DNA of 64,000 bases. Origin: Paracoccus marinus (GTDB lineage Bacteria; Pseudomonadota; Alphaproteobacteria; Rhodobacterales; Rhodobacteraceae). Numbering within the stretch: position 1 is the stretch's first letter; each line of letters opens with the position of its first letter. Position numbers and translations under genes: made by a program. Of this stretch, positions 1 to 64,000 are shown in pieces. Where the stretch lies: positions 62,001 to 126,000 of the forward strand of contig NZ_VJYZ01000007.1 of assembly GCF_007018965.1 (NCBI RefSeq), given 5' to 3'. The notes under the pieces were generated by a model that saw nothing but the letters and a program-made list of their open reading frames with translations, had not been told where the DNA came from and searched no databases.

Positions 1-770
1 GGCATGTTGCCCCAGCCGATCCCCTGGATCAGCAGCGCGTGCTTGGCCGACAGGTCGGCGATGCGCCACGTCCGGGGCGAGCGGACCGAAAACTCCTGCC
101 CTTCGGTCAGGGTCGAGCGGTCGGTCAGCACCAGTTGCAGGTAATCGCGCGCCTCGCCCAGGCGCAGGTCGTCGGCGGCCAGCGGATGGTCCGGCGCGCA
201 GACCGGAACCAGCGTGATCGCGCCGAGATAGCGGTGGTCTGTGTTTTCGATCACAGGAGCGATGGGGCCGGTCACGGCCAAGTCGGCGCGGCCCGACAAG
301 AGCCGTGCAAGGCCGCCCCCCAACGCCTCGACGTGCAGCTGCATCGGCACGGTCGGGAACGCAGCGGCGAAGTCGCGCAGCAGTTCGGCCGCCGCCGACA
401 TCGGCACCATGACGTCCAGCGCCAGCGCCACCTGCGGCTCGATCCCCCGGGTCAGCCCGGCCACGCGGGCCCGCAGCCGGTCCATGTCGTCGTCAACCCG
501 CCGCACCTCGGTCAGAAGCGCCTGCCCCTTGGCGGTCAGCTTGGGCTTGCGCGACCCCTCGCGGTCGAAAAGCGACATGCCCAGTTCGGATTCGAGGTTC
601 GACAGGGCGTAGCTGATGACGGACGTGGCGCGCCCCAGCTTGCGCGCGGCGGCCCCGAACCCGCCTTCGTCCACCACGGTAAGAAACACCCGCAACTGCT
701 CGATCGTAGGGGATATTTCGTGCGATCCCGGGCCGTTTTCGCCGCCCCCATTTTCCGGTTTTCTGGCCAC
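1..770 (-). CDS. LysR-family transcriptional regulator (C-terminus beyond left edge)
   Basis: About 256 codons are visible, reading leftwards off the window. The N-terminal half has a typical LysR winged helix-turn-helix (EQLRVFLTVVDEGGFGAAA, then KLGRATSVISYALSNLE and SLFDREGSRKPKLT), followed by a substrate-binding domain of the periplasmic-binding-protein type. LysR proteins are about 300 residues, so some 45 residues are missing. No ATG fits. The best start is a GTG at 768-770, four bases after the stop of the AsnC-type gene, which suggests the two regulators share a transcript. This start gives about 20 non-conserved residues before the HTH, so a later GTG or TTG is possible. The target genes would lie outside the window. 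Confidence 0.85.
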   Translation of the reverse strand, partial: MARKPENGGGENGPGSHEISPTIEQLRVFLTVVDEGGFGAAARKLGRATSVISYALSNLESELGMSLFDREGSRKPKLTAKGQALLTEVRRVDDDMDRLRARVAGLTRGIEPQVALALDVMVPMSAAAELLRDFAAAFPTVPMQLHVEALGGGLARLLSGRADLAVTGPIAPVIENTDHRYLGAITLVPVCAPDHPLAADDLRLGEARDYLQLVLTDRSTLTEGQEFSVRSPRTWRIADLSAKHALLIQGIGWGNM

Positions 771-774
771 CGGA

Positions 775-1344
775 TCAAAGCTCGATCGGAAGGGCTGTCG
801 TCGCCTTCATCTGTTCCATCGACAAAAGCGCGGTCACGGACTGGACCCGCACCTCGGACGTCAGCGCCTGATAGAAGCGGTCGTAGGCGCGCGCGTTCCT
901 CACCTGAACCTTGAGCAGGTAGTCGATGTCGCCGGCAAGCCGGTGCGCCTCGACCACCTCGGGGCGGGCGCGGACGGCGGCGATGAACTTGGCAGCCCAG
1001 GTCGGGTCGTGTTCGGCGGTGCGGATCAGGACGAAGAAGCACGCCTCAAGCCCCAGCGCCTCGGCATCCAGAAGCGCCACCTGCGCGCGGATCACGCCCT
1101 GGTCGCGCAGGCGGCGAATCCGGTTCCAGACCGGGGTGCGAGAGGCGCCCACCCGCGACGCGATCTCCTCCAGCGGCAGGGTCGCGTCCTGCTGCATGAG
1201 CGCCAGGATCTTGCGGTCGGTTGCGTCGAGCCGCGCAGGTCCGCCCCCGTCCTGAGGGTCGCGCCGGTCCCTTCGCCCCCCGGCTTTGGGGGCGTCGGAG
1301 GTCGTGCCCGTGCGAGCTGAGGGGGGGCGCGATTCGTCCGGCAT
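775..1344 (-). CDS. Lrp/AsnC-family transcriptional regulator
   Basis: A 189-residue protein with an Lrp-type HTH at about residues 38-86 (LDATDRKILALMQQDA, RTPVWNRIRRLRDQGVI) and a C-terminal RAM ligand-binding domain at about 103-180. Such proteins bind amino acids as dimers or octamers and control amino-acid transport or breakdown. The ATG at 1342-1344 was chosen because no start codon lies between it and the HTH. It leaves an Arg/Gly/Asp-rich N-terminal extension of about 37 residues that most family members lack. No clear Shine-Dalgarno precedes it. The LysR gene begins four bases after its stop. Inverted repeats upstream (1391-1490) may be an autoregulatory site. Confidence 0.88.
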   Translation of the reverse strand: MPDESRPPSARTGTTSDAPKAGGRRDRRDPQDGGGPARLDATDRKILALMQQDATLPLEEIASRVGASRTPVWNRIRRLRDQGVIRAQVALLDAEALGLEACFFVLIRTAEHDPTWAAKFIAAVRARPEVVEAHRLAGDIDYLLKVQVRNARAYDRFYQALTSEVRVQSVTALLSMEQMKATTALPIEL

Positions 1345-1390
1345 GGGGGAAACACCTGCAGTTTGAGGGCTGCGGAGAAAACATTCCGGG

Positions 1391-1490
1391 AACAGAACAG
1401 ACTGTTGGCGCGCAGGTTGCTGCACGCGGCGGCGCGCGTCAACGACAACAAATTATTACGACAGAACATCATCGGAACAGCGCGTTGTTC
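1391..1490. promoter_or_regulatory. Inverted repeats upstream of the AsnC-type gene
   Basis: The 178-base gap between the AsnC-type gene and the VIT gene holds two short dyads: AACAG-A-CTGTT at 1396-1406 and GAACA-N6-TGTTC at 1475-1490, with an AT-rich patch between them (about 1449-1458). Lrp-family proteins usually bind imperfect palindromes upstream of their own gene, so this is a reasonable operator candidate. It rests only on symmetry and position. Confidence 0.25.
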
Positions 1491-1522
1491 AGGAAAATGT
1501 TCTTTGTCAGGGGTGTGCGGGA

Positions 1523-2260
1523 CTATGTTGATGCACCGAACAGGTGACCGACACCCGCGGTGACGGCCATCGCGAACACGCCCCAGCCCGCCACCCGAAG
1601 CGTCGCGGGCAGCATCGGGGCGCCGCCGGTCCGCGCGCCGAGCGCGCCCAGAAGCGCCAGCGCCGCGACCGTGACGATCAGGACCGTCGCCACGAGGGCG
1701 CCGGCGGGCGCGGCCACGGCAGCCAGCAGCGGCAGCGCGGCGGCGACCGAGAAGGTGACGCCCGACGCGAACGCCGCCTGCAGCGGGTTGGGGGAGTTCA
1801 GCTCGTGCAGGCCGAGTTCTTCCCGCACATGCGCGCCGAGCGCGTCGTGGGCCGTCACCTCGCGCGCCGCGGCGATCGCGGTCGCAGGTGTCATCCCGCG
1901 GCTCTCGAAGATCGCTGCAAGCTCGGCCAGCTCCTGTTCGGGCATGCGTTCCAGCGCGTCGCGTTCGCGTTCGATATCCGCGCGCTCGATGTCGGTCTGG
2001 GAATGGACCGACACGAACTCGCCGGCCGCCATCGACATCGCGCCCGCCGCCAGTCCTGCGATGCCCGCAAGCAGGATCGTCGGCCGGTCGCCGGTGGCGG
2101 TCGCCATCCCCACGATCAGCGAGCTGACCGAGACGATCCCGTCATTGGCCCCCATCACCGCCGCGCGAAGCCAGTTCGAGCGGTTGATGAGATGCGGCGC
2201 CTCGGGGTGGGCCGACGGGTCGTCGCTGTATTCGGTCACGTTCGGATCTCCGTGCCGCAA
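1523..2260 (-). CDS. VIT1/CCC1-family iron/manganese transporter
   Basis: A 245-residue membrane protein. The N-terminal membrane segment has the family signature (RAAVMGANDGIVSVSSLIVG). A second segment contains GLAAGAMSMAAGEFVSV, and a cytosolic stretch rich in Glu and Asp (residues about 85-150, ERADIERERDALERMPEQE) matches the metal-binding helices of VIT transporters. Two or three further membrane segments follow. Family members move Fe2+ or Mn2+ out of the cytosol, into vacuoles in eukaryotes and outwards in bacteria. It sits alone between purF and the regulators on the same strand. The substrate metal cannot be read from the sequence. Confidence 0.87.
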   Translation of the reverse strand: MRHGDPNVTEYSDDPSAHPEAPHLINRSNWLRAAVMGANDGIVSVSSLIVGMATATGDRPTILLAGIAGLAAGAMSMAAGEFVSVHSQTDIERADIERERDALERMPEQELAELAAIFESRGMTPATAIAAAREVTAHDALGAHVREELGLHELNSPNPLQAAFASGVTFSVAAALPLLAAVAAPAGALVATVLIVTVAALALLGALGARTGGAPMLPATLRVAGWGVFAMAVTAGVGHLFGAST

Positions 2261-2308
2261 CGGGCGGCCGGGCGATCCTAGGCACGCAAGCGCGGGTTGG
2301 CGAGCCGG

Positions 2309-3865
2309 TCAGTCGCCCATCGAGCGGGTCAGCTCGTTCGGCGTCAGCGTGTGGTCCACGGGCTTGTACCCTGTCTGGTCGGGCAGCGCCTCGGCGTCGC
2401 CGCTGACCGGATCGGTCTTCATTCGAAAGCCGCGGTCCACCTGGTCGGACGGCATCACCGGATAGTCGCCCGAGAAGCAGGCGTCGCAGTATTGCGGGCA
2501 GGCGTCGTTGCGCCCCTGCGCGTCGCCGGCCGCGCGGTAAAGCCCGTCAAGCGAGATGAAGGACAGGCTGTCCACGCCGATCCAGTCCTTCATCTCGGCC
2601 GGCGTCATCTGCGCGGCCAGCAGCTTGTCGCGGTCTGGCGTGTCCACGCCGTAAAAGCAGGGCCAGGCGGTCGGCGGGCTGGCGATGCGGAAGTGAACCT
2701 CGCTCGCGCCCGCGTCCAGGATCATGTCCTTGATCTTGCGGCTGGTGGTCCCGCGCACGACGCTGTCATCAACCAGCACCACGCGCTTGCCGCGCACCAG
2801 CGCCCGGTTGACGTTCAGCTTCAGCCGCACGCCCATGTTGCGGATCTGCTCGGTCGGCTCGATGAACGTCCGGCCCATGTACTGGTTGCGGATGATCCCC
2901 ATGGCGTAGGGGATGCCGCTTTCCTGGCTGAACCCGATCGCCGCGGGCGTGCCGCTGTCGGGGACCGGGCAGACGAGGTCCGCCTCGGCCGGCGCCTCGC
3001 GCGCGAGTTCGACGCCGATCTGGCGGCGGGTCTCATAGACCGAGCGGCCGCCGATGATCGAATCGGGGCGGCTGAAATACACGTGCTCGAAGATGCAGAA
3101 CCGGCCCGGATGGGTGCCGAAGGGGCGCGAGCTTTCGATGCGCCCCTTTGAGATCACGACCATCTCGCCCGGCTCCACGTCCCGCACATAGTCGGCGCCG
3201 ATGATGTCCAGCGCGCAGGTCTCGGACGACAGGACGTAGCCTTCGTCGCCGATCTTTCCCAAGACCAGCGGGCGCACGCCTAGCACGTCGCGCACGCCGA
3301 TCAGCTTGGTGCGGGTCATCGCGATGACCGAGAACGCCCCTTCGACCCGGCGCAGCGCGTCCTTCATCCGCTCGGGGATGTTGCGCTGGATCGAGCGCGC
3401 CATCAGGTGGATGATGCATTCGCTGTCGCTGCCGGACTGGAAGATCGAGCCGCGTTCGATCAGTTCGCGCCTGAGCGCGGTGGCGTTGGTCAGGTTGCCG
3501 TTATGGGCGATGGCGCAGCCGCCCATCGCGAATTCGCCGAAGAACGGCTGCACGTCGCGGATCGCGGCGGTCTTGGTGCCGCTGGTCGAATAGCGGACAT
3601 GGCCGATGGCGAGGGGGCCCGGCAGCGTCTCCATCAGCGAGGACTTGGTGAAGTTGTCGCGGACGTAGCCGAAGCGGCGGGCGCTGTTGAACCCCTGTTC
3701 GGGGTCGTGGGCGACGATGCCGCCCGCTTCCTGGCCCCGGTGCTGCAGCGCATGCAGGCCAAGCGCCACGAAGTTCGCGGCATCGGTTACGCCGATGACG
3801 CCGAACACCCCGCATTCCTCGTGCAGGCTGTCGGAATCGAACGGGTCGGCGAGGAATGGCTGCAT
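2309..3865 (-). CDS. purF: Amidophosphoribosyltransferase
   Basis: A 518-residue enzyme for the first committed step of purine synthesis: PRPP plus glutamine to phosphoribosylamine. The N-terminal nucleophile is Cys18 in HEECGVFGVIG, so a 17-residue propeptide should be removed, as in the Bacillus-type enzyme. The PRPP-binding motif is VVLVDDSVVRGTT. The cysteines expected for a 4Fe-4S cluster are present in RFCIFEHVYF, AWPCFYGVD and YCDACFSGDYPV, so this is the iron-sulfur class. An AAGGTGG ribosome-binding site precedes the ATG. It lies downstream of cvpA, the common cvpA-purF order. Confidence 0.97.
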   Translation of the reverse strand: MQPFLADPFDSDSLHEECGVFGVIGVTDAANFVALGLHALQHRGQEAGGIVAHDPEQGFNSARRFGYVRDNFTKSSLMETLPGPLAIGHVRYSTSGTKTAAIRDVQPFFGEFAMGGCAIAHNGNLTNATALRRELIERGSIFQSGSDSECIIHLMARSIQRNIPERMKDALRRVEGAFSVIAMTRTKLIGVRDVLGVRPLVLGKIGDEGYVLSSETCALDIIGADYVRDVEPGEMVVISKGRIESSRPFGTHPGRFCIFEHVYFSRPDSIIGGRSVYETRRQIGVELAREAPAEADLVCPVPDSGTPAAIGFSQESGIPYAMGIIRNQYMGRTFIEPTEQIRNMGVRLKLNVNRALVRGKRVVLVDDSVVRGTTSRKIKDMILDAGASEVHFRIASPPTAWPCFYGVDTPDRDKLLAAQMTPAEMKDWIGVDSLSFISLDGLYRAAGDAQGRNDACPQYCDACFSGDYPVMPSDQVDRGFRMKTDPVSGDAEALPDQTGYKPVDHTLTPNELTRSMGD

Positions 3866-3987
3866 GGCACCACCTTGGGGTCGCGGCGTCGCGTCGGGGG
3901 AACGGCCCTATCTAGGGGCCGGCAACGGGAAAGTCACGCCCCCGGGCGCACGGGCCGGGAACGATTGCGAAGGGACGGGTCGCGGGA

Positions 3988-4626
3988 TCAGTTTGTGGCA
4001 GGGGCCGGGGTGGTGGTCGTGGTCGTGGTGGTGGTCGCGGCCGGGGTTTGCGACGGCGACACGGCGGCGCCCGTCGGGCCGCAGGTCCGCACCAGCTGCT
4101 CGTAGCGACCGACGATCCAGCCGGGCGCATCGGCGGGGATCTGCTGGTCCATCTGGCCGCGCATCCGCTCGAACACGGCGCTGGAGCGCGAGTTCTCGAC
4201 CATCGCGATCGGCTGCGTCGGCATCACCCGGTCGTAGACGATGAACGCGATCGCAACCAGAAGGATGCCGCGCGCGACCCCGAACAGGAACCCCATGCCC
4301 TGGTCCACGCCCCCCAGCGCCGAACGCTGGATCACCGACGAGAACAGCGGGCTGATGATCGAGAACACGACCAGCGCCACCGCGAACACCACCGCGAAGC
4401 CCGCGATCATCCCCAGTTCGCAGCTGTCGCCCAGGAAACGGTCCAGATAGGGGATCTGCGCGATCATCGGCCGCACGGTCGCCGCGAACAGGAACGCCAG
4501 CACCGCCGCGCCGATCCAGCCCAGAATCGACAGCGATTCGGCCACGAACCCCCGCGAATAGGCAAGGATCGCCGACAGGATGATCACCGCCGCAACGATG
4601 CCGTCGATAAGGGTAAATCCGTCCAT
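3988..4626 (-). CDS. cvpA: CvpA family membrane protein
   Basis: A 212-residue protein with four predicted membrane helices (starting TLIDGIVAAVIILSAILAYS) and conserved CvpA features such as GFVAESLSILGWIGAAVLAF. CvpA was first linked to colicin V production in E. coli and affects envelope properties. It is a usual neighbour of purF. The ATG at 4624-4626 was chosen because AAAGGCGA lies just upstream; the longer frame adds 19 unlikely residues. The C-terminus is odd: a run of nine threonines encoded by ACC/ACG repeats, ending PAPATN, beyond the conserved domain. Its stop is 121 bases before purF, and radA lies just upstream. Confidence 0.9.
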   Translation of the reverse strand: MDGFTLIDGIVAAVIILSAILAYSRGFVAESLSILGWIGAAVLAFLFAATVRPMIAQIPYLDRFLGDSCELGMIAGFAVVFAVALVVFSIISPLFSSVIQRSALGGVDQGMGFLFGVARGILLVAIAFIVYDRVMPTQPIAMVENSRSSAVFERMRGQMDQQIPADAPGWIVGRYEQLVRTCGPTGAAVSPSQTPAATTTTTTTTTPAPATN

Positions 4627-4679
4627 CACATCGCCTTTGCTGCGGCTGTCCCGCCTCGCTTCATTCCGCCCGCGCGCCG

Positions 4680-6044
4680 TCACCCGGCGCCGAACGTCTC
4701 GCCCACGAAGCCGGTCAGGTCTGACGCCCGATCAAGCCGCATGCCGTCCGCGCCCTCGATCTTTTGACCGGCGGGCACGATCGCGTGTGAAAAACCAAGT
4801 TTCGTCGCCTCTTTCAACCTGTTTTCCGCCTGGGACACCGGGCGAAGCGCGCCGGAAAGGCTGATTTCGCCGAAGAACACGGCCTCGGCGGGCAGGGCAT
4901 GATCCTCGCGCGCGCTCAGAAGGGCGGCGGCGATGGCAAGGTCGGCGGCCGGTTCGGCGACGCGCATGCCGCCCGCGACGTTCAGGAACACGTCGAGACC
5001 CGCGAACGGAACGGCGCAGCGCGCCTCCAGCACGGCAAGGATCGTGCTGACGCGGCCGCCGTCCAGACCCACGACCGTGCGGCGGGGCGCGGCCAGCGTC
5101 GAGGGGGCGACGAGCGCCTGGATTTCGGTCAGGACCGGGCGCGTGCCCTCGATGCCCGCAAAGACCGCGCTGCCCGCGACGGGCTGGCCGCGTTCCGAAA
5201 GGAACAGCGCCGAGGGGTTGGCGACCTCGGCAAGGCCGCCGCCCGTCATCTCGAACACGCCGATCTCGCCCGAGGGGCCGAAGCGGTTCTTGACCGCGCG
5301 CAGGATGCGGAACTGGTGGCCGCGCTCGCCTTCGAAATACAGCACCGTGTCGACCATGTGTTCGACGACGCGGGGGCCGGCGATCTGGCCTTCCTTGGTG
5401 ACGTGGCCGACAAGGATCACGGCGACGCCGCTGCGCTTGGCGAACGTCACCAGCTCATGCACGGCGGCGCGGACCTGGCCCACGCTGCCGGGCGCCGCGT
5501 CAACCGTGTCGGACCACAGCGTCTGGATCGAATCGATGACCGCCACGTCGGGGCGTTCCGCGTCGAGCGTTGTCATGATGTCGCGCAGCGCCGTTTCCGT
5601 TCCCAGCCGCACCGGCGCATCGACCAGCCCCAGCCGCTGCGCCCGCAGCCGCAGCTGCGCGCCCGCTTCCTCGCCCGAGACATAGACCGCCTGCACACCC
5701 CGCCGCGCGAACGCGGCCGCCGCCTGCAAAAGCAGCGTGGACTTGCCGATCCCCGGATCGCCGCCGACCAGTATCGCGCTGCCGGGGACAAGACCGCCGC
5801 CCAGGACGCGGTCCAGTTCCTCCATGCCCGAGGGCGCGCGCGCGGGCGGCGCCTCGGTGATGTTCAGGCCGCTCAGCGGGATCGTCTTGCCCCGCTGCGC
5901 GCCCAGGCCCCGGCCCGGCCCCTGGCTCAGCGGCGCTTCCTCGACGATGGAGTTCCACTCGCCGCAGGCGTCGCAGCGGCCCGACCACTTGCGGTGGGCC
6001 GCGCCGCAGGCAGTGCAGGTGAAGACGATGACGGGCTTGGCCAT
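4680..6044 (-). CDS. radA: DNA repair protein RadA
   Basis: A 454-residue RadA (Sms), a RecA-like DNA-dependent ATPase that promotes branch migration during recombination repair. An N-terminal zinc finger is present (CTACGAAHRKWSGRCDACGEW spans two CxxC pairs), then Walker A GGDPGIGKST at about residue 92, the RadA-specific KNRFG motif (AVKNRFGPSGEIG), and a C-terminal Lon-protease-like domain. The ATG at 6042-6044 matches the usual MAKP start; the open frame continues 45 residues upstream but without family features. It is followed by cvpA after 53 bases and may be co-transcribed with cvpA-purF. Confidence 0.96.
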   Translation of the reverse strand: MAKPVIVFTCTACGAAHRKWSGRCDACGEWNSIVEEAPLSQGPGRGLGAQRGKTIPLSGLNITEAPPARAPSGMEELDRVLGGGLVPGSAILVGGDPGIGKSTLLLQAAAAFARRGVQAVYVSGEEAGAQLRLRAQRLGLVDAPVRLGTETALRDIMTTLDAERPDVAVIDSIQTLWSDTVDAAPGSVGQVRAAVHELVTFAKRSGVAVILVGHVTKEGQIAGPRVVEHMVDTVLYFEGERGHQFRILRAVKNRFGPSGEIGVFEMTGGGLAEVANPSALFLSERGQPVAGSAVFAGIEGTRPVLTEIQALVAPSTLAAPRRTVVGLDGGRVSTILAVLEARCAVPFAGLDVFLNVAGGMRVAEPAADLAIAAALLSAREDHALPAEAVFFGEISLSGALRPVSQAENRLKEATKLGFSHAIVPAGQKIEGADGMRLDRASDLTGFVGETFGAG

Positions 6045-6177
6045 GCGGGGGCTTGTGCCAGAACGCGGGGGCGGGCCGCAAGCGGCGCGAGCCTCACGGC
6101 AATGTCGGCTTGTCTTGTGGCGGGGCGCGGGGCAGGTTGCGCGCGCCTGACGAGAGGCCTGCCCCGAAAGCCACCCC

Positions 6178-7476
6178 ATGCCGACCCCCCGCCCGTTTTC
6201 CCGCTACGAGTTCCTGATCGCCTGGCTCTACCTGCGCGCCCGCAAGACCGAGGGCGGGGTCAGCACGATGACCTGGATCAGCCTGATCGGGATCGCGCTC
6301 GGCGTCATGGCGCTTATCACGACGCTGGCGGTGCGGTCGGGCTTTCGGGCCGAGTTCGTGGACACGATCCTGGGCGCGAACGCCCACGTCACCGTCTACA
6401 TGCCGCCGACGCAGGTCGAGAACGCGCTGACGGACGAAGTCTATACCGTATCCGGCCGGATCACCGACTACGACGCCGCCGCCGCCCGGATCGCCGCGCT
6501 GCCGGGCGTCGTCCGGGTGGACCCGGTCGTGAAGGGGCAGGTGATGGCCACGGCCTTCGACCGATCGAACGTGGCCGAGGTGATCGGGCTTTCCGCCGAC
6601 GACCTGCGCGCGCTGCCCCGGATCGCGGACCCGGAAACGTCCTATGGCGACATCGGCGCCTTTGATCGCGGCATCGCGATCGGCTCGGGCATCGCCCGCG
6701 AACTGGGCGTGAACCCCGGCGACCGGGTGCAGCTGATCTCGCCCCAAGGCGCGCAGACGCCCTTCGGGACCACGCCGCGGGTCGTGTCCTACGAGGTTGT
6801 CTACGTCTTTTCCGCCGGCCGCTACGACATCGACCGCACGCGCATCTACATGCCGCTGCCCGCCGCGCAGGACTATTTCAACCGCGCGGGCGCCGCCGAC
6901 GAAATGCAGGTCTATGTCGCCGACCCCGAACAGGTGGAACAGATCACCCCGGCGCTGATGCAGGCGCTGCCCGGCAGCATGGCCTGGACCTGGCGCGACG
7001 CGTCGGGGTCATTCCTGTCAGCGCTCGACATCGAGGACGACGTCATGTTCGTGATCCTGTCGGTGCTGGTGCTGATCGCGTCGATGAACATCACCTCGGG
7101 GTTGATCATGCTGGTCAAGAACAAGGGCCGTGACATCGGCATCCTGCGGACGATGGGGCTGGGCGAGGGGACGATCCTGCGGGTGTTCTTCCTGTGCGGC
7201 GCGTTCACCGGGGTGATCGGCACGCTTGCGGGCGTGATCCTTGGCGTGACGCTGTCGCTCAACGTCGATCACGTCATGTCGGCGGTGAACTGGGCGTCGG
7301 GCGGCGATGCGTGGGACCCGTCGGTGCGCGGCATCTACGAACTGCCCGCGCAGCTGCGCGCCTGGGACATCGGCCGCGCGATCGCGTTGTCGCTGGTTCT
7401 CAGCTTCGTCGTCACCATCTTCCCGGCCCGCCGCGCGGCCCGCATGAACCCGGTCGAGGCGCTGCGCTATGAATGA
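6178..7476 (+). CDS. lolC: Lipoprotein-releasing ABC transporter permease (LolC/E type)
   Basis: A 432-residue inner-membrane permease of the LolCDE machine, which detaches outer-membrane lipoproteins from the inner membrane for LolA. It has one N-terminal helix ([20 protein letters not shown]), a large periplasmic MacB-like domain of about 210 residues, and three C-terminal helices ending in [18 protein letters not shown], the family's C-terminal signature. Only one permease gene is present, as in most alphaproteobacteria, where one LolC/E-like protein serves as a homodimer. It overlaps lolD by eight bases and is divergent from radA across 133 bases. Confidence 0.95.
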
Positions 7477-8143
7477 CGTCCTGCGGCTGGAAGCGATATC
7501 CAAAAGCTACAACCCCGGCACGCCCGCCGCGGTGTCGGTGCTGTCGGACCTGAACCTGTCCGTCGCCCGGGCCGAGGTGGTGGCGCTGGTGGCCCCTTCG
7601 GGTGCCGGGAAATCGACCCTGCTGCACATCGCGGGCCTGCTGGACACGCCGGACGCGGGCCGGGTGGTGCTGGACGGGCGCGACATGACCGGGCTGCCCG
7701 ACCGCGCCCGCACGGCGGCACGGCGCGAGCGGCTGGGCTTCGTCTATCAGTTCCACCACCTTCTGCCCGAGTTCACGGCGCTGGAAAACGTGGTGCTGCC
7801 CCAGCTTGCGAACGCCGTCCCCGAGGGACGCGCCCGCGACCGCGCCCGCGCCCTTTTGGACCGCGTCGGCCTGTCGGCGCGCGCAAGCCACCGTCCGGCG
7901 GAGATGTCGGGGGGCGAGCAGCAGCGCGTCGCCTTTTGCCGGGCGCTTGCAAACGGCCCGGCGCTGCTGCTTGCCGACGAGCCGACCGGGAACCTGGACC
8001 CGGCGACGTCGGACCACGTCTTCGCGGTGCTGATGGACCTTGTCCGCGCCACCGGCCTGTCGGCGCTGATCGCGACCCACAACCCGGACCTCGCGGCCCG
8101 GATGGACCGGGTGGTTCGCCTCCATGTGGGCGGGCGCGCCTAG
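7469..8143 (+). CDS. lolD: Lipoprotein-releasing ABC transporter ATP-binding protein
   Basis: A 224-residue ATPase that powers LolC. Walker A is APSGAGKST, the Q-loop is [17 protein letters not shown], the signature is MSGGEQQR, Walker B is [14 protein letters not shown], and the switch His is in ATHNPD. The Gln-Phe-His-His-Leu-Leu-Pro-Glu-Phe string is typical of LolD. Its start lies inside the end of lolC (eight-base overlap), so the two are translationally coupled. Confidence 0.95.
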
Positions 8144-8144
8144 C

Positions 8145-8666
8145 ATGCGGTCGGGACGACGGGCAAGCGCGTGGATGAGGCGGGGTGGCGGCACCATCGC
8201 GGCGATCACCGCCGCATTCGTGACGGCGGCGACGCCGGTCCACGCCGATCCGTTCGAGGATTTCGGAACGGTGATGAAGTACGGGCTTCCGCTGGCCGCC
8301 GCTGTCTGCGCCGCCGAACAGGACCGGCTGGCCGACTTTGCCCTGCGCGGGGGGCTGCAGGTGGGCATCGTGCTGGGGCTGAAACGCAAGGTGGGCGCGC
8401 CCTTGGGGATCAGGCCGACCGGTCTGGACGAGGGGTTCCCAAGCGGCCATGCCGCATCCGCGGCGTTCGGCGCGGGCGATCTTGCCGCCCATTGCGTCGA
8501 CGGAAACGAGGCCGCACAGGCGGGGCTGGTCGCCGCCGGCTTGCTGGCATCCGCCAGCCGGGTCCACGCGGGCGAGCATACGCCCGCCCAGGCCGCCGCC
8601 GGAACGGCGATCGGCGTGGTCCTCGGCGCGAGCGAGATCGGCTTCAGGATCGACGCGAAGTTCTGA
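8145..8666 (+). CDS. PAP2-superfamily phosphatase-like exported protein
   Basis: A 173-residue protein starting two bases after the lolD stop codon. The first 33 residues form an Arg-rich signal peptide ending near TPVHA-DP. The remainder matches the PAP2 lipid-phosphatase fold: KVGAPLGIRP resembles motif 1, FPSGHAAS is motif 2, and SRVHAGEH resembles motif 3. In motif 3 the usual Asp three residues after the His is Gln (HTPAQ), so activity may be weak or changed. Family members remove phosphate from phosphatidic acid, undecaprenyl diphosphate or similar substrates. The ATG at 8145 is preferred; ATGs at 8124 and 8175 are alternatives. Confidence 0.72.
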   Translation: MRSGRRASAWMRRGGGTIAAITAAFVTAATPVHADPFEDFGTVMKYGLPLAAAVCAAEQDRLADFALRGGLQVGIVLGLKRKVGAPLGIRPTGLDEGFPSGHAASAAFGAGDLAAHCVDGNEAAQAGLVAAGLLASASRVHAGEHTPAQAAAGTAIGVVLGASEIGFRIDAKF

Positions 8667-8684
8667 TGCCGCGCCTGCCTGGGA

Positions 8685-8954
8685 TCACCGGTTCACGAAC
8701 CTGAAGAACCGGCTTTCCTTCCCGTCCGCCGTTTCCTCCTGGTACAGGAAGGCGAGGCCGCGATCCTCGAAGGTGTCGAAGAACTCGTCCCACGAGATCT
8801 CCTCCAGCTTCTCGTCGCGCTCGGCGAAATCGACGCGCAGGATGCCCTCACCCTCGTCATCCTCGGTGCCCTTGACGACGGTCGGCACGCCGCCGCGATC
8901 CTCGATCCACTTGCGGATCGTGTCGTGGTCGGTGGTGGTTTCGCTGGTGGACAT
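8685..8954 (-). CDS. Conserved hypothetical protein, small and acidic
   Basis: An 89-residue protein starting MSTSETTTDHDTIRKW, with a globular core containing GGVPTVVKGTEDDEGEGIL, RVDFAERDEKLEEISWDEFF and a C-terminal QEETADGKESRFFRFV. I recognise this as a small protein widespread in alphaproteobacteria that is sometimes misnamed a glucan-branching enzyme; its function is unknown to me. It has no signal peptide or membrane segment. It lies downstream of the toxin-antitoxin pair on the same strand after a 77-base gap. Confidence 0.75.
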   Translation of the reverse strand: MSTSETTTDHDTIRKWIEDRGGVPTVVKGTEDDEGEGILRVDFAERDEKLEEISWDEFFDTFEDRGLAFLYQEETADGKESRFFRFVNR

Positions 8955-9031
8955 GGGTTTCTCCCGCAGGGTGTTCCGGGGATAACGTCGCGGGGCCGCG
9001 GCCGTTCCGGCGGCACACCGCCCCGCGTGGA

Positions 9032-9289
9032 CTAAAGCCCCGCCGCCTTCCGCAGCAGCGCGTTGGCCCGCGTCTGCCACCCCTTGCCGTCGGCCTTGAG
9101 CCGTTCGAGCACGTCGCGGTCAAGATACATCGTTACCCGCTGCTTGCGCGCGTCCTCGGCCAGCGGCGGCCGGCCGCGACGGACCAGATCGGCGAGTTCG
9201 GGGATCTCGGACGAGGGTTTGGATCTGGCGAACCACTCTGCGTCGAGTTCCAGCGCGTCGCCGTTCTCGTCAATATAGCTCTTGCCCAT
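9032..9289 (-). CDS. brnA: BrnA family antitoxin
   Basis: An 85-residue ribbon-helix-helix protein. The C-terminal half (RKQRVTMYLDRDVLERLKADG, KGWQTRANALLRKAAGL) is the BrnA DNA-binding fold. The N-terminus (MGKSYIDENGDALELDAEWF) should contact the toxin. BrnA neutralises BrnT and represses the operon. The ATG at 9287-9289 overlaps the end of brnT by 20 bases, the normal toxin-first order of this system. The open frame continues upstream inside brnT but has no family features there. Confidence 0.85.
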   Translation of the reverse strand: MGKSYIDENGDALELDAEWFARSKPSSEIPELADLVRRGRPPLAEDARKQRVTMYLDRDVLERLKADGKGWQTRANALLRKAAGL

Positions 9290-9539
9290 AGAACTTTTCC
9301 TCACGCCGGTTCGCCTTTCGCAGGCTGATGACCCGCCTATGCCCATCGCGCCAGGTCCAGACGCAGACATGCAGACGGCGGTCGAGCGGCAGGATCGAGA
9401 CGAAGCGCTCTTCTCCGTACGCGCCGCGGCTGTCGACGACCGTCCGCGCCGCCGACCAATCCAGCGCGCCCGCCGTCGCAAAATCCACGCCGTGTTTGGC
9501 AAGGTTCGCGGCGCGCTTCTCCTCATCCCACTCGAGCAT
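9270..9539 (-). CDS. brnT: BrnT family toxin (ribonuclease)
   Basis: An 89-residue protein with the BrnT layout: N-terminal EWDEEKRAANLAKHGVDF, then DWSAARTVVDSRGAYGEERF, LHVCVWTWRDGHRRVISLRKA and a C-terminal NRREEKFYGQ. BrnT is a RelE-like ribonuclease whose release from BrnA stops translation, for example under oxidative or heat stress in Brucella. It begins 34 bases after the parE stop and overlaps brnA. The usual residues look intact, so the pair is probably functional. Confidence 0.87.
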   Translation of the reverse strand: MLEWDEEKRAANLAKHGVDFATAGALDWSAARTVVDSRGAYGEERFVSILPLDRRLHVCVWTWRDGHRRVISLRKANRREEKFYGQELY

Positions 9540-9573
9540 TTAATATACGCACGTTAATCCCGAAAGCAAGGGC
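9540..9573 (-). promoter_or_regulatory. AT-rich operator/promoter candidate for brnTA
   Basis: The 34 bases between parE and brnT hold an AT-rich patch, unusual for this region. Read on the minus strand it contains TTGCTT, 16 bases, then TATATT, with TTAA copies flanking CGTGCG. TATATT ends only two bases before the ATG, so it is too close to be a normal -10 for this start. It may instead be a BrnA binding site, or transcription may begin upstream inside parE. Confidence 0.3.
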
Positions 9574-11544
9574 TCACACGTCCAGCCCCTCGTCCTCCAC
9601 GAACCGGGCGTTCTCGCTGATGTACTGGAATCGCAGCTCCGGCTTCTTGCCCATCAGCCGCTCCACCAGGTCGCCGGTCTCGCCGCGTTCCTCCTCGTCG
9701 ATAGACACCCGGATCAGCTTGCGCGACGCCGGGTTCATCGTCGTGTCCTTCAGGTCCTTGGCGTCCATCTCCCCCAGGCCCTTGAACCGCTGCACGTCGA
9801 TCTTGCCCTTGCCGCCGAGGCCCTTCGCCAGCCAGACTTCCTTCTCGGCGTCGTCGGCGACGTAGATGCGTTCCGCCCCTTGCGTCAGGCGGTAGAGCGG
9901 CGGGCAGGCGAGGTACAGGTGCCCCTTGTCGATCAGCGGCCGCATCTGGGTGAAGAAGAACGTCATCAGAAGCGAGGCGATATGCGCGCCGTCCACGTCC
10001 GCGTCGGTCATGATGATGACCTTGTCGTAGCGCAGGTCGTCGATGTTGAAGCGCGAGCCAAGGCCCACGCCAAGCGCCTGCGACAGGTCAGCGATTTCCT
10101 GGTTCTGGCTCAGCTTCGACGACGCCGCGCCGAGCACGTTCAGGATCTTGCCGCGGATCGGCATGATCGCCTGCGTGGTCCGCTCGCGTGCGGACTTGGC
10201 GGACCCGCCCGCGCTGTCGCCTTCGACGATGAAAAGCTCCGTCCCTTCGCGCGCGCTGGCCGAGCAGTCCACCAGCTTGCCGGGCAGGCGCAGCTTCTTG
10301 GTCGCCGACTTCCGCGCGGTTTCCTTTTCCTGCCGCCGGCGCAGGCGTTCCTCGGCGCGAAGGACGAGGAAGTCCATGATCGCGCCCGCCGACTTCGCAT
10401 CCGCCGCAAGCCAGTGGTCGAAATGGTCGCGGACCGCGCCCTCAACCAGCCGCGCCGCCTCGGTCGTGGCCAGGCGGTCCTTGGTCTGGCCCACGAACTC
10501 GGGTTCCGAGATGAAGCACGAGACCAGCGCGCAGCCGCCGGTCAGCAGGTCGTCGCGGGTGATGTTCTCGGCCTTGCGGTTCTTCGTCAGCTCGCCGTAG
10601 GCGCGCACGCCCTTGAGGATCGCGGTCCAGAAGCCCGCCTCGTGGGTGCCGCCTTCTGGCGTGGGGACCGTGTTGCAGTAGGACTGGATGAAGCCGTCGC
10701 GCGACGGGGTCCAGTTGATCGCCCAGTCCACCTTGCCGGGCACGCCGAAGCGTTCGCGGAAGCTGACCGATCCGGCGAACGGCCGGTCGGCATAGGTGGA
10801 GGCGCCGTGCAGCTGCTCGCCCAGGTAGTCGGCAAGGCCGCCGGGAAAGTGGAACGTCGCCTCGAGCGGGGTCTCGCCGTCGTCGATCTCGGACTTCCAG
10901 CGGATTTCCACGCCGGAATGCAGATAGGCTTTGGATTTCACCATCCGCATGATGCGGGCAGGCTTCATCCGGTTGTGGCCGAAGATGTCCTCGTCGGCGT
11001 GGAAGGTCGTCGTGGTGCCGCGCCGGTTCGGGGCGAGCCCGACCTTCTCGACGGGCCCAAGCGGGATACCGCGCGAGAAGGACTGCCGGAACAGTTCGCG
11101 GTTGCGCGCGACCTCGACCACCATGCTGTCGGACAGCGCATTCACGACCGACGCGCCGACCCCGTGAAGGCCGCCCGAGGTCTGGTAGGCGCCCTCGGTG
11201 AACTTTCCGCCCGCGTGCAGCGTGCACAGGATCACTTCGAGCGCGGACTTGCCGGGAAACTTCGGGTGCGGGTCGATCGGGATGCCGCGGCCGTTGTCGC
11301 GGATGGTGACGGACTGGTCGGCGCGCAGCTCGACCTCGATCCGGCTGGCGTGGCCCGCCACTGCCTCGTCCATCGAGTTGTCGAGAATTTCCGCGACGAG
11401 ATGGTGCAGCGCCCGCTCGTCGGTGCCGCCGATATACATGCCGGGGCGCTTGCGGACCGGCTCCAGCCCCTCCAGCACCTCGATGGATGCGGCGGAATAG
11501 CTGTCGGTGGCGCGGTCGGCGCCGGAAAGAAGATCGTCGGACAT
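9574..11544 (-). CDS. parE: DNA topoisomerase IV subunit B
   Basis: A 656-residue type IIA topoisomerase ATPase subunit that works with ParC to decatenate daughter chromosomes. GHKL ATPase motifs are present (EILDNSMDEAVAG, DNGRGIPIDPHP, GLHGVGASVVNALS), then the transducer domain, then the TOPRIM domain with EGDSAGGSAK and MTDADVDGAHI. The length and TOPRIM insert fit ParE better than GyrB, which is usually about 800 residues. The ATG at 11542-11544 (MSDDLLSG) was chosen; the frame runs 20 residues further upstream. The toxin-antitoxin pair follows on the same strand. Confidence 0.93.
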   Translation of the reverse strand: MSDDLLSGADRATDSYSAASIEVLEGLEPVRKRPGMYIGGTDERALHHLVAEILDNSMDEAVAGHASRIEVELRADQSVTIRDNGRGIPIDPHPKFPGKSALEVILCTLHAGGKFTEGAYQTSGGLHGVGASVVNALSDSMVVEVARNRELFRQSFSRGIPLGPVEKVGLAPNRRGTTTTFHADEDIFGHNRMKPARIMRMVKSKAYLHSGVEIRWKSEIDDGETPLEATFHFPGGLADYLGEQLHGASTYADRPFAGSVSFRERFGVPGKVDWAINWTPSRDGFIQSYCNTVPTPEGGTHEAGFWTAILKGVRAYGELTKNRKAENITRDDLLTGGCALVSCFISEPEFVGQTKDRLATTEAARLVEGAVRDHFDHWLAADAKSAGAIMDFLVLRAEERLRRRQEKETARKSATKKLRLPGKLVDCSASAREGTELFIVEGDSAGGSAKSARERTTQAIMPIRGKILNVLGAASSKLSQNQEIADLSQALGVGLGSRFNIDDLRYDKVIIMTDADVDGAHIASLLMTFFFTQMRPLIDKGHLYLACPPLYRLTQGAERIYVADDAEKEVWLAKGLGGKGKIDVQRFKGLGEMDAKDLKDTTMNPASRKLIRVSIDEEERGETGDLVERLMGKKPELRFQYISENARFVEDEGLDV

Positions 11545-11625
11545 GGGGATTTTTCTGTTCCGGTAAGGTAGGTGCTTATTCCACGCGAGTTCGACTTCGC
11601 GCAAGCCGAACCCCGCCGGCGCCCC

Positions 11626-11655
11626 GACTGCCCGTGCCAGGACTGCCCGTGCCTG
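11626..11655. repeat. 15-base direct repeat, two copies
   Basis: GACTGCCCGTGCCAG at 11626-11640 is followed directly by a copy differing at one base. It lies in the gap between parE and the acyltransferase, which are divergent. I see no clear role; a simple duplication is likely. Confidence 0.5.
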
Positions 11656-11722
11656 ACGCGGCGCTTGGCAGAAGCCCCGCCGGCGGATTATGGATCGGCA
11701 GCAGCAAGCAGGGCGGGCCCGG

Positions 11723-12817
11723 ATGGACCAGAACTATCGTGCCTATATCGGCCGGTCGCATTTCGGCGACCTCGACGGGCTGCGCTTTCTCTGCATCGCG
11801 CTGGTCCTGTGGCACCACGGCAACCCGATGCTGAACCGCGGCCCGCAGATCTTCGAGCGCGGCTTCATGGGCGTCGATTTCTTCTTCGTCCTCAGCGGCT
11901 TTCTGATCACCACGCTGCTTCTGCGCGAGACACGGCGCCACGGCAGCTTTTCGTTGCTCGATTTCTACCGCCGCCGGATCCTCAGGATCCTGCCGCCGTT
12001 CTACCTGCTGGTGACGGTGGTGAGCCTTTACTACGTCGTCATCAAGGGCCAGTCCGAGCTCGCGCGGCTGGTGCCCTATTACTACCTGTTCCTGTCGAAC
12101 TTCCTGACCGAGGACATATCGGTTCTGGGCATCACCTGGTCACTGTCGGTCGAGGAACAGTATTACGCGGTCTGGCCATTGCTGCTGGCGCTGCTGCCAC
12201 GCCGGGCGATCGTGCCGGTGCTGGTGATGCTGATCGCGGTCAACGTGCTGGTGGGGGCGGGCGTGATCGACGTGGATGCGATCCCCGCCGGGCCGCTGCT
12301 GATCCGGCTGCCAACGGCGACCTACGCGCCGATCCTGATGGGGTCGCTGGCCGCGTGGCTTCTGGACCGGGCGGGCGGCTACGCCGTGTTTCACCGCCTG
12401 ACGGGATGGACGGGGGCGCCCGTGGTGTTCCTCGGGCTGGTGCTGGTCCTGTTCCAGATGACCCCGCGCGACGTGAACGGCTGGCCCAACCTCGCGATCC
12501 ACGGCGCCATGACGCTGGCGCTGGTGTCGCTGGTGATCGGGCCCGCGAACGTGCTGTCGCCGCTGCTGCGCTGGGGCCCGGTCGCGCGGTTCGGGCAGGT
12601 GAGCTACGGGATCTACCTTTACCACCTGATCGCGCTGCATGTCGGGCACGCGGTGCTGGGCCGGATCGGGATCGACGATCCGTGGCTGGCGCTGCCGGTC
12701 TATTCGCTGCTGTCGTGGGGGATGGCCGAGGTCAGCTTCCGCTACTACGAAAGCCGCTTTCTCGCGCTGCGCCGCAAACCGCCCGAGGCTGTGCCGGCGC
12801 TCGTCCCGCGGGGCTGA
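11723..12817 (+). CDS. Acyltransferase family 3 membrane protein (OafA/YrhL-like)
   Basis: A 364-residue integral membrane acyltransferase with about ten hydrophobic segments. Family motifs include the N-terminal DLDGLRFLCIALVLWHH with the catalytic-type His, RGFMGVDFFFVLSGFLI, the YRRRILRILPPFY basic motif, and TWSLSVEEQYYAVWP. Such enzymes O-acetylate cell-surface sugars such as O-antigen, exopolysaccharide or Nod factors. The ATG at 11723 has GGGCGGG upstream; an ATG at 11690 would add 11 residues. It stands alone between divergent parE and a convergent GST gene, so its substrate is unknown. Confidence 0.85.
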   Translation: MDQNYRAYIGRSHFGDLDGLRFLCIALVLWHHGNPMLNRGPQIFERGFMGVDFFFVLSGFLITTLLLRETRRHGSFSLLDFYRRRILRILPPFYLLVTVVSLYYVVIKGQSELARLVPYYYLFLSNFLTEDISVLGITWSLSVEEQYYAVWPLLLALLPRRAIVPVLVMLIAVNVLVGAGVIDVDAIPAGPLLIRLPTATYAPILMGSLAAWLLDRAGGYAVFHRLTGWTGAPVVFLGLVLVLFQMTPRDVNGWPNLAIHGAMTLALVSLVIGPANVLSPLLRWGPVARFGQVSYGIYLYHLIALHVGHAVLGRIGIDDPWLALPVYSLLSWGMAEVSFRYYESRFLALRRKPPEAVPALVPRG

Positions 12818-12833
12818 AACGCCCGCAGCGTCC

Positions 12834-13496
12834 TCAGGCTGGCTCGGCCAGCCGCGCCTCGATCATCTTCTTGAAGGCGGGGCGGTTCTGGCAGGCCTTC
12901 ATCCAGGCCTCGACCGCCGGGAACTGGGACATCAGCGGCGCGTAGTCCTGCGCGTAGCGCGCGACCTCGGCCATGTTCAGGTCCGCCACCGTGAAGCGGT
13001 CGCCGACGATGTGGCGGCGGCGCGACAGGTGCTTTTCGAGAACCGCCATGGGCCGCACCAGCCGCTCGCCGGCCGCCGCGACCAGCGCCGCGTCCTCGCC
13101 CGACTGGGCCTGTCCGCGCGCGTGCAGGAACAGCAGCGTCAGCGCGTCGGGTTCGACCGAGGTCGCGGCGAAGAACGACCACTGGGTCATCTTCGCGTCC
13201 TCGGCGTCGTCTGCGGGACCCAGGCCGCCGCGATCGTGCTTGCGCGCGAGATGGAGCGTGCAGGCCAGCGATTCCGTCAGCACCAACCCGTCATCCTCGA
13301 TCACAGGGATCGCACCTGCGGGCGACAGCTTCAGGAACTCGGGCGAGCGGGTGTTGAGCGGCGCGTCGGCGGCGTCGGCATCTGCAAGCCGATAAGCCTG
13401 AATCACGGGGATCTGCAGGAATGGCACGTCGAGCTCGAAGCACAGCCAGATGATACGCGAGGCGCGCGACCGGGTGACGCCGTGAATGGTCAGCAT
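12834..13496 (-). CDS. Glutathione S-transferase family protein
   Basis: A 220-residue GST. The thioredoxin-like N-terminal domain begins MLTIHGVTRSRASRIIWLC and contains the glutathione-contact region PAGAIPVIEDDGLVLTES. The all-helical C-terminal domain includes VGDRFTVADLNMAEVARY, the conserved N-capping motif. It transfers glutathione to electrophiles or acts in related thiol chemistry. It is convergent with the acyltransferase gene (16-base gap). A second, unrelated GST lies 1.3 kb away. Confidence 0.88.
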   Translation of the reverse strand: MLTIHGVTRSRASRIIWLCFELDVPFLQIPVIQAYRLADADAADAPLNTRSPEFLKLSPAGAIPVIEDDGLVLTESLACTLHLARKHDRGGLGPADDAEDAKMTQWSFFAATSVEPDALTLLFLHARGQAQSGEDAALVAAAGERLVRPMAVLEKHLSRRRHIVGDRFTVADLNMAEVARYAQDYAPLMSQFPAVEAWMKACQNRPAFKKMIEARLAEPA

Positions 13497-13590
13497 GAAG
13501 GGCTCTCCTCGAGGGTCGCGGGCACCGTAGGGGCGGCCGGGCCGTGGGGGAAGGGGCTTCGTGCGGGTGACGGCACGGCGGCGGGCGGGC

Positions 13591-14040
13591 CTACTTGAAG
13601 GGCGCCATCCCGGCGCGGGCGAGTTCGTCCGCGCGCTCGTTCTCGGCGTGGCCCGCGTGTCCCTTGATCCAGGCCCAGGTCACGTCGTGGCGTGCCTGCG
13701 CGGCGTCGAGCCGCTGCCACAGGTCCACGTTCTTGACCGGCTTGCGGTCGGCGGTTTTCCAGCCGTTCCGCTTCCAGCCGTGAATCCAGCCGGTGACGCC
13801 GTTCTTCACATAGGCGCTGTCGGTGGTGATGGTGATCGCGGTGTCGCGGCTCAGCGTTTCCAGCGCCGCGATGGCGGCCATCAGCTCCATCCGGTTGTTG
13901 GTGGTCAGCTTCTCGCCGCCCTGCAACTCGCGTTCCTTGAGGATCGCCGTTCCGTCCATGGCGCGCATGAGAACGCCCCATCCGCCGGGGCCGGGATTGC
14001 CGCTGCACGCGCCGTCGGTCCAGGCGAAAAGTCGGGTCAT
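13591..14040 (-). CDS. rnhA: Ribonuclease HI
   Basis: A 149-residue RNase HI that cuts the RNA of RNA-DNA hybrids. All four catalytic carboxylates are present: Asp in [15 protein letters not shown], Glu in NNRMELMAA, Asp in [10 protein letters not shown], and Asp in NERADELAR. The catalytic His loop (GHAGHAENE) and the basic handle ([13 protein letters not shown]) also match. The ATG at 14038-14040 gives the usual length; the longer frame adds 65 residues without features. Confidence 0.96.
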
Positions 14041-14101
14041 GGGGTCATCCTTCCGGCGCGGTCTTACCCGCCCCGCAAGACCGGGCGCAAGCCGGTGGCG
14101 G

Positions 14102-14704
14102 TCAAGCCCGCGCCAGCGCGAGCTTGAGCCCCAGCGCCGCGAAGGACGCGGCGAAAGCCCGGCGCATCCACGCCATCGCGGTTTCGGACGCGAGCAGCGC
14201 GTTGCGCCCGCCGGCAGCGACGAAGGCATAGCCAAGGAAGGTGACGAAGGTCACGACCGAGAAGCCGAACCCCAGCTCCATCAGCGCCCGTGTGCCCGCG
14301 CCGGGTTCGAGGAACTGGGGCAGGAACGCCACGAAAAAGAGCGGCAGCTTGGGGTTCAGCAGGTTCAGCAGCGCGCCCCGCCAGACGATCCGCCGCGCGG
14401 ATTGCGGCGCGGCCGGTCCGACCGACAACCCGCCCCGGTCGTTCAGCACCGCCCACGCCATCCAGAGAAGGTAAAGGACGCCGGCGAACTTGATGGCCTG
14501 GAACAGCACGGCGCTTGTGTGCAGCACCGCCGCCAGTCCGGCCATCGCCACGATCAGGTGGACGACCGACGCCACCGTGCAGCCGATGGCCGCCCAGAAC
14601 CCTGCGCGCAGTCCCCCGCCCAGGGTCGATGACAGAGTGAATACCACGCCGATCCCCGGCGACACGCAAACGATGAAGGCGGTCAGAAGATAGTCCCAGG
14701 TCAT
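14102..14704 (-). CDS. LysE/RhtB family exporter
   Basis: A 200-residue membrane protein with about six helices. It starts [20 protein letters not shown], close to the LysE/RhtB entry motif, and has [18 protein letters not shown], the family's most conserved segment. Members export amino acids such as lysine, threonine or homoserine, or related small molecules. It precedes rnhA by 61 bases on the same strand. The substrate cannot be assigned. Confidence 0.88.
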
Positions 14705-14747
14705 GCGCGCAACCTCCCCGTCGCGATGTCGGGGGCGGCGCGCGCCG

Positions 14748-15347
14748 TCAGAGCGCGCGATACCCCGGCAGCGCCGCCACCCGCGCGATCCAGGCGCCGA
14801 TGCCGGGAAAGCGCGTCATGTCGAAGCCACCGCGATCCTGCGCCGTGTGGGTGTATCCGTAAAGCGAAACATCGGCGAGGCTGGGCGCGTCGCCCACCAG
14901 CCAGTCGTCCGCGGACAGCCGATCCTCCATCACCTGCAGATGGGCGTGGCCGCGGTCGAGCAGGTCGGCCATCCGTTCGGGCGTGGCGAGATGGCGGCGC
15001 GAAGGATAGTGGTTCAGCGCGCCCCGCACCGCGACCGTTCCTTCGTGCTGGTTCTGTTCCCAGAACAGCCACGCCAACACCTGCGCGCGGGTGAACGAGT
15101 CGGCGGGCAGGAAGGCGGAGCCTTCGCCCAGCCAGCACAGGATCGCGTTCGATTCGGGTAGCAGCCGGCCGTCGTCCAGTTCAAGCACCGGGGCCTTGCC
15201 GAAAGGCAGCCGGGCGTCTGCCCTGGCACGCGCCAGTTCGGGCGACGCGTCCTCCACGTCCACGATCTCGCAGTCGCGGCCAAGAAGCGACAGCAGCAGC
15301 CGGACCTTGTAGCTGTTGCCCGACGACGGCATGGACCACAGCCTCAT
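14748..15347 (-). CDS. Glutathione S-transferase family protein
   Basis: A 199-residue GST with the thioredoxin-like domain starting MRLWSMPSSGNSYKVRLLL and the glutathione-binding FGKAPVLELDDGRLLPESNAI. The Ser-Gly-Asn-Ser-Tyr-Lys string is like bacterial GSTs of the Ure2p/YfcG group. The helical domain has VGDAPSLADVSLYGYTH. The ATG at 15345-15347 has GAGGGG eight bases upstream, across the ispH stop. It follows ispH by 12 bases, so the two are probably co-transcribed. Confidence 0.88.
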   Translation of the reverse strand: MRLWSMPSSGNSYKVRLLLSLLGRDCEIVDVEDASPELARARADARLPFGKAPVLELDDGRLLPESNAILCWLGEGSAFLPADSFTRAQVLAWLFWEQNQHEGTVAVRGALNHYPSRRHLATPERMADLLDRGHAHLQVMEDRLSADDWLVGDAPSLADVSLYGYTHTAQDRGGFDMTRFPGIGAWIARVAALPGYRAL

Positions 15348-15359
15348 CGCAAGCACCCC

Positions 15360-16307
15360 TCAGGCCCGCAGCACGCGGGGAACCTTGAACTCCACCCGCT
15401 CCTGCGCGGTTTCGACGATCTCGACCGACACGTCGTAGCGGGCGCGGACGGCGTCGATCACCTCGTTGACCAGCACCTCGGGGGCGCTGGCGCCCGCGGT
15501 GACGCCGAGCGAGCGGATCCCTTCGAGCGCGCGCCAGTCGATGTCGGCCGCCTCGCGCACCAGCTGCGCATAAGCGCAACCGGCGGTGCGGCCAACCTCG
15601 ACCAGGCGGCGCGAGTTGGAGCTGTTGGGCGCGCCCACCACCAGCAAGGCGTCGATCCGGGGCGCGATCGCCTTGACGGCCGCCTGACGGTTCGTGGTGG
15701 CGTAGCAGATGTCGTCCTTGGCCGGACCGACGATGGCCGGGAACCGCGCCCTCAGCGCGTCCACGATGTCGGCGGTGTCGTCCACCGACAAGGTGGTCTG
15801 GGTGATCCACGCCAGCCGGTCGGGATCGCGGGGCGCGACGTGGGCCACGTCCTCGACCGTCTCGACCAGGATCACCTCGCCCTGCGGCAGCTGGCCCATG
15901 GTGCCCAGCACCTCGGGGTGGCCGCGATGGCCGACCATGATCATCTGCAGCCCGTCCTGGTGGTGACGCTCGGCCTCGACATGGACCTTGCTCACCAGCG
16001 GGCAGGTGGCGTCCACATAGATCATCTGCCGCCGCTCGGCCTCGGCCGGGACGGCCTTGGGCACGCCGTGGGCGGAAAAGATCACCGGCCGGTCGGTCGG
16101 GCATTCGTCAAGTTCCTCGACGAACACCGCGCCCTTGGCGCGCAGGCCGTCGACGACGAACCTGTTGTGCACGATCTCGTGACGGACAAAGACGGGCGCG
16201 CCCCATTTCTCGATCGCCATCTCGACGATCTTCACGGCGCGGTCCACGCCCGCGCAGAAGCCGCGCGGCGCGGCGAGATAGACGGAAAGGGGAGGTTTCG
16301 CGGTCAT
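15360..16307 (-). CDS. ispH: 4-hydroxy-3-methylbut-2-enyl diphosphate reductase
   Basis: A 315-residue iron-sulfur enzyme for the last step of the MEP isoprenoid pathway, making IPP and DMAPP from HMBPP. The three cluster cysteines are in [22 protein letters not shown] and [11 protein letters not shown], with a further Cys in [11 protein letters not shown]. The catalytic Glu sits in the TTNRQ neighbourhood as expected for IspH, and HEIVHN and HGVPKAV contribute the substrate histidines. The start at 16305-16307 ([18 protein letters not shown]) gives the family length. Confidence 0.96.
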
Positions 16308-16443
16308 CGCAAAAGACGTATCGCCTTGGCGGCGCGCCGTCCAGCATGCCCGCGCATCTGCGGGCCGCGCCATCCCGCCCGGGCGGGTGGCGGACCGCAG
16401 CCGGGCAGGGGACCGCCCGGCCGCAGATCGCAGGGCCGGCGGC

Positions 16444-17010
16444 TCAGCCGTCCGTGTCGGCGCTGCTCGGCTCGCGCCCTTCGCGCGGCGGGCGGCCGAT
16501 GACCTCGCGCAGCGCGTCCAGCTCGATGAAGTTGTCGGCCTGCCGGCGCAGTTCGTCCGCGATCATGGGCGGCTGGCTGCGCATCGTGGACACGACCGAC
16601 ACCCGCACCGCCTGGCGTTGCAAAGCCTCGACCAGCGGGCGGAAGTCGCCGTCGCCCGAGAACAGGACCGCGTGATCCAGCCGCGGCGCAAGCTCCATCG
16701 CGTTGACGGTCAGGTCGATGTCCATGTTGCCCTTGATCTTGCGCCTGCCAAGGGGGTCGGTGAACTCCTTCGCCGGTTTCGTCACCAGCGTGAAGCCGTT
16801 GTAGTTCAGCCAGTCGATCAGCGGGCGGATCGGGGAATACTCCTCGTTGTCCAGCAGAGCGGTGTAGTAGTAGGCGCGGATCAGCTTGCCCCGACGCTCG
16901 AATTCCTGGCGCAACAGCTTGTAGTCGATGTCGAACCCGAGCGCCTTTGCAGCCGCGTGCAGGTTGGAGCCGTCGATGAACAGCGCCAGCCTGTCGTCCT
17001 TGTAGAACAT
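16444..17010 (-). CDS. NYN domain protein (LabA/DUF88-like)
   Basis: A 188-residue protein with an NYN (PIN-like) nuclease-type domain. Acidic residues lie at the expected sites: [15 protein letters not shown] near the start, [16 protein letters not shown] in the middle, and [16 protein letters not shown]. These form a putative metal site for RNA cleavage; LabA-type relatives act in gene regulation. The ATG at 17008-17010 ([11 protein letters not shown]) is the usual start. It is divergent from folK with only 28 bases between starts, so both promoters must overlap or lie inside a gene. Confidence 0.88.
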
Positions 17011-17038
17011 TGGTGAAAACCCTTGAGCGGAAAGTGGA

Positions 17039-17638
17039 ATGGCGTCGAGTTGTGGGAAGCTAGCCGTGATCGCCCTTGGTGCAAACCTGACCAGTTCGGC
17101 AGGTCCGCCGGAGGCCACGTTGCGTGCCGCGCTGTCAGTAATTGCTGGCGAAAACGCGGCTGAGGGCGCCCGCCCGGTCCGTATCGCCGCGGTCAGCCGG
17201 TTCTGGCGCACCCCGGCCTTTCCGCGGGGCAGCGGGCCGGACTATGTCAACGCCTGCGCGGCGCTTGCCACGACGCTGGACGCGCCCGCGCTGCTGGCGC
17301 TGCTGCACCGGGTGGAAGCGGCGATGGGTCGCACCCGCGACGGCGGCCGCTGGGCCGCGCGGGGGATCGACCTCGACCTGCTGGCGATGGGGGCCGAGGT
17401 GCGACCGGATGCCGCGGGGCAGGCGCGCTGGCGCACCCTTCCGCCCGACCGGCAGCGGGTCGAGACGCCGGGCGAACTGATCCTGCCGCACCCCCGGCTG
17501 CAGGACCGCGCCTTCGTACTGGCGCCGCTGGCCGACATCGCACCACGCTGGCGCCATCCGCTGACGGGCGCGCGGGTGCAGGAAATGCTGGAGGCCCTGC
17601 CGCCCGGCGCGCTGGCCGAGGTGGCGCCATTCGCTTGA
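17039..17638 (+). CDS. folK: 2-amino-4-hydroxy-6-hydroxymethyldihydropteridine diphosphokinase
   Basis: A 199-residue HPPK, which transfers pyrophosphate from ATP to hydroxymethyl-dihydropterin in folate synthesis. Motifs: VIALGANL near the N-terminus, FWRTPAFP, DYVNACAAL, the ATP/pterin loop GRTRDGGRWAARGIDLDLL, and LPHPRLQDRAFVLAPL. It is a little longer than the E. coli enzyme (about 160 residues) owing to a longer N-terminus and an insert around residues 125-140. GGAAAGTGG precedes the ATG. rpoZ follows after 65 bases. Confidence 0.93.
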   Translation: MASSCGKLAVIALGANLTSSAGPPEATLRAALSVIAGENAAEGARPVRIAAVSRFWRTPAFPRGSGPDYVNACAALATTLDAPALLALLHRVEAAMGRTRDGGRWAARGIDLDLLAMGAEVRPDAAGQARWRTLPPDRQRVETPGELILPHPRLQDRAFVLAPLADIAPRWRHPLTGARVQEMLEALPPGALAEVAPFA

Positions 17639-17664
17639 CTTCGGGTCAGCTTATGGTCACCTAT
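17635..17664 (+). promoter_or_regulatory. Promoter candidate for rpoZ
   Basis: TTGACT at 17635-17640, then 18 bases, then ACCTAT at 17659-17664. The -35 overlaps the folK stop. Distance to the rpoZ ATG (17704) leaves a short leader with an AAAGGTGA ribosome-binding site. Confidence 0.4.
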
Positions 17665-17703
17665 GCCACTTCGCCACAAACGATTCGCAGCGAAAGGTGA
17701 CTC

Positions 17704-18060
17704 ATGGCCCGCGTGACCGTCGAAGATTGCGTCGACAAGGTTCCGAACCGGTTCGACCTGGTGATGCTGGCGGCCCACCGCTCGCGCGAGATCGCTTCGG
17801 GCAGCACCATCACCATCGACCGCGACAACGACAAGAACCCCGTCGTCGCCCTGCGCGAGATCGCGGACGAAACGCAGCCGGTCGATGACCTGCGCGAACG
17901 GATGATCGAATCCACCCAGACCCAGATCGAGGTGGACGAGCCCGAGGATGACGCCATGGCCCTGCTGCTGGGCGCCGAGGTCGATCGCCCGCGCCCCGTG
18001 AGCGAGGAAAACGAGGAACGCGTCCTTCGCATGATGCTGGAAGCGAACGAGCGCGGCTGA
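17704..18060 (+). CDS. rpoZ: RNA polymerase omega subunit
   Basis: A 118-residue omega subunit that helps assemble and stabilise the beta' subunit and takes part in ppGpp binding. It has the usual [30 protein letters not shown] start and the alphaproteobacterial [19 protein letters not shown] segment. The C-terminal half is acidic (DEPEDDA). It precedes spoT/rsh by 87 bases, a conserved arrangement that pairs a ppGpp target with the ppGpp enzyme. Confidence 0.95.
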
Positions 18061-18147
18061 CGCTGCGCGGTTCCACCCGGGGGCGAGGGGCACAGAAACA
18101 GGAAGGCGCGGGAACTGGGCGAGGAAAAACCGGCGGTCGCAAGGGCC

Positions 18148-20286
18148 ATGCAGGCCGGGGCCGGACTTGAACGGATCGACTGCGAGGACCTGATCGCGCT
18201 GATCCGCAACTACAACCCGCGCACCAACGCCGACCTGATCGCGCAGGCCTGGTCCTATGCCAAGCGCATGCACGAAGGCCAGATGCGGCAGTCGGGCGAA
18301 CCCTACTTCACCCACCCCGCCGCCGTCGCCGCGATCCTTACGGAAATGCGGCTGGACGACGCGACCATCATCACCGCGCTTCTTCACGACACGATCGAGG
18401 ATACAAGGTCCACCTGGGCCGACATCGCGGGCCTGTTCGGGCGCGAGATCGCGGACCTCGTCGATGGCGTCACCAAGCTGACGAACCTTCAGCTGTCCGG
18501 GGCGCATTCCAAGCAGGCCGAGAACTTCCGCAAGCTTTTCATGGCCATGTCGCGCGATCTTCGCGTGATCTTGGTCAAGCTGGCCGACCGCCTGCACAAC
18601 ATGCGCACGATCAAGTCGATGCGGCCCGAAAAGCAGGTGCAGAAGGCGCGCGAGACGATGGACATCTATGCGCCCTTGGCCGGGCGCATGGGCATGCAGT
18701 GGATGCGCGAGGAACTCGAGGACCTCGCGTTCAAGGTCATCAACCCCGAGGGGCGCAGCTCGATCATCCGCCGCTTCGTGCGCCTGCAAAAGGAAAACGG
18801 GGACATCATCCCCAAGATCACGGCCGAGATCCGCTGCGAACTCGACAAGGCCGGGATCGACGCCGAGGTGTTCGGCCGCGCCAAGAAGCCGTTCAGCGTC
18901 TGGCGCAAGATGCAGGAAAAGCAGCTGTCGTTCAGCCGCCTGTCCGACATCTACGGCTTCCGCATCATCACCCGGTCCGAAGCGGACTGCTACCGCGCGC
19001 TCGGCACGATCCACCAGATCTGGCGTGTCGTGCCGGGCCGCTTCAAGGACTACATCAGCCACCCCAAGGCGAACGGCTACCGGTCGATCCACACCACCGT
19101 CGCGGGCCGCGACGGCACCCGGACCGAGGTGCAGATCCGCACCCGCCAGATGCACGAGGTGGCGGAAGCCGGCGTCGCCGCCCACTGGGCGTATCGCGAC
19201 GGCGTCCGCACCCGGAACCCCTTTGCGGTCGATCCCGGCGAATGGATCTCCAGCCTGACCGAGCGGTTCGGGCGCGAGGATCACGACGAGTTCCTGGAAC
19301 ACGTCAAGCTGGAAATGTACTCGGACCAGGTGTTCGTGTTCTCGCCCAAGGGCGACGTGATCCAGCTGCCGAAAGGGGCGACGCCCATCGACTTCGCCTA
19401 TGCGATCCACACGCGGCTGGGCAACGCCTGCGTCGGGGCCAAGGTGGACGGCATGCGGGTGCCGATGTGGACGCGGCTGAAGAACGGGCAGTCGGTGGAA
19501 ATCATTGCCGCGTCAGGCCAGCGTCCGCAGGCCACCTGGCTCGACATCGTGGCGACCGGCCGCGCCAAGGCCGCGATCCGGCGCAGCTTGCGCGAACAGG
19601 ACCGGTCGCGCTTCATCAGGCTGGGGTCGGAACTGACCCGCGTCGCGTTCGAGCATGTGGGCCGCAAGGTCACGGACAAGGCGCTCAGGACCGCGGCGCG
19701 GTCGCTGGCGCTGCCCGACGCGGACGAGTTGCTCGCCCGGATCGGCAGCGCGGAGCTGTCCGCGCAGCAGGTGATCGCGGCGCTTTACCCCAACCTCGCC
19801 GCCCCGGCCGAGGACGTGGACGCGAGCCGTGGCGTGACCGGGCTCGCCGCCGACCAGGAATTCAGCCGCGCGCCCTGCTGCAACGCGCTGCCAGGCGAAC
19901 GCATCGTGGGCATCACCTATCGCGGCAAGGGTCTGGTGATCCACGCGATCGACTGCCCGATGCTCGCGGAATACGAGGATCAGCCCGAACGCTGGGTCGA
20001 TCTCAACTGGCGCGAGGGGCGGCACCCGCCGGTCTATTCGACCCAGCTGTCGCTCACGATCCGCCACGACGCCGGCGTGCTGGGGCGCATCTGCACGCTG
20101 ATCGGCCAACAAGGCGCGAACATCACCGACCTGGAATTCGTCGATCGAAAGTCGGATTTCTACCGCCTGCGGGTTGAAGTCGCGCTGCGCGACCGCGAAC
20201 ATCTGCACGCGTTGACGACCGCGATCGAGGCGGAAAGCGACGTGGCGCAAGTGGCCCGGATCAGGGATCGCGACCGGCTGGTCTGA
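18148..20286 (+). CDS. spoT: Bifunctional (p)ppGpp synthetase/hydrolase (Rsh)
   Basis: A 712-residue Rsh protein that makes and degrades (p)ppGpp. The hydrolase HD domain is intact (HPAAVAAILTEMRL; LLHDTIEDT; LADRLHNMRTI). The synthetase domain has KPFSVWRKMQEK, SDIYGFRIIT, ANGYRSIHTTV and TEVQIRTRQMHEVAE. A TGS domain (VFVFSPKGDVIQLPKGATP), a conserved linker and a C-terminal ACT domain (RHDAGVLGRICTLIGQQGA) follow. Most alphaproteobacteria have a single such long enzyme. The ATG at 18148 is poorly supported by a ribosome-binding site but matches the family N-terminus. Confidence 0.94.
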   Translation: MQAGAGLERIDCEDLIALIRNYNPRTNADLIAQAWSYAKRMHEGQMRQSGEPYFTHPAAVAAILTEMRLDDATIITALLHDTIEDTRSTWADIAGLFGREIADLVDGVTKLTNLQLSGAHSKQAENFRKLFMAMSRDLRVILVKLADRLHNMRTIKSMRPEKQVQKARETMDIYAPLAGRMGMQWMREELEDLAFKVINPEGRSSIIRRFVRLQKENGDIIPKITAEIRCELDKAGIDAEVFGRAKKPFSVWRKMQEKQLSFSRLSDIYGFRIITRSEADCYRALGTIHQIWRVVPGRFKDYISHPKANGYRSIHTTVAGRDGTRTEVQIRTRQMHEVAEAGVAAHWAYRDGVRTRNPFAVDPGEWISSLTERFGREDHDEFLEHVKLEMYSDQVFVFSPKGDVIQLPKGATPIDFAYAIHTRLGNACVGAKVDGMRVPMWTRLKNGQSVEIIAASGQRPQATWLDIVATGRAKAAIRRSLREQDRSRFIRLGSELTRVAFEHVGRKVTDKALRTAARSLALPDADELLARIGSAELSAQQVIAALYPNLAAPAEDVDASRGVTGLAADQEFSRAPCCNALPGERIVGITYRGKGLVIHAIDCPMLAEYEDQPERWVDLNWREGRHPPVYSTQLSLTIRHDAGVLGRICTLIGQQGANITDLEFVDRKSDFYRLRVEVALRDREHLHALTTAIEAESDVAQVARIRDRDRLV

Positions 20287-20352
20287 CCGGCGCGCGTGAC
20301 CCGGGGTCGCTCGTCGGGGCTGGGGTCGAGCGATCGGAAAGGAATCCGAGCG

Positions 20353-20997
20353 GTGTTCAAGCGCAAGCCGCGCAGCTACGCGCAGATGGCGTCCGACATG
20401 GTGTGGCCGCGCGGCGGCTGGTCGCGGTCGGCGCAGTACGTCGTTCACCGGGTGCGCCGCCTGCCGGACGAGCCACACCGGGTCGCCCGCGGCTTCGGCA
20501 TCGGCGTGTTCGTGAACTTCACGCCGCTGTTCGGCTTTCACCTGATGCTGGCGATGGGGATGGCGTGGATCATGCGCGCCAACATGCTGGCGGCCGTCCT
20601 GGGCACCTTTGTGGGCAATCCGCTGACCACGCCGCTGATCGCGGTCCTTTCCGTCAGCCTTGGCAGGCGGATGCTGGGCGTCCACGGCAGCGCCAGTCCC
20701 GGCGCGATCCTCAAGGAGTTCACGTCAGCCGGGCAGGAGCTGTGGCAGAACTTCCTCGCCATCTTCTCGGACGCGCCGACGCAATGGGACCGGCTGGGCA
20801 CGTTCTTCGACAGCATCTTTCTGCCCTATCTGGTGGGCGGGCTGCTGCCGGGGATCGTGCTGGGCATCGTCGCCCACTACCTGACGGTGCCGGTCATCCG
20901 CGCCTATCACAAGCGCCGCGCGGCGAAGCTGCGCAAGCGCGCGGTGCAGCTGGGGCTGCAGGTGGACCGCCGCGACGGCGGGTTGCCCCGGGCCTGA
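20353..20997 (+). CDS. DUF2062 domain membrane protein
   Basis: A 214-residue protein with three or four membrane segments. The DUF2062 core is visible: RRLPDEPHRVARGFGIGVF, NFTPLFGFHLMLA, FVGNPLTTPLIAVLS and LPYLVGGLLPGIVLGIVAHY. The C-terminal tail is basic. Function is unknown. The GTG at 20353 was chosen over the ATG-like longer frame because GAAAGGA lies nine bases upstream and the following residues (VFKRKPRSYAQ) match family starts. It lies 66 bases after spoT/rsh on the same strand. Confidence 0.83.
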   Translation: MFKRKPRSYAQMASDMVWPRGGWSRSAQYVVHRVRRLPDEPHRVARGFGIGVFVNFTPLFGFHLMLAMGMAWIMRANMLAAVLGTFVGNPLTTPLIAVLSVSLGRRMLGVHGSASPGAILKEFTSAGQELWQNFLAIFSDAPTQWDRLGTFFDSIFLPYLVGGLLPGIVLGIVAHYLTVPVIRAYHKRRAAKLRKRAVQLGLQVDRRDGGLPRA

Positions 20998-21012
20998 GGC
21001 ACCGGCGGCGGG

Positions 21013-22323
21013 TCAGATCCCCAGCCGGTCGCGCAGCCCGTACCACGACATGCCCGCCACCAGCAGCGGAAGCCGCAGCGCCGCGCCGCCGGGAAACGGC
21101 CGCTGCGGCAGCGCGGCCATGACGTCGAACCCGTCCGACTGCCCCTGCACCGCCTGCGCCATCAGCTTGCCGGCAAGGTTCGCAAGCGCGACCCCGTGCC
21201 CCGAATAGCCGCTGGCCGACAGGCAGTTCGGCGCGGGTCGCGCGAACACCGGCATCCGGTTCATCGTGATCGCCAGCGTCCCGCCCCAGGCGTGGGTGAT
21301 CGCCACGTCCCTCAGCTGCGGATAGACCTGCAGCATCGCCCGCCGGACCTTGCCGGCAATGTCGCGCGGGAACCGGTAGCCCACGTTCTCGCCGCCGCCG
21401 AAGATCAGCCGCCCATCCGGCGACATGCGCCAGTAATTCACCACGAAGCGGGTGTCGTGAACGGCGATGTCGCGGGCCAGCACGTCGCGGGCGCGGTCGC
21501 CCAGGGGCTCGGTCGCGACGACGAAGTTGTTGATGGGCATGACGCGCGCGGCGACGTGGCGGTCGAGCCTGCCCAGATAGCCGTTCGCGGCCAGGATCAC
21601 GTGGTCGCAGAGGACGCTGCCCGCATCGGTGTGAACCCGGCTTGTCGCGCCCGCGTGCGGGCCGTGGTCGATGCGGGTGACGTGGCTCAGTTCGTGGATG
21701 ACGGCGCCCGCGGCCTCGGCCTGCCCGGCGATCCCCAGCGCCAGCGCCAGCGGGTCCAGATGCCCCGACCCGTGATCGATGTCGCCGCCGACATAGGCGT
21801 CCGACTTCACCAGCGCGCGCAGGCCCTCGCGGTCCAGCTTCTCGATCCGGTCATAGCCGTAGTCGCGCGCCAGCCGGTCGGCCATCCCGTGCGCATGCGC
21901 GACCTCGGCCGTGGTGCGCGCTGCATGCGCGATGCCGGGGTGAAAGGCGACGCCCGACGCGCGGGCGAGCGACAGGGTCAGCGCCTTCGCCTCCTCCGCC
22001 ATGTCCCACAGGCGGCGGGCGGCGGCCGGTCCCGCCATCCGCTCCAGCTCATCGACCTCGAGCCGCTGCCCCGATCCGACCTGCCCGCCGTTGCGCCCCG
22101 ACGCGCCGAAGCCCGCGCGATGCGCCTCGATCACGACCACGCGCCGGCCCGCGCGGGCAAGATGCAGCGCCGCCGAAAGGCCGGTATAGCCCGCGCCCAC
22201 GACCGCCACGTCGGCCCGCACCTCGCCCCGAAGCGCGGGCCGGTCCGGCGCGCGGGCCACCTGATCGGCATAAAGGCTGGGCGGATAGGCCCCGCGGGTG
22301 TCGTTGGAAAACAGCAGGTCCAT
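21013..22323 (-). CDS. FAD-dependent oxidoreductase, PuuB-like
   Basis: A 436-residue DAO-type flavoenzyme. The dinucleotide-binding motif is VVGAGYTGLSAALHLARAG at about residue 41, followed by EAHRAGFGASGRNGGQV, a motif shared with gamma-glutamylputrescine oxidase and related amine oxidases. The C-terminal half has NYWRMSPDGRLIFGGGE and SASGYSGHGVALANLAGK. By family it oxidises an amine to an aldehyde and ammonia. It is the last gene of a block with two glutamine-synthetase-like ligases, which supports action on a gamma-glutamyl amine. The exact substrate is not evident. Confidence 0.88.
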   Translation of the reverse strand: MDLLFSNDTRGAYPPSLYADQVARAPDRPALRGEVRADVAVVGAGYTGLSAALHLARAGRRVVVIEAHRAGFGASGRNGGQVGSGQRLEVDELERMAGPAAARRLWDMAEEAKALTLSLARASGVAFHPGIAHAARTTAEVAHAHGMADRLARDYGYDRIEKLDREGLRALVKSDAYVGGDIDHGSGHLDPLALALGIAGQAEAAGAVIHELSHVTRIDHGPHAGATSRVHTDAGSVLCDHVILAANGYLGRLDRHVAARVMPINNFVVATEPLGDRARDVLARDIAVHDTRFVVNYWRMSPDGRLIFGGGENVGYRFPRDIAGKVRRAMLQVYPQLRDVAITHAWGGTLAITMNRMPVFARPAPNCLSASGYSGHGVALANLAGKLMAQAVQGQSDGFDVMAALPQRPFPGGAALRLPLLVAGMSWYGLRDRLGI

Positions 22324-22386
22324 CGCGGGCGCCTGTTCTTCTTTGCGGAAAATATCCCGGGGGTCCGCGGGCCGGCCCCCGGTCCG

Positions 22387-23742
22387 TCAGACGTTCAGCA
22401 GCAGATGCTCGCGTTCCCACGGGCTGATGACCTGCAGGAACTCCTTGTACTCGTTGCGCTTCACCGCCTCGTAGATATCGACGAACTGCGTCCCCAGAAC
22501 CTCGCGCATGGGGGCCGACGCCGCCATGTAGTCCAGCGCGGCGCCCAGATCGGTCGGCAGGTCGTCATGCGACATGTAGGCATCGCCGAGGCATTCGGGG
22601 CGCGGGTTGGCCTTGTCGATCAGCCCCAGGTACCCGGTCGCAAGCGACGCGGCGAGGCCCAGATAGGGGTTGCAGTCCATCCCGGCCAGCCGGTTTTCCA
22701 GCCGCCGCGCCTCGGGGTCCGAGATCGGGACCCGCAGCCCGGTGGTGCGGTTGTCGCGGCCCCATTCAAGGTTGATGGGCGCGGCGAAGTCCGGGACGTA
22801 GCGGCGGTAGCTGTTGACGTAGGGCGCGAGCAGGGCCACGGCAGCCGGCAGGTGGTTCTGCATCCCGGCGATGAAGTGCAGGAACTCCGGCGTCTCGCGG
22901 CCCTTGTCGTCCGAAAAGATGTTGCGCCCGGTGGTGGCGTCCACGACCGAGTGATGGATGTGCATGGCGCTGCCCGGCTCGCCCTCGATCGGCTTGGCCA
23001 TGAAGGTGGCGAAGCAGTCGTGGCGCAGCGCCGCCTCGCGGATCAGGCGCTTGAAGTAGAAGATCTGGTCGGCCAGATGCACCGGGTCGCCGTGGGCCAA
23101 GTTGATCTCGACCTGGCCCGCGCCGCCTTCCTGCAGGATGCCGTCGATCTCGAACCCCTGCGCCTCGGCGAAGTCGTAGATGTCGTCGATGACCTTGCCG
23201 TATTCATCGACCGCCGACAGCGAATAGGCCTGCTTGGCGGCCGCACGGCGCCCCGATCGGCCCATCGGCGGCAGGATCGGCTGGTTGGGGTCGATGTTGC
23301 GCGCGACCAGGAAGAACTCCATCTCCGGCGCCACGATCGGGCGCCAGCCGCGGTCGGCGTACATCTTGACCACGCGTTTGAGGACGTTGCGCGGCGCGGT
23401 TGGGATCGGCTCGCCCTGCTGGTCCAGCACGTCGTGGATCACCTGCAGCGTCCAGTCGGCGGTCCAGGGGGCGGCGGCCGTCGTCTCGAAGTCGGGCACG
23501 CAGACCATGTCGGGCTCGGTAAAGGCGCCGTGCGGGTTGTCGGCCCATTCGCCGGTGATCGTCTGCAGGAAGATGCTGTTGGGAAGAAAGAAGCTCGTCT
23601 GCCGCGCGAACTTGGACGCGGGCATGGCCTTGCCGCGCGCGACGCCCGCGATGTCGGGGACGATGCATTCGACCTCGTCCAGCCTGCGGTCGGCGAGGTA
23701 GCGGCGCGCGGCCTCGGGTGTGTTGGTAAGCCAGTCTGCCAT
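22387..23742 (-). CDS. Glutamine synthetase family protein (PuuA-like)
   Basis: A 451-residue GS-fold ligase starting MADWLTNTPEAARRYL. GS catalytic features are present: APEMEFFLVARN, GGAGQVEINLAHGDP, SAMHIHHSVVD, and ENRLAGMDCNPYLGLAASLA. The C-terminal LEWGRDNRTTGLRVP matches the ATP/glutamate region. The adenylylation loop of biosynthetic GlnA is absent, and the sequence is of the gamma-glutamyl-polyamine synthetase group, which attaches glutamate to putrescine or other amines. The open frame continues 118 codons upstream, but that part is not coding. It is followed by the PuuB-like gene after 63 bases. Confidence 0.9.
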   Translation of the reverse strand: MADWLTNTPEAARRYLADRRLDEVECIVPDIAGVARGKAMPASKFARQTSFFLPNSIFLQTITGEWADNPHGAFTEPDMVCVPDFETTAAAPWTADWTLQVIHDVLDQQGEPIPTAPRNVLKRVVKMYADRGWRPIVAPEMEFFLVARNIDPNQPILPPMGRSGRRAAAKQAYSLSAVDEYGKVIDDIYDFAEAQGFEIDGILQEGGAGQVEINLAHGDPVHLADQIFYFKRLIREAALRHDCFATFMAKPIEGEPGSAMHIHHSVVDATTGRNIFSDDKGRETPEFLHFIAGMQNHLPAAVALLAPYVNSYRRYVPDFAAPINLEWGRDNRTTGLRVPISDPEARRLENRLAGMDCNPYLGLAASLATGYLGLIDKANPRPECLGDAYMSHDDLPTDLGAALDYMAASAPMREVLGTQFVDIYEAVKRNEYKEFLQVISPWEREHLLLNV

Positions 23743-23783
23743 GGGGTCTTTCCGCCGGATCATGGTCCGGCCTGGTTTCGGTC

Positions 23784-24416
23784 TCAGGCGCGGGGGATGA
23801 CCCCGGCCATCGGGTTCTGTCGCGCGGCCAGCCCGTCGATGACGCCCGCGCGGTCGGCGGCGGGGCGGTTCTGGCTGGCCTTCCATTTGCCCGCGATCGC
23901 CGTGACGGGAATCTCGACCCCGACGATCCCGCGCAGTTGCGATGCGATGAAGGCGTCGGGCGCGTCGCCCACGCCCCACGGCGCGGGCTCGGACGATTCC
24001 AGCCGGTCGGTCAGGTCGGCCACTTGCGCGCGCAGCCAGTCCGCGTCGTCGATCACGCGGGGAACGCCCCGCACCTGCACCGCAAGGTAGTTCCACGTCG
24101 GAACGACCTTGCCGGTTTCCGCCTTGGTCGCATACCAGGCGGGCGAGACGTAAGCCTGCGCGCCCTGAAAGAGGACAAGGACGGGCGCGCCCGCCTGTTC
24201 CATTGCCCGCAGATCGGCCAGCTGACCGTTCGCGCGGGCGAGATGGGCGCGCAGGACGGCCGGCGCGCCGTCGCCCGCCGGGAGATGGACGACCGGGATC
24301 AGGTTCGCGGTCAGGCCGTTCTCGCCGTGAGTCACAACGGTTGCCAGCGGATGGGCGGCCATCAGGGCCGTCAGCATCTCTGGCCGGTCCTCGGCAAAGG
24401 CGGGCGGCACGTACAT
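23784..24416 (-). CDS. FMN-binding negative transcriptional regulator, PaiB-like
   Basis: A 210-residue split-barrel flavin-fold protein starting MYVPPAFAEDRPEML. PaiB motifs: HPLATVVTHGENGLTANLIP, LRAHLARANGQ, QGAQAYVSPAWYATKAETGKV (with PTWNYLAV), and ASQNRPAADRAGVIDGL near the C-terminus. Bacillus PaiB was named for repressing sporulation and protease genes; later relatives are viewed as flavin- or haem-binding enzymes, so a regulatory role here is not certain. Its ATG overlaps the stop of the amidotransferase gene by one base (TGATG), so they are translationally coupled. Confidence 0.86.
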   Translation of the reverse strand: MYVPPAFAEDRPEMLTALMAAHPLATVVTHGENGLTANLIPVVHLPAGDGAPAVLRAHLARANGQLADLRAMEQAGAPVLVLFQGAQAYVSPAWYATKAETGKVVPTWNYLAVQVRGVPRVIDDADWLRAQVADLTDRLESSEPAPWGVGDAPDAFIASQLRGIVGVEIPVTAIAGKWKASQNRPAADRAGVIDGLAARQNPMAGVIPRA

Positions 24417-25144
24417 CAGGCGGCCCCGGCGACGGAGCCTGCCGCGTCCGCAGGCGCGCCTGCGGTCCGCTGCGCGGCGGGGTCCTTGAAGAACGCAGCG
24501 ATGCGGTTGGCGAGCGCGGCCGGTTTCGCCTGGCCGCGCCGGGTCCGCGCCTCGTCCAGCAGCGCGGGCGGGACCGCGCCGCCGCGGTGTTCCATCAGCC
24601 CGTCGATGAACGGGTCGGGAAACTCGGGGTGCGGCTGCACGGTGAAGGCGCGGTGGTCATAGACCAGCGCGGCGGCCTGGCAGAACTCGTTCGTGCCCGC
24701 GATCTCGGCCCCCGGCGGCAGGTCCACGACCTGATCCTGATGCCAGGCGTTCAGCACCATCGGCCGCCCGTCGATCACGTAGTCATGCGCGCCCACGCGC
24801 CAGCCCTCGGGGTGCTTCACGACCCGTCCGCCCATCGCCTGCGCGATGATCTGGTGGCCGAAGCAGACGCCGACCAGCGGCACGCCTTCGGCGAACGCCG
24901 CGCGTATGAAATCCTCGAGCGGGGCGATGAACGGGTGATCCTCATAGACGCCGTGGCGCGACCCGGTGATGAGCCAGCCGTCCGCGTCGTGAACGCCCGC
25001 CGGGAACTGCATCGCCTCGACGTGGTAGCTGGCGAAGGTGAAGCCGCGGCCCGCCAGAAGCCGTTCGAACATGTCGTCATAGTCGCCCATCTCGGCCCGC
25101 AGGACGTCGGGCGACTGGCCGCATTTCAGGATGCCGATCCGCAT
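24416..25144 (-). CDS. Class I glutamine amidotransferase
   Basis: A 242-residue protein starting MRIGILKCGQSPDVLR. The nucleophile Cys is in PLVGVCFGHQIIAQAMGG, and the His and Glu of the triad are in VQPHPEFPD. Stand-alone class I amidotransferases next to GS-like and FAD-oxidase genes act as gamma-glutamyl hydrolases, freeing glutamate from a gamma-glutamyl product, the PuuD role. The ATG at 25142-25144 was chosen because the longer frame adds 40 Arg-rich residues. Its end overlaps the PaiB-like gene. Confidence 0.88.
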   Translation of the reverse strand: MRIGILKCGQSPDVLRAEMGDYDDMFERLLAGRGFTFASYHVEAMQFPAGVHDADGWLITGSRHGVYEDHPFIAPLEDFIRAAFAEGVPLVGVCFGHQIIAQAMGGRVVKHPEGWRVGAHDYVIDGRPMVLNAWHQDQVVDLPPGAEIAGTNEFCQAAALVYDHRAFTVQPHPEFPDPFIDGLMEHRGGAVPPALLDEARTRRGQAKPAALANRIAAFFKDPAAQRTAGAPADAAGSVAGAA

Positions 25145-25281
25145 GTGATGCTCGTGTTGTTCGTGCCGGAAGGTAAGCCCGCGTCGTCCGGCCCGCAAGC
25201 CTGCTAGCCTGCGGAGGGTGTTGCCAGAGTCCGGCTTTTGGTTCCCCCTACGAACACCGCGCATCGGTCGGACGCGCGAAG

Positions 25282-25303
25282 CGCCCCCGGCTCACCGGGG
25301 GCG
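25282..25303 (-). terminator. Terminator after the second GS-like gene
   Basis: A nine-base-pair GC stem (CGCCCCCGG / CCGGGGGCG) with a CTCA loop lies 19 bases after the stop at 25322. There is no long T run, so it may be a weak or bidirectional terminator. It separates the ABC-transporter/GS transcript from the amidotransferase-PaiB-GS-oxidase genes. Confidence 0.55.
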
Positions 25304-25321
25304 TTCGTTCACGCGGCAGCG

Positions 25322-26653
25322 TCAGACGGTGTCAAGATACAGCTCGACCGTTTCCTCGTCCGACAGCTCGGCCATGTAGTGCAGCTCCTGACGCTTGGTC
25401 ATGACGTAGTTCTCGATGAGGTGGTCCGGGAAGATGCGCCGGATCTCGGGCGATTTCTCGAAGCAGTCGATCGCGTCGCCCCACGAGGTCGGCAGCTGCG
25501 CCAGCCCCTGGTCGTAGGCGTTGCCCCTGATCGGGGCAGGGGGCTCGACCCTGTCCTCGATCCCGTTCAGCGCCGCGCCAAGAACCGCCGCGACGGTCAG
25601 ATAGGGGTTCACGTCGCCGCCCGGGGTCCGATGCTCGATCCGGCGCGCCTTGTTGCCGGATGACGGAATGCGGATCGCCGAGGTGCGGTTTTCGTAGGCC
25701 CAGCCGATGCCCGTGGGCGCGTGGGCGTTCGGGACCAGCCGGTCGTACGAGTTTTCGTGCGGCGCGAACAGCAGCGTCGATCCCGGCATCGCCGCAAGGC
25801 AGCCCTGCACGGCGTGGCGCAGAACGTCCGACCCTTCGTCGGTGCCGTCGTCAAAGACGTTCTCGCCGTCCTCGTCCAGCACCGAGAAGTGCATGTGCAT
25901 GCCCGAACCGTTGAACAGCTCGTAGGGTTTGGCCATGAACGATCCCGCAAAGCCGTAGCGGCGCGCGACCCCCTTGACCAGCTGCTTGAAAAGCCAGGCG
26001 TCGTCCGCCGCCTTCAGCGGGTCGGGCTGGTGCATCAGGTTGATCTCGAACTGCCCCGGCGCCGCTTCCGAGATCGCGGTGTCGGCGGGCACGTCCATCG
26101 CCTCGCAGGCGTCGTAAAGGTCGGTGAAGAAGCTGTCGAAAGCGTCGAGCGCGCGCAGGCTCAGCGTCTCGGCCCCGGTGCGGCGCTTGCCCGAACGCGG
26201 GCTGGGCGGCACCTGCAGATGCTTGCCGGAATCGTCGATCAGGAAGAACTCGAGCTCGGTCGCCACGACCGGCGTCAGGCCCGCGGCCTTGTAGCGTTCC
26301 ACGACGCGGGCAAGCGCGTGGCGGGGATCGCCCTCGTACGGGCGCCCGTCGGGATGGAACATCCACAGGGGCAGAAGGCCGGTCGGCGCCTGCAGCCACG
26401 GCATCGGCATGAAGCCGCGCTCGGTCGGCATCAGCACACCGTCGGGGTCGCCCGCCTTGAAGACGAGGGGGCTGTCCTCGATGTCCTCGCCCCAGATGTC
26501 CATGTTCAGCACCGAATAGGGGAACTTGGTCCCTTCGGTCAGCAGCTTCTCGGCGAAACGTGCGGGCATGCGTTTGCCGCGTGCGACGCCGTTCAGATCG
26601 GCAGCGGCCACGCGGATCGTTCTTACCTCGGGATGTTCCCTCAGCCAGTCCAT
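25322..26653 (-). CDS. Glutamine synthetase family protein (second copy)
   Basis: A 443-residue GS-fold ligase, clearly different from the copy at 22387-23742. Motifs: ATELEFFLIDDSG, EAAPGQFEINLMHQPDP, GSGMHMHFSVLDEDG, APHENSYDRLVPNAHAP and RIEHRTPGGDVNPYLTVA. It also lacks the GlnA adenylylation site and belongs with gamma-glutamyl-amine ligases. AGGTGA lies six bases before the ATG at 26651-26653. It starts five bases after the stop of the upstream permease gene, so it is co-transcribed with the importer, which suggests it acts on the imported substrate. Confidence 0.9.
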   Translation of the reverse strand: MDWLREHPEVRTIRVAAADLNGVARGKRMPARFAEKLLTEGTKFPYSVLNMDIWGEDIEDSPLVFKAGDPDGVLMPTERGFMPMPWLQAPTGLLPLWMFHPDGRPYEGDPRHALARVVERYKAAGLTPVVATELEFFLIDDSGKHLQVPPSPRSGKRRTGAETLSLRALDAFDSFFTDLYDACEAMDVPADTAISEAAPGQFEINLMHQPDPLKAADDAWLFKQLVKGVARRYGFAGSFMAKPYELFNGSGMHMHFSVLDEDGENVFDDGTDEGSDVLRHAVQGCLAAMPGSTLLFAPHENSYDRLVPNAHAPTGIGWAYENRTSAIRIPSSGNKARRIEHRTPGGDVNPYLTVAAVLGAALNGIEDRVEPPAPIRGNAYDQGLAQLPTSWGDAIDCFEKSPEIRRIFPDHLIENYVMTKRQELHYMAELSDEETVELYLDTV

Positions 26654-26658
26654 GATTG

Positions 26659-27486
26659 TCACCTGATAAGGTTCGGCCGGTATCTCGGCCGTTGGGCGGC
26701 ACCCGGCAGGTGCCGGTTGAGCCGCCGATTGAAGACCCCGAAGATACCGATCAGGCACAGGGTCAGGAGGATGAAATACACCGCCGCGATCGGATAGGCC
26801 ACGAACGGGTTGAAGGTCTTGTCCACGATGTAGCTGGCATAATACAGCGCGTCGCCTTGCTGGCGGAACGCCGGGAAGCTGGAAAAGAACACCAGCGTTG
26901 TGGCGTGGAACAGGAAGATCGCTTCGTTCGTGTAGGCGGGCCAGGCGAGTCGCAGCGCGGTCGGCCAGACGATCCGGCGGAACCGCGCCCAGCCCGACAG
27001 GCCATAGGCGTCCGCCGCCTCGAGATCGCCACGGGGAACGTTCCGAAGCGCGCCGTAGAAGATTTCGGCGGAATAGGCGGCGGTATTGAGGATCAGGACG
27101 ATCAGCGCCCCGGCCCAGGCGCGCGACAGCCACGCGGTGGGCAGGGTTGCGCCGAAGATCTCGATCCCTTCCCGTGGCAGCAGGACGAACGCCTGGTAGG
27201 CCACGAAGAACTGGATGAAGAGCGGGCTGCCCCGGAAGACGAAGATGAACGCCTCGGCCGGGACCCGCAGCCACCTGATGCCGCCCGCCTTGGCGAGCGC
27301 GAGCCCGGTGGCAAGGCAGAACCCGATCGCGAGCGACAGCGCCCCGAAATAGAGGTTCCAGATCATCCCCGACCCGATCAGGACGACCTGCCGGCACAGC
27401 GTCATGTCGCCGGCGGGCAGCTTGAACTGCCCCATCCCGACCGAGCGCAGCGCGAAGTCGGCGAAATCCTGGGCGCAGGCGCTCAC
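26659..27486 (-). CDS. Polar amino acid ABC transporter permease (HisM-like)
   Basis: A 275-residue inner-membrane permease with about five helices. It has FVFRGSPLFIQFFVAYQ and the EAA-loop region RGDLEAADAYGLSGWARFRRIV. The GTG start at 27484-27486 overlaps the stop of the partner permease (GTGA), so the two are coupled. An unusual feature is a 33-residue N-terminus before the first helix. It pairs with the upstream permease as a heterodimer, as HisQ/HisM do. Confidence 0.86.
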   Translation of the reverse strand: MSACAQDFADFALRSVGMGQFKLPAGDMTLCRQVVLIGSGMIWNLYFGALSLAIGFCLATGLALAKAGGIRWLRVPAEAFIFVFRGSPLFIQFFVAYQAFVLLPREGIEIFGATLPTAWLSRAWAGALIVLILNTAAYSAEIFYGALRNVPRGDLEAADAYGLSGWARFRRIVWPTALRLAWPAYTNEAIFLFHATTLVFFSSFPAFRQQGDALYYASYIVDKTFNPFVAYPIAAVYFILLTLCLIGIFGVFNRRLNRHLPGAAQRPRYRPNLIR

Positions 27487-28364
27487 GGCGTCACCTCGTG
27501 GCGGATCGCCTCGCCGGCCATGGTGGCCTGACCGCGCGAAAGCCTGCGCGCCACGCGGTCGATCAGCCGCTGCGAAACCCAGGTCATCAGCAGGTAGAAG
27601 ACGAGCAGCCCAAGGAAATACCAGACCCGCCAGTCCGGGTGTGGATAGGCGAAGTTCGCGGGCTTGGTCGCGCCGAGGTCGCGGGCCCAGTAGACGATGT
27701 CCTCGATCCCCAGCAGGAACAGCAGCGGCGTGGCCTTTATGAGCACCATCCACAGGTTCGACAGCCCCGGCAGCGCATAGGTCCACATCTGCGGGATCAG
27801 GACGCGGCGGGTCAGCTGGCGTTCGGACATGCCGTACGCCTCGGCCGTTTCCAGCTGCGCGCGCGGGACGGCGTTCATCGCCCCGCTGAGGACGTTGGCC
27901 GCGAACGCGCCGAACACGATGGCAAAGGCGATCACCGCCAGCGTGAAGCCGTAGCTCTGGTGAACCCAGGGCGCGGCGGTGGACAGGGGAAGTTTCGCTG
28001 CCTGGCAGACGACGAACTCGTTGCCTTGCCGGACGGGCACCGAGGGGTCGCAGTAGACCCGGCTGCGCAGCCATTCGAACGACTGGTCAAGCGCAATGGG
28101 CACGAACAGGAAGAAGATGATGTCGGGCACGCCGCGCACCATCGCCGTGTAGATCCGCCCGAACCAGCGTAGCGGCGCGATCCGCGACCGCGACGCCACC
28201 GCGCCGCCGAACCCGAACAGAAGCGCCAGCGGCGCCGTCACGGCAAGCAGCAGCAACACGGTGCCGAACGACCCGTAGAACAGCAGGTGCTTGCCGGACG
28301 TCAGATAACACGCCAGCCAGGCCAGCCCGTTCAGGGCGGAGGGATCGGAGCAGGTTGCGAACAT
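27483..28364 (-). CDS. Polar amino acid ABC transporter permease (HisQ-like)
   Basis: A 293-residue permease. Family features: the RGVPDIIFFLFVP segment after helix 2 and the EAA loop NAVPRAQLETAEAYGMSERQLTRRVLIPQ. Between helices it carries a longer periplasmic loop (about residues 105-145, with two Cys) than most HisQ proteins. The ATG at 28362-28364 (MFATCSDP) is preferred to a start nine codons upstream. A strong hairpin separates it from the binding-protein gene. Confidence 0.87.
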   Translation of the reverse strand: MFATCSDPSALNGLAWLACYLTSGKHLLFYGSFGTVLLLLAVTAPLALLFGFGGAVASRSRIAPLRWFGRIYTAMVRGVPDIIFFLFVPIALDQSFEWLRSRVYCDPSVPVRQGNEFVVCQAAKLPLSTAAPWVHQSYGFTLAVIAFAIVFGAFAANVLSGAMNAVPRAQLETAEAYGMSERQLTRRVLIPQMWTYALPGLSNLWMVLIKATPLLFLLGIEDIVYWARDLGATKPANFAYPHPDWRVWYFLGLLVFYLLMTWVSQRLIDRVARRLSRGQATMAGEAIRHEVTP

Positions 28365-28380
28365 GGCGATCGGAGAGCGA

Positions 28381-28410
28381 CCGCCGCACACCGGGCGCGG
28401 TGTGCGGCGG
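28381..28410 (-). other. Intercistronic stem-loop between binding-protein and permease genes
   Basis: A perfect 12-base-pair stem (CCGCCGCACACC / GGTGTGCGGCGG) with a six-base loop lies 11 bases after the binding-protein stop. There is no T run. Hairpins at this place in ABC importer operons often protect the upstream mRNA or cause partial termination, so the binding protein is made in excess over the permeases. Confidence 0.6.
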
Positions 28411-28421
28411 CGCGCGTTGGG

Positions 28422-29333
28422 TCAGTTCGTGGCGGGTGCGGCGGGCGCGGCGGGTGCGGCGGACGCCGGCGCGCCGGTCGCGGGGGCCGGCGCGGTCGCG
28501 GCGGCGCCGGTCGGCGGCACGGTTGCGGGCGCGGTGCCGGTGGTGGCGCCCATCGTGGTGCCAGTCGTGGCGCCGGCGGTGGCGCCAGCCTTCGATGCCT
28601 CGAAGCTTGCGAAGGTCTCGGTCTTGTCGCCCAGCCACTTGGTGATCAGCGCGTCCAGCGACCCGTCGGCCTTCATGTCGGTCAGTGCCTTGTCGAAGCG
28701 CGCCTTCAGCTCGGTGTCGGATTTCCGCATCCCGATGCCCAGCCCCTCGGCCAGAACCAGGTTGTCCTGCCCCGTGATCCAGGACAGCTCGCCGTTCGAT
28801 GCCGTGACCAGCGGGGCCGCGAACTCGCGGTCGGCCAGCACCGCCTCGGCCTCGCCGTTGCGGACGGCGGCCACGGCCTCGTCGAAGGTGCCGAACTCGA
28901 GCAGGTCTGCGCCCGACGCCGCCACGTGGGAGGACTGGACCGTGCCGGTCTGCGCGGCGACGACGCCGTCGATGGGCGCGTCGGCGGACAGGCCGACATA
29001 GCCCGACGCGGGCGGCGGGGTGTAGGGGATCGAGAAGGCGATCGCCTGCTTGCGTTCCTCGTTGATGTTCATGCCGGCCATGATCGTGTCATAGTTCGAC
29101 GACACGAGGTTCGGAATGATCGAGTCCCACTCGTTGCGGACCCAGGTGCATTCGGCCTCGATCCGCTTGCACAGCTCGTTGCCGAGTTCGATCTCGAACC
29201 CGTCGAGCTCACCCTTGTCGTTGATGAAGTTGTAGGGTGCGTAGGCGCCTTCGGTGCCCATGCGGATCGTGTCGGCGGCGGCCATGCCGGCGGTCAGGGC
29301 CAGCGCGGCGGTGGCGAGCAGAAGCTTCTTCAT
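28422..29333 (-). CDS. Periplasmic amino-acid binding protein (HisJ family)
   Basis: A 303-residue solute-binding protein. The signal peptide is residues 1-20 (cleavage after GMAAA). The family-3 binding fold follows: TIRMGTEGAYAPYNFINDKG, GFEIELGNELCKRIEAEC and YDTIMAGMNINEERKQAIAFS. The folded domain ends near residue 246. It is followed by a 56-residue tail made almost only of Ala, Thr, Gly and Pro, ending PAAPATN, which is unusual for this family. The tail could be a flexible tether. GGGAGA is the ribosome-binding site. Confidence 0.9.
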   Translation of the reverse strand: MKKLLLATAALALTAGMAAADTIRMGTEGAYAPYNFINDKGELDGFEIELGNELCKRIEAECTWVRNEWDSIIPNLVSSNYDTIMAGMNINEERKQAIAFSIPYTPPPASGYVGLSADAPIDGVVAAQTGTVQSSHVAASGADLLEFGTFDEAVAAVRNGEAEAVLADREFAAPLVTASNGELSWITGQDNLVLAEGLGIGMRKSDTELKARFDKALTDMKADGSLDALITKWLGDKTETFASFEASKAGATAGATTGTTMGATTGTAPATVPPTGAAATAPAPATGAPASAAPAAPAAPATN

Positions 29334-29433
29334 TCAGGCAGTCTCCCGTTGGTGGTGTGGCCCGGTTGGTCGGGCGCTGGTTATGGCGAGGTGCGGGCGC
29401 GCGCAGGGCGGCGGGTTTGGTCCGGGGGCGAGG

Positions 29434-30288
29434 TCACGACGGCATCGTCGCGCTGATGAACTGGCGCAGCCGGTCGGTGCGGGGGGTGCGGAAGATCTGT
29501 TCGGGCGGGCCTTCTTCCTCGATCCGGCCCTTGTGCAGGAACACGACGTGGTCGCTGACGTCGGCCGCCAGCCGCATGTCGTGGGTGACGAGGATCATCG
29601 TCCGATGCTCGTTCGCCAGGTCCTTGATGACCCGCACGACTTCCTGCTGCAGTTCGGGGTCGAGCGCGCTGGTCGGTTCGTCGAAAAGCAGGGCGCGCGG
29701 CTCCATGCACAGCGCGCGGGCGATCGCGGCGCGCTGCTGCTGGCCGCCCGAAAGCTGCGCGGGCCAGGCGTCGGCCTTGTCGCCGATGCCGACCTTGGCA
29801 AGCAGCATCCGCGCCCGCGCCTCGACCTGCGCCGGATTCTGGCGCAGCACGGTCACCGGCGCTTCCATCACGTTCTGCAGGATCGTCAGGTGCGCCCACA
29901 GGTTGAACTGCTGGAACACCATCGCAAGGTTGGTGCGGATGCGGCGCAGCTGGTCGCGGTCGGCGGGGCGGCGTTCGCGGGCGGGGCCCGTCCAGCGCAC
30001 CGGCTCCCCCTCGAACAGGATGGTGCCGGCCTGGCTGCTTTCCAGAAGATTGCAGCAACGCAGCAGCGTGGATTTGCCCGACCCCGACGACCCGATCAGC
30101 GTCACGACATGCCCCCGGGGCGCGCTGAGGCTAACGCCCTTGATGACCTCGAGCGGGCCGTACGCCTTGTGCAGATCGCGCAGTTCAATGACAGGGCTCG
30201 CGCCCGGTGCCGCCGCCGCTGCCTGCGCCGACTTCTGGGCGGCAAAGGCGGGGTCTGCGGCGGGCTGGAAAGGGGTGGACGCTGTCAT
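29434..30288 (-). CDS. Polar amino acid ABC transporter ATP-binding protein (HisP family)
   Basis: A 284-residue ATPase. Walker A is IGSSGSGKSTLLRCCN, the Q-loop is VFQQFNLWAHLTILQNV, the signature is LSGGQQQRAAIARAL, Walker B is ALLFDEPTSALDPE, and the switch His is in THDMRLAADVSD. An Ala/Gln-rich leader of about 33 residues precedes the domain. It is the first gene of the importer block, 100 bases ahead of the binding-protein gene. The ATG at 30286-30288 was chosen; the open frame extends 77 codons upstream into non-coding sequence. Confidence 0.9.
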   Translation of the reverse strand: MTASTPFQPAADPAFAAQKSAQAAAAAPGASPVIELRDLHKAYGPLEVIKGVSLSAPRGHVVTLIGSSGSGKSTLLRCCNLLESSQAGTILFEGEPVRWTGPARERRPADRDQLRRIRTNLAMVFQQFNLWAHLTILQNVMEAPVTVLRQNPAQVEARARMLLAKVGIGDKADAWPAQLSGGQQQRAAIARALCMEPRALLFDEPTSALDPELQQEVVRVIKDLANEHRTMILVTHDMRLAADVSDHVVFLHKGRIEEEGPPEQIFRTPRTDRLRQFISATMPS

Positions 30289-30377
30289 GGTGGGGCTATC
30301 TGGCGCGATATCGCGGCCGATTGCAACGGCTGTCTGCGCGGGTGTCCGTGCGGCCGGGGCGTGCGGCCGCGCGCCCG

Positions 30378-30833
30378 TCAGCCGAGGCTGCGCGCCTCGA
30401 CGACCTCCTGCCGCGCGACGGCGGATTCGCGGTCGGTGACGCCCAGAAGCTTGGCGGTCAGGCGGATCACCGCGTCCTCGTCGGCGGTCCTGCGGCCGTC
30501 GGCATAGGCCACTTCCCACATGGCGGCGATCACGCCGATGCGGTGTTCCAGCGCGATCCGGTCCTTGATCATGCGGGTGAAGCGCACGGTGTCCGGCGCC
30601 TCTGCCTCGATCATCTCGGCGGCGGCGCGGTATTCGGCGGCCGTGTCGGGGTCGAGGTGCTGGCGCGAGATCAGGACGCGGTCGATGTTGCGCCGCTCGG
30701 CGTCCGAATAGCGGTCGTCGGCGCGCGCGAGCCGCACCAGCAGCGCCGCGACCGCCACGTCGGCATCGTTGCCCGACAGCGGTGAAGCCTCGGACTCATC
30801 GGCGAACAGACGTGAGAGGAGGCTGCGGAACAT
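30378..30833 (-). CDS. TerB-family protein
   Basis: A 151-residue helical protein of the TerB fold: AVAALLVRLARADDRYSDAERRNIDRVL, then EHRIGVIAAMWEVAYADGRRTADEDAVIRLTAK. Two DxxYS/DE-type acidic loops of a TerB metal site are visible (ADDRYSDAE and ADGRRTADED). TerB is named from tellurite-resistance operons, but stand-alone copies such as this have no known role. It lies between the ABC ATPase gene and a DUF1330 gene on the same strand. Confidence 0.85.
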   Translation of the reverse strand: MFRSLLSRLFADESEASPLSGNDADVAVAALLVRLARADDRYSDAERRNIDRVLISRQHLDPDTAAEYRAAAEMIEAEAPDTVRFTRMIKDRIALEHRIGVIAAMWEVAYADGRRTADEDAVIRLTAKLLGVTDRESAVARQEVVEARSLG

Positions 30834-30904
30834 TGTTCCATGATATGGGAACCGCGCGCGACTTCAACACCAATAAGTAGTGGTGCCCGGAAAGGCGGAA
30901 CCGG

Positions 30905-31198
30905 TCAGCCGTCCCAGCCCTCGACCAGCATCACGTCGCCGGTGCTACAGGCCGTGCGAAGCGCCTTGGCTGCCTGGTATTCGGGCGAGTTATAGCACGC
31001 CTTCGCCGTCTCCATGTCCTCGAACTCGATCACGACGCAGCGCGGGCGCGTCTCGCCCTCGACCACCTCGACACGGCCGCCGCGGGCAAGGAAGCGCGCG
31101 CCGTACTTCTGGAACGGGACGGCGGTCGCCTTGCGGTAGTCTTCGTAGGCGACGGGATCGTCGACGGTGACGTGGGCCACCCAGTATGCCTTGGTCAT
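30905..31198 (-). CDS. DUF1330 family protein
   Basis: A 97-residue ferredoxin-like dimeric alpha/beta-barrel protein. It starts MTKAYWVAHVTVDDPVAYEDY and contains FLARGGRVEVVEGE and YNSPEYQAAKALR, the core DUF1330 motifs. No catalytic role is known. It lies 36 bases downstream of the ppk2 start side, after ppk2's stop is passed on the same strand order (ppk2 lies 3' of it). Confidence 0.88.
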   Translation of the reverse strand: MTKAYWVAHVTVDDPVAYEDYRKATAVPFQKYGARFLARGGRVEVVEGETRPRCVVIEFEDMETAKACYNSPEYQAAKALRTACSTGDVMLVEGWDG

Positions 31199-31234
31199 GG
31201 CTGCGTTCCTTCCCGATGTTTCAGGGGGCCAGCC

Positions 31235-32188
31235 TCAGTATTTCTCGGGAACATACAAGTCGCGCGGCAGCACGTCGCGTTCGTAGTCGGGATTGAAGAC
31301 GCGGTCGGGCAGGGTGATTTCCTCGTGCGGGACGTCCGTGTAGGGGACGAGACCCAGAAGATGCGAGATGCAGTTCAGCCGCGCCCGGCGCTTGTCGTTG
31401 GCGGGCACGATGTACCACGGCGCCTCGGGGATGTTCGTGTGTTCGAACATGTCTTCCTTGGCCTTGGTATAGGCTTCCCAGCGGACCCGCGACTGAAGGT
31501 CCATGGGGCTGAGCTTCCACTGCTTCAGGGGATCGTGGATGCGCATCAGGAAGCGCATCTGCTGTTCCTCATCGGTGACCGAGAACCAGTACTTCACCAG
31601 CCGGATGCCCGAGCGGACCAGCATCCGCTCGAACTCGGGGACGTCCTGGAAGAACTGTTCGACCTGGTCCTCGCCGGCAAATCCCATCACCCGCTCGACG
31701 CCCGCGCGGTTGTACCAGCTGCGGTCGAACAGCACGATCTCGCCGCCCGCCGGCAGGTGGGGGACGTAGCGCTGGAAATACCACTGGGTCTTCTCGCGGT
31801 CCGATGGCGCGGGCAGCGCGACGGTGCGGACCACGCGCGGGTTCAGCCGCTGGTTGATGCGTTTGATGACGCCGCCCTTGCCGGCGCTGTCGCGCCCCTC
31901 GAAGATGACGACGACCTTTTCCTTGGTGTGCGCGACCCAGTCCTGCAGCTTGATGAGTTCGGACTGAAGCCGCAGCAGCTCGCGGAAGTAGATGCGGCGG
32001 TCAAGCTGGTTCGGTCGCGCCTCGTTGTAGACGCGGGCGATCGCCTTGGACAGCTCGGCATCCTCGAGTTCAAGCTCCATTTCCTCGTCGAGGGTGTCGT
32101 CCAGCTCGTGGCGCAGCCAGTCGGCCGCCCCGTCGGGGGTCAGGTCCGCATGGGTCGGCGGCACGCCATCAACGGTTCTGTCGGTCAC
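31235..32188 (-). CDS. ppk2: Polyphosphate kinase 2
   Basis: A 317-residue PPK2 of the class I type, which transfers phosphate between polyphosphate and nucleotides, mainly making NTPs or NDPs. Walker A is IFEGRDSAGKGGVIKR, the lid region is RVVRTVALPAPSDREK, and Walker B is VLFDRSWYNRAGVERVMGF. An N-terminal helical segment of about 65 residues precedes the kinase domain. The GTG at 32186-32188 has GGAG eight bases upstream and was preferred to a longer ATG-like frame. It lies on the far side of the clpA terminator. Confidence 0.93.
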   Translation of the reverse strand: MTDRTVDGVPPTHADLTPDGAADWLRHELDDTLDEEMELELEDAELSKAIARVYNEARPNQLDRRIYFRELLRLQSELIKLQDWVAHTKEKVVVIFEGRDSAGKGGVIKRINQRLNPRVVRTVALPAPSDREKTQWYFQRYVPHLPAGGEIVLFDRSWYNRAGVERVMGFAGEDQVEQFFQDVPEFERMLVRSGIRLVKYWFSVTDEEQQMRFLMRIHDPLKQWKLSPMDLQSRVRWEAYTKAKEDMFEHTNIPEAPWYIVPANDKRRARLNCISHLLGLVPYTDVPHEEITLPDRVFNPDYERDVLPRDLYVPEKY

Positions 32189-32321
32189 GGGCGAAGCTCC
32201 TCGATAGGTGGCCTGTCGGGTGAAGCATAGTTTTGTGACGGGAGTGTGGAAGGGCCGCCGATCCCTGCCCGTGGGGATCGTCGCACGCGGTGGTGATGCG
32301 CGACACGGCGCGGTGGACAGC

Positions 32322-32353
32322 AAAAAGGCGGCCCGGAGGTGATCCGGGCCGCC
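32322..32353 (-). terminator. Rho-independent terminator of clpA
   Basis: A ten-base-pair stem (GGCGGCCCGG / CCGGGCCGCC) with a seven-base loop is followed on the minus strand by TTTTT. It lies 35 bases after the clpA stop and well before the ppk2 start, the clearest terminator in the window. Confidence 0.88.
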
Positions 32354-32387
32354 TGTACGATGGTCAAGGCCGTGGCCGGCGCTACGC

Positions 32388-34709
32388 TCAGCCTGCGGTC
32401 AGCAACGGCGGCATTTCCTTCGTGATCCGGGGCGTTTCGGGGCCCGAGATGTCGAAGGCGGGCTTGTCGTTCTCGATCCGCACCCGGACCACGCCGCCCT
32501 TCGTCAGGCGGCCGAACAGCAGCTCTTCGGCCAGCGGCTTCTTGATGTGCTCCTGGATGACGCGGGCAAGCGGGCGCGCGCCCATCTTGTCGTCGTAGCC
32601 CTTTTCGGCCAGCCAGGCCCCGGCCTCCTCGGTCAGCTCGATATGCACGCCGCGGTCCATCAGTTGGGCTTCCAGTTGCAGGATGAACTTCTCGACCACC
32701 TGCACGATCACCTCGCGCGGCAGCGGCGCGAAGCTGATGACCGCGTCCAGCCGGTTGCGGAACTCGGGCGTGAAGGTGCGCTCGATCGCCTCGCGGTCCT
32801 CGCCCTCGCGGCGGTCGCGGCCAAAGCCGATCGCCGCGCGGGCCTGGTCGGCGGCGCCCGCGTTCGAGGTCATGATCAGGATCACGTTGCGGAAATCGAC
32901 CTGCTTGCCGTTGTGGTCGGTGAGCTTGCCGTGGTCCATCACCTGCAGAAGGATGTTGAAGACGTCCGGGTGCGCCTTCTCGATCTCGTCGAGCAGCAGG
33001 ACGCTGTGCGGATGCTGATCCACGCCGTCGGTCAGAAGGCCCCCTTGGTCGAAGCCGACATAGCCGGGCGGCGCGCCGATCAGGCGGCTGACCGCGTGCT
33101 TTTCCATGTATTCCGACATGTCGAAGCGCAGCATCTCGACGCCAAGCGTGCTTGCCAGCTGTTTCGCGACCTCGGTCTTGCCGACGCCGGTCGGGCCCGC
33201 GAACAGGTAGTTGCCGATCGGCTTTTCCGGCTCGCGCAGGCCCGCGCGCGCGAGCTTGATCGACGAGGCCAGCGCCTCGATCGCCTTGTCCTGCCCGAAA
33301 ACCAGCCGCTTGAGCGTCTTTTCAAGGTCGCGCAGCACCTCGGCGTCGTCCTTGCTGACGCTTTTCGGCGGGATCCGGGCGATCTTGGCCACGACCGCCT
33401 CGATCTCCTTGGTGCCGATGGTCTTGCGGCGCTTGCTTTCCGACACGAGGTGCTGGGCCGCGCCCGCCTCGTCGATCACGTCGATCGCGCTGTCGGGCAG
33501 CTTGCGGTCGTTGATGTAGCGCGAGGCGAGTTCGACCGCCGAGCGGATCGCGTCCGAGGTGTAGCGCACGTCGTGGTGCTTTTCGAAGCTGGGCTTCAGC
33601 CCCACGAGGATCTTGATCGCGTCGGGCACGTTCGGTTCGTTCACGTCGATCTTCTGGAACCGGCGGCTGAGCGCGCGGTCCTTTTCGAAGTGCTGGCGGA
33701 ACTCCTTGTATGTCGTGGACCCCATGCAGCGCAGCTTGCCGCCCGCGAGCGCGGGTTTAAGCAGGTTCGACGCGTCCATCGCGCCCCCGCTGGTCGCGCC
33801 TGCGCCGATGACGGTGTGGATCTCGTCGATGAAAAGGATTGCGTCGTCGTGATCCTCGAGCTCTTTCACGACGGCCTTCAGCCGCTCCTCGAAGTCGCCG
33901 CGGTAGCGGGTGCCCGCCAGCAGCGCGCCCATGTCGAGCGAATAGATCGTGGCGCCCGCTAGGATTTCGGGCGTCTCGCCCCGCGTGATCTTGAGCGCGA
34001 GTCCTTCGGCGATGGCGGTCTTGCCGACGCCCGGATCGCCCACCAGCAGCGGGTTGTTCTTGCGGCGGCGGCACAGCACCTGGATGCAGCGCTCGACCTC
34101 GTCGGCGCGGCCGATCAGCGGGTCCACGTCGCCCTTCTGCGCCTTTTCGTTCAGGTCCACGCAGTATTTCGCCAGCGCGGATTCGTCCTTGCCGGGCTTG
34201 GCGCCCGACGCTTCGGCCTGCGGTTCCTGGTCGGCGCCCTGGACGTGCCGGGGTTCCGAGAAGGACGGGTTCTTGGCCACGCCGTGGGCGATGAAGTTGA
34301 CGGCGTCGTAGCGCGTCATCTCCAGTTCCTGCAGGAAGAAGGCGGCGTTGGATTCGCGTTCGGCGAAGATCGCGACCAGCACGTTCGCGCCCGTGACCTC
34401 GGCCCGGCCCGACGACTGGACGTGGATCGCCGCGCGCTGGATCACGCGCTGGAACGCGGCCGTGGGCACCGCTTCCGAGCCGTCCACGTCGGTCACCAGC
34501 GTCGACAGGTCGTCGTCGATATAGTCGGTCAGCATCCGCCGCAGTTCGTCCAGATCGACGTTGCACGCCTTCATGACGGTGACGGCGTCCGGTTCCTCGG
34601 TCAGCGCGAGAAGGAGATGTTCGAGAGTGGCCAGTTCATGGCGGTGCTGGTTTGCCAGCGACAGCGCGGCATGAATGGCCTGTTCCAGGGTAGAGGAGAA
34701 GGTGGGCAC
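32388..34709 (-). CDS. clpA: ATP-dependent Clp protease ATP-binding subunit ClpA
   Basis: A 773-residue unfoldase that feeds substrates to ClpP. It has a Clp N-domain (residues about 1-145), then AAA module 1 with Walker A VGDPGVGKTA and Walker B LFIDEIH, and AAA module 2 with GPTGVGKTE and LLLDEIEKAH. The absence of a coiled-coil middle domain separates it from ClpB, and a ClpP-binding IGF-like loop is present (AAIGFGRD). It has its own terminator. No clpS, the adaptor gene often found directly upstream, is visible here. Confidence 0.96.
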   Translation of the reverse strand: MPTFSSTLEQAIHAALSLANQHRHELATLEHLLLALTEEPDAVTVMKACNVDLDELRRMLTDYIDDDLSTLVTDVDGSEAVPTAAFQRVIQRAAIHVQSSGRAEVTGANVLVAIFAERESNAAFFLQELEMTRYDAVNFIAHGVAKNPSFSEPRHVQGADQEPQAEASGAKPGKDESALAKYCVDLNEKAQKGDVDPLIGRADEVERCIQVLCRRRKNNPLLVGDPGVGKTAIAEGLALKITRGETPEILAGATIYSLDMGALLAGTRYRGDFEERLKAVVKELEDHDDAILFIDEIHTVIGAGATSGGAMDASNLLKPALAGGKLRCMGSTTYKEFRQHFEKDRALSRRFQKIDVNEPNVPDAIKILVGLKPSFEKHHDVRYTSDAIRSAVELASRYINDRKLPDSAIDVIDEAGAAQHLVSESKRRKTIGTKEIEAVVAKIARIPPKSVSKDDAEVLRDLEKTLKRLVFGQDKAIEALASSIKLARAGLREPEKPIGNYLFAGPTGVGKTEVAKQLASTLGVEMLRFDMSEYMEKHAVSRLIGAPPGYVGFDQGGLLTDGVDQHPHSVLLLDEIEKAHPDVFNILLQVMDHGKLTDHNGKQVDFRNVILIMTSNAGAADQARAAIGFGRDRREGEDREAIERTFTPEFRNRLDAVISFAPLPREVIVQVVEKFILQLEAQLMDRGVHIELTEEAGAWLAEKGYDDKMGARPLARVIQEHIKKPLAEELLFGRLTKGGVVRVRIENDKPAFDISGPETPRITKEMPPLLTAG

Positions 34710-34791
34710 GGGCAGGCTCCTGTCAGTCGGCTGGCGGTTTGGGCCACGCAGGGGTGCGGTCCACCTGTCAGACTGTCATCGTACGGTTAAG

Positions 34792-34818
34792 AATCTGTGG
34801 ATCGGGGCGCAGTTCAAG
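34792..34818 (-). promoter_or_regulatory. Second heat-shock-like element upstream of clpA
   Basis: CTTGAAC (34812-34818 on the minus strand), 14 bases, then CAGATT (34792-34797), about 83 bases before the clpA ATG. It resembles an RpoH promoter but the -10 is weak. Confidence 0.25.
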
Positions 34819-34864
34819 GGAAATCGGAACGGTCGTCCCGAAACCGCGCCGGGTTGAATGAGAT

Positions 34865-34891
34865 GTGATATTCGCGCCGCCGTTTTTCAAG
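34865..34891 (-). promoter_or_regulatory. Heat-shock (RpoH-type) promoter candidate for clpA
   Basis: On the minus strand CTTGAAA (34885-34891) is followed after 14 bases by TATCAC (34865-34870). CTTGAAA is the exact -35 of RpoH promoters. The leader to the clpA ATG would be about 150 bases. The 229-base gap between clpA and gloB holds this and the second CTTGAA element, and no other gene. Confidence 0.4.
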
Positions 34892-34938
34892 GAACGCAGG
34901 GGTAAGGCGGCGCGGGGCGGCGCGGGGCAGGGCGGCCC

Positions 34939-35688
34939 TCAGCCCCGGAACTCGTCCTTCATCTTGCGAAGCCGCGCGAACACCTCGGCGTCGGGCGCGC
35001 CGTCCATCCCCAGCGACGCGGCGAGGACCGGCGCGCGCAGGAACGGGTTGGTCTGCCGCTCGTCGTCCAGCGTCGAGGGCGCGCAGGGGCGCCTGCCCGC
35101 CGCGGTGTCGTCCAGCCGCTGACGAAGCGCGGCGTTGCCTGCGTCCACCGACATGGCGAAGGCGCCGTTGCCCTTGCAATAGTCGTGACCCGAGCAGACG
35201 ACCGTCTCGCCCGGCAGGGCGTTCAGCGCCGAAAGGCTGGTCCACATCTGGTCGGCCGTGCCTTCCAGCAGGCGCCCGCAGCCGATCGCCATCAGGCTGT
35301 CGGCGGTAAAGACCAGCGCGGCCCCGGGCATGTGGAACGCCACATGGCCCACGGTATGGCCGGGCACGTCGATGACATGGACGTCCTCGCCGCAGGCGGT
35401 GAAGGTCTCGCCCGCGCGCACCTGCCGGTCGAGCGGGGGCAGGCGGTGCGCGTCGGCGGCGGCGCCGGTGACGCGGGCGCCGGTCGCCTCGACGATCTCG
35501 GCCAAGCCGTCGATGTGGTCGTCGTGATGGTGCGTCAGCAGGATCTCGTCCAGCGTCCAGCCACGGCGGTCCAGTTCGGCAAGGATCGGCGCGGCCTCGG
35601 GCGCGTCCACCAGGATCGTCTGCCCGCCGCCCTGCACGAGATAGGCGTAGTTGTCGCTGAGGCAGCGGATCGTCACCAGTTCGGCCAT
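34939..35688 (-). CDS. gloB: Hydroxyacylglutathione hydrolase (glyoxalase II)
   Basis: A 249-residue metallo-beta-lactamase-fold enzyme that hydrolyses S-lactoylglutathione to lactate and glutathione, the second step of methylglyoxal removal. The dinuclear metal motif THHHDDHIDG is followed by the third-metal His in VPGHTVGHVAFH, the bridging Asp in VFTADSLM, and the last His in SGHDYCKGN. The C-terminal helices have RQTNPFLRA, which binds glutathione. Start is MAELVTIRCLSDNYAYLV, which fits the family. Confidence 0.95.
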   Translation of the reverse strand: MAELVTIRCLSDNYAYLVQGGGQTILVDAPEAAPILAELDRRGWTLDEILLTHHHDDHIDGLAEIVEATGARVTGAAADAHRLPPLDRQVRAGETFTACGEDVHVIDVPGHTVGHVAFHMPGAALVFTADSLMAIGCGRLLEGTADQMWTSLSALNALPGETVVCSGHDYCKGNGAFAMSVDAGNAALRQRLDDTAAGRRPCAPSTLDDERQTNPFLRAPVLAASLGMDGAPDAEVFARLRKMKDEFRG

Positions 35689-35745
35689 GGCCTGTCCTTT
35701 CGTCTGCGTGACTGAAAGCTAGGACGCCGGGTGGCCGGGTTCAAA

Positions 35746-35799
35746 CCCCAACCGCGCGATCGCGCGCCCCGGCCCCAACCGCGCGATCGCGCGCCCCGG
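35746..35799. repeat. 27-base tandem repeat, two perfect copies
   Basis: A 27-base unit at 35746-35772 is repeated exactly at 35773-35799. Each unit contains the palindrome CGCGATCGCG. It sits in the 203-base gap between gloB and the methyltransferase gene, which are divergent. Confidence 0.8.
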
Positions 35800-35817
35800 T
35801 CCCGCCTACGCGCCTGC

Positions 35818-35869
35818 TTGACGCTCCCGCCCGACGCACCCGCCCGACGCTCCCGCTTGACGCGCGCGC
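35818..35869. repeat. 13-base degenerate tandem repeat, four copies
   Basis: Four units of 13 bases of the form (TT/CC)GACGC-(T/A/G)CCCGC lie end to end; the last is less exact. The first and last units include TTGACG, a promoter -35-like string, upstream of the methyltransferase start at 35892. Confidence 0.7.
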
Positions 35870-35891
35870 GGTAGCGGGGCGTTCTGCGGCC

Positions 35892-36686
35892 ATGCACCAC
35901 GACGTCATCGACCTGCGGCGATTCTATTACCAGCGCGCTCTGGGCCGGGTCGTGCAGCGGATCCTGCGCGACCGCATGACCAGCTTCTGGGCGCCCGCTG
36001 GCGTGACCGGCATGACCGTTGCGGGATACGGCTTCGCCGCGCCTCTGCTGCGGCCATACCTCGCGCCCGCGCGCCGGGTCACGGCGCTGATGCCGGGGCC
36101 GCAGGGGGTGATGGCCTGGCCCACCGGCGCGCCCAACCATTCGGTGCTGTGCGACGAGAACGCCTGGCCCCTGGACACGGGCAGCGTCGATCGTCTGGTG
36201 ATGCTGCACGGGCTGGAAACCTCGGACCACCCGGCGGCGCTGCTGGCCGAGGCGCGGCGCGTGCTGGGCCCCGGCGGGCGGGCGCTCGTCATGGTCCCGA
36301 ACCGGGCGGGCCTGTGGGCGCAGACGGACGCGACGCCCTTCGGGTTCGGTCGCAGCTATACCCGCGGCCAGCTCGATGCGCAGGCGCGCGGCGCCGGGCT
36401 GGTGATCGAGCGGGGGGTGGCGGCCCTGTACATCCCGCCGTCGAACCGGCGCTTCTGGCTGAAAAGCGCGCAGATGTGGGAACGCACCGGCAGCCGCATC
36501 GCGCAGGCGCTGGTGGCGGGCGTGCTGATCGTGGAGTTGTCAAAGCAGGTCCACGCGCCTACCGGACCCGAGACGCGGATCACCGTGCCGGGCCCGCTGG
36601 ACGTGCTGGAGGGAATCGTGCGACCCGCCGCGCAGCCGCCGGTCGGGGCCGGGCGGCGGCGCGGCCGGGCCGGTGGGGGCGCCTGA
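35892..36686 (+). CDS. Class I SAM-dependent methyltransferase
   Basis: A 264-residue methyltransferase of the type found beside gloB in many Rhodobacterales. The cofactor region is degenerate at motif I ([15 protein letters not shown]) but the later strands are clear: [20 protein letters not shown], then [26 protein letters not shown] (two separate segments). A conserved [13 protein letters not shown] follows. The last 25 residues are basic and Gly-rich. The substrate is unknown. It lies divergent from gloB, and the atp operon follows on the same strand. Confidence 0.85.
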
Positions 36687-37002
36687 GCGCGCGCGCGCCC
36701 AGCGGGGCAGGGCGGTCGCCGTGAAAGCCGCGGACGTGGCGTCATTCCGCGCTTTCGCGACCCGCGCGCCCCCGGTCCGCAACGGTGCCTCGCGCCGCCG
36801 CGGAAGTTTGCAACTTCTTCCGCGTTTTCACGTTCCTTGCGGTTGCGTCGGTACCGAAACTGCTGCTAGAGACGCCGCAGATTTCCGGGGGCCCGCCGCA
36901 AGGCGTCCCCACCGAACGCGCCCCGCGACTGACCGGCAGGAACGCCGGCCCGGCCCGCGGGGCTACGCGCACAGCAGATGTGCCGATACCAAAGGGGTGA
37001 CC
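36687..37002 (+). other. 316-base leader region of the atp operon
   Basis: No gene is visible here. The middle (about 36810-36870) is less GC-rich than its surroundings. The best promoter-like pair is TTGCGT near 36843 with GCTAGA/CTAGAG about 17 bases later, a weak match. A long leader is plausible for this operon. An open frame through the region (ORF starting 36673) is only a read-through of atpH and lacks coding character. GGGGTG precedes the atpH start. Confidence 0.35.
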
Positions 37003-37562
37003 GTGGCCAATACCGCTTCGATTTCCGCAAACGTCGCCGGGCGGTACGCGCAGGCCGTCTTCGACATCGCCCGCGAACAGGGTGACATCGACGCGCTGGC
37101 GGGCCAGGTCGACGACCTTGGCCGCGCGCTGACCGAAAGCGAGGATCTTCGCACGCTGACCACCTCGCCGCTGTATTCGCGGGACGAGCAGGGGCGCGCG
37201 ATCGGCGCGATCGCCGACCGCATGGGGCTGTCGCCGGTGCTGGGCAACACGCTGCGGATCATGGCCCGCAACAACCGCCTGTTCGCGCTGCCGCAGCTGG
37301 TGCAGGCGCTGAAGTCGCTGGTCGCCGAAGCGCGCGGCGAGGTCACGGCCGAGGTCGTGTCGGCCGCCCCCCTGACCACGGAACAGGAACGCCGGCTGAC
37401 CGAGACGCTGGCGCAGAAATCGGGCAAGACGGTGAAGCTGGATGCCCGCGTCGATGACACCCTCATCGGCGGCATGATCGTCAAGCTGGGCTCGCAGATG
37501 ATCGACAGCTCGATCCGCTCGAAGCTCGCTTCCCTTCAGAATGTGTTGAAAGAGGTCCGATA

Positions 37563-37563
<1 letters not shown>
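37003..37563 (+). CDS. atpH: ATP synthase F1 delta subunit
   Basis: A 186-residue subunit of the peripheral stalk that links F1 to the b subunits. It starts with GTG ([21 protein letters not shown]), with AAAGGGG just upstream. The typical C-terminal region is present ([26 protein letters not shown] and [13 protein letters not shown]). It is the first gene of a five-gene F1 operon; its stop overlaps the atpA start by one base (TAATG). Confidence 0.96.
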
Positions 37564-39098
<1,535 letters not shown>

Positions 39099-39110
39099 GG
39101 GGGACGCTAG

Positions 39111-40001
39111 ATGCCCAGCCTCAAGGACCTCAAGAACCGGATCGGAAGCGTCAAGAACACGCGGAAGATCACGAAGGCGATGCAGATGGTCGCCGCCGCG
39201 AAGCTGCGCCGCGCGCAGGACGCGGCGGAGGCCGCGCGCCCCTATGCCGACCGCATGTCGGCGGTGATGGGCAGCCTGACCTCGGCCGCCGCCGGCTCGC
39301 CCGGCGCGCCGCGCCTGCTGGCGGGCAGCGGCTCGGACCAGCGCCACCTGCTGGTGGTCATGACCTCGGAACGCGGCCTCGCGGGCGGGTTCAACAGCTC
39401 GATCGTCAAGCTGGCCCGCGTCCGCGCGGACGAGCTGCGCGCGCAGGGCAAGGACGTGGCGATGCTGACCGTGGGCAAGAAGGCCCGCGAGCAGCTGCGC
39501 CGCGACTATGGCAAGAGCTTCGTCCATCACGTGGACCTGTCCGAGGTCAAGCGCGTCGGCTACGAGAACGCGCGCGAGATCGCGGATGAGATCCTGAACC
39601 GCTTCGAGGCGGGCGACTTCGACGTGGCGACGCTGTTCTACAGCCGCTTCGAATCCGTCATCGCCCAGATCCCGACCGCACGCCAGATCATCCCGGCCCT
39701 GGTCGAGGAAAGCGCGGCCACGGGCGCGGACGCAGGCGGCGCCTCGGCGCTTTACGACTACGAACCCGGTGAGGACGCGATCCTGGCCGAGCTGCTGCCG
39801 CGGTCGATCTCGACCCAGGTGTTCGCGGCTCTGCTGGAAAACGCGGCCAGCGAACAGGGCGCGCGGATGACGGCCATGGACAACGCCACGCGCAACGCGG
39901 GCGACATGATCGACCGCCTGACCATGGAATACAACCGCTCGCGTCAGGCCGCGATCACCACCGAACTCATCGAAATCATTGCGGGCGCCGAGGCGCTCTG
40001 A
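39111..40001 (+). CDS. atpG: ATP synthase F1 gamma subunit
   Basis: A 296-residue central rotor subunit. The N-terminal helix [29 protein letters not shown] and the C-terminal helix with [26 protein letters not shown] are the conserved coiled coil. The middle has [13 protein letters not shown]. Length and start are normal. Confidence 0.98.
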
Positions 40002-40007
40002 CCGTAA

Positions 40008-41444
<1,437 letters not shown>

Positions 41445-41453
41445 GGGGGCGAC

Positions 41454-41903
41454 ATGGCCGACACGATGCAGTTCGACCTCGTCTCGCCGGAACGGAGCCT
41501 CGTCTCCGTCGCCGCGCGCGAGGTTCGCCTGCCGGGGACGGACGGCGACCTGACGGCGATGCCCGGCCACGCGCCGACCATCGTCACGCTGCGGCCCGGC
41601 ATGGTCACGGTGATCGACAACGGCGGCACCGCGACCGAGTTCGCGGTGACCGGCGGGTTCGCCGAGATCAACGGCGACAGCGTCAGCCTGCTGGCCGAGC
41701 GCGGGCATCCGCGCGACGAGGTCACGCAGGACGTCTTCAACGGCATGATGAAGGACGCGCACCGGGTCCGTAAGGCCGCCGAAGGCCGCGTCGACAACGA
41801 AGGCGCGGACATGGTGGCCAGCGCCGCCAAGCTGCTGGGCGACATGCAGGCGCTTGGGACGCATATCGGGCTCGACCCGAACCAGGCCACGGTCCCGGAA
41901 TGA
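41454..41903 (+). CDS. atpC: ATP synthase F1 epsilon subunit
   Basis: A 149-residue rotor subunit that can inhibit ATP hydrolysis. The N-terminal beta-sandwich has FDLVSPERSLVSVAAREVRLPG and DLTAMPGHAPTIVTLRPG. The C-terminal helical part is short and Ala/Lys-rich. It ends the operon and is followed by a terminator-like hairpin at 41928. Confidence 0.96.
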   Translation: MADTMQFDLVSPERSLVSVAAREVRLPGTDGDLTAMPGHAPTIVTLRPGMVTVIDNGGTATEFAVTGGFAEINGDSVSLLAERGHPRDEVTQDVFNGMMKDAHRVRKAAEGRVDNEGADMVASAAKLLGDMQALGTHIGLDPNQATVPE

Positions 41904-41927
41904 GCCTGCCATCGACCTGAACGATCC

Positions 41928-41951
41928 GACGGCCCCCTTTGCGGGGCCGTC
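41928..41951 (+). terminator. Terminator-like hairpin after atpC
   Basis: A nine-base-pair stem (GACGGCCCC / GGGGCCGTC) with a six-base loop lies 25 bases after the atpC stop. The tail is only mildly T-rich, so it may allow some read-through into the H-lectin gene. Confidence 0.6.
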
Positions 41952-42079
41952 TGCGTCTTGCAGCCGGGCGTCTCACGGGCCTTCCTCGACGCCCCGTGCG
42001 GATCGGGCTTGCGCTTGGGGGATTTGCATCGTCCGATTGCAGGATCGCAGTCGGGTCCGTCACGACGAAAGGTATTGCC

Positions 42080-42430
42080 TTGATCAGGTTCGGTGATGCA
42101 ACCGTCGGCATCGCGCGCGGCGCAAAGCTGATGTTTTCCGCGTTCGAGGATGGCGGAGAGATGTGGACCGGGCAGGGCGCCCGCGAGGCGCGGACCCGCG
42201 TCGTGTTTCTTGAGCCGTTCCTGTCGCCGCCGGTGGTCCATGTGGGGATCGGCATGTGGGACATGGGCGGCGACACGAACCAGCGCGCCGACATTCAGGC
42301 CGACCGGATCACCGCCGAAGGGTTCGACCTGGTGTTCAGCACTTGGGGCGACACCCGCGTCGCGCGGATCAGGGCCGAATGGCTGGCGATCGGCCCGGCG
42401 CGTCATCTGGACGATTTCGACGATATCTGA
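42080..42430 (+). CDS. H-type lectin domain protein
   Basis: A 116-residue protein whose C-terminal part (VVFLEPFLSPPVVHVGIGMW, then NQRADIQADRITAEGFDLVF and WGDTRVARIRAEWLAIG) matches the H-type lectin fold first known from snail agglutinins, which bind N-acetylgalactosamine. There is no signal peptide. No ATG fits. The TTG at 42080 has AAAGG just upstream and gives a start LIRFGDATVGI. Longer frames reach back to 41939. Similar genes follow the F1 operon in other Rhodobacterales in my recollection. The role is unknown. Confidence 0.7.
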   Translation: MIRFGDATVGIARGAKLMFSAFEDGGEMWTGQGAREARTRVVFLEPFLSPPVVHVGIGMWDMGGDTNQRADIQADRITAEGFDLVFSTWGDTRVARIRAEWLAIGPARHLDDFDDI

Positions 42431-42453
42431 CGCGGGCTGGCGCTGACAGCGGC

Positions 42454-43272
42454 TCAGGCGCGTTCGAGGTTCGCGGCGATCAGCCCGGCGATCTCGGCCG
42501 GGTGGGTCAGCGGCGCCATGTGCCCCGCGCCCGGAACGACCGCGCGCCCAACGTCGGGCAGCCGCGCGGCCAGACCGTCGATGATGCCGGTGATCTCCGG
42601 CCGCGTGTCGGCACCGCGGACCAGCATGACCGGGGCGTCAATCGCCTCCAGCCCGCCGTCGCGCAGGATGCGCGCGGTGTCGTGCCAAAGCGTCGCGTTG
42701 CTGTCGAGAACCAGCTCGATCTGCCGCGCGAGCGCCGGGTGCATCGCCGACGGCATCGCGTCGAACCCGCCCGGACCGCCCCAGGCATCCAGGAACTGCC
42801 GGGCCGCCGTCAGGTTCTCGCCTGCACCCACCAGCCGGTCAAGGTCGGGCACGCCGGCGTCGCGGCCCTCGGTCCCGTCCGGCAGGGCCGCGAACAGCAC
42901 CGGCTCGATCAGCGTGAGCGTGCGCACCGCCTCGGGCGCCGCGACCGCGATCCGCAGCGCGACGGTCGCGCCCATGGAATGGCCGATCAGGTCCAGCGGC
43001 CGGTCGATCATGGCGGCGGCGATCCGGGTGACGCCGGTGTGGAAGTCGATGCCGCCCCCCGGCACCCACGGCGCGCTGCGTCCGTGCCCCGGCATGTCGA
43101 AGGCGCGCAGATCGACGGCGCCGCCCAGCCGGTCGGCGATCGGCCCCCAATAGGATGCGCTGCCCATCATGCAGTGCAGCGCCAGCGCCGGCCGGCCGGG
43201 ATTGCCCGGCCAGTGCCGCATGTTCACCGGCCGGATCGCGGCCGACCCCGCCCGCTCGTCCACGCCGGTCAC
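42454..43272 (-). CDS. Alpha/beta hydrolase
   Basis: A 272-residue alpha/beta-hydrolase-fold enzyme. The oxyanion region is LALHCMMGSASYWGP, the nucleophile elbow is LIGHSMGATVALRIA (Ser of GHSMG), and the catalytic His is in VPGAGHMAPLTHPAEI. The acid is probably in VRGADTRPEI. The GTG at 43270-43272 overlaps the stop of the DsbA-type gene (GTGA), so the two are coupled; a GTG three codons later is also possible. The substrate is unknown. Confidence 0.85.
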   Translation of the reverse strand: MTGVDERAGSAAIRPVNMRHWPGNPGRPALALHCMMGSASYWGPIADRLGGAVDLRAFDMPGHGRSAPWVPGGGIDFHTGVTRIAAAMIDRPLDLIGHSMGATVALRIAVAAPEAVRTLTLIEPVLFAALPDGTEGRDAGVPDLDRLVGAGENLTAARQFLDAWGGPGGFDAMPSAMHPALARQIELVLDSNATLWHDTARILRDGGLEAIDAPVMLVRGADTRPEITGIIDGLAARLPDVGRAVVPGAGHMAPLTHPAEIAGLIAANLERA

Positions 43273-43862
43273 AGGGTCGACAGATGGCGGTCGAGGAAGT
43301 CGAGCCGGTCCTGTCCCCAGAACTTCTGCCCGGTCTCGCGGACGACGTAGAAGGGCGCGCCGAACGCGCCCGCCTCGACCGCGCGGTCTAGGTTGCGGCC
43401 GTATTCCTCGGCGCCCACCAGCAGCCCCTTGTCGGCCAGCGCCGGATCGAACCCCGCTGCCGACAGCACGTCGCGGATCACCGCGTCGTCTGAGGTGTCG
43501 CGCCCGTCCGCGAACCGCGCCGACAGGAACCCGCGAACCAGCGCGCCCACGTCGCCGCCGCCCTGTTCCTGCGCCGCGATCACCGCATAGGACGACGGCG
43601 CCATGTTCACCATCGGCACGTCGGTCCGCAGGGGCACGCCCAGATGCTCGGACCACCGCGCGAGTTCCTGCGCGCGGTAATCCATCCGCGCAGGGTGGCG
43701 CGCGGGCGGGCGCACGCCGCCCGTGCGGTCGAACAGCTGCATGATGTCGAGCGGGCGATAGGTGACGCGCGCCCCGTGGCGGCCGGCGATCTTCTCGAGC
43801 CGGTCGCCCGCAAGATAGGCGTAGGGGCTGATCGTCGAAAGGTAATAGTCGATCTGCGTCAT
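43269..43862 (-). CDS. DsbA-family 2-hydroxychromene-2-carboxylate isomerase-like protein
   Basis: A 197-residue thioredoxin-fold protein of the kappa-GST/HCCA isomerase group. It starts MTQIDYYLSTISPYAYLAG, with Ser replacing the DsbA CxxC, then VTYRPLDIMQLFDRTGG and GAFGAPFYVV, which carries the cis-Pro loop. These enzymes isomerise 2-hydroxychromene-2-carboxylate in aromatic breakdown or conjugate glutathione. GGAG lies seven bases before the ATG. It is coupled to the hydrolase that follows. Confidence 0.85.
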   Translation of the reverse strand: MTQIDYYLSTISPYAYLAGDRLEKIAGRHGARVTYRPLDIMQLFDRTGGVRPPARHPARMDYRAQELARWSEHLGVPLRTDVPMVNMAPSSYAVIAAQEQGGGDVGALVRGFLSARFADGRDTSDDAVIRDVLSAAGFDPALADKGLLVGAEEYGRNLDRAVEAGAFGAPFYVVRETGQKFWGQDRLDFLDRHLSTL

Positions 43863-43897
43863 GGATAGCTCCGTTGGCAAGGTGCCGTTCTCGCGGT

Positions 43898-43926
43898 TTG
43901 CCGGGACGCTATCGCGGTGATAATGC
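43898..43926 (+). promoter_or_regulatory. Promoter candidate for prs
   Basis: TTGCCG (43898-43903), 17 bases, TAATGC (43921-43926), 55 bases before the prs ATG. GGAGACGCGAG supplies the ribosome-binding site. Confidence 0.42.
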
Positions 43927-43980
43927 GGGCGCAATCGGCCGATTCCCCGCCCTGAGGCCCCAACTTCCCGGAGACGCGAG

Positions 43981-45000
43981 ATGCCCGCAATGACCGAACC
44001 CAAGCTCATCGCGGGCAACGCGAACCGTCCGCTGGCGCTGGCGATCGCGCGGCGCATGTCGATGCACCGGGGGATGAACGTGTCGCCGGTGGACGCGCGG
44101 GTCGAACGCTTCAACGACCAGGAAATCTTCGTCGAGGTGTACGAGAACGTGCGCGGCGAGGACATGTACATCGTCCAGCCGACCTCGAACCCGGCCAACG
44201 ACAACCTGATGGAACTGCTCATCATCGCCGACGCGCTTCGCCGGTCGAGCGCGGACCGCATCACCGCCGTGATCCCGTATTTCGGCTATGCCCGCCAGGA
44301 CCGCCGCGCCAAGGCCCGCACCCCGATCAGCGCGAAGCTGGTCGCGAACCTGCTGACGCAGGCGGGGATCGACCGGGTGCTGACGCTGGACCTGCACGCG
44401 ACGCAGATCCAGGGGTTCTTCGACATCCCGGTGGACAACCTTTATGCCGCGCCGATCTTTTCGCTCGATATCCAGCACCACTTCAAGGGGCGCATGGACG
44501 ACATCATGATCGTGTCGCCCGACGTGGGCGGCGTCGCCCGCGCGCGCGAGATCGCGGCCCGGATCAACGCGCCGATGGCGATCGTGGACAAGCGGCGCGA
44601 AAAGGCGGGCGAGATCGCCGACATGACCGTGATCGGCGACGTGTCGGGCAAGACCTGCATCATCGTAGACGACATCTGCGATACCGCGGGCACGCTGGTA
44701 AAGGCCGCGCAGCTGCTGGCCGACCACGGCGCGACCGAGGTTCACGCCTACATCACCCACGGCGTCCTGTCCGGCCCGGCGGTCGAGCGGATCGAGAACT
44801 CGATCATGAAGTCGCTTGTCATCACCGATTCGATCCATCAGCAGGACGCGGTGCGGTCGGCCCGCAACATCCGCGTGGTCCCCACCGCGCCGCTGTTCGC
44901 GCAGGCGATCATGTCGATCTGGAACGGCACGTCGGTGTCGTCGCTGTTCGAGCTGGAAACCCTGCAGCCGATCTACGAGGGGATGTATTCGCCGCTTTAA
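43981..45000 (+). CDS. prs: Ribose-phosphate pyrophosphokinase
   Basis: A 339-residue PRPP synthetase, which makes PRPP from ribose 5-phosphate and ATP for purine, pyrimidine, His and Trp synthesis. The flexible catalytic loop region ([18 protein letters not shown]) and the PRPP loop [20 protein letters not shown] are present. It is about 20 residues longer than the E. coli enzyme at both ends. Its stop overlaps the stop of the convergent 141-residue gene. Confidence 0.97.
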
Positions 45001-45422
45001 GCGGCGGGTGCCCCTGCCAGCGCGGCAAGGCGGCGGATCAGGGCGGGCATGCGGCCGTCCGCGAACGCCTCGGCCAGCGCGCCCTCGGTAAAGCGGTCGC
45101 CGCGGATGATCGCGGTGACCGTCCGCTGAACGTCGGCCAGCGGATAGGCGGCCATCGCGGCGGGGTCGGCGAACACCACGTCGCGGCCCCCGTCCGACAT
45201 CCAGTCCGACCAGCCGAACGGCACCACGAGCCCGTGTTCGTAGGCGGCCGCGACGAAATCGTTGACCATCGCCGATGCGGCGAACCACGGCATCGAGATT
45301 GCGTCCTCGTCCAGCGTGTCGCCGCCCTTCCATTCCCCCACCGGCTCGTCCAGCCGGTCGGCGAATGCGGCCAGCGCCGCAAGCCCGGCAGGCGCGATAT
45401 GTCCCAGCGTCGCGTCTGTCAC
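44997..45422 (-). CDS. Small uncharacterised protein, DUF6508-like
   Basis: A 141-residue protein starting [17 protein letters not shown]. The middle contains [24 protein letters not shown], similar to the DUF6508 pattern I recall, and it is acidic and Ala-rich. The start is GTG at 45420-45422, overlapping the purD stop by four bases (GTGA), and its stop overlaps the prs stop by three bases. Its function is unknown. Family naming is tentative. Confidence 0.65.
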
Positions 45423-46681
45423 AGCGCCCTCCACCCGATGTCGCGGCGGAAGAAGCCGTCCGGCCACTCCACCGCCTCGGCCAGAGCATAGGCGCGCTCG
45501 CGCGCATGGGCCAGCGTCGCGCCGCGGCCGGTTGCGGCAAGCACCCGCCCGCCGTTCGCGACGATCGCGCCGTCGCGTTCTGCGGTGCCCGCGTGAAACA
45601 GCATCTGCGACGAGGTTTCGGGCAGCCCGTCCAGCCCCGCGATCGCGCCGCCCCGGGCGTAGTCGCCGGGATAGCCCTTGGCCGCCAGCACCACCGTCAT
45701 CGCGTGGTCGTCGGCCCAGGTGACCGACATGTCCGCCAGCCGCCCCTCGGCGCAGGCCTGTATCAGGTCCAGCGCCTGCGCCCCCAGCCGCATCATCAGC
45801 GCCTGACATTCCGGGTCGCCGAAGCGGACGTTGTATTCGACCAGCCGCGCCGCGCCGTTCTCGATCATCAGCCCGACAAACAGGACGCCGTGGAACGGCG
45901 TGCCCCGGCGCGCCATTTCCGCCATCGTCGGCGTGACGATGCGGTCCATGACCTGCGCCTGCACTGCGTCCGTCATCACCGGGGCGGGGGAATAGGCGCC
46001 CATGCCGCCGGTGTTGGGTCCGGTGTCGCCTTCGCCGGCGCGCTTGTGGTCCTGCGCGGTGCCGATGGGCAGGCAGGTGGTGCCGTCCACGAGGACGAAG
46101 AAGCTCGCCTCCTCGCCCTGCATGAACTCTTCGATCACGACCTCGGCCCCGGCATCCCCGAAAGCGCCGCCAAAGGCCGCGTCGATGGCGGCGCAAGCCT
46201 CGGCCTCGGTCATGGCGACCGTGACGCCCTTGCCGGCGGCGAGCCCGTCCGCCTTGACCACGATCGGCGCGCCGGTGCGGGCGACGTGGGCGCGGGCGGC
46301 GGCGGCGTCGGTAAAGCGCCCCCAGGCGGCGGTGGGCGCCCCCACCGCGTCGCAGATTTCCTTGGTGAACGCCTTTGACGCCTCGAGCATCGCGGCCGCG
46401 CGCGAGGGGCCGAAGACGAGGATCCCCGCCTCGCGCAGCGCATCGGCGACGCCCGCGGCCAGCGGAGCCTCGGGGCCGATGACCACCAGGTCGATCGCCT
46501 GTTCCTCGCAGAACGCCGCGACCGCCTGCCCGTCGAGGATCGCAAGATCGGCGCAGCGGGCGATGGCGGCGATGCCCGCATTGCCCGGCGCGACGATCAG
46601 CCGGTCGCATTTGGGGTTCTGCCGGATCGCCCAGGCCAGCGCATGTTCGCGCCCGCCGCCGCCGAGAATGAGGATGTTCAT
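45419..46681 (-). CDS. purD: Phosphoribosylamine--glycine ligase
   Basis: A 420-residue ATP-grasp enzyme joining phosphoribosylamine, the PurF product, to glycine. It starts MNILILGGGGREHALAWAI and has GPSRAAAMLEASKAFTKEI, PIVVKADGLAAGKGVTVAM and RFGDPECQALMMRL, the family motifs. Both ATP-grasp lysines are present. It is divergent from xseA across 113 bases. Confidence 0.97.
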   Translation of the reverse strand: MNILILGGGGREHALAWAIRQNPKCDRLIVAPGNAGIAAIARCADLAILDGQAVAAFCEEQAIDLVVIGPEAPLAAGVADALREAGILVFGPSRAAAMLEASKAFTKEICDAVGAPTAAWGRFTDAAAARAHVARTGAPIVVKADGLAAGKGVTVAMTEAEACAAIDAAFGGAFGDAGAEVVIEEFMQGEEASFFVLVDGTTCLPIGTAQDHKRAGEGDTGPNTGGMGAYSPAPVMTDAVQAQVMDRIVTPTMAEMARRGTPFHGVLFVGLMIENGAARLVEYNVRFGDPECQALMMRLGAQALDLIQACAEGRLADMSVTWADDHAMTVVLAAKGYPGDYARGGAIAGLDGLPETSSQMLFHAGTAERDGAIVANGGRVLAATGRGATLAHARERAYALAEAVEWPDGFFRRDIGWRAL

Positions 46682-46759
46682 GCCGGTCCCGCCTTGCCGC
46701 CCGCTTTGGATGGGGCGGTTGATATGGCGGGCGCCGCCCGCTCACAAGGCTCGCCGCAC

Positions 46760-46789
46760 TTGCAAACCGCCCGCCCGCCACGCCATCTA
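46760..46789 (+). promoter_or_regulatory. Promoter candidate for xseA, possibly leaderless
   Basis: TTGCAA (46760-46765), 18 bases, CATCTA (46784-46789), then the xseA ATG only five bases later. No Shine-Dalgarno is visible, so transcription may begin at or very near the start codon. Confidence 0.38.
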
Positions 46790-46794
46790 GGCGC

Positions 46795-48522
46795 ATGGAT
46801 CTGTTCGAAGACGCGGGCCCCGGCCCTGCCGCCGGCCCCGGCAACACCCCGCCCCTGACGGTGTCCGAAATCTCGGGCGCCGTGAAGCGCGTGATCGAGG
46901 GGGAGTTCGCCCGCGTCCGCGTGCGCGGCGAGGTCGGGCGCGTGTCGCGGCCGTCGTCGGGGCACCTGTATTTCGACCTCAAGGACGACCGCGCCTGCAT
47001 CGCGTCGGTCTGCTGGAAAGGCACCGCCGGCCGCCTGTCCCATCGCCCCGAAGAGGGGATGGAGGTGATCGCCACCGGCCGCCTGACAACGTTCCCCGGC
47101 CAGTCAAAATACCAGCTGCTGGTCGAAGAGGTCGAGCCCGCGGGCCTTGGCGCGCTGATGGCAATGCTGGACCACCGCCGCCGCCAGTTCGAGGCCGAGG
47201 GGCTGTTCCGCGCCGACCGCAAGCGCAGGGTCCCGTATCTTCCGGGCGTGATCGCGGTCGTGACCTCGCCGTCCGGCGCGGTGATCCGCGACATCCTGCA
47301 CCGCCTGCGCGACCGCTTCCCCAGCCGGGTCCTGATCTTTCCCGTGGCCGTCCAGGGTCGCGAATGCGCGCCGCAGGTGGCGGCCGCGATCCGGGGGCTG
47401 AACGGGATCGCGCCGGGCGGGCCGGTGCCGCGCCCCGATCTGATCATCGTCGCGCGCGGCGGCGGATCGGTCGAGGACCTGTGGGGCTTCAACGAGGAAA
47501 TCGTCGTGCGCGCCGTGGCGCAGGGGACGATCCCGCTCATCTCGGCCGTGGGGCACGAGACGGACACGACGCTGATCGACCACGCGGCCGACCTGCGCGC
47601 GCCGACGCCGACGGCCGCCGCCGAGCTTGCGGTGCCGGTCCGGGCCGAGCTGGTGCTGCGGATGGCCGACGCGCGGGCGCGGATGCTGCGGGCGGCCACA
47701 CGGTCGGGGACGCTGGCGCGGCAGCGGCTGGGCGATCTGGGCCGCGCGCTCGGCCGGCCGCAGGCGCTGACGGAAGGGGCGCGGCAACGGCTCGATTTCA
47801 CCGGGCCGCGGCTGGAACCGGCGCTGCGGGGCTTTGTCCGCGACCGGGGTCGTGCGGTCGCGGCGCTGCCGATCCCGTCGCTTCGCGCCTATACCCGCGA
47901 CAAGCGTGCGGGCTTCGCGCAGCTGGGCGCCCGGCTCGACCCGGCGGTCCGGCGTGACGGGGCGGCTAGGCGCCGCGCGCTGGACCAGGTGCCGCGCGGA
48001 AACCTGCGCCGGCCGGTGGCCGACGCGCGCCGGTCGCTTGCGGGTCTCGCGCCCCGGCTGGACGGCGCCGCCCGCCGGGTCCGGCGCGGCCAGGCCGAGC
48101 GGCTGGCGCGGCTGGCCCGCCAGCTTGACGGTGCGCGGGCGCGGGTGCTGGCCGAGGCGCGGCGCGGCGTCGAGGACCGGCGAAGGATGCTGGACGGGCT
48201 CGCGTCGCGGCTGGACCAGTCGGGCGCGCGGATCGCCCCCGACCGGGCGCAGGCGCTTGAGCGGCTGGACCGCCTGCGCCAGACGCTGGGCCATATGGAG
48301 ACGCTGCGGCGCGGCTTTGCCGTGATCCGCGGTCCCGACGGGCAGGTCGTGACCTCGGCCGTGCCCGCCGCCAAGCTGGCGCAGGTGACGATCGAGTTCC
48401 ACGACGGGCAGGTGCTGACGCGGCCCGAGCCGCCGGGCGAGGCGACGGCGCCGAGCGGACCTGCCAAGGGCAGGGGCAAGGGCGGCGGGTCCGCGCCCGG
48501 CGCGCAGGAGTCGCTGTTCTAG
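46795..48522 (+). CDS. xseA: Exodeoxyribonuclease VII large subunit
   Basis: A 575-residue large subunit of ExoVII, which degrades single-stranded DNA. The N-terminal OB fold ([20 protein letters not shown]) is followed by the catalytic domain with [38 protein letters not shown] and [13 protein letters not shown]. The C-terminal region from about residue 295 is an Arg/Ala-rich coiled coil, longer than in E. coli (456 residues). Its stop overlaps that of the convergent eda gene by two bases. No clear ribosome-binding site is seen. Confidence 0.94.
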
Positions 48523-49178
48523 GGACTGACCTGCCCTTGCAGCGACGCGGCCGCCCGCGCTCGGCCGCCGATCGCGTCCCAGTCGCGGGCACGCTGGTCG
48601 GCCTCGGGCGCGATCCAGCTGCCGCCGACGCAGGTCACGTTCGCGAGGGCGAGATAGTCGGGGGCGGTCGCGGTGGTGATCCCGCCCGTGGGGCAGAAGC
48701 TCAGCTGCGGCAGTGGTCCGGCCAGTGCCTTCAGCAGCGCGCGCCCGCCGACCGCCTCGGCGGGAAACAGTTTCAGCATGTCGAAACCCATGTCGCGCGC
48801 GGCCATCGCCTCGGTCGCGGTGGCGACGCCGGGCAGCAGCGGCAGGTCCAGATCCTCGCAGGCGGCGGCGATCGCGTCGGTCAGGCCGGGCGACACGGCG
48901 AAGGTCGCGCCGTGATCCTTGGCGCGCCGCGCGTCGTCGGCGCTCAGCACCGTGCCCGCGCCCACGTGCCCGCCCGGCAGCGCCGCCATCGCCCGGATCG
49001 CGTCGAGCGCGGCGTCAGATCGCAGCGTGACCTCCAGCACCGGCAACCCGGCCCCGATCAGCGTCCGGCCCAGGTCCGCCGCCACGGCCGCGTCCGGGAT
49101 GACCAGCACCGGGATCACCGGGGCGAGGCCGCAAAGATAGCGGGTGTGGTCGGAACGTGACGGGGTCAGGCTGGTCAT
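48519..49178 (-). CDS. eda: KDPG / KHG aldolase
   Basis: A 219-residue class I aldolase cleaving 2-keto-3-deoxy-6-phosphogluconate to pyruvate and glyceraldehyde 3-phosphate (Entner-Doudoroff). The Schiff-base Lys is in [12 protein letters not shown], the catalytic Glu in [14 protein letters not shown], and [10 protein letters not shown] follows. AAAGGA lies seven bases before the ATG at 49176-49178. It is downstream of the YgiB-like gene (29-base gap) on the same strand; no edd or zwf is in the window. Confidence 0.95.
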
Positions 49179-49207
49179 GGGGTGTCCTTTCACGGTCCGT
49201 GGGTGGT

Positions 49208-49870
49208 TCAGCCGCCGACGCTGCGCGCGGCCCCGCCGCCGGTGCCGCTCACGCCGCGCGAGGTGGCCGAGCGGCCGAACCCGCCCCGCTGCGACACCTG
49301 CGTCGAGGTCATCGGCGCCTTGCCGATGGTCGAGGGCGCGCGGGTAAAGGTGTTCCCGGGCACCCGCGCCGAGCCGCGGTTCGAGGCGAAGGACTGGTTG
49401 CCGTTGGGCGTCGAATAGCCGTTGGGCGTGCGGATCATCGGCTGGCTGAAGATGCCGCCGCCGCGCGACAGCATCGACCCCATCATGTAGCCCACGAGCA
49501 GCGGCATGAAGCTGAAACCCCCGCCCTGGTTCTGCTGCGCGGCCGGATCGCCCCCGCAGGCGCCCGCGCCGTGTTCCTGTTCGCACAGCTCCTTGCTGGC
49601 GTAGCGGGGCGCGGTTTCCAGATGCTCTTTCTCGGCCGCGGCGAACTGGGTGCGGCAGTCGTCCTCGGTGAAAAACAGCCCGCCTTCCTTGGCGGCGGCA
49701 AGGCAGCTGTCGAGATCGGGAAAAGCCTGCGCATCGACCTTGTCGTCCTCGCACGCGGCGAGCGTCAGCATCGTGGCCCCGGCCAGCAGCAGCGCGACAT
49801 GGCGCGACCGCTTGCGGGCCGGGCGCGCGGCGGGGGCGGAAATGCGGGGGGTCGGGGTCTGGATGGTCAT
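49208..49870 (-). CDS. DUF1190 (YgiB-like) lipoprotein
   Basis: A 220-residue protein. About 25 basic and Pro-rich residues precede a hydrophobic stretch ending in the lipobox LAAC, so it is probably a lipoprotein. The DUF1190 part has ECxxAxxE-like FPDLDSCLAAAKEGG, FFTEDDCRTQFAAAEKEH and ELCEQEHGAGACGG, with conserved cysteines. The rest is a Gly/Ser/Arg-rich tail with a short hydrophobic stretch. It starts four bases after the stop of the YgiC-like ligase gene, the same pairing as E. coli ygiB-ygiC. Confidence 0.83.
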   Translation of the reverse strand: MTIQTPTPRISAPAARPARKRSRHVALLLAGATMLTLAACEDDKVDAQAFPDLDSCLAAAKEGGLFFTEDDCRTQFAAAEKEHLETAPRYASKELCEQEHGAGACGGDPAAQQNQGGGFSFMPLLVGYMMGSMLSRGGGIFSQPMIRTPNGYSTPNGNQSFASNRGSARVPGNTFTRAPSTIGKAPMTSTQVSQRGGFGRSATSRGVSGTGGGAARSVGG

Positions 49871-49873
49871 GGC

Positions 49874-51091
49874 TTAGCCCTCGATGAAATGCGGCTTGAA
49901 GCGCGACAGGTTGTGGGTGATGCGGGTCCGGTCCTCGCGCACGCCAAGGCCCGCGCAGCGCAGGCCCAGGATCCACGCGCCCAAGACCGGGTGGAAGCCG
50001 TCGAAATCGGGCAGCGGCGCCAGCGCCTGCACGACCTGCGGATGGTGCGAATAGCTCTCGTCGGGGGCGCGCTCGGTCTCGTGCCCGTTCTCGGTAATGA
50101 CGACGCCCGCGCCTTCGCGCGAGAACACGGGCTTGGTGACGTGCCCGCGCCTGAGCAGCGGCTCGGCCAGGGCGATGGCGTCGGCGAAGTCGCCGCGTTC
50201 GCCCCGCCGCGCGGCGTCGAGGTCGGCGGCGAAAAAGGCGGGCAGAAGGTTGGGGTGGTCGGGGAACATTTGCCACAGCAGCGGCAGGATGCCCTTGTTG
50301 GACAGCACCGCCTTCCACGGCGGCTCGATGAAGCGGGTCTGCGAGGGTTGCAGGTTCGCGGCAAAGTCGTCGCGCAGCATGTCTTCCCACGGATACAGCT
50401 TGAACAGCGTGCCGATCACCCGGTCCCTGTCGTCGGCGAACTGGCCGTCCTCGCTGAGCCCGATGTCGGCAAGCGCCGTGAAATGCGCGCCAAGCCCCGC
50501 CTCGCGCGCGGCCCAGGCCATCGCCTCGACCGTGGCGAAATCCTCGGGGTTGTCGCGGTCGGCGGCAAAATGGATGTCCTCGCCCTGCGCCGCGATCTCG
50601 GCCCAGCGTTCGACCAGCGCCTCGTGGATGGTGTTGAACTGGTCGGTGTTGGGGCCAAGCGTGCCCGCGTCGCGGCTTTCCTCGAACCACAGCCACTGGA
50701 ACGCGGCGGATTCGTAAAGCGAGGTAGGCGTGTCGGCGTTGTATTCCAGAAGCTTCGCGGGGCCGCTGCCGTCATAGGCGAGGTCGAAGCGACCGTAGAG
50801 CTCCGGCTCACCGTTGGCCCAGCTGCGTTCGACGAAATCCCAGTGCGGGCGCGGGATTTCCAGCCGGGTCATCCATTCCTCGGACGTGACGGCGTGGGCC
50901 ACCGCCTGCCGGCACATGTCGTGCAGTTCGGTCGAGGGGTCCTCGATGTCGTCTTCGATCTGGCGCAGGGTGAAGCGGTAGGCCGAGGTTTCGTCCCAGT
51001 AGGGCTCGCCGCCCATGTCGGCGAAGGTGAACCCCACCTCGGCGGCGCGATCGCGCCAGCCGGGCCGTTCGGCAACGGTGATCTTCTGCAT
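49874..51091 (-). CDS. Glutathionylspermidine synthase-family ATP-grasp protein (YgiC-like)
   Basis: A 405-residue ATP-grasp ligase. Features: YWDETSAYRFTLRQIEDDIE, RFDLAYDGSGPAKLLEYNADTP, ATP-binding LPLLWQMFPDHP and KPVFSREGAGVVI. It lacks the amidase half of glutathionylspermidine synthetase. Family members (YgiC, YjfC) were thought to form peptide bonds with spermidine, but their substrates are unknown. The ATG at 51089-51091 was chosen; the frame continues 18 residues upstream. It is translationally close to the YgiB-like lipoprotein gene. Confidence 0.88.
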   Translation of the reverse strand: MQKITVAERPGWRDRAAEVGFTFADMGGEPYWDETSAYRFTLRQIEDDIEDPSTELHDMCRQAVAHAVTSEEWMTRLEIPRPHWDFVERSWANGEPELYGRFDLAYDGSGPAKLLEYNADTPTSLYESAAFQWLWFEESRDAGTLGPNTDQFNTIHEALVERWAEIAAQGEDIHFAADRDNPEDFATVEAMAWAAREAGLGAHFTALADIGLSEDGQFADDRDRVIGTLFKLYPWEDMLRDDFAANLQPSQTRFIEPPWKAVLSNKGILPLLWQMFPDHPNLLPAFFAADLDAARRGERGDFADAIALAEPLLRRGHVTKPVFSREGAGVVITENGHETERAPDESYSHHPQVVQALAPLPDFDGFHPVLGAWILGLRCAGLGVREDRTRITHNLSRFKPHFIEG

Positions 51092-51173
51092 CGCGGCTCC
51101 TGTTCCTGCCCTGTCCGATTTGGCCCGGCCGGATCGGCTTTGCAAGATTGAAGGGCTCGCTCATGCGGGCCGG

Positions 51174-52034
51174 TCAGGCGAAACGCTTCGCCCCCGAGAC
51201 GCAGGCGACCACGACCGCGGCGGACGCGACCATGGTCCACCCGATCGGCTCACCCAGCAGGATGGCGGCCAGCAGGAACCCGAAGAACGGCTGCAGCAGT
51301 TGCAGCTGGCCCACGCGGGCGATGCCGCCGGTCGCAAGGCCGCGATACCAGAACACGAACCCCACCAGCATGCTGAACACCGACACGTAGGCAAGGCCGA
51401 TCCACGCCGGGCGCCCGACCCGGCCCAGATCGTCGGGCCAGCTGGCAAGCGCGATCGCGGCCATGACCGGCAAGGACAGCAGCAGCGCCCACGAAATGAC
51501 CTGCCACCCGCCCAGCCGGCGCGAAAGCGTCGCCCCCTCGGCATAGCCCAGCCCGCAGACGAGGATCGCCGCGATCATCAGCAGGTCGCCCCGCATCGTG
51601 CCGCCCTCGCTTCCATACCGCGCGAATCCGGCGACGGCGACCGCGCCGAGGATCGAGAAAAGCCAGAAGGCCGGCCGGGGCCGTTCGCCGCCGCGCAAGA
51701 CCCCGAAGATCGCGGTGGCGAGCGGCAGGAAGCCGATGAAGACGATCGAATGCGCCGCCGTGATCCGCTGAAGCGCAAGCGCGGTCAGCAGCGGAAAGCC
51801 GATGACGCCGCCGATGGCGACCAGCGCCAGCGGACCGATGTCGGATCGCTGCGGACGGCGCTGGCGAAGCGCCAGCAACAACAGCGCGGCCAGCGCGGCG
51901 GCGATCACCGCCCGGACCGAGGTGAGGAACATGGGCGAGAAACCCGCCACCGCCACCCGCGTGGCGGGCAGCGAGCCGCTGAAGATGATTACCCCCAAAA
52001 GGCCGCTGCCCCATCCGCCGAGCCGAAGCGTCAT
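51174..52034 (-). CDS. EamA/DMT-family transporter
   Basis: A 286-residue membrane protein with ten helices arranged as two EamA repeats. First repeat: GVIIFSGSLPATRVAVAGFS; second: GDLLMIAAILVCGLGYAEGA and LAYVSVFSMLVGFVFWYRGL. Family members export amino acids or metabolites. It is 65 bases downstream of hemB on the same strand and precedes the YgiC-like gene by 83 bases. Confidence 0.88.
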   Translation of the reverse strand: MTLRLGGWGSGLLGVIIFSGSLPATRVAVAGFSPMFLTSVRAVIAAALAALLLLALRQRRPQRSDIGPLALVAIGGVIGFPLLTALALQRITAAHSIVFIGFLPLATAIFGVLRGGERPRPAFWLFSILGAVAVAGFARYGSEGGTMRGDLLMIAAILVCGLGYAEGATLSRRLGGWQVISWALLLSLPVMAAIALASWPDDLGRVGRPAWIGLAYVSVFSMLVGFVFWYRGLATGGIARVGQLQLLQPFFGFLLAAILLGEPIGWTMVASAAVVVACVSGAKRFA

Positions 52035-52098
52035 CCGTCGTTCCTCCGCCTGTCAATCATTCTTGCCGCTCGGGGTCGGCGCGCCGCCCCGCTTTTGC

Positions 52099-53103
52099 TC
52101 ACCCTGCCGCCAGCGTCTCGGCGACCTGCGGGGCGTAGTAGGTCAGGACCCCGTCGCAACCCGCGCGGAGAAAGCCGAGCAGGCTTTCGGCCACCGCGTC
52201 GCGGCTGAGCCATCCGGCGCGGATCGCCCCTTCCAGCATCGCGTATTCGCCGCTGACCTGATAGGCGAAGGTGGGCGCGCCGAACCGGTCCTTCACCTCG
52301 CGGCAGAGGTCGAGATAGGGCATCCCCGGCTTCACTATCACCATGTCCGCGCCCTCGGACAGGTCGCGCGCCACGCAGCGGATGGCCTCGCCCCGGTTCG
52401 CGGGGTTGATCTGATAGGTCTTCTTGTCGCCCACCAGCCGCCCCGAGGCGCCGACCGCGTCGCGGAACGGACCGTAGAAGCTGGACGCGAACTTTGCCGC
52501 ATAGGACAGGATCGCCACGTCCTTGTGGCCAGCGGCTTCCAGCGCCGCCCGCAGCGCGCCGATGCGCCCGTCCATCATGTCGCTGGGACCAAGGATGTCC
52601 GCGCCCGCATCCGCCTGCGCCAGCCCCATCCGCACCAGCGCCTCGACCGTCTCGTCGTTGAGGATGATCCCGTCGCGGACCAGCCCGTCATGCCCGTTGA
52701 TGTTGTAGGGATCGAGCGCGATGTCGGTCATCACCGCCAGGTCTGGCGCGACTTCCTTCACCGCGCGGATCGCCTGGTTGCCGATGTTGTCCGCATCCCA
52801 GGCGCGGGCGCAGGTCTCGTCCTTCAGGGCGGGATCGGAATGCGGGAAGATGCAGATCGCCGGAATGCCAAGGCGCGCGGCCCGTTCGGCCGCCCGCCGC
52901 GCGCCGTCCAGCGTCAGCCGTTCGACACCCGGCATCGACGCGATCTCGCCTTCGGCGCCCGGAACCTCGGTCACGAAGATCGGCCAGATCAGGTTGCTGA
53001 CGGACAGCGCGTGTTCGGCCGTCAGCGCGCGGATCGCGGGGGTGCGGCGCAGGCGGCGCAGGCGGGTCGCGGGGTAGGGGGCGATGACGGGGGTCGCGGT
53101 CAT
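52099..53103 (-). CDS. hemB: Delta-aminolevulinic acid dehydratase (porphobilinogen synthase)
   Basis: A 334-residue enzyme that joins two 5-aminolevulinates in haem, chlorophyll and cobalamin synthesis. The Schiff-base lysines are in SYAAKFASSFYGPFR and DMVIVKPGMPYLD. The usual zinc Cys triad is replaced by Asp and Asn residues (MTDIALDPYNINGHDG), the mark of a zinc-independent, often Mg-stimulated, enzyme as in Rhodobacter. GAAGGA precedes the ATG at 53101-53103. It lies upstream of the EamA gene. Confidence 0.96.
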   Translation of the reverse strand: MTATPVIAPYPATRLRRLRRTPAIRALTAEHALSVSNLIWPIFVTEVPGAEGEIASMPGVERLTLDGARRAAERAARLGIPAICIFPHSDPALKDETCARAWDADNIGNQAIRAVKEVAPDLAVMTDIALDPYNINGHDGLVRDGIILNDETVEALVRMGLAQADAGADILGPSDMMDGRIGALRAALEAAGHKDVAILSYAAKFASSFYGPFRDAVGASGRLVGDKKTYQINPANRGEAIRCVARDLSEGADMVIVKPGMPYLDLCREVKDRFGAPTFAYQVSGEYAMLEGAIRAGWLSRDAVAESLLGFLRAGCDGVLTYYAPQVAETLAAG

Positions 53104-53296
53104 GTGGCTTCCTTCGGCTGGCAAGTGCGGGCGGCGGCCATGCGGGGGGCGCGGTCAGGGCGGGCAGCGGGGCCGCCCGTCCGTGATACGGGGCATTGGC
53201 GGGGCGCCGCAACCGCTGGCGGTTTCGCGTTCCCTCGCGCGGGGCCAATCCCTAAGGTAAGGGTTCGGGCGGGTTTTTGTTCTCAGGACGTGGGAC

Positions 53297-53899
53297 GTGG
53301 CGGGATACGAAGGGTTCATGAAGCTTCTGGACCTGCGGTCCTTCAGCTCGGTCTGGTACTGGCTGGCGCTTCTGTCCGCGTGGACGGTCGTCGGGCGCGG
53401 CATTCTGGGCGTGCCCGGCGAGGTGCTGCACCGCGCCCGCGCCGCGATGCGGCCCGACGGTGACACCGGGGCGGGCGATCCGGTCCCGGCCGTCGCCCCG
53501 GCCGAGGGGCTGCTGCTGCTCGACTGGCTGTCGCTGACGCTGCCGCGCTGGCACGTGCCGCCGCTGGACGGCGCGATCCTTGCCGGAACCGGCGCCTTCG
53601 TCATGACCAGCCTCGGCGTTCTGGGCTTCGGCTACGGGCTGGAACTGGCGCAGGCGGTGTTCCTGCTGGCGGCGCCGCTGGCGGTCCTGCTGCTGCTGCG
53701 GGTGCGGCTGGCGCATCGCCTGTTGCCGGTGCTGGCCGACGCCCATGCCGGGCGCGTCCCGCCCGCGACGGCGGCCCGGACCGCCGCCGCCGCCATGGTC
53801 CGCCACCGACTGCAGGGAATGGTGCTGTCGATGCTGGCGGTTGCCGCCGCCGCGACCTGGGGGACCTGGTGGGTCATCGTCCACCCCTACGGTTTCTGA
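53297..53899 (+). CDS. Conserved alphaproteobacterial membrane protein
   Basis: A 200-residue membrane protein with about four helices. It starts MAGYEGFMKLLDLRSFSSVWYWLALL and has GILGVPGEVLHRARA, then LDGAILAGTGAFVMTSLGVLG and a C-terminal helix. Similar proteins in Rhodobacterales have been labelled a component of the SufBCD complex, but I see nothing that supports iron-sulfur work. It lies upstream of mfd with a 67-base gap. The 193-base gap before it holds nothing recognisable. Confidence 0.7.
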   Translation: MAGYEGFMKLLDLRSFSSVWYWLALLSAWTVVGRGILGVPGEVLHRARAAMRPDGDTGAGDPVPAVAPAEGLLLLDWLSLTLPRWHVPPLDGAILAGTGAFVMTSLGVLGFGYGLELAQAVFLLAAPLAVLLLLRVRLAHRLLPVLADAHAGRVPPATAARTAAAAMVRHRLQGMVLSMLAVAAAATWGTWWVIVHPYGF

Positions 53900-53931
53900 T
53901 CCGCCCCGCGCGAGACCCGGGCCCGCGCGGC

Positions 53932-53959
53932 TTGACTTCCCCGGCCCTCGGTTTACCTC
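53932..53959 (+). promoter_or_regulatory. Promoter candidate for mfd, possibly leaderless
   Basis: TTGACT (53932-53937), 16 bases, TACCTC (53954-53959), seven bases before the mfd ATG. There is no Shine-Dalgarno, so the transcript may start at about the ATG. Confidence 0.42.
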
Positions 53960-53966
53960 AACCCCC

Positions 53967-56900
53967 ATGTCCGAGAACCTGATCCTATCCGGCGCCCCCG
54001 AGGGCATGGACGCAGCCCTGCTGGCGCAGGAGGCGCAGGCGGCCGCCGGGCGCGGCGCCGCCGTGGTCCACGTCGCCCGCGATGACCGGCGAATGGCCGC
54101 GATGCGCGCCGCGCTGTCGTTCTTTGCCCCGCAGCTCGCGGTGCTGGAGTTTCCCGCCTGGGACACGACGCCCTACGACCGCGTGTCGCCGTCGGGCGAG
54201 ATCATGGCGCAGCGGCTGCAGGTGCTGGCGGCGCTTGCTTCGGGCACGGGCGACGGCGGCGTCATCGGGCCGCCCTTCGTCCTGCTGACCACGCTCAACG
54301 CCGCCATGCAGCGCGTGCCCGCGCGCGATACGGTGCGCGGCACCAGCTTCGCCGCCGTCAAGGGCGAGCGGCTGGACGAGGCGCGGCTGCGCGCCTTCCT
54401 CGTCCGCATGGGATTTTCGCAGGCGCCGACCGTGACCGAACCCGGCGACTACGCGGTGCGCGGCGGCATCATCGACATCTTCCCGCCCGGCGGATCCGGC
54501 CCGGTCCGGCTGGACCTCTTCGGCGACGTGCTGGACGGCATCCGCCGGTTCGACCCGGAAACGCAGCGCAGTCTCGGCAGCCTCGACCGGGTCGAGATCG
54601 CGCCCATGTCCGAGGTCGTGCTGGACGACGCATCCATCACCCGCTTCCGCACCACCTACCGCGCCGAATACGGCGGCGGCGCGAACGATCCCCTGTACGA
54701 GGCGATCAGCGCCGGCCAGAAGGTCGCGGGGATGGAACACTGGCTGCCGTGGTTCCACGAGCGGCTGGACAGCCTGTTCGACTATCTGCCCAATGCGTCG
54801 GTGATGCTGGACGACCACCTGGAACAGGTGCGCGCGGGCCGCTGGCACACGGTCAGCGAACAGTACGACGCCCGGCGCGAGGCGATGGGCAAGCGCAGCG
54901 GCGACAGCGTCTATCGCCCCGTCGCGCCTTTGCTGCTGTTCGCGGACGAGGGGGAATGGTCCGCCTGGATGGCCGCGGGGCGCACGCTGCGGCTGTCGGT
55001 CCTGCACCAGCCGCCGGGGCCGGGCGTGCTGGACGCGGGCGGCCGCGCTGGCCGCAACTTCGCGCCCGAGCGGCAGGCCGAAAAGACCGACCTGTTCGGC
55101 GCGCTGGCCGGCCACATCCGCGACCTGCGAAAGACCCGCCGCGTCGTGGTCGCAACCTTTTCCGAAGGCGCGCGCGAACGCCTGACCGGGCTTCTGGCCG
55201 ACGAGGGGCTGGTCGGCGCGGCCCCCATCGGCGCGCTGCGCGACCTTTCCGACCAGCAGGGATCGCTGGGTATCGCCGTCTGGCCGCTCGAGGAAGGCTT
55301 CGTCGCCGACGGCAAGGCGACCGGCGCGCTCGCCGTCATCTCGGAACAGGACGTGCTGGGCGACCGGCTGATCCGCGGCGCGAAGAAGCGGCGGCGGGCC
55401 GAGAATTTCCTCAAGGACACGACCACGCTCAGCCCCGGCGACCTGGTGGTCCACGTCGAACACGGGATCGGCCGTTACACGCGGCTTGAGACGATCAAGG
55501 CGCTTGGCGTCCCGCATGACTGCGTGGCGCTGGAATACGCGGGCGGGGACCGGCTGTACCTGCCGGTCGAAAACATCGAGCTGCTGACCCGCTACGGCCA
55601 TGAACAGGGGCTGCTCGACAAGCTGGGCGGCGGCGCGTGGCAGGCGCGGAAGTCGCGGCTGAAGGACCGGATCCGCCAGATCGCCGACAAGCTGATGCGG
55701 ATCGCGGCCGAGCGCGTGCTGCGCGCCGCGCCCGTCCTGGAACCCGAGCACCACGAGTGGGAGGCGTTCGCCGCCCGCTTTCCCTATACCGAGACCGACG
55801 ACCAGATGGCCGCGATCGAGGACGTGTCCGAGGACCTGTCGGCCGGTCGGCCGATGGACCGGCTGGTGGTGGGCGACGTGGGCTTCGGCAAGACCGAGGT
55901 CGCGATGCGCGCGGCCTTTGTCGCGGCATCCCAGGGCAAGCAGGTCGCGGTGGTCGCGCCGACGACGCTGCTTGCGCGCCAGCACTTCCGCAGCTTCGCC
56001 GAACGCTTCCGCGGCACGGCGATCACCGTGCGGCCGCTGTCGCGGTTCGTCACCGCGCGCGACGCGGCCGAAACCCGCGCAGGACTTGCCGACGGCACCG
56101 TGGACATCGTCGTCGGCACCCATGCGGTGCTGGCCAAGCAGGTCCGGTTCAAGGACCTCGGCCTTCTCATCATCGACGAGGAACAGCACTTCGGCGTCGC
56201 CCACAAGGAACGGCTGAAGGAACTGCGGTCGGACATCCACGTCCTGACCCTGACCGCGACGCCGATCCCGCGCACGCTGCAACTGTCGCTCACCGGCGTG
56301 CGCGACCTGTCGGTGATCGGCACGCCGCCGGTGGACCGTCTCGCCATCCGCACCTACGTGTCCGAATTCGACAGCGTCACCATCCGCGAGGCGCTGCTGC
56401 GCGAGAAATACCGCGGCGGGCAGTCGTTCTTTGTCGTCCCGCGCCTCTCTGACCTGCCCGAGGTCGAGGACTGGCTGCGCGGGAACGTGCCCGAGGTCAG
56501 CTTCATCGTCGCCCACGGTCAGCTTGCGGCGGGCGACCTGGACGAGCGGATGAACGCTTTTTACGACGGCAGCCACGACGTGCTGCTGGCGACGACGATC
56601 GTGGAATCCGGCCTCGACATCCCGCGCGCGAACACGATGATCGTGTGGCGCGCCGACATGTTCGGCCTGTCCCAGCTTTACCAGATCCGCGGCCGCGTGG
56701 GCCGGTCCAAGACCCGCGCCTATGCCTATCTGACCACGAAGCCGCGCGTCCCGCTGACGCCGCAGGCGATCCGGCGGCTGAAGTTCCTGGGCTCGATCGA
56801 CAGCCTTGGCGCGGGGTTCAACCTCGCCTCGCAGGACCTGGACCTGCGCGGGGCGGGCAACCTTCTGGGCGAGGAGCAGTCGGGCCACATCAAGGAGGTG

Positions 56901-57719
56901 GGGTTCGAACTGTACCAGCAGATGCTGGAGGAAACGATCGCCAAGCTGAAATCGGGCGAGCTTGAGGGCACGCCCGACGACGAATGGGCGCCGCAGCTGA
57001 ACCTGGGCGTGCCGGTGACGATTCCCGAAAGCTTCATCCCCGATCTGGACGTGCGGCTGGACCTCTATCGCCGCCTGTCGCAGCTGACGACCAAGGTCGA
57101 ACTGGAAGGCTTCGCGGCCGAGCTGATCGACCGCTTCGGCCCGCTGCCGCGCGAGGTGAACACGCTGCTGCTCGTCATCCGCATCAAGGCGATGGCCAAG
57201 CGCGCCAACATCGCCAAGCTGGATGCGGGCCCCAAGGGCGCGACGGTCCAGTTCCACATGGACCGCTTTCCGAACCCGGCCGGGCTGGTGGAGTTCCTGG
57301 ACGAACAGAACGGGCGCGCGCGGATCGTGGACAACAAGATCGTCGTCGCGCGAGAGTGGAAAACCGACGCCGACCGGATCAAGGGCGCATTCGGTGTGGC
57401 CCGCGATCTGGCGGCCAAGGTAAAGGCGGGCGAGGGCCCGACTTCGGTCGGCGTGGATCGGGGGCCGAAGGCTGCGACCGCGAAAGCGGGCGCGCAGCCG
57501 GGCAGCGACGCGGTTCGGGGCAAGCCGGGGTCCGCCCAGGCCGGGCCGACGACCACGGTCGCTGCGGTGGCAAAGGCCGTGGCACCGACCGCGCGCAAGG
57601 ACGGGACGCTGTCGGCGAAACCTGAATCGCGGCCGTTCAAGCCCGTCGTGAAAAGCACGGCACGGGGTGCGGCGGCGCGCGCGGTATTCGATCGCAAGGG
57701 GAAGCCTCGGCCGAGATAG
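53967..57719 (+). CDS. mfd: Transcription-repair coupling factor
   Basis: A 1250-residue DNA translocase that removes RNA polymerase stalled at DNA damage and recruits UvrA. The UvrB-homology region (VLEFPAWDTTPYDRVSPSGE, GDYAVRGGIIDIFPPG), the RNAP-interaction domain (LVVHVEHGIGRYTRLETI), and a RecG-like translocase follow: Walker A GDVGFGKTEVAMRA, DEEQHFGV box and RGRVGRSKTRAYAYL. The C-terminus has the inhibitory UvrA-binding region. About 96 residues of Ala/Lys/Pro-rich tail (from about residue 1155) extend past the usual end. The start at 53967 is the first in-frame start matching the family. Confidence 0.96.
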   Translation: MSENLILSGAPEGMDAALLAQEAQAAAGRGAAVVHVARDDRRMAAMRAALSFFAPQLAVLEFPAWDTTPYDRVSPSGEIMAQRLQVLAALASGTGDGGVIGPPFVLLTTLNAAMQRVPARDTVRGTSFAAVKGERLDEARLRAFLVRMGFSQAPTVTEPGDYAVRGGIIDIFPPGGSGPVRLDLFGDVLDGIRRFDPETQRSLGSLDRVEIAPMSEVVLDDASITRFRTTYRAEYGGGANDPLYEAISAGQKVAGMEHWLPWFHERLDSLFDYLPNASVMLDDHLEQVRAGRWHTVSEQYDARREAMGKRSGDSVYRPVAPLLLFADEGEWSAWMAAGRTLRLSVLHQPPGPGVLDAGGRAGRNFAPERQAEKTDLFGALAGHIRDLRKTRRVVVATFSEGARERLTGLLADEGLVGAAPIGALRDLSDQQGSLGIAVWPLEEGFVADGKATGALAVISEQDVLGDRLIRGAKKRRRAENFLKDTTTLSPGDLVVHVEHGIGRYTRLETIKALGVPHDCVALEYAGGDRLYLPVENIELLTRYGHEQGLLDKLGGGAWQARKSRLKDRIRQIADKLMRIAAERVLRAAPVLEPEHHEWEAFAARFPYTETDDQMAAIEDVSEDLSAGRPMDRLVVGDVGFGKTEVAMRAAFVAASQGKQVAVVAPTTLLARQHFRSFAERFRGTAITVRPLSRFVTARDAAETRAGLADGTVDIVVGTHAVLAKQVRFKDLGLLIIDEEQHFGVAHKERLKELRSDIHVLTLTATPIPRTLQLSLTGVRDLSVIGTPPVDRLAIRTYVSEFDSVTIREALLREKYRGGQSFFVVPRLSDLPEVEDWLRGNVPEVSFIVAHGQLAAGDLDERMNAFYDGSHDVLLATTIVESGLDIPRANTMIVWRADMFGLSQLYQIRGRVGRSKTRAYAYLTTKPRVPLTPQAIRRLKFLGSIDSLGAGFNLASQDLDLRGAGNLLGEEQSGHIKEVGFELYQQMLEETIAKLKSGELEGTPDDEWAPQLNLGVPVTIPESFIPDLDVRLDLYRRLSQLTTKVELEGFAAELIDRFGPLPREVNTLLLVIRIKAMAKRANIAKLDAGPKGATVQFHMDRFPNPAGLVEFLDEQNGRARIVDNKIVVAREWKTDADRIKGAFGVARDLAAKVKAGEGPTSVGVDRGPKAATAKAGAQPGSDAVRGKPGSAQAGPTTTVAAVAKAVAPTARKDGTLSAKPESRPFKPVVKSTARGAAARAVFDRKGKPRPR

Positions 57720-57894
57720 GGACAGAGGCGCGCGGTGCCGTTCACGTCGGCCGGCGCAAACGGCGATGCTGCACGGACGGTGCGTCGCAGCCCATGCCTC
57801 GCCGACCGGTCCGTTGCGACAGATCAAAGCGGCATGCCCGGTCTCGGCTGGCCACTGCCCGTGGGGCCCAACCGCCCCGTTGTTCCCCTGCCGC

Positions 57895-59148
57895 TCAGGA
57901 CGCCGTCTCGAACTGGCGCAGAAGCGAGATCATCGGCGCGATCCCGTCACGCACCCGCGTATGAAACTCTTGCATCTGCGCCATGACGGCCGACAGGCCC
58001 AGGTCCGCGCCGCGCAGGCGGCTGCTTTCGACCTCGCCGAGGATCCGCACCTGCTCCAACCCCTTCATCAGGCGGATCACCGCCTCGGCCTCGTGCCTGA
58101 CCTTTCGGACACGCTGCTGCAGCTCGTCCGGCGACAGGGTCCCGGGCGGCGGGGGAAGGTCGCCATAGGCTTGCATCAGGGCGGCCACCTCTGCCCCGGT
58201 CACCAATCCGACCAGCTCGTTCCGCGTCACCTGCGATGCCGCGGCGCGCAGCAGGCGGGTTGCCGCGTCGTGGATCATCAGCTCGTCAAGTTGCGCGATC
58301 ACGGGCCGGACCGATCCGGGCCGGGTTTCCCCGCCGCCCGCAAGCTGTCCCAGCAATTCGGCCGCATCGGCCTTGTAGCGTTGCGAGATCGCGCTGATCG
58401 GCCCGCCCGACGGCTCGAGCCGCGAGGCGATGATCCGCATGTTCGTGGGCAGCAGGCGCATCGTCATGATCGAATCCGACAGGCGCTCGCGCGCGTCCTG
58501 CAGCGCCGCAAGCCGGGCGCGCACACCGGTCATCCGCCCCCGCCAATCGCGTGCGTCGTCGGTGTCGGGCAGGTCCGCGACCTCGGTCTGCATCGCCTGT
58601 GCCATGAACGACCGGAAATCGGCGAAGCCCAGATCGGCAAGTTCGCCGTCCAGCCGCGCAAGCTGCGCGGCCAGTCCTTCCCCTTGGCGCTCGGCCGCGC
58701 GAAGCCGCCGATAAGCCTCCGCGACCTCGGCGAACAGCGGACCGCGCGGGGCGCGCCGCACGTTGACATGCCCGCCCGCGACCGGGACTACGACCGAGAA
58801 CACCCAGAAGAACCGCCCGTCCCCGGCAAGGTTCTTGACGTAGGCCGCAGCCAGCCCGCCGTCGTGCAGCAGTTGCCACGTGCGCGCGAACACCGCGCGC
58901 GGCATGTCCGGGTGCCGCACGACCCGGTGGTGCGCGCCGACGATGGACGCGGGATCGTGGCCCGACAGGTCGGCGAACGACCGGTCGGCCGACTGGATCA
59001 CCCCGCGCCGGTTCGACAGCGTATGCATGATCAGACCGGGATCGACCGGAACCTCGGCTGGTGAATGGCTGAACGATCTGGGCACGTGCAAGACCGCGTT
59101 CCCCGGACGCATCGCGCGGGCGGCCCGTCCGCCCCGCGCGTCTGGCAT
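57895..59148 (-). CDS. PAS domain protein without a kinase or MCP output domain
   Basis: A 417-residue protein. Residues about 40-130 are a PAS domain of the Aer/methyl-accepting type: LSNRRGVIQSADRSFADLSG, GAHHRVVRHPDMPRAVFARTW and NLAGDGRFFWVFSVVVPV. The remaining 280 residues are helical and may form a coiled coil. It has no visible histidine kinase, GGDEF or MCP signalling hairpin, nor membrane segments. AAGGGG precedes the ATG at 59146-59148. Function is inferred only: it could sense redox or a ligand and act through protein contacts. Confidence 0.7.
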   Translation of the reverse strand: MPDARGGRAARAMRPGNAVLHVPRSFSHSPAEVPVDPGLIMHTLSNRRGVIQSADRSFADLSGHDPASIVGAHHRVVRHPDMPRAVFARTWQLLHDGGLAAAYVKNLAGDGRFFWVFSVVVPVAGGHVNVRRAPRGPLFAEVAEAYRRLRAAERQGEGLAAQLARLDGELADLGFADFRSFMAQAMQTEVADLPDTDDARDWRGRMTGVRARLAALQDARERLSDSIMTMRLLPTNMRIIASRLEPSGGPISAISQRYKADAAELLGQLAGGGETRPGSVRPVIAQLDELMIHDAATRLLRAAASQVTRNELVGLVTGAEVAALMQAYGDLPPPPGTLSPDELQQRVRKVRHEAEAVIRLMKGLEQVRILGEVESSRLRGADLGLSAVMAQMQEFHTRVRDGIAPMISLLRQFETAS

Positions 59149-59183
59149 AGCGCAAGCCCCTTAAGGCCCGGTTAGCGCGCCTC

Positions 59184-59663
59184 TCAGTCGCGAAAGAATC
59201 GTTTCGCGCAGGTCATCGTCAGCCCGAAGGCGAACCCGCCGCCCGACGCGCCCGTGACCGTCCCGCACCATTCGCCCGCGTTCGACATCAGGCTTTTCGT
59301 GTGCCCGCCCGCTGGCTGGTAAGCGACGCGCCGCCCGCTCGCCGAAAACAGGTTCAGCGCCCCGCCCGCTCGGGTGGCGTAGCCCGCGTATTCCCCGTCG
59401 GTCGTGTAGATCGCGTTGACGCCGTCGGGCGCGTTCGCGGGATTTTCGGGGGCGTTCCGCGCCGATTTGGGCGAATTGGCCCAGTTCGCGGCCGAGTTGC
59501 CGGGCTGCGACGGCGCGTTGCGGATATTGGCGGGCGAGTTCGCCTTGGCCCCGGGGCTGAGGTCGAAGGGAAGCTGCGACTGGTCCAGCACGAACAGGAC
59601 CGAGTCCGCCCGCGCGGGCAGGGCGAGCAGCAGGGTGGCGATCAGGACGGCAACGGGGCGCAT
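59184..59663 (-). CDS. Secreted protein with Asn-Pro heptad repeats
   Basis: A 159-residue protein with a clear signal peptide (RPVAVLIATLLLALPARA, cut near residue 19). Residues 42-83 are six units of seven residues, each starting N-(S/A)-(P/A): NSPANIR, NAPSQPG, NSAANWA, NSPKSAR, NAPENPA, NAPDGV. A C-terminal domain of about 75 residues is rich in Gly, Tyr and Phe and has two Cys (133, 152) that could form a disulfide. The repeat resembles Asn-Pro repeats seen in scattered bacterial secreted proteins. The role is unknown. The ATG at 59661-59663 was chosen. Confidence 0.75.
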   Translation of the reverse strand: MRPVAVLIATLLLALPARADSVLFVLDQSQLPFDLSPGAKANSPANIRNAPSQPGNSAANWANSPKSARNAPENPANAPDGVNAIYTTDGEYAGYATRAGGALNLFSASGRRVAYQPAGGHTKSLMSNAGEWCGTVTGASGGGFAFGLTMTCAKRFFRD

Positions 59664-59711
59664 GGGCCGCAGGTTAGGCGCCCGTCCCGCTTCCGTCCAG
59701 CGGGCGCGATG

Positions 59712-59740
59712 TTGACTCGCCCGCGCGCCGCCGCCATGCA
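59712..59740 (+). promoter_or_regulatory. Promoter candidate for hisF
   Basis: TTGACT (59712-59717), 17 bases, CATGCA (59735-59740); the -10 is weak. AAAGG gives the ribosome-binding site at 59757. Confidence 0.32.
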
Positions 59741-59766
59741 GCGGACGGTCGCTGCAAAGGTTCGCC

Positions 59767-60528
59767 ATGCTGAAAACCCGCATCATCCCCTGCCTCGACG
59801 TGGCCGACGGACGCGTGGTCAAGGGCGTCAACTTTGTCGATCTGGTGGACGCGGGCGACCCGGTCCAGGCGGCGCGCGCCTACGACGCGGCGGGCGCCGA
59901 CGAGATCTGCTTTCTCGATATCCACGCCACCCATGAAAACCGCGGCACGATGTTCGACCTTGTGACACGGACGGCCGAGCAGTGCTTCGTGCCGCTGACG
60001 GTCGGCGGCGGCGTCCGGTCGCACCACGACGTGCGCGACCTGCTGCTGGCGGGCGCGGACAAGGTCAGCTTCAACTCGGCCGCGGTCGCGGACCCCGACG
60101 TGGTGGCCGAGGCGGCGGCGCGGTTCGGCAGCCAGTGCATCGTCTGCGCCATCGACGCCAAGACCGTGGCCCCGGGGCGGTGGGAGATCTTCACCCATGG
60201 CGGGCGACGGGCCACTGGCATCGACGCGGTGGCGTTCGCGCGCACCATCGCGGAGAGGGGCGCGGGCGAGATCCTGCTGACCAGCATGGACCGGGACGGG
60301 ACTCGCACGGGCTTCAACCTGGGCCTGACCCGCGCCATCGCGGACGCGGTGCAGGTCCCGGTGATCGCGTCGGGCGGGGTCGGGACGCTGGACCACCTGG
60401 TCGAGGGCGTCACGCTGGGGCGCGCGAGCGCGGTGCTGGCGGCCTCGATCTTCCATTTCGGCACCCATACCGTGGCCGAGGCCAAGGCCCACATGGCCGC
60501 CGCCGGCATTCCGATGAGGCTGACATGA
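59767..60528 (+). CDS. hisF: Imidazole glycerol phosphate synthase subunit HisF
   Basis: A 253-residue cyclase subunit of IGP synthase in histidine synthesis. It starts [21 protein letters not shown], with catalytic Asp11 in CLDVADG, and has [35 protein letters not shown] and [11 protein letters not shown]. Its stop overlaps hisE (ATGA). hisA and hisH are not in the window, so hisFE has been separated from them or follows other His genes only on the far side. Confidence 0.97.
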
Positions 60529-60857
60529 CCGACCCGAGTGACCGCACCCACCCGATGGACCGCCTTGCCGCAACGATCGAGGCGCGGCGCGGCGCGGACC
60601 TGGCGTCCAGCTGGACCGCGCAGCTGCTGGCCAAGGGCCCGGCGAAATGCGCCGAGAAGTTCGGCGAGGAAGCGGTCGAGGCGATCATCGAGGCGGTGCG
60701 CGGCGACCGCGCGCGGCTGGCGGCGGAAGCGGCGGATGCGCTTTACCACCTGGCGGTGATGCTCGCCGCCTGCGACGTGCCGCTGTCGGATGTCTGGGCG
60801 GAACTGGAACGCCGCGAGGCGCAGTCGGGCGTCGCGGAAAAGGCCGCGCGCGGCTGA
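60525..60857 (+). CDS. hisE: Phosphoribosyl-ATP pyrophosphatase
   Basis: A 110-residue MazG-like all-helical enzyme for step 2 of histidine synthesis. It has the conserved [17 protein letters not shown] and [20 protein letters not shown] segments with the acidic metal-binding residues. The start overlaps the hisF stop by four bases (ATGA). A terminator hairpin follows. Confidence 0.95.
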
Positions 60858-60875
60858 ACCCCGGCCCGCCACGAA

Positions 60876-60903
60876 GAAAGCCGCCCCTTTCGGGACGGCT
60901 TTC
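60876..60903. terminator. Bidirectional terminator between hisE and tRNA-Val
   Basis: An eight-base-pair outer stem (GAAAGCCG / CGGCTTTC) plus a CCC/GGG inner stem. It lies 19 bases after hisE on the plus strand and seven bases past the tRNA 3' end on the minus strand, where TTTCTTCG follows. It can serve both converging transcripts. Confidence 0.7.
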
Positions 60904-60910
60904 GGAATGA

Positions 60911-60985
60911 TGGTGGGTGATAACGGATTTGAACCGCTGACATCTTCGATGTGAACGAAGCGCTCTACCACTGAGCTAATCACCC
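60911..60985 (-). tRNA. tRNA-Val (anticodon CAC)
   Basis: A 75-base tRNA with the CCA encoded. Acceptor stem GGGTGAT/ATCACCC, D arm GCTC-GAGC, anticodon stem CTTCG/CGAAG with loop TTCACAT, and T arm AGCGG-TTCAAAT-CCGTT. The anticodon CAC reads GUG. It ends seven bases before the terminator hairpin. Confidence 0.95.
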
Positions 60986-60995
60986 GGTGACGCGC

Positions 60996-61024
60996 CTGAT
61001 ACCGGCTGGCGCGGCGCGCTGCAA
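60996..61024 (-). promoter_or_regulatory. Promoter for tRNA-Val
   Basis: On the minus strand TTGCAG (61019-61024), 17 bases, TATCAG (60996-61001), 10 bases before the tRNA 5' end. Spacing and sequence are good. Confidence 0.6.
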
Positions 61025-61125
61025 GGGCGAAAAGCGGTTGAGCAGTCGCGGGGATTATGGACCGACCTTGGCGCGCCAAGCTGCGTCGTGTGGCCCAAGC
61101 CGCAAGACCCCGGCGCGCGCAAATG

Positions 61126-61153
61126 AAAACGGGCGGAGTTTCCTCCGCCCGTT
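61126..61153 (-). terminator. Rho-independent terminator of lon
   Basis: An 11-base-pair stem (AACGGGCGGAG / CTCCGCCCGTT) with a four-base loop lies 21 bases after the lon stop; TTTTCATTT follows on the minus strand. It ends the lon transcript before the tRNA promoter. Confidence 0.82.
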
Positions 61154-61174
61154 CCCGTGTCCAAATGCGCGACC

Positions 61175-63595
61175 TCAGTGGGCGACGGCCACGCTTCCCG
61201 GATCGCGCATCGCGGCCAGCCGGGCGGCCTCGGCCGCGGCGGCTTCCTCGGCCGCCTCGTCCCATTCCAGCGCCTCGGGCATCCGCACCAGCGCATGGTG
61301 CAGCACCTCGCGGACGTTCGAGACGGGGATGATGTTCAGCCCCTCCTTCACGTTCGCCGGGATGTCGGCCAGGTCCTTCTCGTTCTCCTGCGGGATCAGC
61401 ACCGTCGTGATGCCGCCGCGGAGCGCCGCGAGAAGCTTTTCCTTCAAGCCCCCGATCGCCAGCGCGTTGCCGCGAAGCGTCACCTCGCCCGTCATCGCCA
61501 CGTCCTTGCGGACCGGGATGCCGGTCATGACCGACACGACCGAGGTCACCATCGCCAGACCGGCCGACGGGCCGTCCTTGGGCGTCGCGCCTTCGGGGAC
61601 GTGAACGTGGATGTCGCGCTTTTCGAACTCCGGCGGACGGATGCCCAGTTCCGGCGCGACCGACCGCACGAAGCTCGACGCCGCGTCGATCGATTCCTTC
61701 ATCACGTCGCCCAATTTCCCGGTCGTCTTCATGCGGCCCTTGCCGGGCAGGCGCAGCGCCTCGATCTGCAGCAGGTCGCCGCCGACCTGCGTCCACGCCA
61801 GACCCGTGACCACGCCGACCTGGTCGTCCTTTTCGGCCAGGCCGTAGCGGTGCCGGCGGACGCCCAGGTATTCCTCGACCTTCTCGGGCGTGACGTGCAC
61901 GGACTTCGCGCCGCCCTTGAGGATCTCGGTCACGGCCTTGCGCGCCAGTTTCGCGATCTCGCGTTCCAGCGACCGGACCCCGGCTTCCCGCGTGTAGTAG
62001 CGGATCATGTGGGTCAGCGCCTCGTCCGAGACCGAGAACTCGCCCTTCTTCAGGCCGTTCGCCTTGATCTGCTTGTCCAGCAGGTGCTGGCGCGCGATCT
62101 CGCGCTTCTCGTCCTCGGTGTAGCCCGACAGCGGGATGATCTCCATCCGGTCCAGAAGCGGGCCCGGCATGTTGTAGCTGTTGGCCGTGGTCAGGAACAT
62201 CACGTTCGACAGGTCGTATTCCACCTCGAGATAGTGGTCCACGAAGGTCGCGTTCTGTTCCGGGTCCAGCACCTCGAGCATCGCCGACGCCGGGTCGCCC
62301 CGGAAGTCCTGGCCCATCTTGTCGATTTCATCGAGCAGGATCAGCGGGTTGGTCGTCTTGGCCTTTTTCAGCGCCTGGATGATCTTGCCGGGCATGGAGC
62401 CGATATAGGTCCGGCGGTGGCCGCGGATCTCGCTTTCGTCACGCACGCCGCCCAGGCTGATGCGGATGAACTCGCGCCCCGTCGCCTTGGCAACCGACCG
62501 GCCAAGCGAGGTCTTGCCGACGCCCGGAGGGCCGACGAGGCACAGGATCGGACCTTTCAGCTTGTCTGACCGGGCCTGCACGGCCAGATACTCGACGATC
62601 CGCTCCTTGACCTTTTCCAGACCGTAGTGGTCGGCGTCCAGCACCTGTTCCGCGCGGCCGAGATCCTTCTTGGTGCGCGACTTCACGCCCCACGGTAGCG
62701 CCAGCAGCCAGTCGAGGTAGTTGCGGCTGACCGTCGCCTCGGCCGACATCGGCGACATCGACTTAAGCTTCTTCAGCTCGGATTCCGCCTTTTCGCGGGC
62801 TTCCTTGCTGAACTTGGTGGCCGCGATCTTCTCTTCCAGCTCGGCGATCTCGTTCTGGCCCTCGTCGCCATCCCCCAGCTCGCGCTGGATCGCCTTCATC
62901 TGCTCGTTGAGATAGTACTCGCGCTGCGTCTTTTCCATCTGGGTCTTGACGCGGGTCTTGATCTTCTTCTCGACCTGCAACACGGACATCTCGCCCTGCA
63001 TCAGGCCATAGACCTTTTCCAGCCGCTGAGCGACGTCCAGCGTGTCCAGCAGGTCCTGCTTGCGGGCGATGTCGATGCCAAGATGGCCCGACACCAGGTC
63101 GGCCAGCACGGCCGGCTCGCGCGCTTCGCCGATGGCGGACACGGCTTCCTCGGGGATGTTCTTGCGGACCTTGACGTAGCGCTCGAACTCTTCGGACACG
63201 GTACGGACCAGCGCCGCCACGCTGTCGGCGTCGCCGGGCAGCTCGGTCAGCGGTTCTGCCGTCGCCTCGAAATGGGCGTCGTTCTTGACGAAGCCGGTGA
63301 TGGTCACGCGCTCGCGCCCCTCGACCAGCACCTTGACGGTGCCGTCGGGCAGTTTCAGCAGCTGCAGGACGTTCGCCAGCACGCCGGTGCGGTGGATCCC
63401 GTCCTCGCCCGGCTCGTCGACCGAGGCGTCCTTCTGCGCGGCCAGCAGGATCGGCGCGTCGCCGTTCATCACCGCCTCGAGCGCGCGGACGGATTTCTCG
63501 CGTCCGACGAACAGCGGCACGACCATGTGGGGGAACACGACGATGTCACGCAGCGGAAGCACGGCATAGGTGTTCGGGGAAGATGCAGTGGTCAT
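61175..63595 (-). CDS. lon: ATP-dependent protease Lon
   Basis: An 806-residue Lon protease that degrades misfolded and short-lived regulatory proteins. It has an N-terminal LON domain ([20 protein letters not shown]), an AAA module (Walker [14 protein letters not shown], Walker [11 protein letters not shown]), and the Ser-Lys protease domain with the catalytic Ser in [11 protein letters not shown] and Lys in [11 protein letters not shown] 25-residue acidic, Ala-rich C-terminal tail follows the usual end. AAAGGA precedes the ATG at 63593-63595. A heat-shock-like promoter lies upstream. Confidence 0.97.
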
Positions 63596-63660
63596 CCTGG
63601 TCCTTTCGTGCCCGGAAGTGGGGGCCCCGTCATGGCAGCCCGCCAAACCGGCTTGCGAGT

Positions 63661-63689
63661 AATCTAGGACCGCAGGTCCGCCGCTTCAA
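63661..63689 (-). promoter_or_regulatory. Promoter candidate for lon, partly heat-shock-like
   Basis: On the minus strand TTGAAG (63684-63689), 17 bases, TAGATT (63661-63666), 66 bases before the lon ATG. TTGAA resembles the RpoH -35, though the -10 fits a housekeeping promoter equally well. Confidence 0.4.
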
Positions 63690-63745
63690 TGCCCGCGACG
63701 TTCCCCCGATGTTCCCGCGTTGAAGGCGCAGGAAGGGACGAAGGG

Positions 63746-64000
63746 CTACTCGGCCGCGCCGATCGTCAGCTCGATCCCGGCCAGCCCGTCCACGCCGCCG
63801 CGCAGCACGTTGCCCGGCGCGACCGCGCCCACGCCGGCGGGGGTGCCGGTATAGATCACGTCGCCTGGCTGCAGGTGGTAATAGCGCGACAGGTCGGTCA
63901 GGATGTCAGGCACCGACCACACCATCTCGGACAGGGTGGACTGCTGGCGGACGGTGCCGTCCACCTCAAGCCAGATGCGCTGGCCGCCGATCTCGCCGAA
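63746..64000 (-). CDS. Fumarylacetoacetate hydrolase family protein (N-terminus beyond right edge)
   Basis: Only the last 84 codons are present, running in from the right edge. They include the conserved WSVPDILTDLSRYYHLQPGDVIYTGTPAGVGAVAPGN, split here by family position, which is the end of the FAH fold, then GLAGIELTIGA. FAH-fold enzymes hydrolyse or decarboxylate ketoacids in aromatic or amino-acid breakdown. The full gene must be about 220-280 residues. Its relation to lon is unknown. Confidence 0.85.
   Translation of the reverse strand, partial: FGEIGGQRIWLEVDGTVRQQSTLSEMVWSVPDILTDLSRYYHLQPGDVIYTGTPAGVGAVAPGNVLRGGVDGLAGIELTIGAAE

Follow-up and report, generated by a model that had tools for sequence, protein, structure and literature searches.

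What compound is handled by a bacterial gene cluster that joins an amino-acid importer to two glutamine-synthetase-like ligases? The question arises at positions 21013-30288 of the window, the 64,000-nucleotide stretch of Paracoccus marinus DNA analysed here, where gene calls and Pfam place nine genes, all on the minus strand, encoding a HisJQMP-type importer, the ligases GS1 and GS2, a glutamine amidotransferase (GAT), a PaiB-like protein and a PuuB-like oxidase (Ox). The Pfam families of the nine genes are ABC_tran, SBP_bac_3, BPD_transp_1 (twice), Gln-synt_C (twice), GATase (PF00117), FMN_bind_2 (PF04299) and DAO. The genes, their order and their single strand agree with an earlier note on this DNA, as does the one-base overlap that it described, in which the GAT stop and the PaiB-like start share base 24416. 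The features are as follows:

29434..30288, minus strand: ABC importer ATPase, HisP/EhuA/GlnQ type (best NCBIfam match PRK10619 HisP, 314 bits, below the cut-off of 466)
28422..29333, minus strand: periplasmic binding protein, basic amino-acid type (homology to 3i6v, NocT and LAO)
27483..28391, minus strand: importer permease Q, ArtQ/HisQ-like (PF00528; start at 28391 or 28364)
26659..27486, minus strand: importer permease M, HisM-like (PF00528)
25322..26653, minus strand: GS1, glutamine-synthetase-like presumed gamma-glutamyl-amine ligase, PuuA/SpuI side (identity, residues, tree)
25282..25303, minus strand: 9-bp GC hairpin between GS1 and GAT (fold; no U run)
24416..25144, minus strand: GAT, class-I glutamine amidotransferase, presumed gamma-glutamyl hydrolase (PF00117)
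23784..24416, minus strand: PaiB-like protein, probable haem protein, accessory insert (PF04299)
22387..23763, minus strand: GS2, glutamine-synthetase-like ligase, SpuB side (identity, residues, tree; start at 23763 or 23742)
21013..22323, minus strand: Ox, FAD-dependent PuuB-like oxidase (DAO PF01266, identity to PuuB)

GS1 is 36.5% identical to PuuA versus 28.5% to GlnA, and GS2 is 50% identical to the SpuB-position genes of the Pseudomonas-type loci L173 and L174 and 35% to PuuA. In the tree, GS1 forms a clade of its own (support 100/100) that groups with PuuA/SpuI-like rows (97/94), and GS2 groups with SpuB-like rows (100/99). Like PuuA, both ligases have lost D50 and E327 of the ammonium site (D50 to N and E327 to H in GS1, D50 to L and E327 to A in GS2), but they keep the catalytic residues E129, E131, E212, E220, H269, R321, R339, R344, R355, E357 and R359; relative to PuuA, GS1 differs at positions 50, 179 and 327, where it has N, L and H. 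The nearest solved relatives of both are ammonium glutamine synthetases, and model scores stay well short of any assignment: the best NCBIfam match is GlnA (231 and 244 bits, cut-off 429), the gamma-glutamylputrescine synthetase model NF045547 gives 202 bits for GS1 and 186 for GS2 (cut-off 650), and the GSIII/TIGR03105 model gives 207 and 220 bits (cut-off 469.6). Duplicated ammonium glutamine synthetases are ruled out by the tree and the active-site residues even though GlnA is the best NCBIfam match. The earlier note had tied its reading to the ligases not both belonging to the GlnA or GlnIII clades, and both in fact lie outside the GlnA and GSIII clades. Its assignment of the cluster to a gamma-glutamyl amine-breakdown type is thus backed by tree and residues, and we consider the predicted gamma-glutamyl chemistry well supported at the sequence level. 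Glutamine-lipid synthesis was also considered as a role for these genes and dropped, as PMC6298996 nowhere uses the term glutamine synthetase.

The remaining core enzymes are consistent with such chemistry. All 74 aligned rows keep the GAT catalytic triad Cys94/His172/Glu174, a count that omits 7 of 80 loci through coverage and identity filters, and the nearest solved protein is gamma-glutamyl peptidase 1. GAT matches PF00117 with 56 bits and PF07722 with 24.7 bits over 34 residues (cut-off 20.5, exceeded), aligns with PuuD over 39 residues (E 0.001), and does not classify as a PuuD-type (PF07722) hydrolase. Ox and E. coli PuuB share 39.5% identity across 425 residues; the best NCBIfam match of Ox is the L-pipecolate oxidase AmaA at 185 bits, below the cut-off of 600, and a sequence search returned no solved relative at E <= 1e-10. 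Between GS1 and GAT, what had been called a terminator is a hairpin whose 71-base surroundings fold with a z-score of -3.1; lacking a U run, and absent from the output of our terminator scan, it is not a canonical intrinsic terminator.

The PaiB-like protein had been described as a flavoprotein, and as possibly sensing for the route or contributing a step to it that uses flavin. Its membership of PF04299 holds, but the flavin is not supported: FMN appears in the name of the family, whereas solved relatives bind haem. Those nearest to it are PaiB, proteins named as FMN-binding, piperazate synthase and NohD, and haem is reported in piperazate synthases and in PaiB in an excerpt of PMC13274692, which also names His, Asn, Thr and Lys as haem-site residues. 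All 11 in-cluster copies that were aligned keep the corresponding His58, Asn63, Thr107 and Lys179, with none of the 10 loci lost to coverage and identity filters, and the protein is probably a haem protein in this genome as well. Of the 80 relatives, 10 have the gene between GAT and GS2, and none of the 20 family loci that are more distant has it there, a distribution that rules it out as a core part and leaves its membership in the route, and the role once proposed for it, without support; it is an optional, lineage-specific addition that performs no core step.

As to substrate, the importer is of the basic amino-acid rather than the PotF type by NCBIfam and by the solved relatives of its binding protein, as the earlier note had held, and it probably brings in a basic amino acid such as lysine. 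The binding protein, which has a C-terminal tail of about 60 residues rich in Ala, Pro and Thr, is 57% identical to 3i6v over 218 residues (Z 29.4, rmsd 2.5 with the alignment-based model, pLDDT 89.9; the single-sequence model, at 37.5, was unusable). The visible part of the 3i6v title in the PDB reads "...from Silicibacter pomeroyi in complex with ly", and we take the last word to be lysine, so that the crystal would hold a Ruegeria pomeroyi (Silicibacter pomeroyi) protein together with lysine. In PMC8786288 the entry 3I6V is ascribed to A. variabilis, at odds with that title; we followed the PDB for the source organism. The next-nearest solved proteins are the opine-binding NocT, in second place, and LAO proteins. 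Opine use was rejected in spite of NocT, none of the nine genes being an opine enzyme by Pfam family. No SpuDEFGH-type importer is present in the cluster, and the best match in the genome to a SpuD/E-position protein reaches 54 bits and 27% identity. Another gene cluster elsewhere in the genome has its own importer; by eye it is presumably for ectoine degradation, and ectoine was discarded as a role for the present genes on that account.

The order importer-GS1-GAT-GS2-oxidase recurs across Rhodobacteraceae, and an aminotransferase often follows it. At E <= 1e-120, a threshold that also admits more distant copies, 229 of the 248 family genomes sampled have GS2 and 183 have GS1, so the metabolism encoded here looks common in this abundant family. 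In 79 of the 80 named relatives GAT is the gene immediately upstream of GS2, and in 70 of them Ox follows GS2 at a distance of no more than 1.5 kb; this order is therefore not due to chance. Both ligase genes occur in 73 genomes among the matches listed, within 6 kb of each other in 67; in 64 of these near pairs they are co-directional with GS1 first, and in 58 of the 64 the two genes are 686-949 bases apart, which leaves space for a single GAT gene. All 35 binding-protein loci among the 80 also hold GS1. GS1 is present, however, in only 33 of the 64 GS2 loci with full flanks, so the importer-GS1 and GS2 halves can separate. An aminotransferase from one of three unrelated families is found in 50 of the 64 full-flank loci (DegT in 16, class III in 10, class V in 26); the apparent exclusivity of these families is confounded by ancestry, because all 30 class V loci among the 80 are Paracoccus. 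Similar cores occur in L173/L174, which are spu loci of the Pseudomonas type, and in the alphaproteobacterial locus L167, where the importer is PotF-like. Loci L122-L141 (n = 20) were picked for GS1-GS2 closeness, and only their other genes count as evidence; 2 of 20 phylum loci (L170, L180) had no called genes, probably because the caller was trained on high-GC genes, and it may have missed genes elsewhere too.

From these findings we infer lysine, by way of cadaverine, as the substrate, and judge the chances evenly balanced that lysine is imported, decarboxylated and degraded through gamma-glutamyl intermediates, with the PaiB-like protein optional. The order we propose would resemble the Puu/Spu gamma-glutamylation route, fed here by the importer, which would take up L-lysine or a close basic amino acid; a decarboxylase encoded elsewhere would turn it into a diamine (cadaverine from lysine). 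GS1 and/or GS2 would use ATP to attach glutamate to one amine; Ox, or an aminotransferase (near the core in many relatives, elsewhere in this genome), would remove the other amine to give an aldehyde, which an aldehyde dehydrogenase from elsewhere would oxidise. GAT would then strip the glutamate, leaving 5-aminovalerate for a GabT/PuuE-type transaminase. Candidates for the outlying steps are present. The PuuC absence remarked on previously is real, with no aldehyde dehydrogenase among the nine genes by Pfam, and 9 PF00171 matches lie elsewhere in the genome, the best 36% identical to PuuC. The genome encodes an ODC/LDC-like decarboxylase whose matches to ornithine decarboxylases and to lysine/ornithine decarboxylases are about equally good; in NCBIfam it hits only lysA, far below cut-off. 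Pfam finds no aminotransferase among the nine genes; a class III enzyme encoded on another contig shares 76% identity with the class III aminotransferase that is linked to the operon in relatives, and another aminotransferase is 60% identical to PuuE. With none here and three unrelated families at that neighbourhood in relatives, an aminotransferase was rejected as a fixed part of this cluster. In P. inhibens, a species other than Paracoccus marinus, cadaverine and 5-aminopentanoate became labelled from 13C-lysine, and a pipecolate route from lysine also runs (excerpt of PMC5653290).

Other substrates have to be weighed against lysine. The operon might degrade putrescine or spermidine made by the cell, with the importer supplying an arginine or ornithine precursor: genes like GS1, GS2 and Ox occur in polyamine-type loci, the binding protein belongs to the Lys/Arg/Orn and opine class, and the decarboxylase fits ornithine decarboxylases about equally well. 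We nevertheless consider this unlikely, given that 3i6v was presumably crystallised with lysine. The 13C-lysine-derived cadaverine of P. inhibens, a family member, tells in the same direction (excerpt of PMC5653290). Decarboxylation would be unnecessary if GS1 glutamylated lysine or ornithine at its side-chain amine, the alpha-amine were handled by Ox or an aminotransferase, and GAT freed the product. Characterised close relatives use amines, and the pocket residues show no sign of carboxylate binding, so that we think this decidedly improbable despite the joint travel of importer and GS1 (35 of 35 binding-protein loci), the separate clade and three PuuA differences of GS1, the frequent neighbouring aminotransferases (50 of 64) and the L-pipecolate oxidase match of Ox, far below cut-off. 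According to the excerpt of PMC5653290, P. inhibens makes pipecolate and six unidentified strongly labelled compounds from lysine, which would suit such a scheme, but a curing experiment ties its pipecolate use to a plasmid gene. A version in which GS1 glutamylates imported L-lysine itself, giving a gamma-glutamyl amino acid intermediate, and the PaiB-like protein acts on an N-hydroxylated by-product in some Paracoccus and other Rhodobacteraceae, strikes us as very improbable.

Nor need all nine genes share one substrate. An importer-GS1 unit and a GAT-GS2-Ox unit could be independent neighbours, as might be suggested by GAT-GS2 without GS1 in reach in 42 of 80 loci (some with short flanks), by GS1 reversed in 3 of 80 loci and 3 of 67 near pairs, and by the hairpin between GS1 and GAT here; the 64 of 67 near pairs in which GS1 closely precedes a co-directional GS2, 58 with a GAT-sized gap, make this a poor prospect. 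Poorer still is the idea that the PaiB-like protein is, where present, a functional haem enzyme of the route, for example dehydrating an N-hydroxylated amine intermediate, a water removal suggested by the name of its relative NohD. The four conserved haem/catalytic-site residues and the overlap with GAT favour it, but the gene is sparse (10 of 80, 0 of 20), Pfam finds no N-hydroxylase among the nine genes, and PaiB has the same residues without N-N bond-forming activity (excerpt of PMC13274692).

The lysine-to-cadaverine route has its own counterpoints: the NCBIfam scores of ligases and Ox, the ammonium glutamine synthetases that stand nearest to the ligases among solved proteins, the ambiguous decarboxylase, the pipecolate route, the NocT similarity and the separable halves. 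The aminotransferase and aldehyde dehydrogenase missing from the cluster are a further one. If true, the lysine link would tie together a binding protein whose crystal presumably contained lysine, a set of enzymes, and two compounds that have been measured, cadaverine and 5-aminopentanoate. Our literature search, most matches of which were not examined in full, found no published description of the operon.

Set beside known systems, the cluster is, on its gene content, a polyamine-degradation gene set of known type that has been rewired. With Pseudomonas spuI/spuABCDEFGH it shares the SpuI-side and SpuB-side ligase pair (tree, synteny), a hydrolase-type enzyme, an adjoining ABC importer and, in some of its relatives, a class III aminotransferase; it differs in having a HisJQMP/lysine-type instead of the SpuDEFGH polyamine importer, a PF00117 amidotransferase instead of a PuuD/SpuA-type hydrolase, a built-in PuuB-like oxidase, and no SpuC-type class III aminotransferase, the 76%-identical gene being on another contig. 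With E. coli puuPADRCBE it shares PuuA-like ligases minus the ammonium site and a PuuB-like oxidase; unlike Puu, it has two ligases and an amino-acid importer and lacks PuuC, PuuD-type, PuuR, PuuP and PuuE genes. The PaiB-like protein shares family and four haem-site residues with PaiB, NohD and piperazate synthase, but sits inside an amine-catabolic-type operon. Finally, the importer has the binding-protein family and architecture of LAO, NocT, 3i6v and HisQMP-type systems, whereas here it is linked to gamma-glutamylation-type enzymes and its binding protein carries a long low-complexity C-terminal tail.

The nine-gene set on the minus strand of the window is real and family-wide. Read consecutively from 30288 down to 21013, the genes encode an ABC ATPase, a periplasmic binding protein and two permeases (together a HisJQMP-type importer), a glutamine-synthetase-like ligase (GS1), a class-I amidotransferase (GAT), a PaiB-like protein, a second such ligase (GS2) and a PuuB-like FAD-dependent oxidase (Ox). 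Pfam assigns the genes as the earlier note did, and the one-base overlap it described between the GAT and PaiB-like genes is there, a single base being common to both. The terminator it placed after GS1 stands only in part: the strong hairpin is present and the U run is absent.

Among 248 sampled family genomes, GS2 is found in 229 and GS1 in 183 (E <= 1e-120, a threshold that also lets in copies of ∼55% identity, possibly outside this operon), and PaiB in 8, the window's own genome counted (E <= 1e-40). The ligase genes lie no more than 6 kb apart in 67 of the 73 genomes with both among the rows compared; 64 of these near pairs are co-directional with GS1 first, and 58 are separated by 686-949 bases. 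The 80 loci found via GS2 all carry GAT (directly upstream in 79), with Ox in 71, GS1 in 38, the binding protein in 35, always accompanied by GS1 (35/35), and PaiB in 10. Twenty more distant family loci, picked for GS1-GS2 nearness, carry GAT (20), Ox (18), all four importer genes (18), a DegT-type aminotransferase (16) or a class III aminotransferase (2 more), and PaiB in none. From these counts, the usual order is importer-GS1-GAT-GS2-Ox-aminotransferase. Thirty of the 80 loci, every one Paracoccus (L044, L011, L020, L021 and others), have a class V aminotransferase gene with distant PhnW/BhcA likeness, divergent from GAT. Two family genomes carry further divergent sets, namely a pair of Ox-like genes beside a GS2-like one (57%) at L182, and GAT-, GS1-, GS2- and two Ox-like genes (39-56%) at L166, which suggests paralogous units for other substrates. 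In the window, two genes lie directly upstream of the importer:

30378-30833, minus strand, TerB-like gene (PF05099)
30905-31198, minus strand, DUF1330 gene (PF07045)

Because both recur in the distant loci (TerB-like in 16/20, DUF1330 in 9/20), they may be part of the operon's neighbourhood.

The window's genome has three PF00120 genes: GlnA, GS1 and GS2. Among named genomes, those with the closest GS2 are Paracoccus. Identity to E. coli PuuA is 36.5% for GS1 and 35% for GS2, and to GlnA 28.5% and 30%, respectively. Both ligases retain E129, E131, E212, E220, H269, R321, R339, R344, R355, E357 and R359 in the alignment (GlnA numbering). At the D50/E327 positions, the ammonium-site residues of GlnA, GS1 has N/H, GS2 has L/A and PuuA has A/Y; at the N264 position, GS2 carries P and PuuA carries A. 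In a 41-row maximum-likelihood tree, whose program flagged long branches, GS1 groups with PuuA and SpuI-like rows (support 97/94), GS2 groups with SpuB-like rows (100/99), and both fall outside GlnA and GSIII (100/99). GlnA is the top NCBIfam model for both, yet they score under its cut-off and far under that of the gamma-glutamylputrescine synthetase model; their closest solved relatives are ammonium glutamine synthetases. Set against the tree placement, the curated models are not decisive.

Ox shares 39.5% identity with PuuB over 425 residues; of the NCBIfam models, it scores highest on the L-pipecolate oxidase AmaA, with 185 bits where 600 is the cut-off. In GAT (PF00117) the Cys-His-Glu triad is intact in all 74 aligned rows. 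GAT has gamma-glutamyl peptidase 1 as its closest solved relative and shows no more than a short, weak match to PuuD. The PuuD step may be carried out by GAT, a protein of another kind.

The PaiB-like protein (PF04299) had been called a flavoprotein and a possible part of the route. The proteins of known structure that match it best are PaiB, FMN-binding-named proteins, piperazate synthase and NohD. Assigned by eye on the solved-relative alignments, His58, Asn63, Thr107 and Lys179 correspond to the haem-site residues named in PMC13274692, which reports haem in piperazate synthases and in PaiB, and are kept in 11/11 aligned in-cluster copies; probable haem protein is the better name. Such a patchy distribution speaks against a core role; since it occurs in 10/80 GS2 loci and 0/20 distant loci, the gene was probably inserted later, between GAT and GS2. 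Of 11 loci fetched around its relatives, 9 show the GAT-PaiB-GS2 order and 2 (L016, L017) lack it.

The predicted structure of the binding protein (pLDDT 89.9) has as its top match 3i6v from Silicibacter (Ruegeria) pomeroyi (Z 29.4, rmsd 2.5, 218 aligned, 57% identity), followed by NocT and LAO proteins. The title of 3i6v is cut short at "in complex with ly", which we take to be lysine. The protein ends in an Ala/Pro/Thr-rich tail of ∼60 residues (28422-28605, minus strand), shorter in four Paracoccus relatives (L036, L039, L043, L051) and missing from most of 29 aligned relatives. A second polar amino-acid-type importer lies elsewhere in this genome (L159; G000:C30, about 322.5-334.5 kb), beside what we judge by eye to be an ectoine-degradation cluster.

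In our main reading, lysine would be imported, decarboxylated to cadaverine and broken down through gamma-glutamyl intermediates. An ODC/LDC-like decarboxylase is encoded in the window's genome, adjoining a short divergent gene (by eye, an Lrp/AsnC-type regulator), as are one aminotransferase 60% identical to PuuE and another that shares 76% identity with the class III gene linked to the operon. According to PMC5653290, label from 13C-lysine fed to P. inhibens is recovered in cadaverine, 5-aminopentanoate, glutarate, pipecolate and 2-aminoadipate, and six more strongly labelled compounds are left unidentified. In R. pomeroyi, PMC10130141 credits potFGHI with cadaverine, putrescine and spermidine uptake, and therefore an amino-acid importer beside these enzymes calls for another explanation. 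Taken together, the data from the two species, should these carry the operon, and the decarboxylase and aminotransferase genes make a circumstantial case for lysine. Alternatively, the operon may serve a polyamine route or glutamylate lysine directly.

A phylum-wide search matched 71 of 299 genomes (E <= 1e-110), and 20 loci were fetched. In L173 and L174 a PuuA-like gene points away from genes for a PuuD-like protein, a GS2-like one (50%), a class III aminotransferase, two binding proteins, an ATPase and permeases. This is the Pseudomonas-type spuI/spuABCDEFGH layout, with gene names partly from PMC10606097 and PMC11879879. The best match of a SpuD/E-position protein in the window's genome reaches 54 bits and 27%. 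The alphaproteobacterial L167 has GS1-like, GS2-like, class III aminotransferase and Ox genes with an importer whose binding protein is, by eye, PotF-like. That these spu-like and PotF-type loci hold similar enzymes suggests that the importer was swapped in the Rhodobacteraceae operon. PMC10606097 and PMC11879879 treat spu clusters as well as gamma-glutamylation with putrescine, cadaverine and hexamethylenediamine. The gene set probably has a known chemistry, combined with a different importer and a substituted hydrolase.
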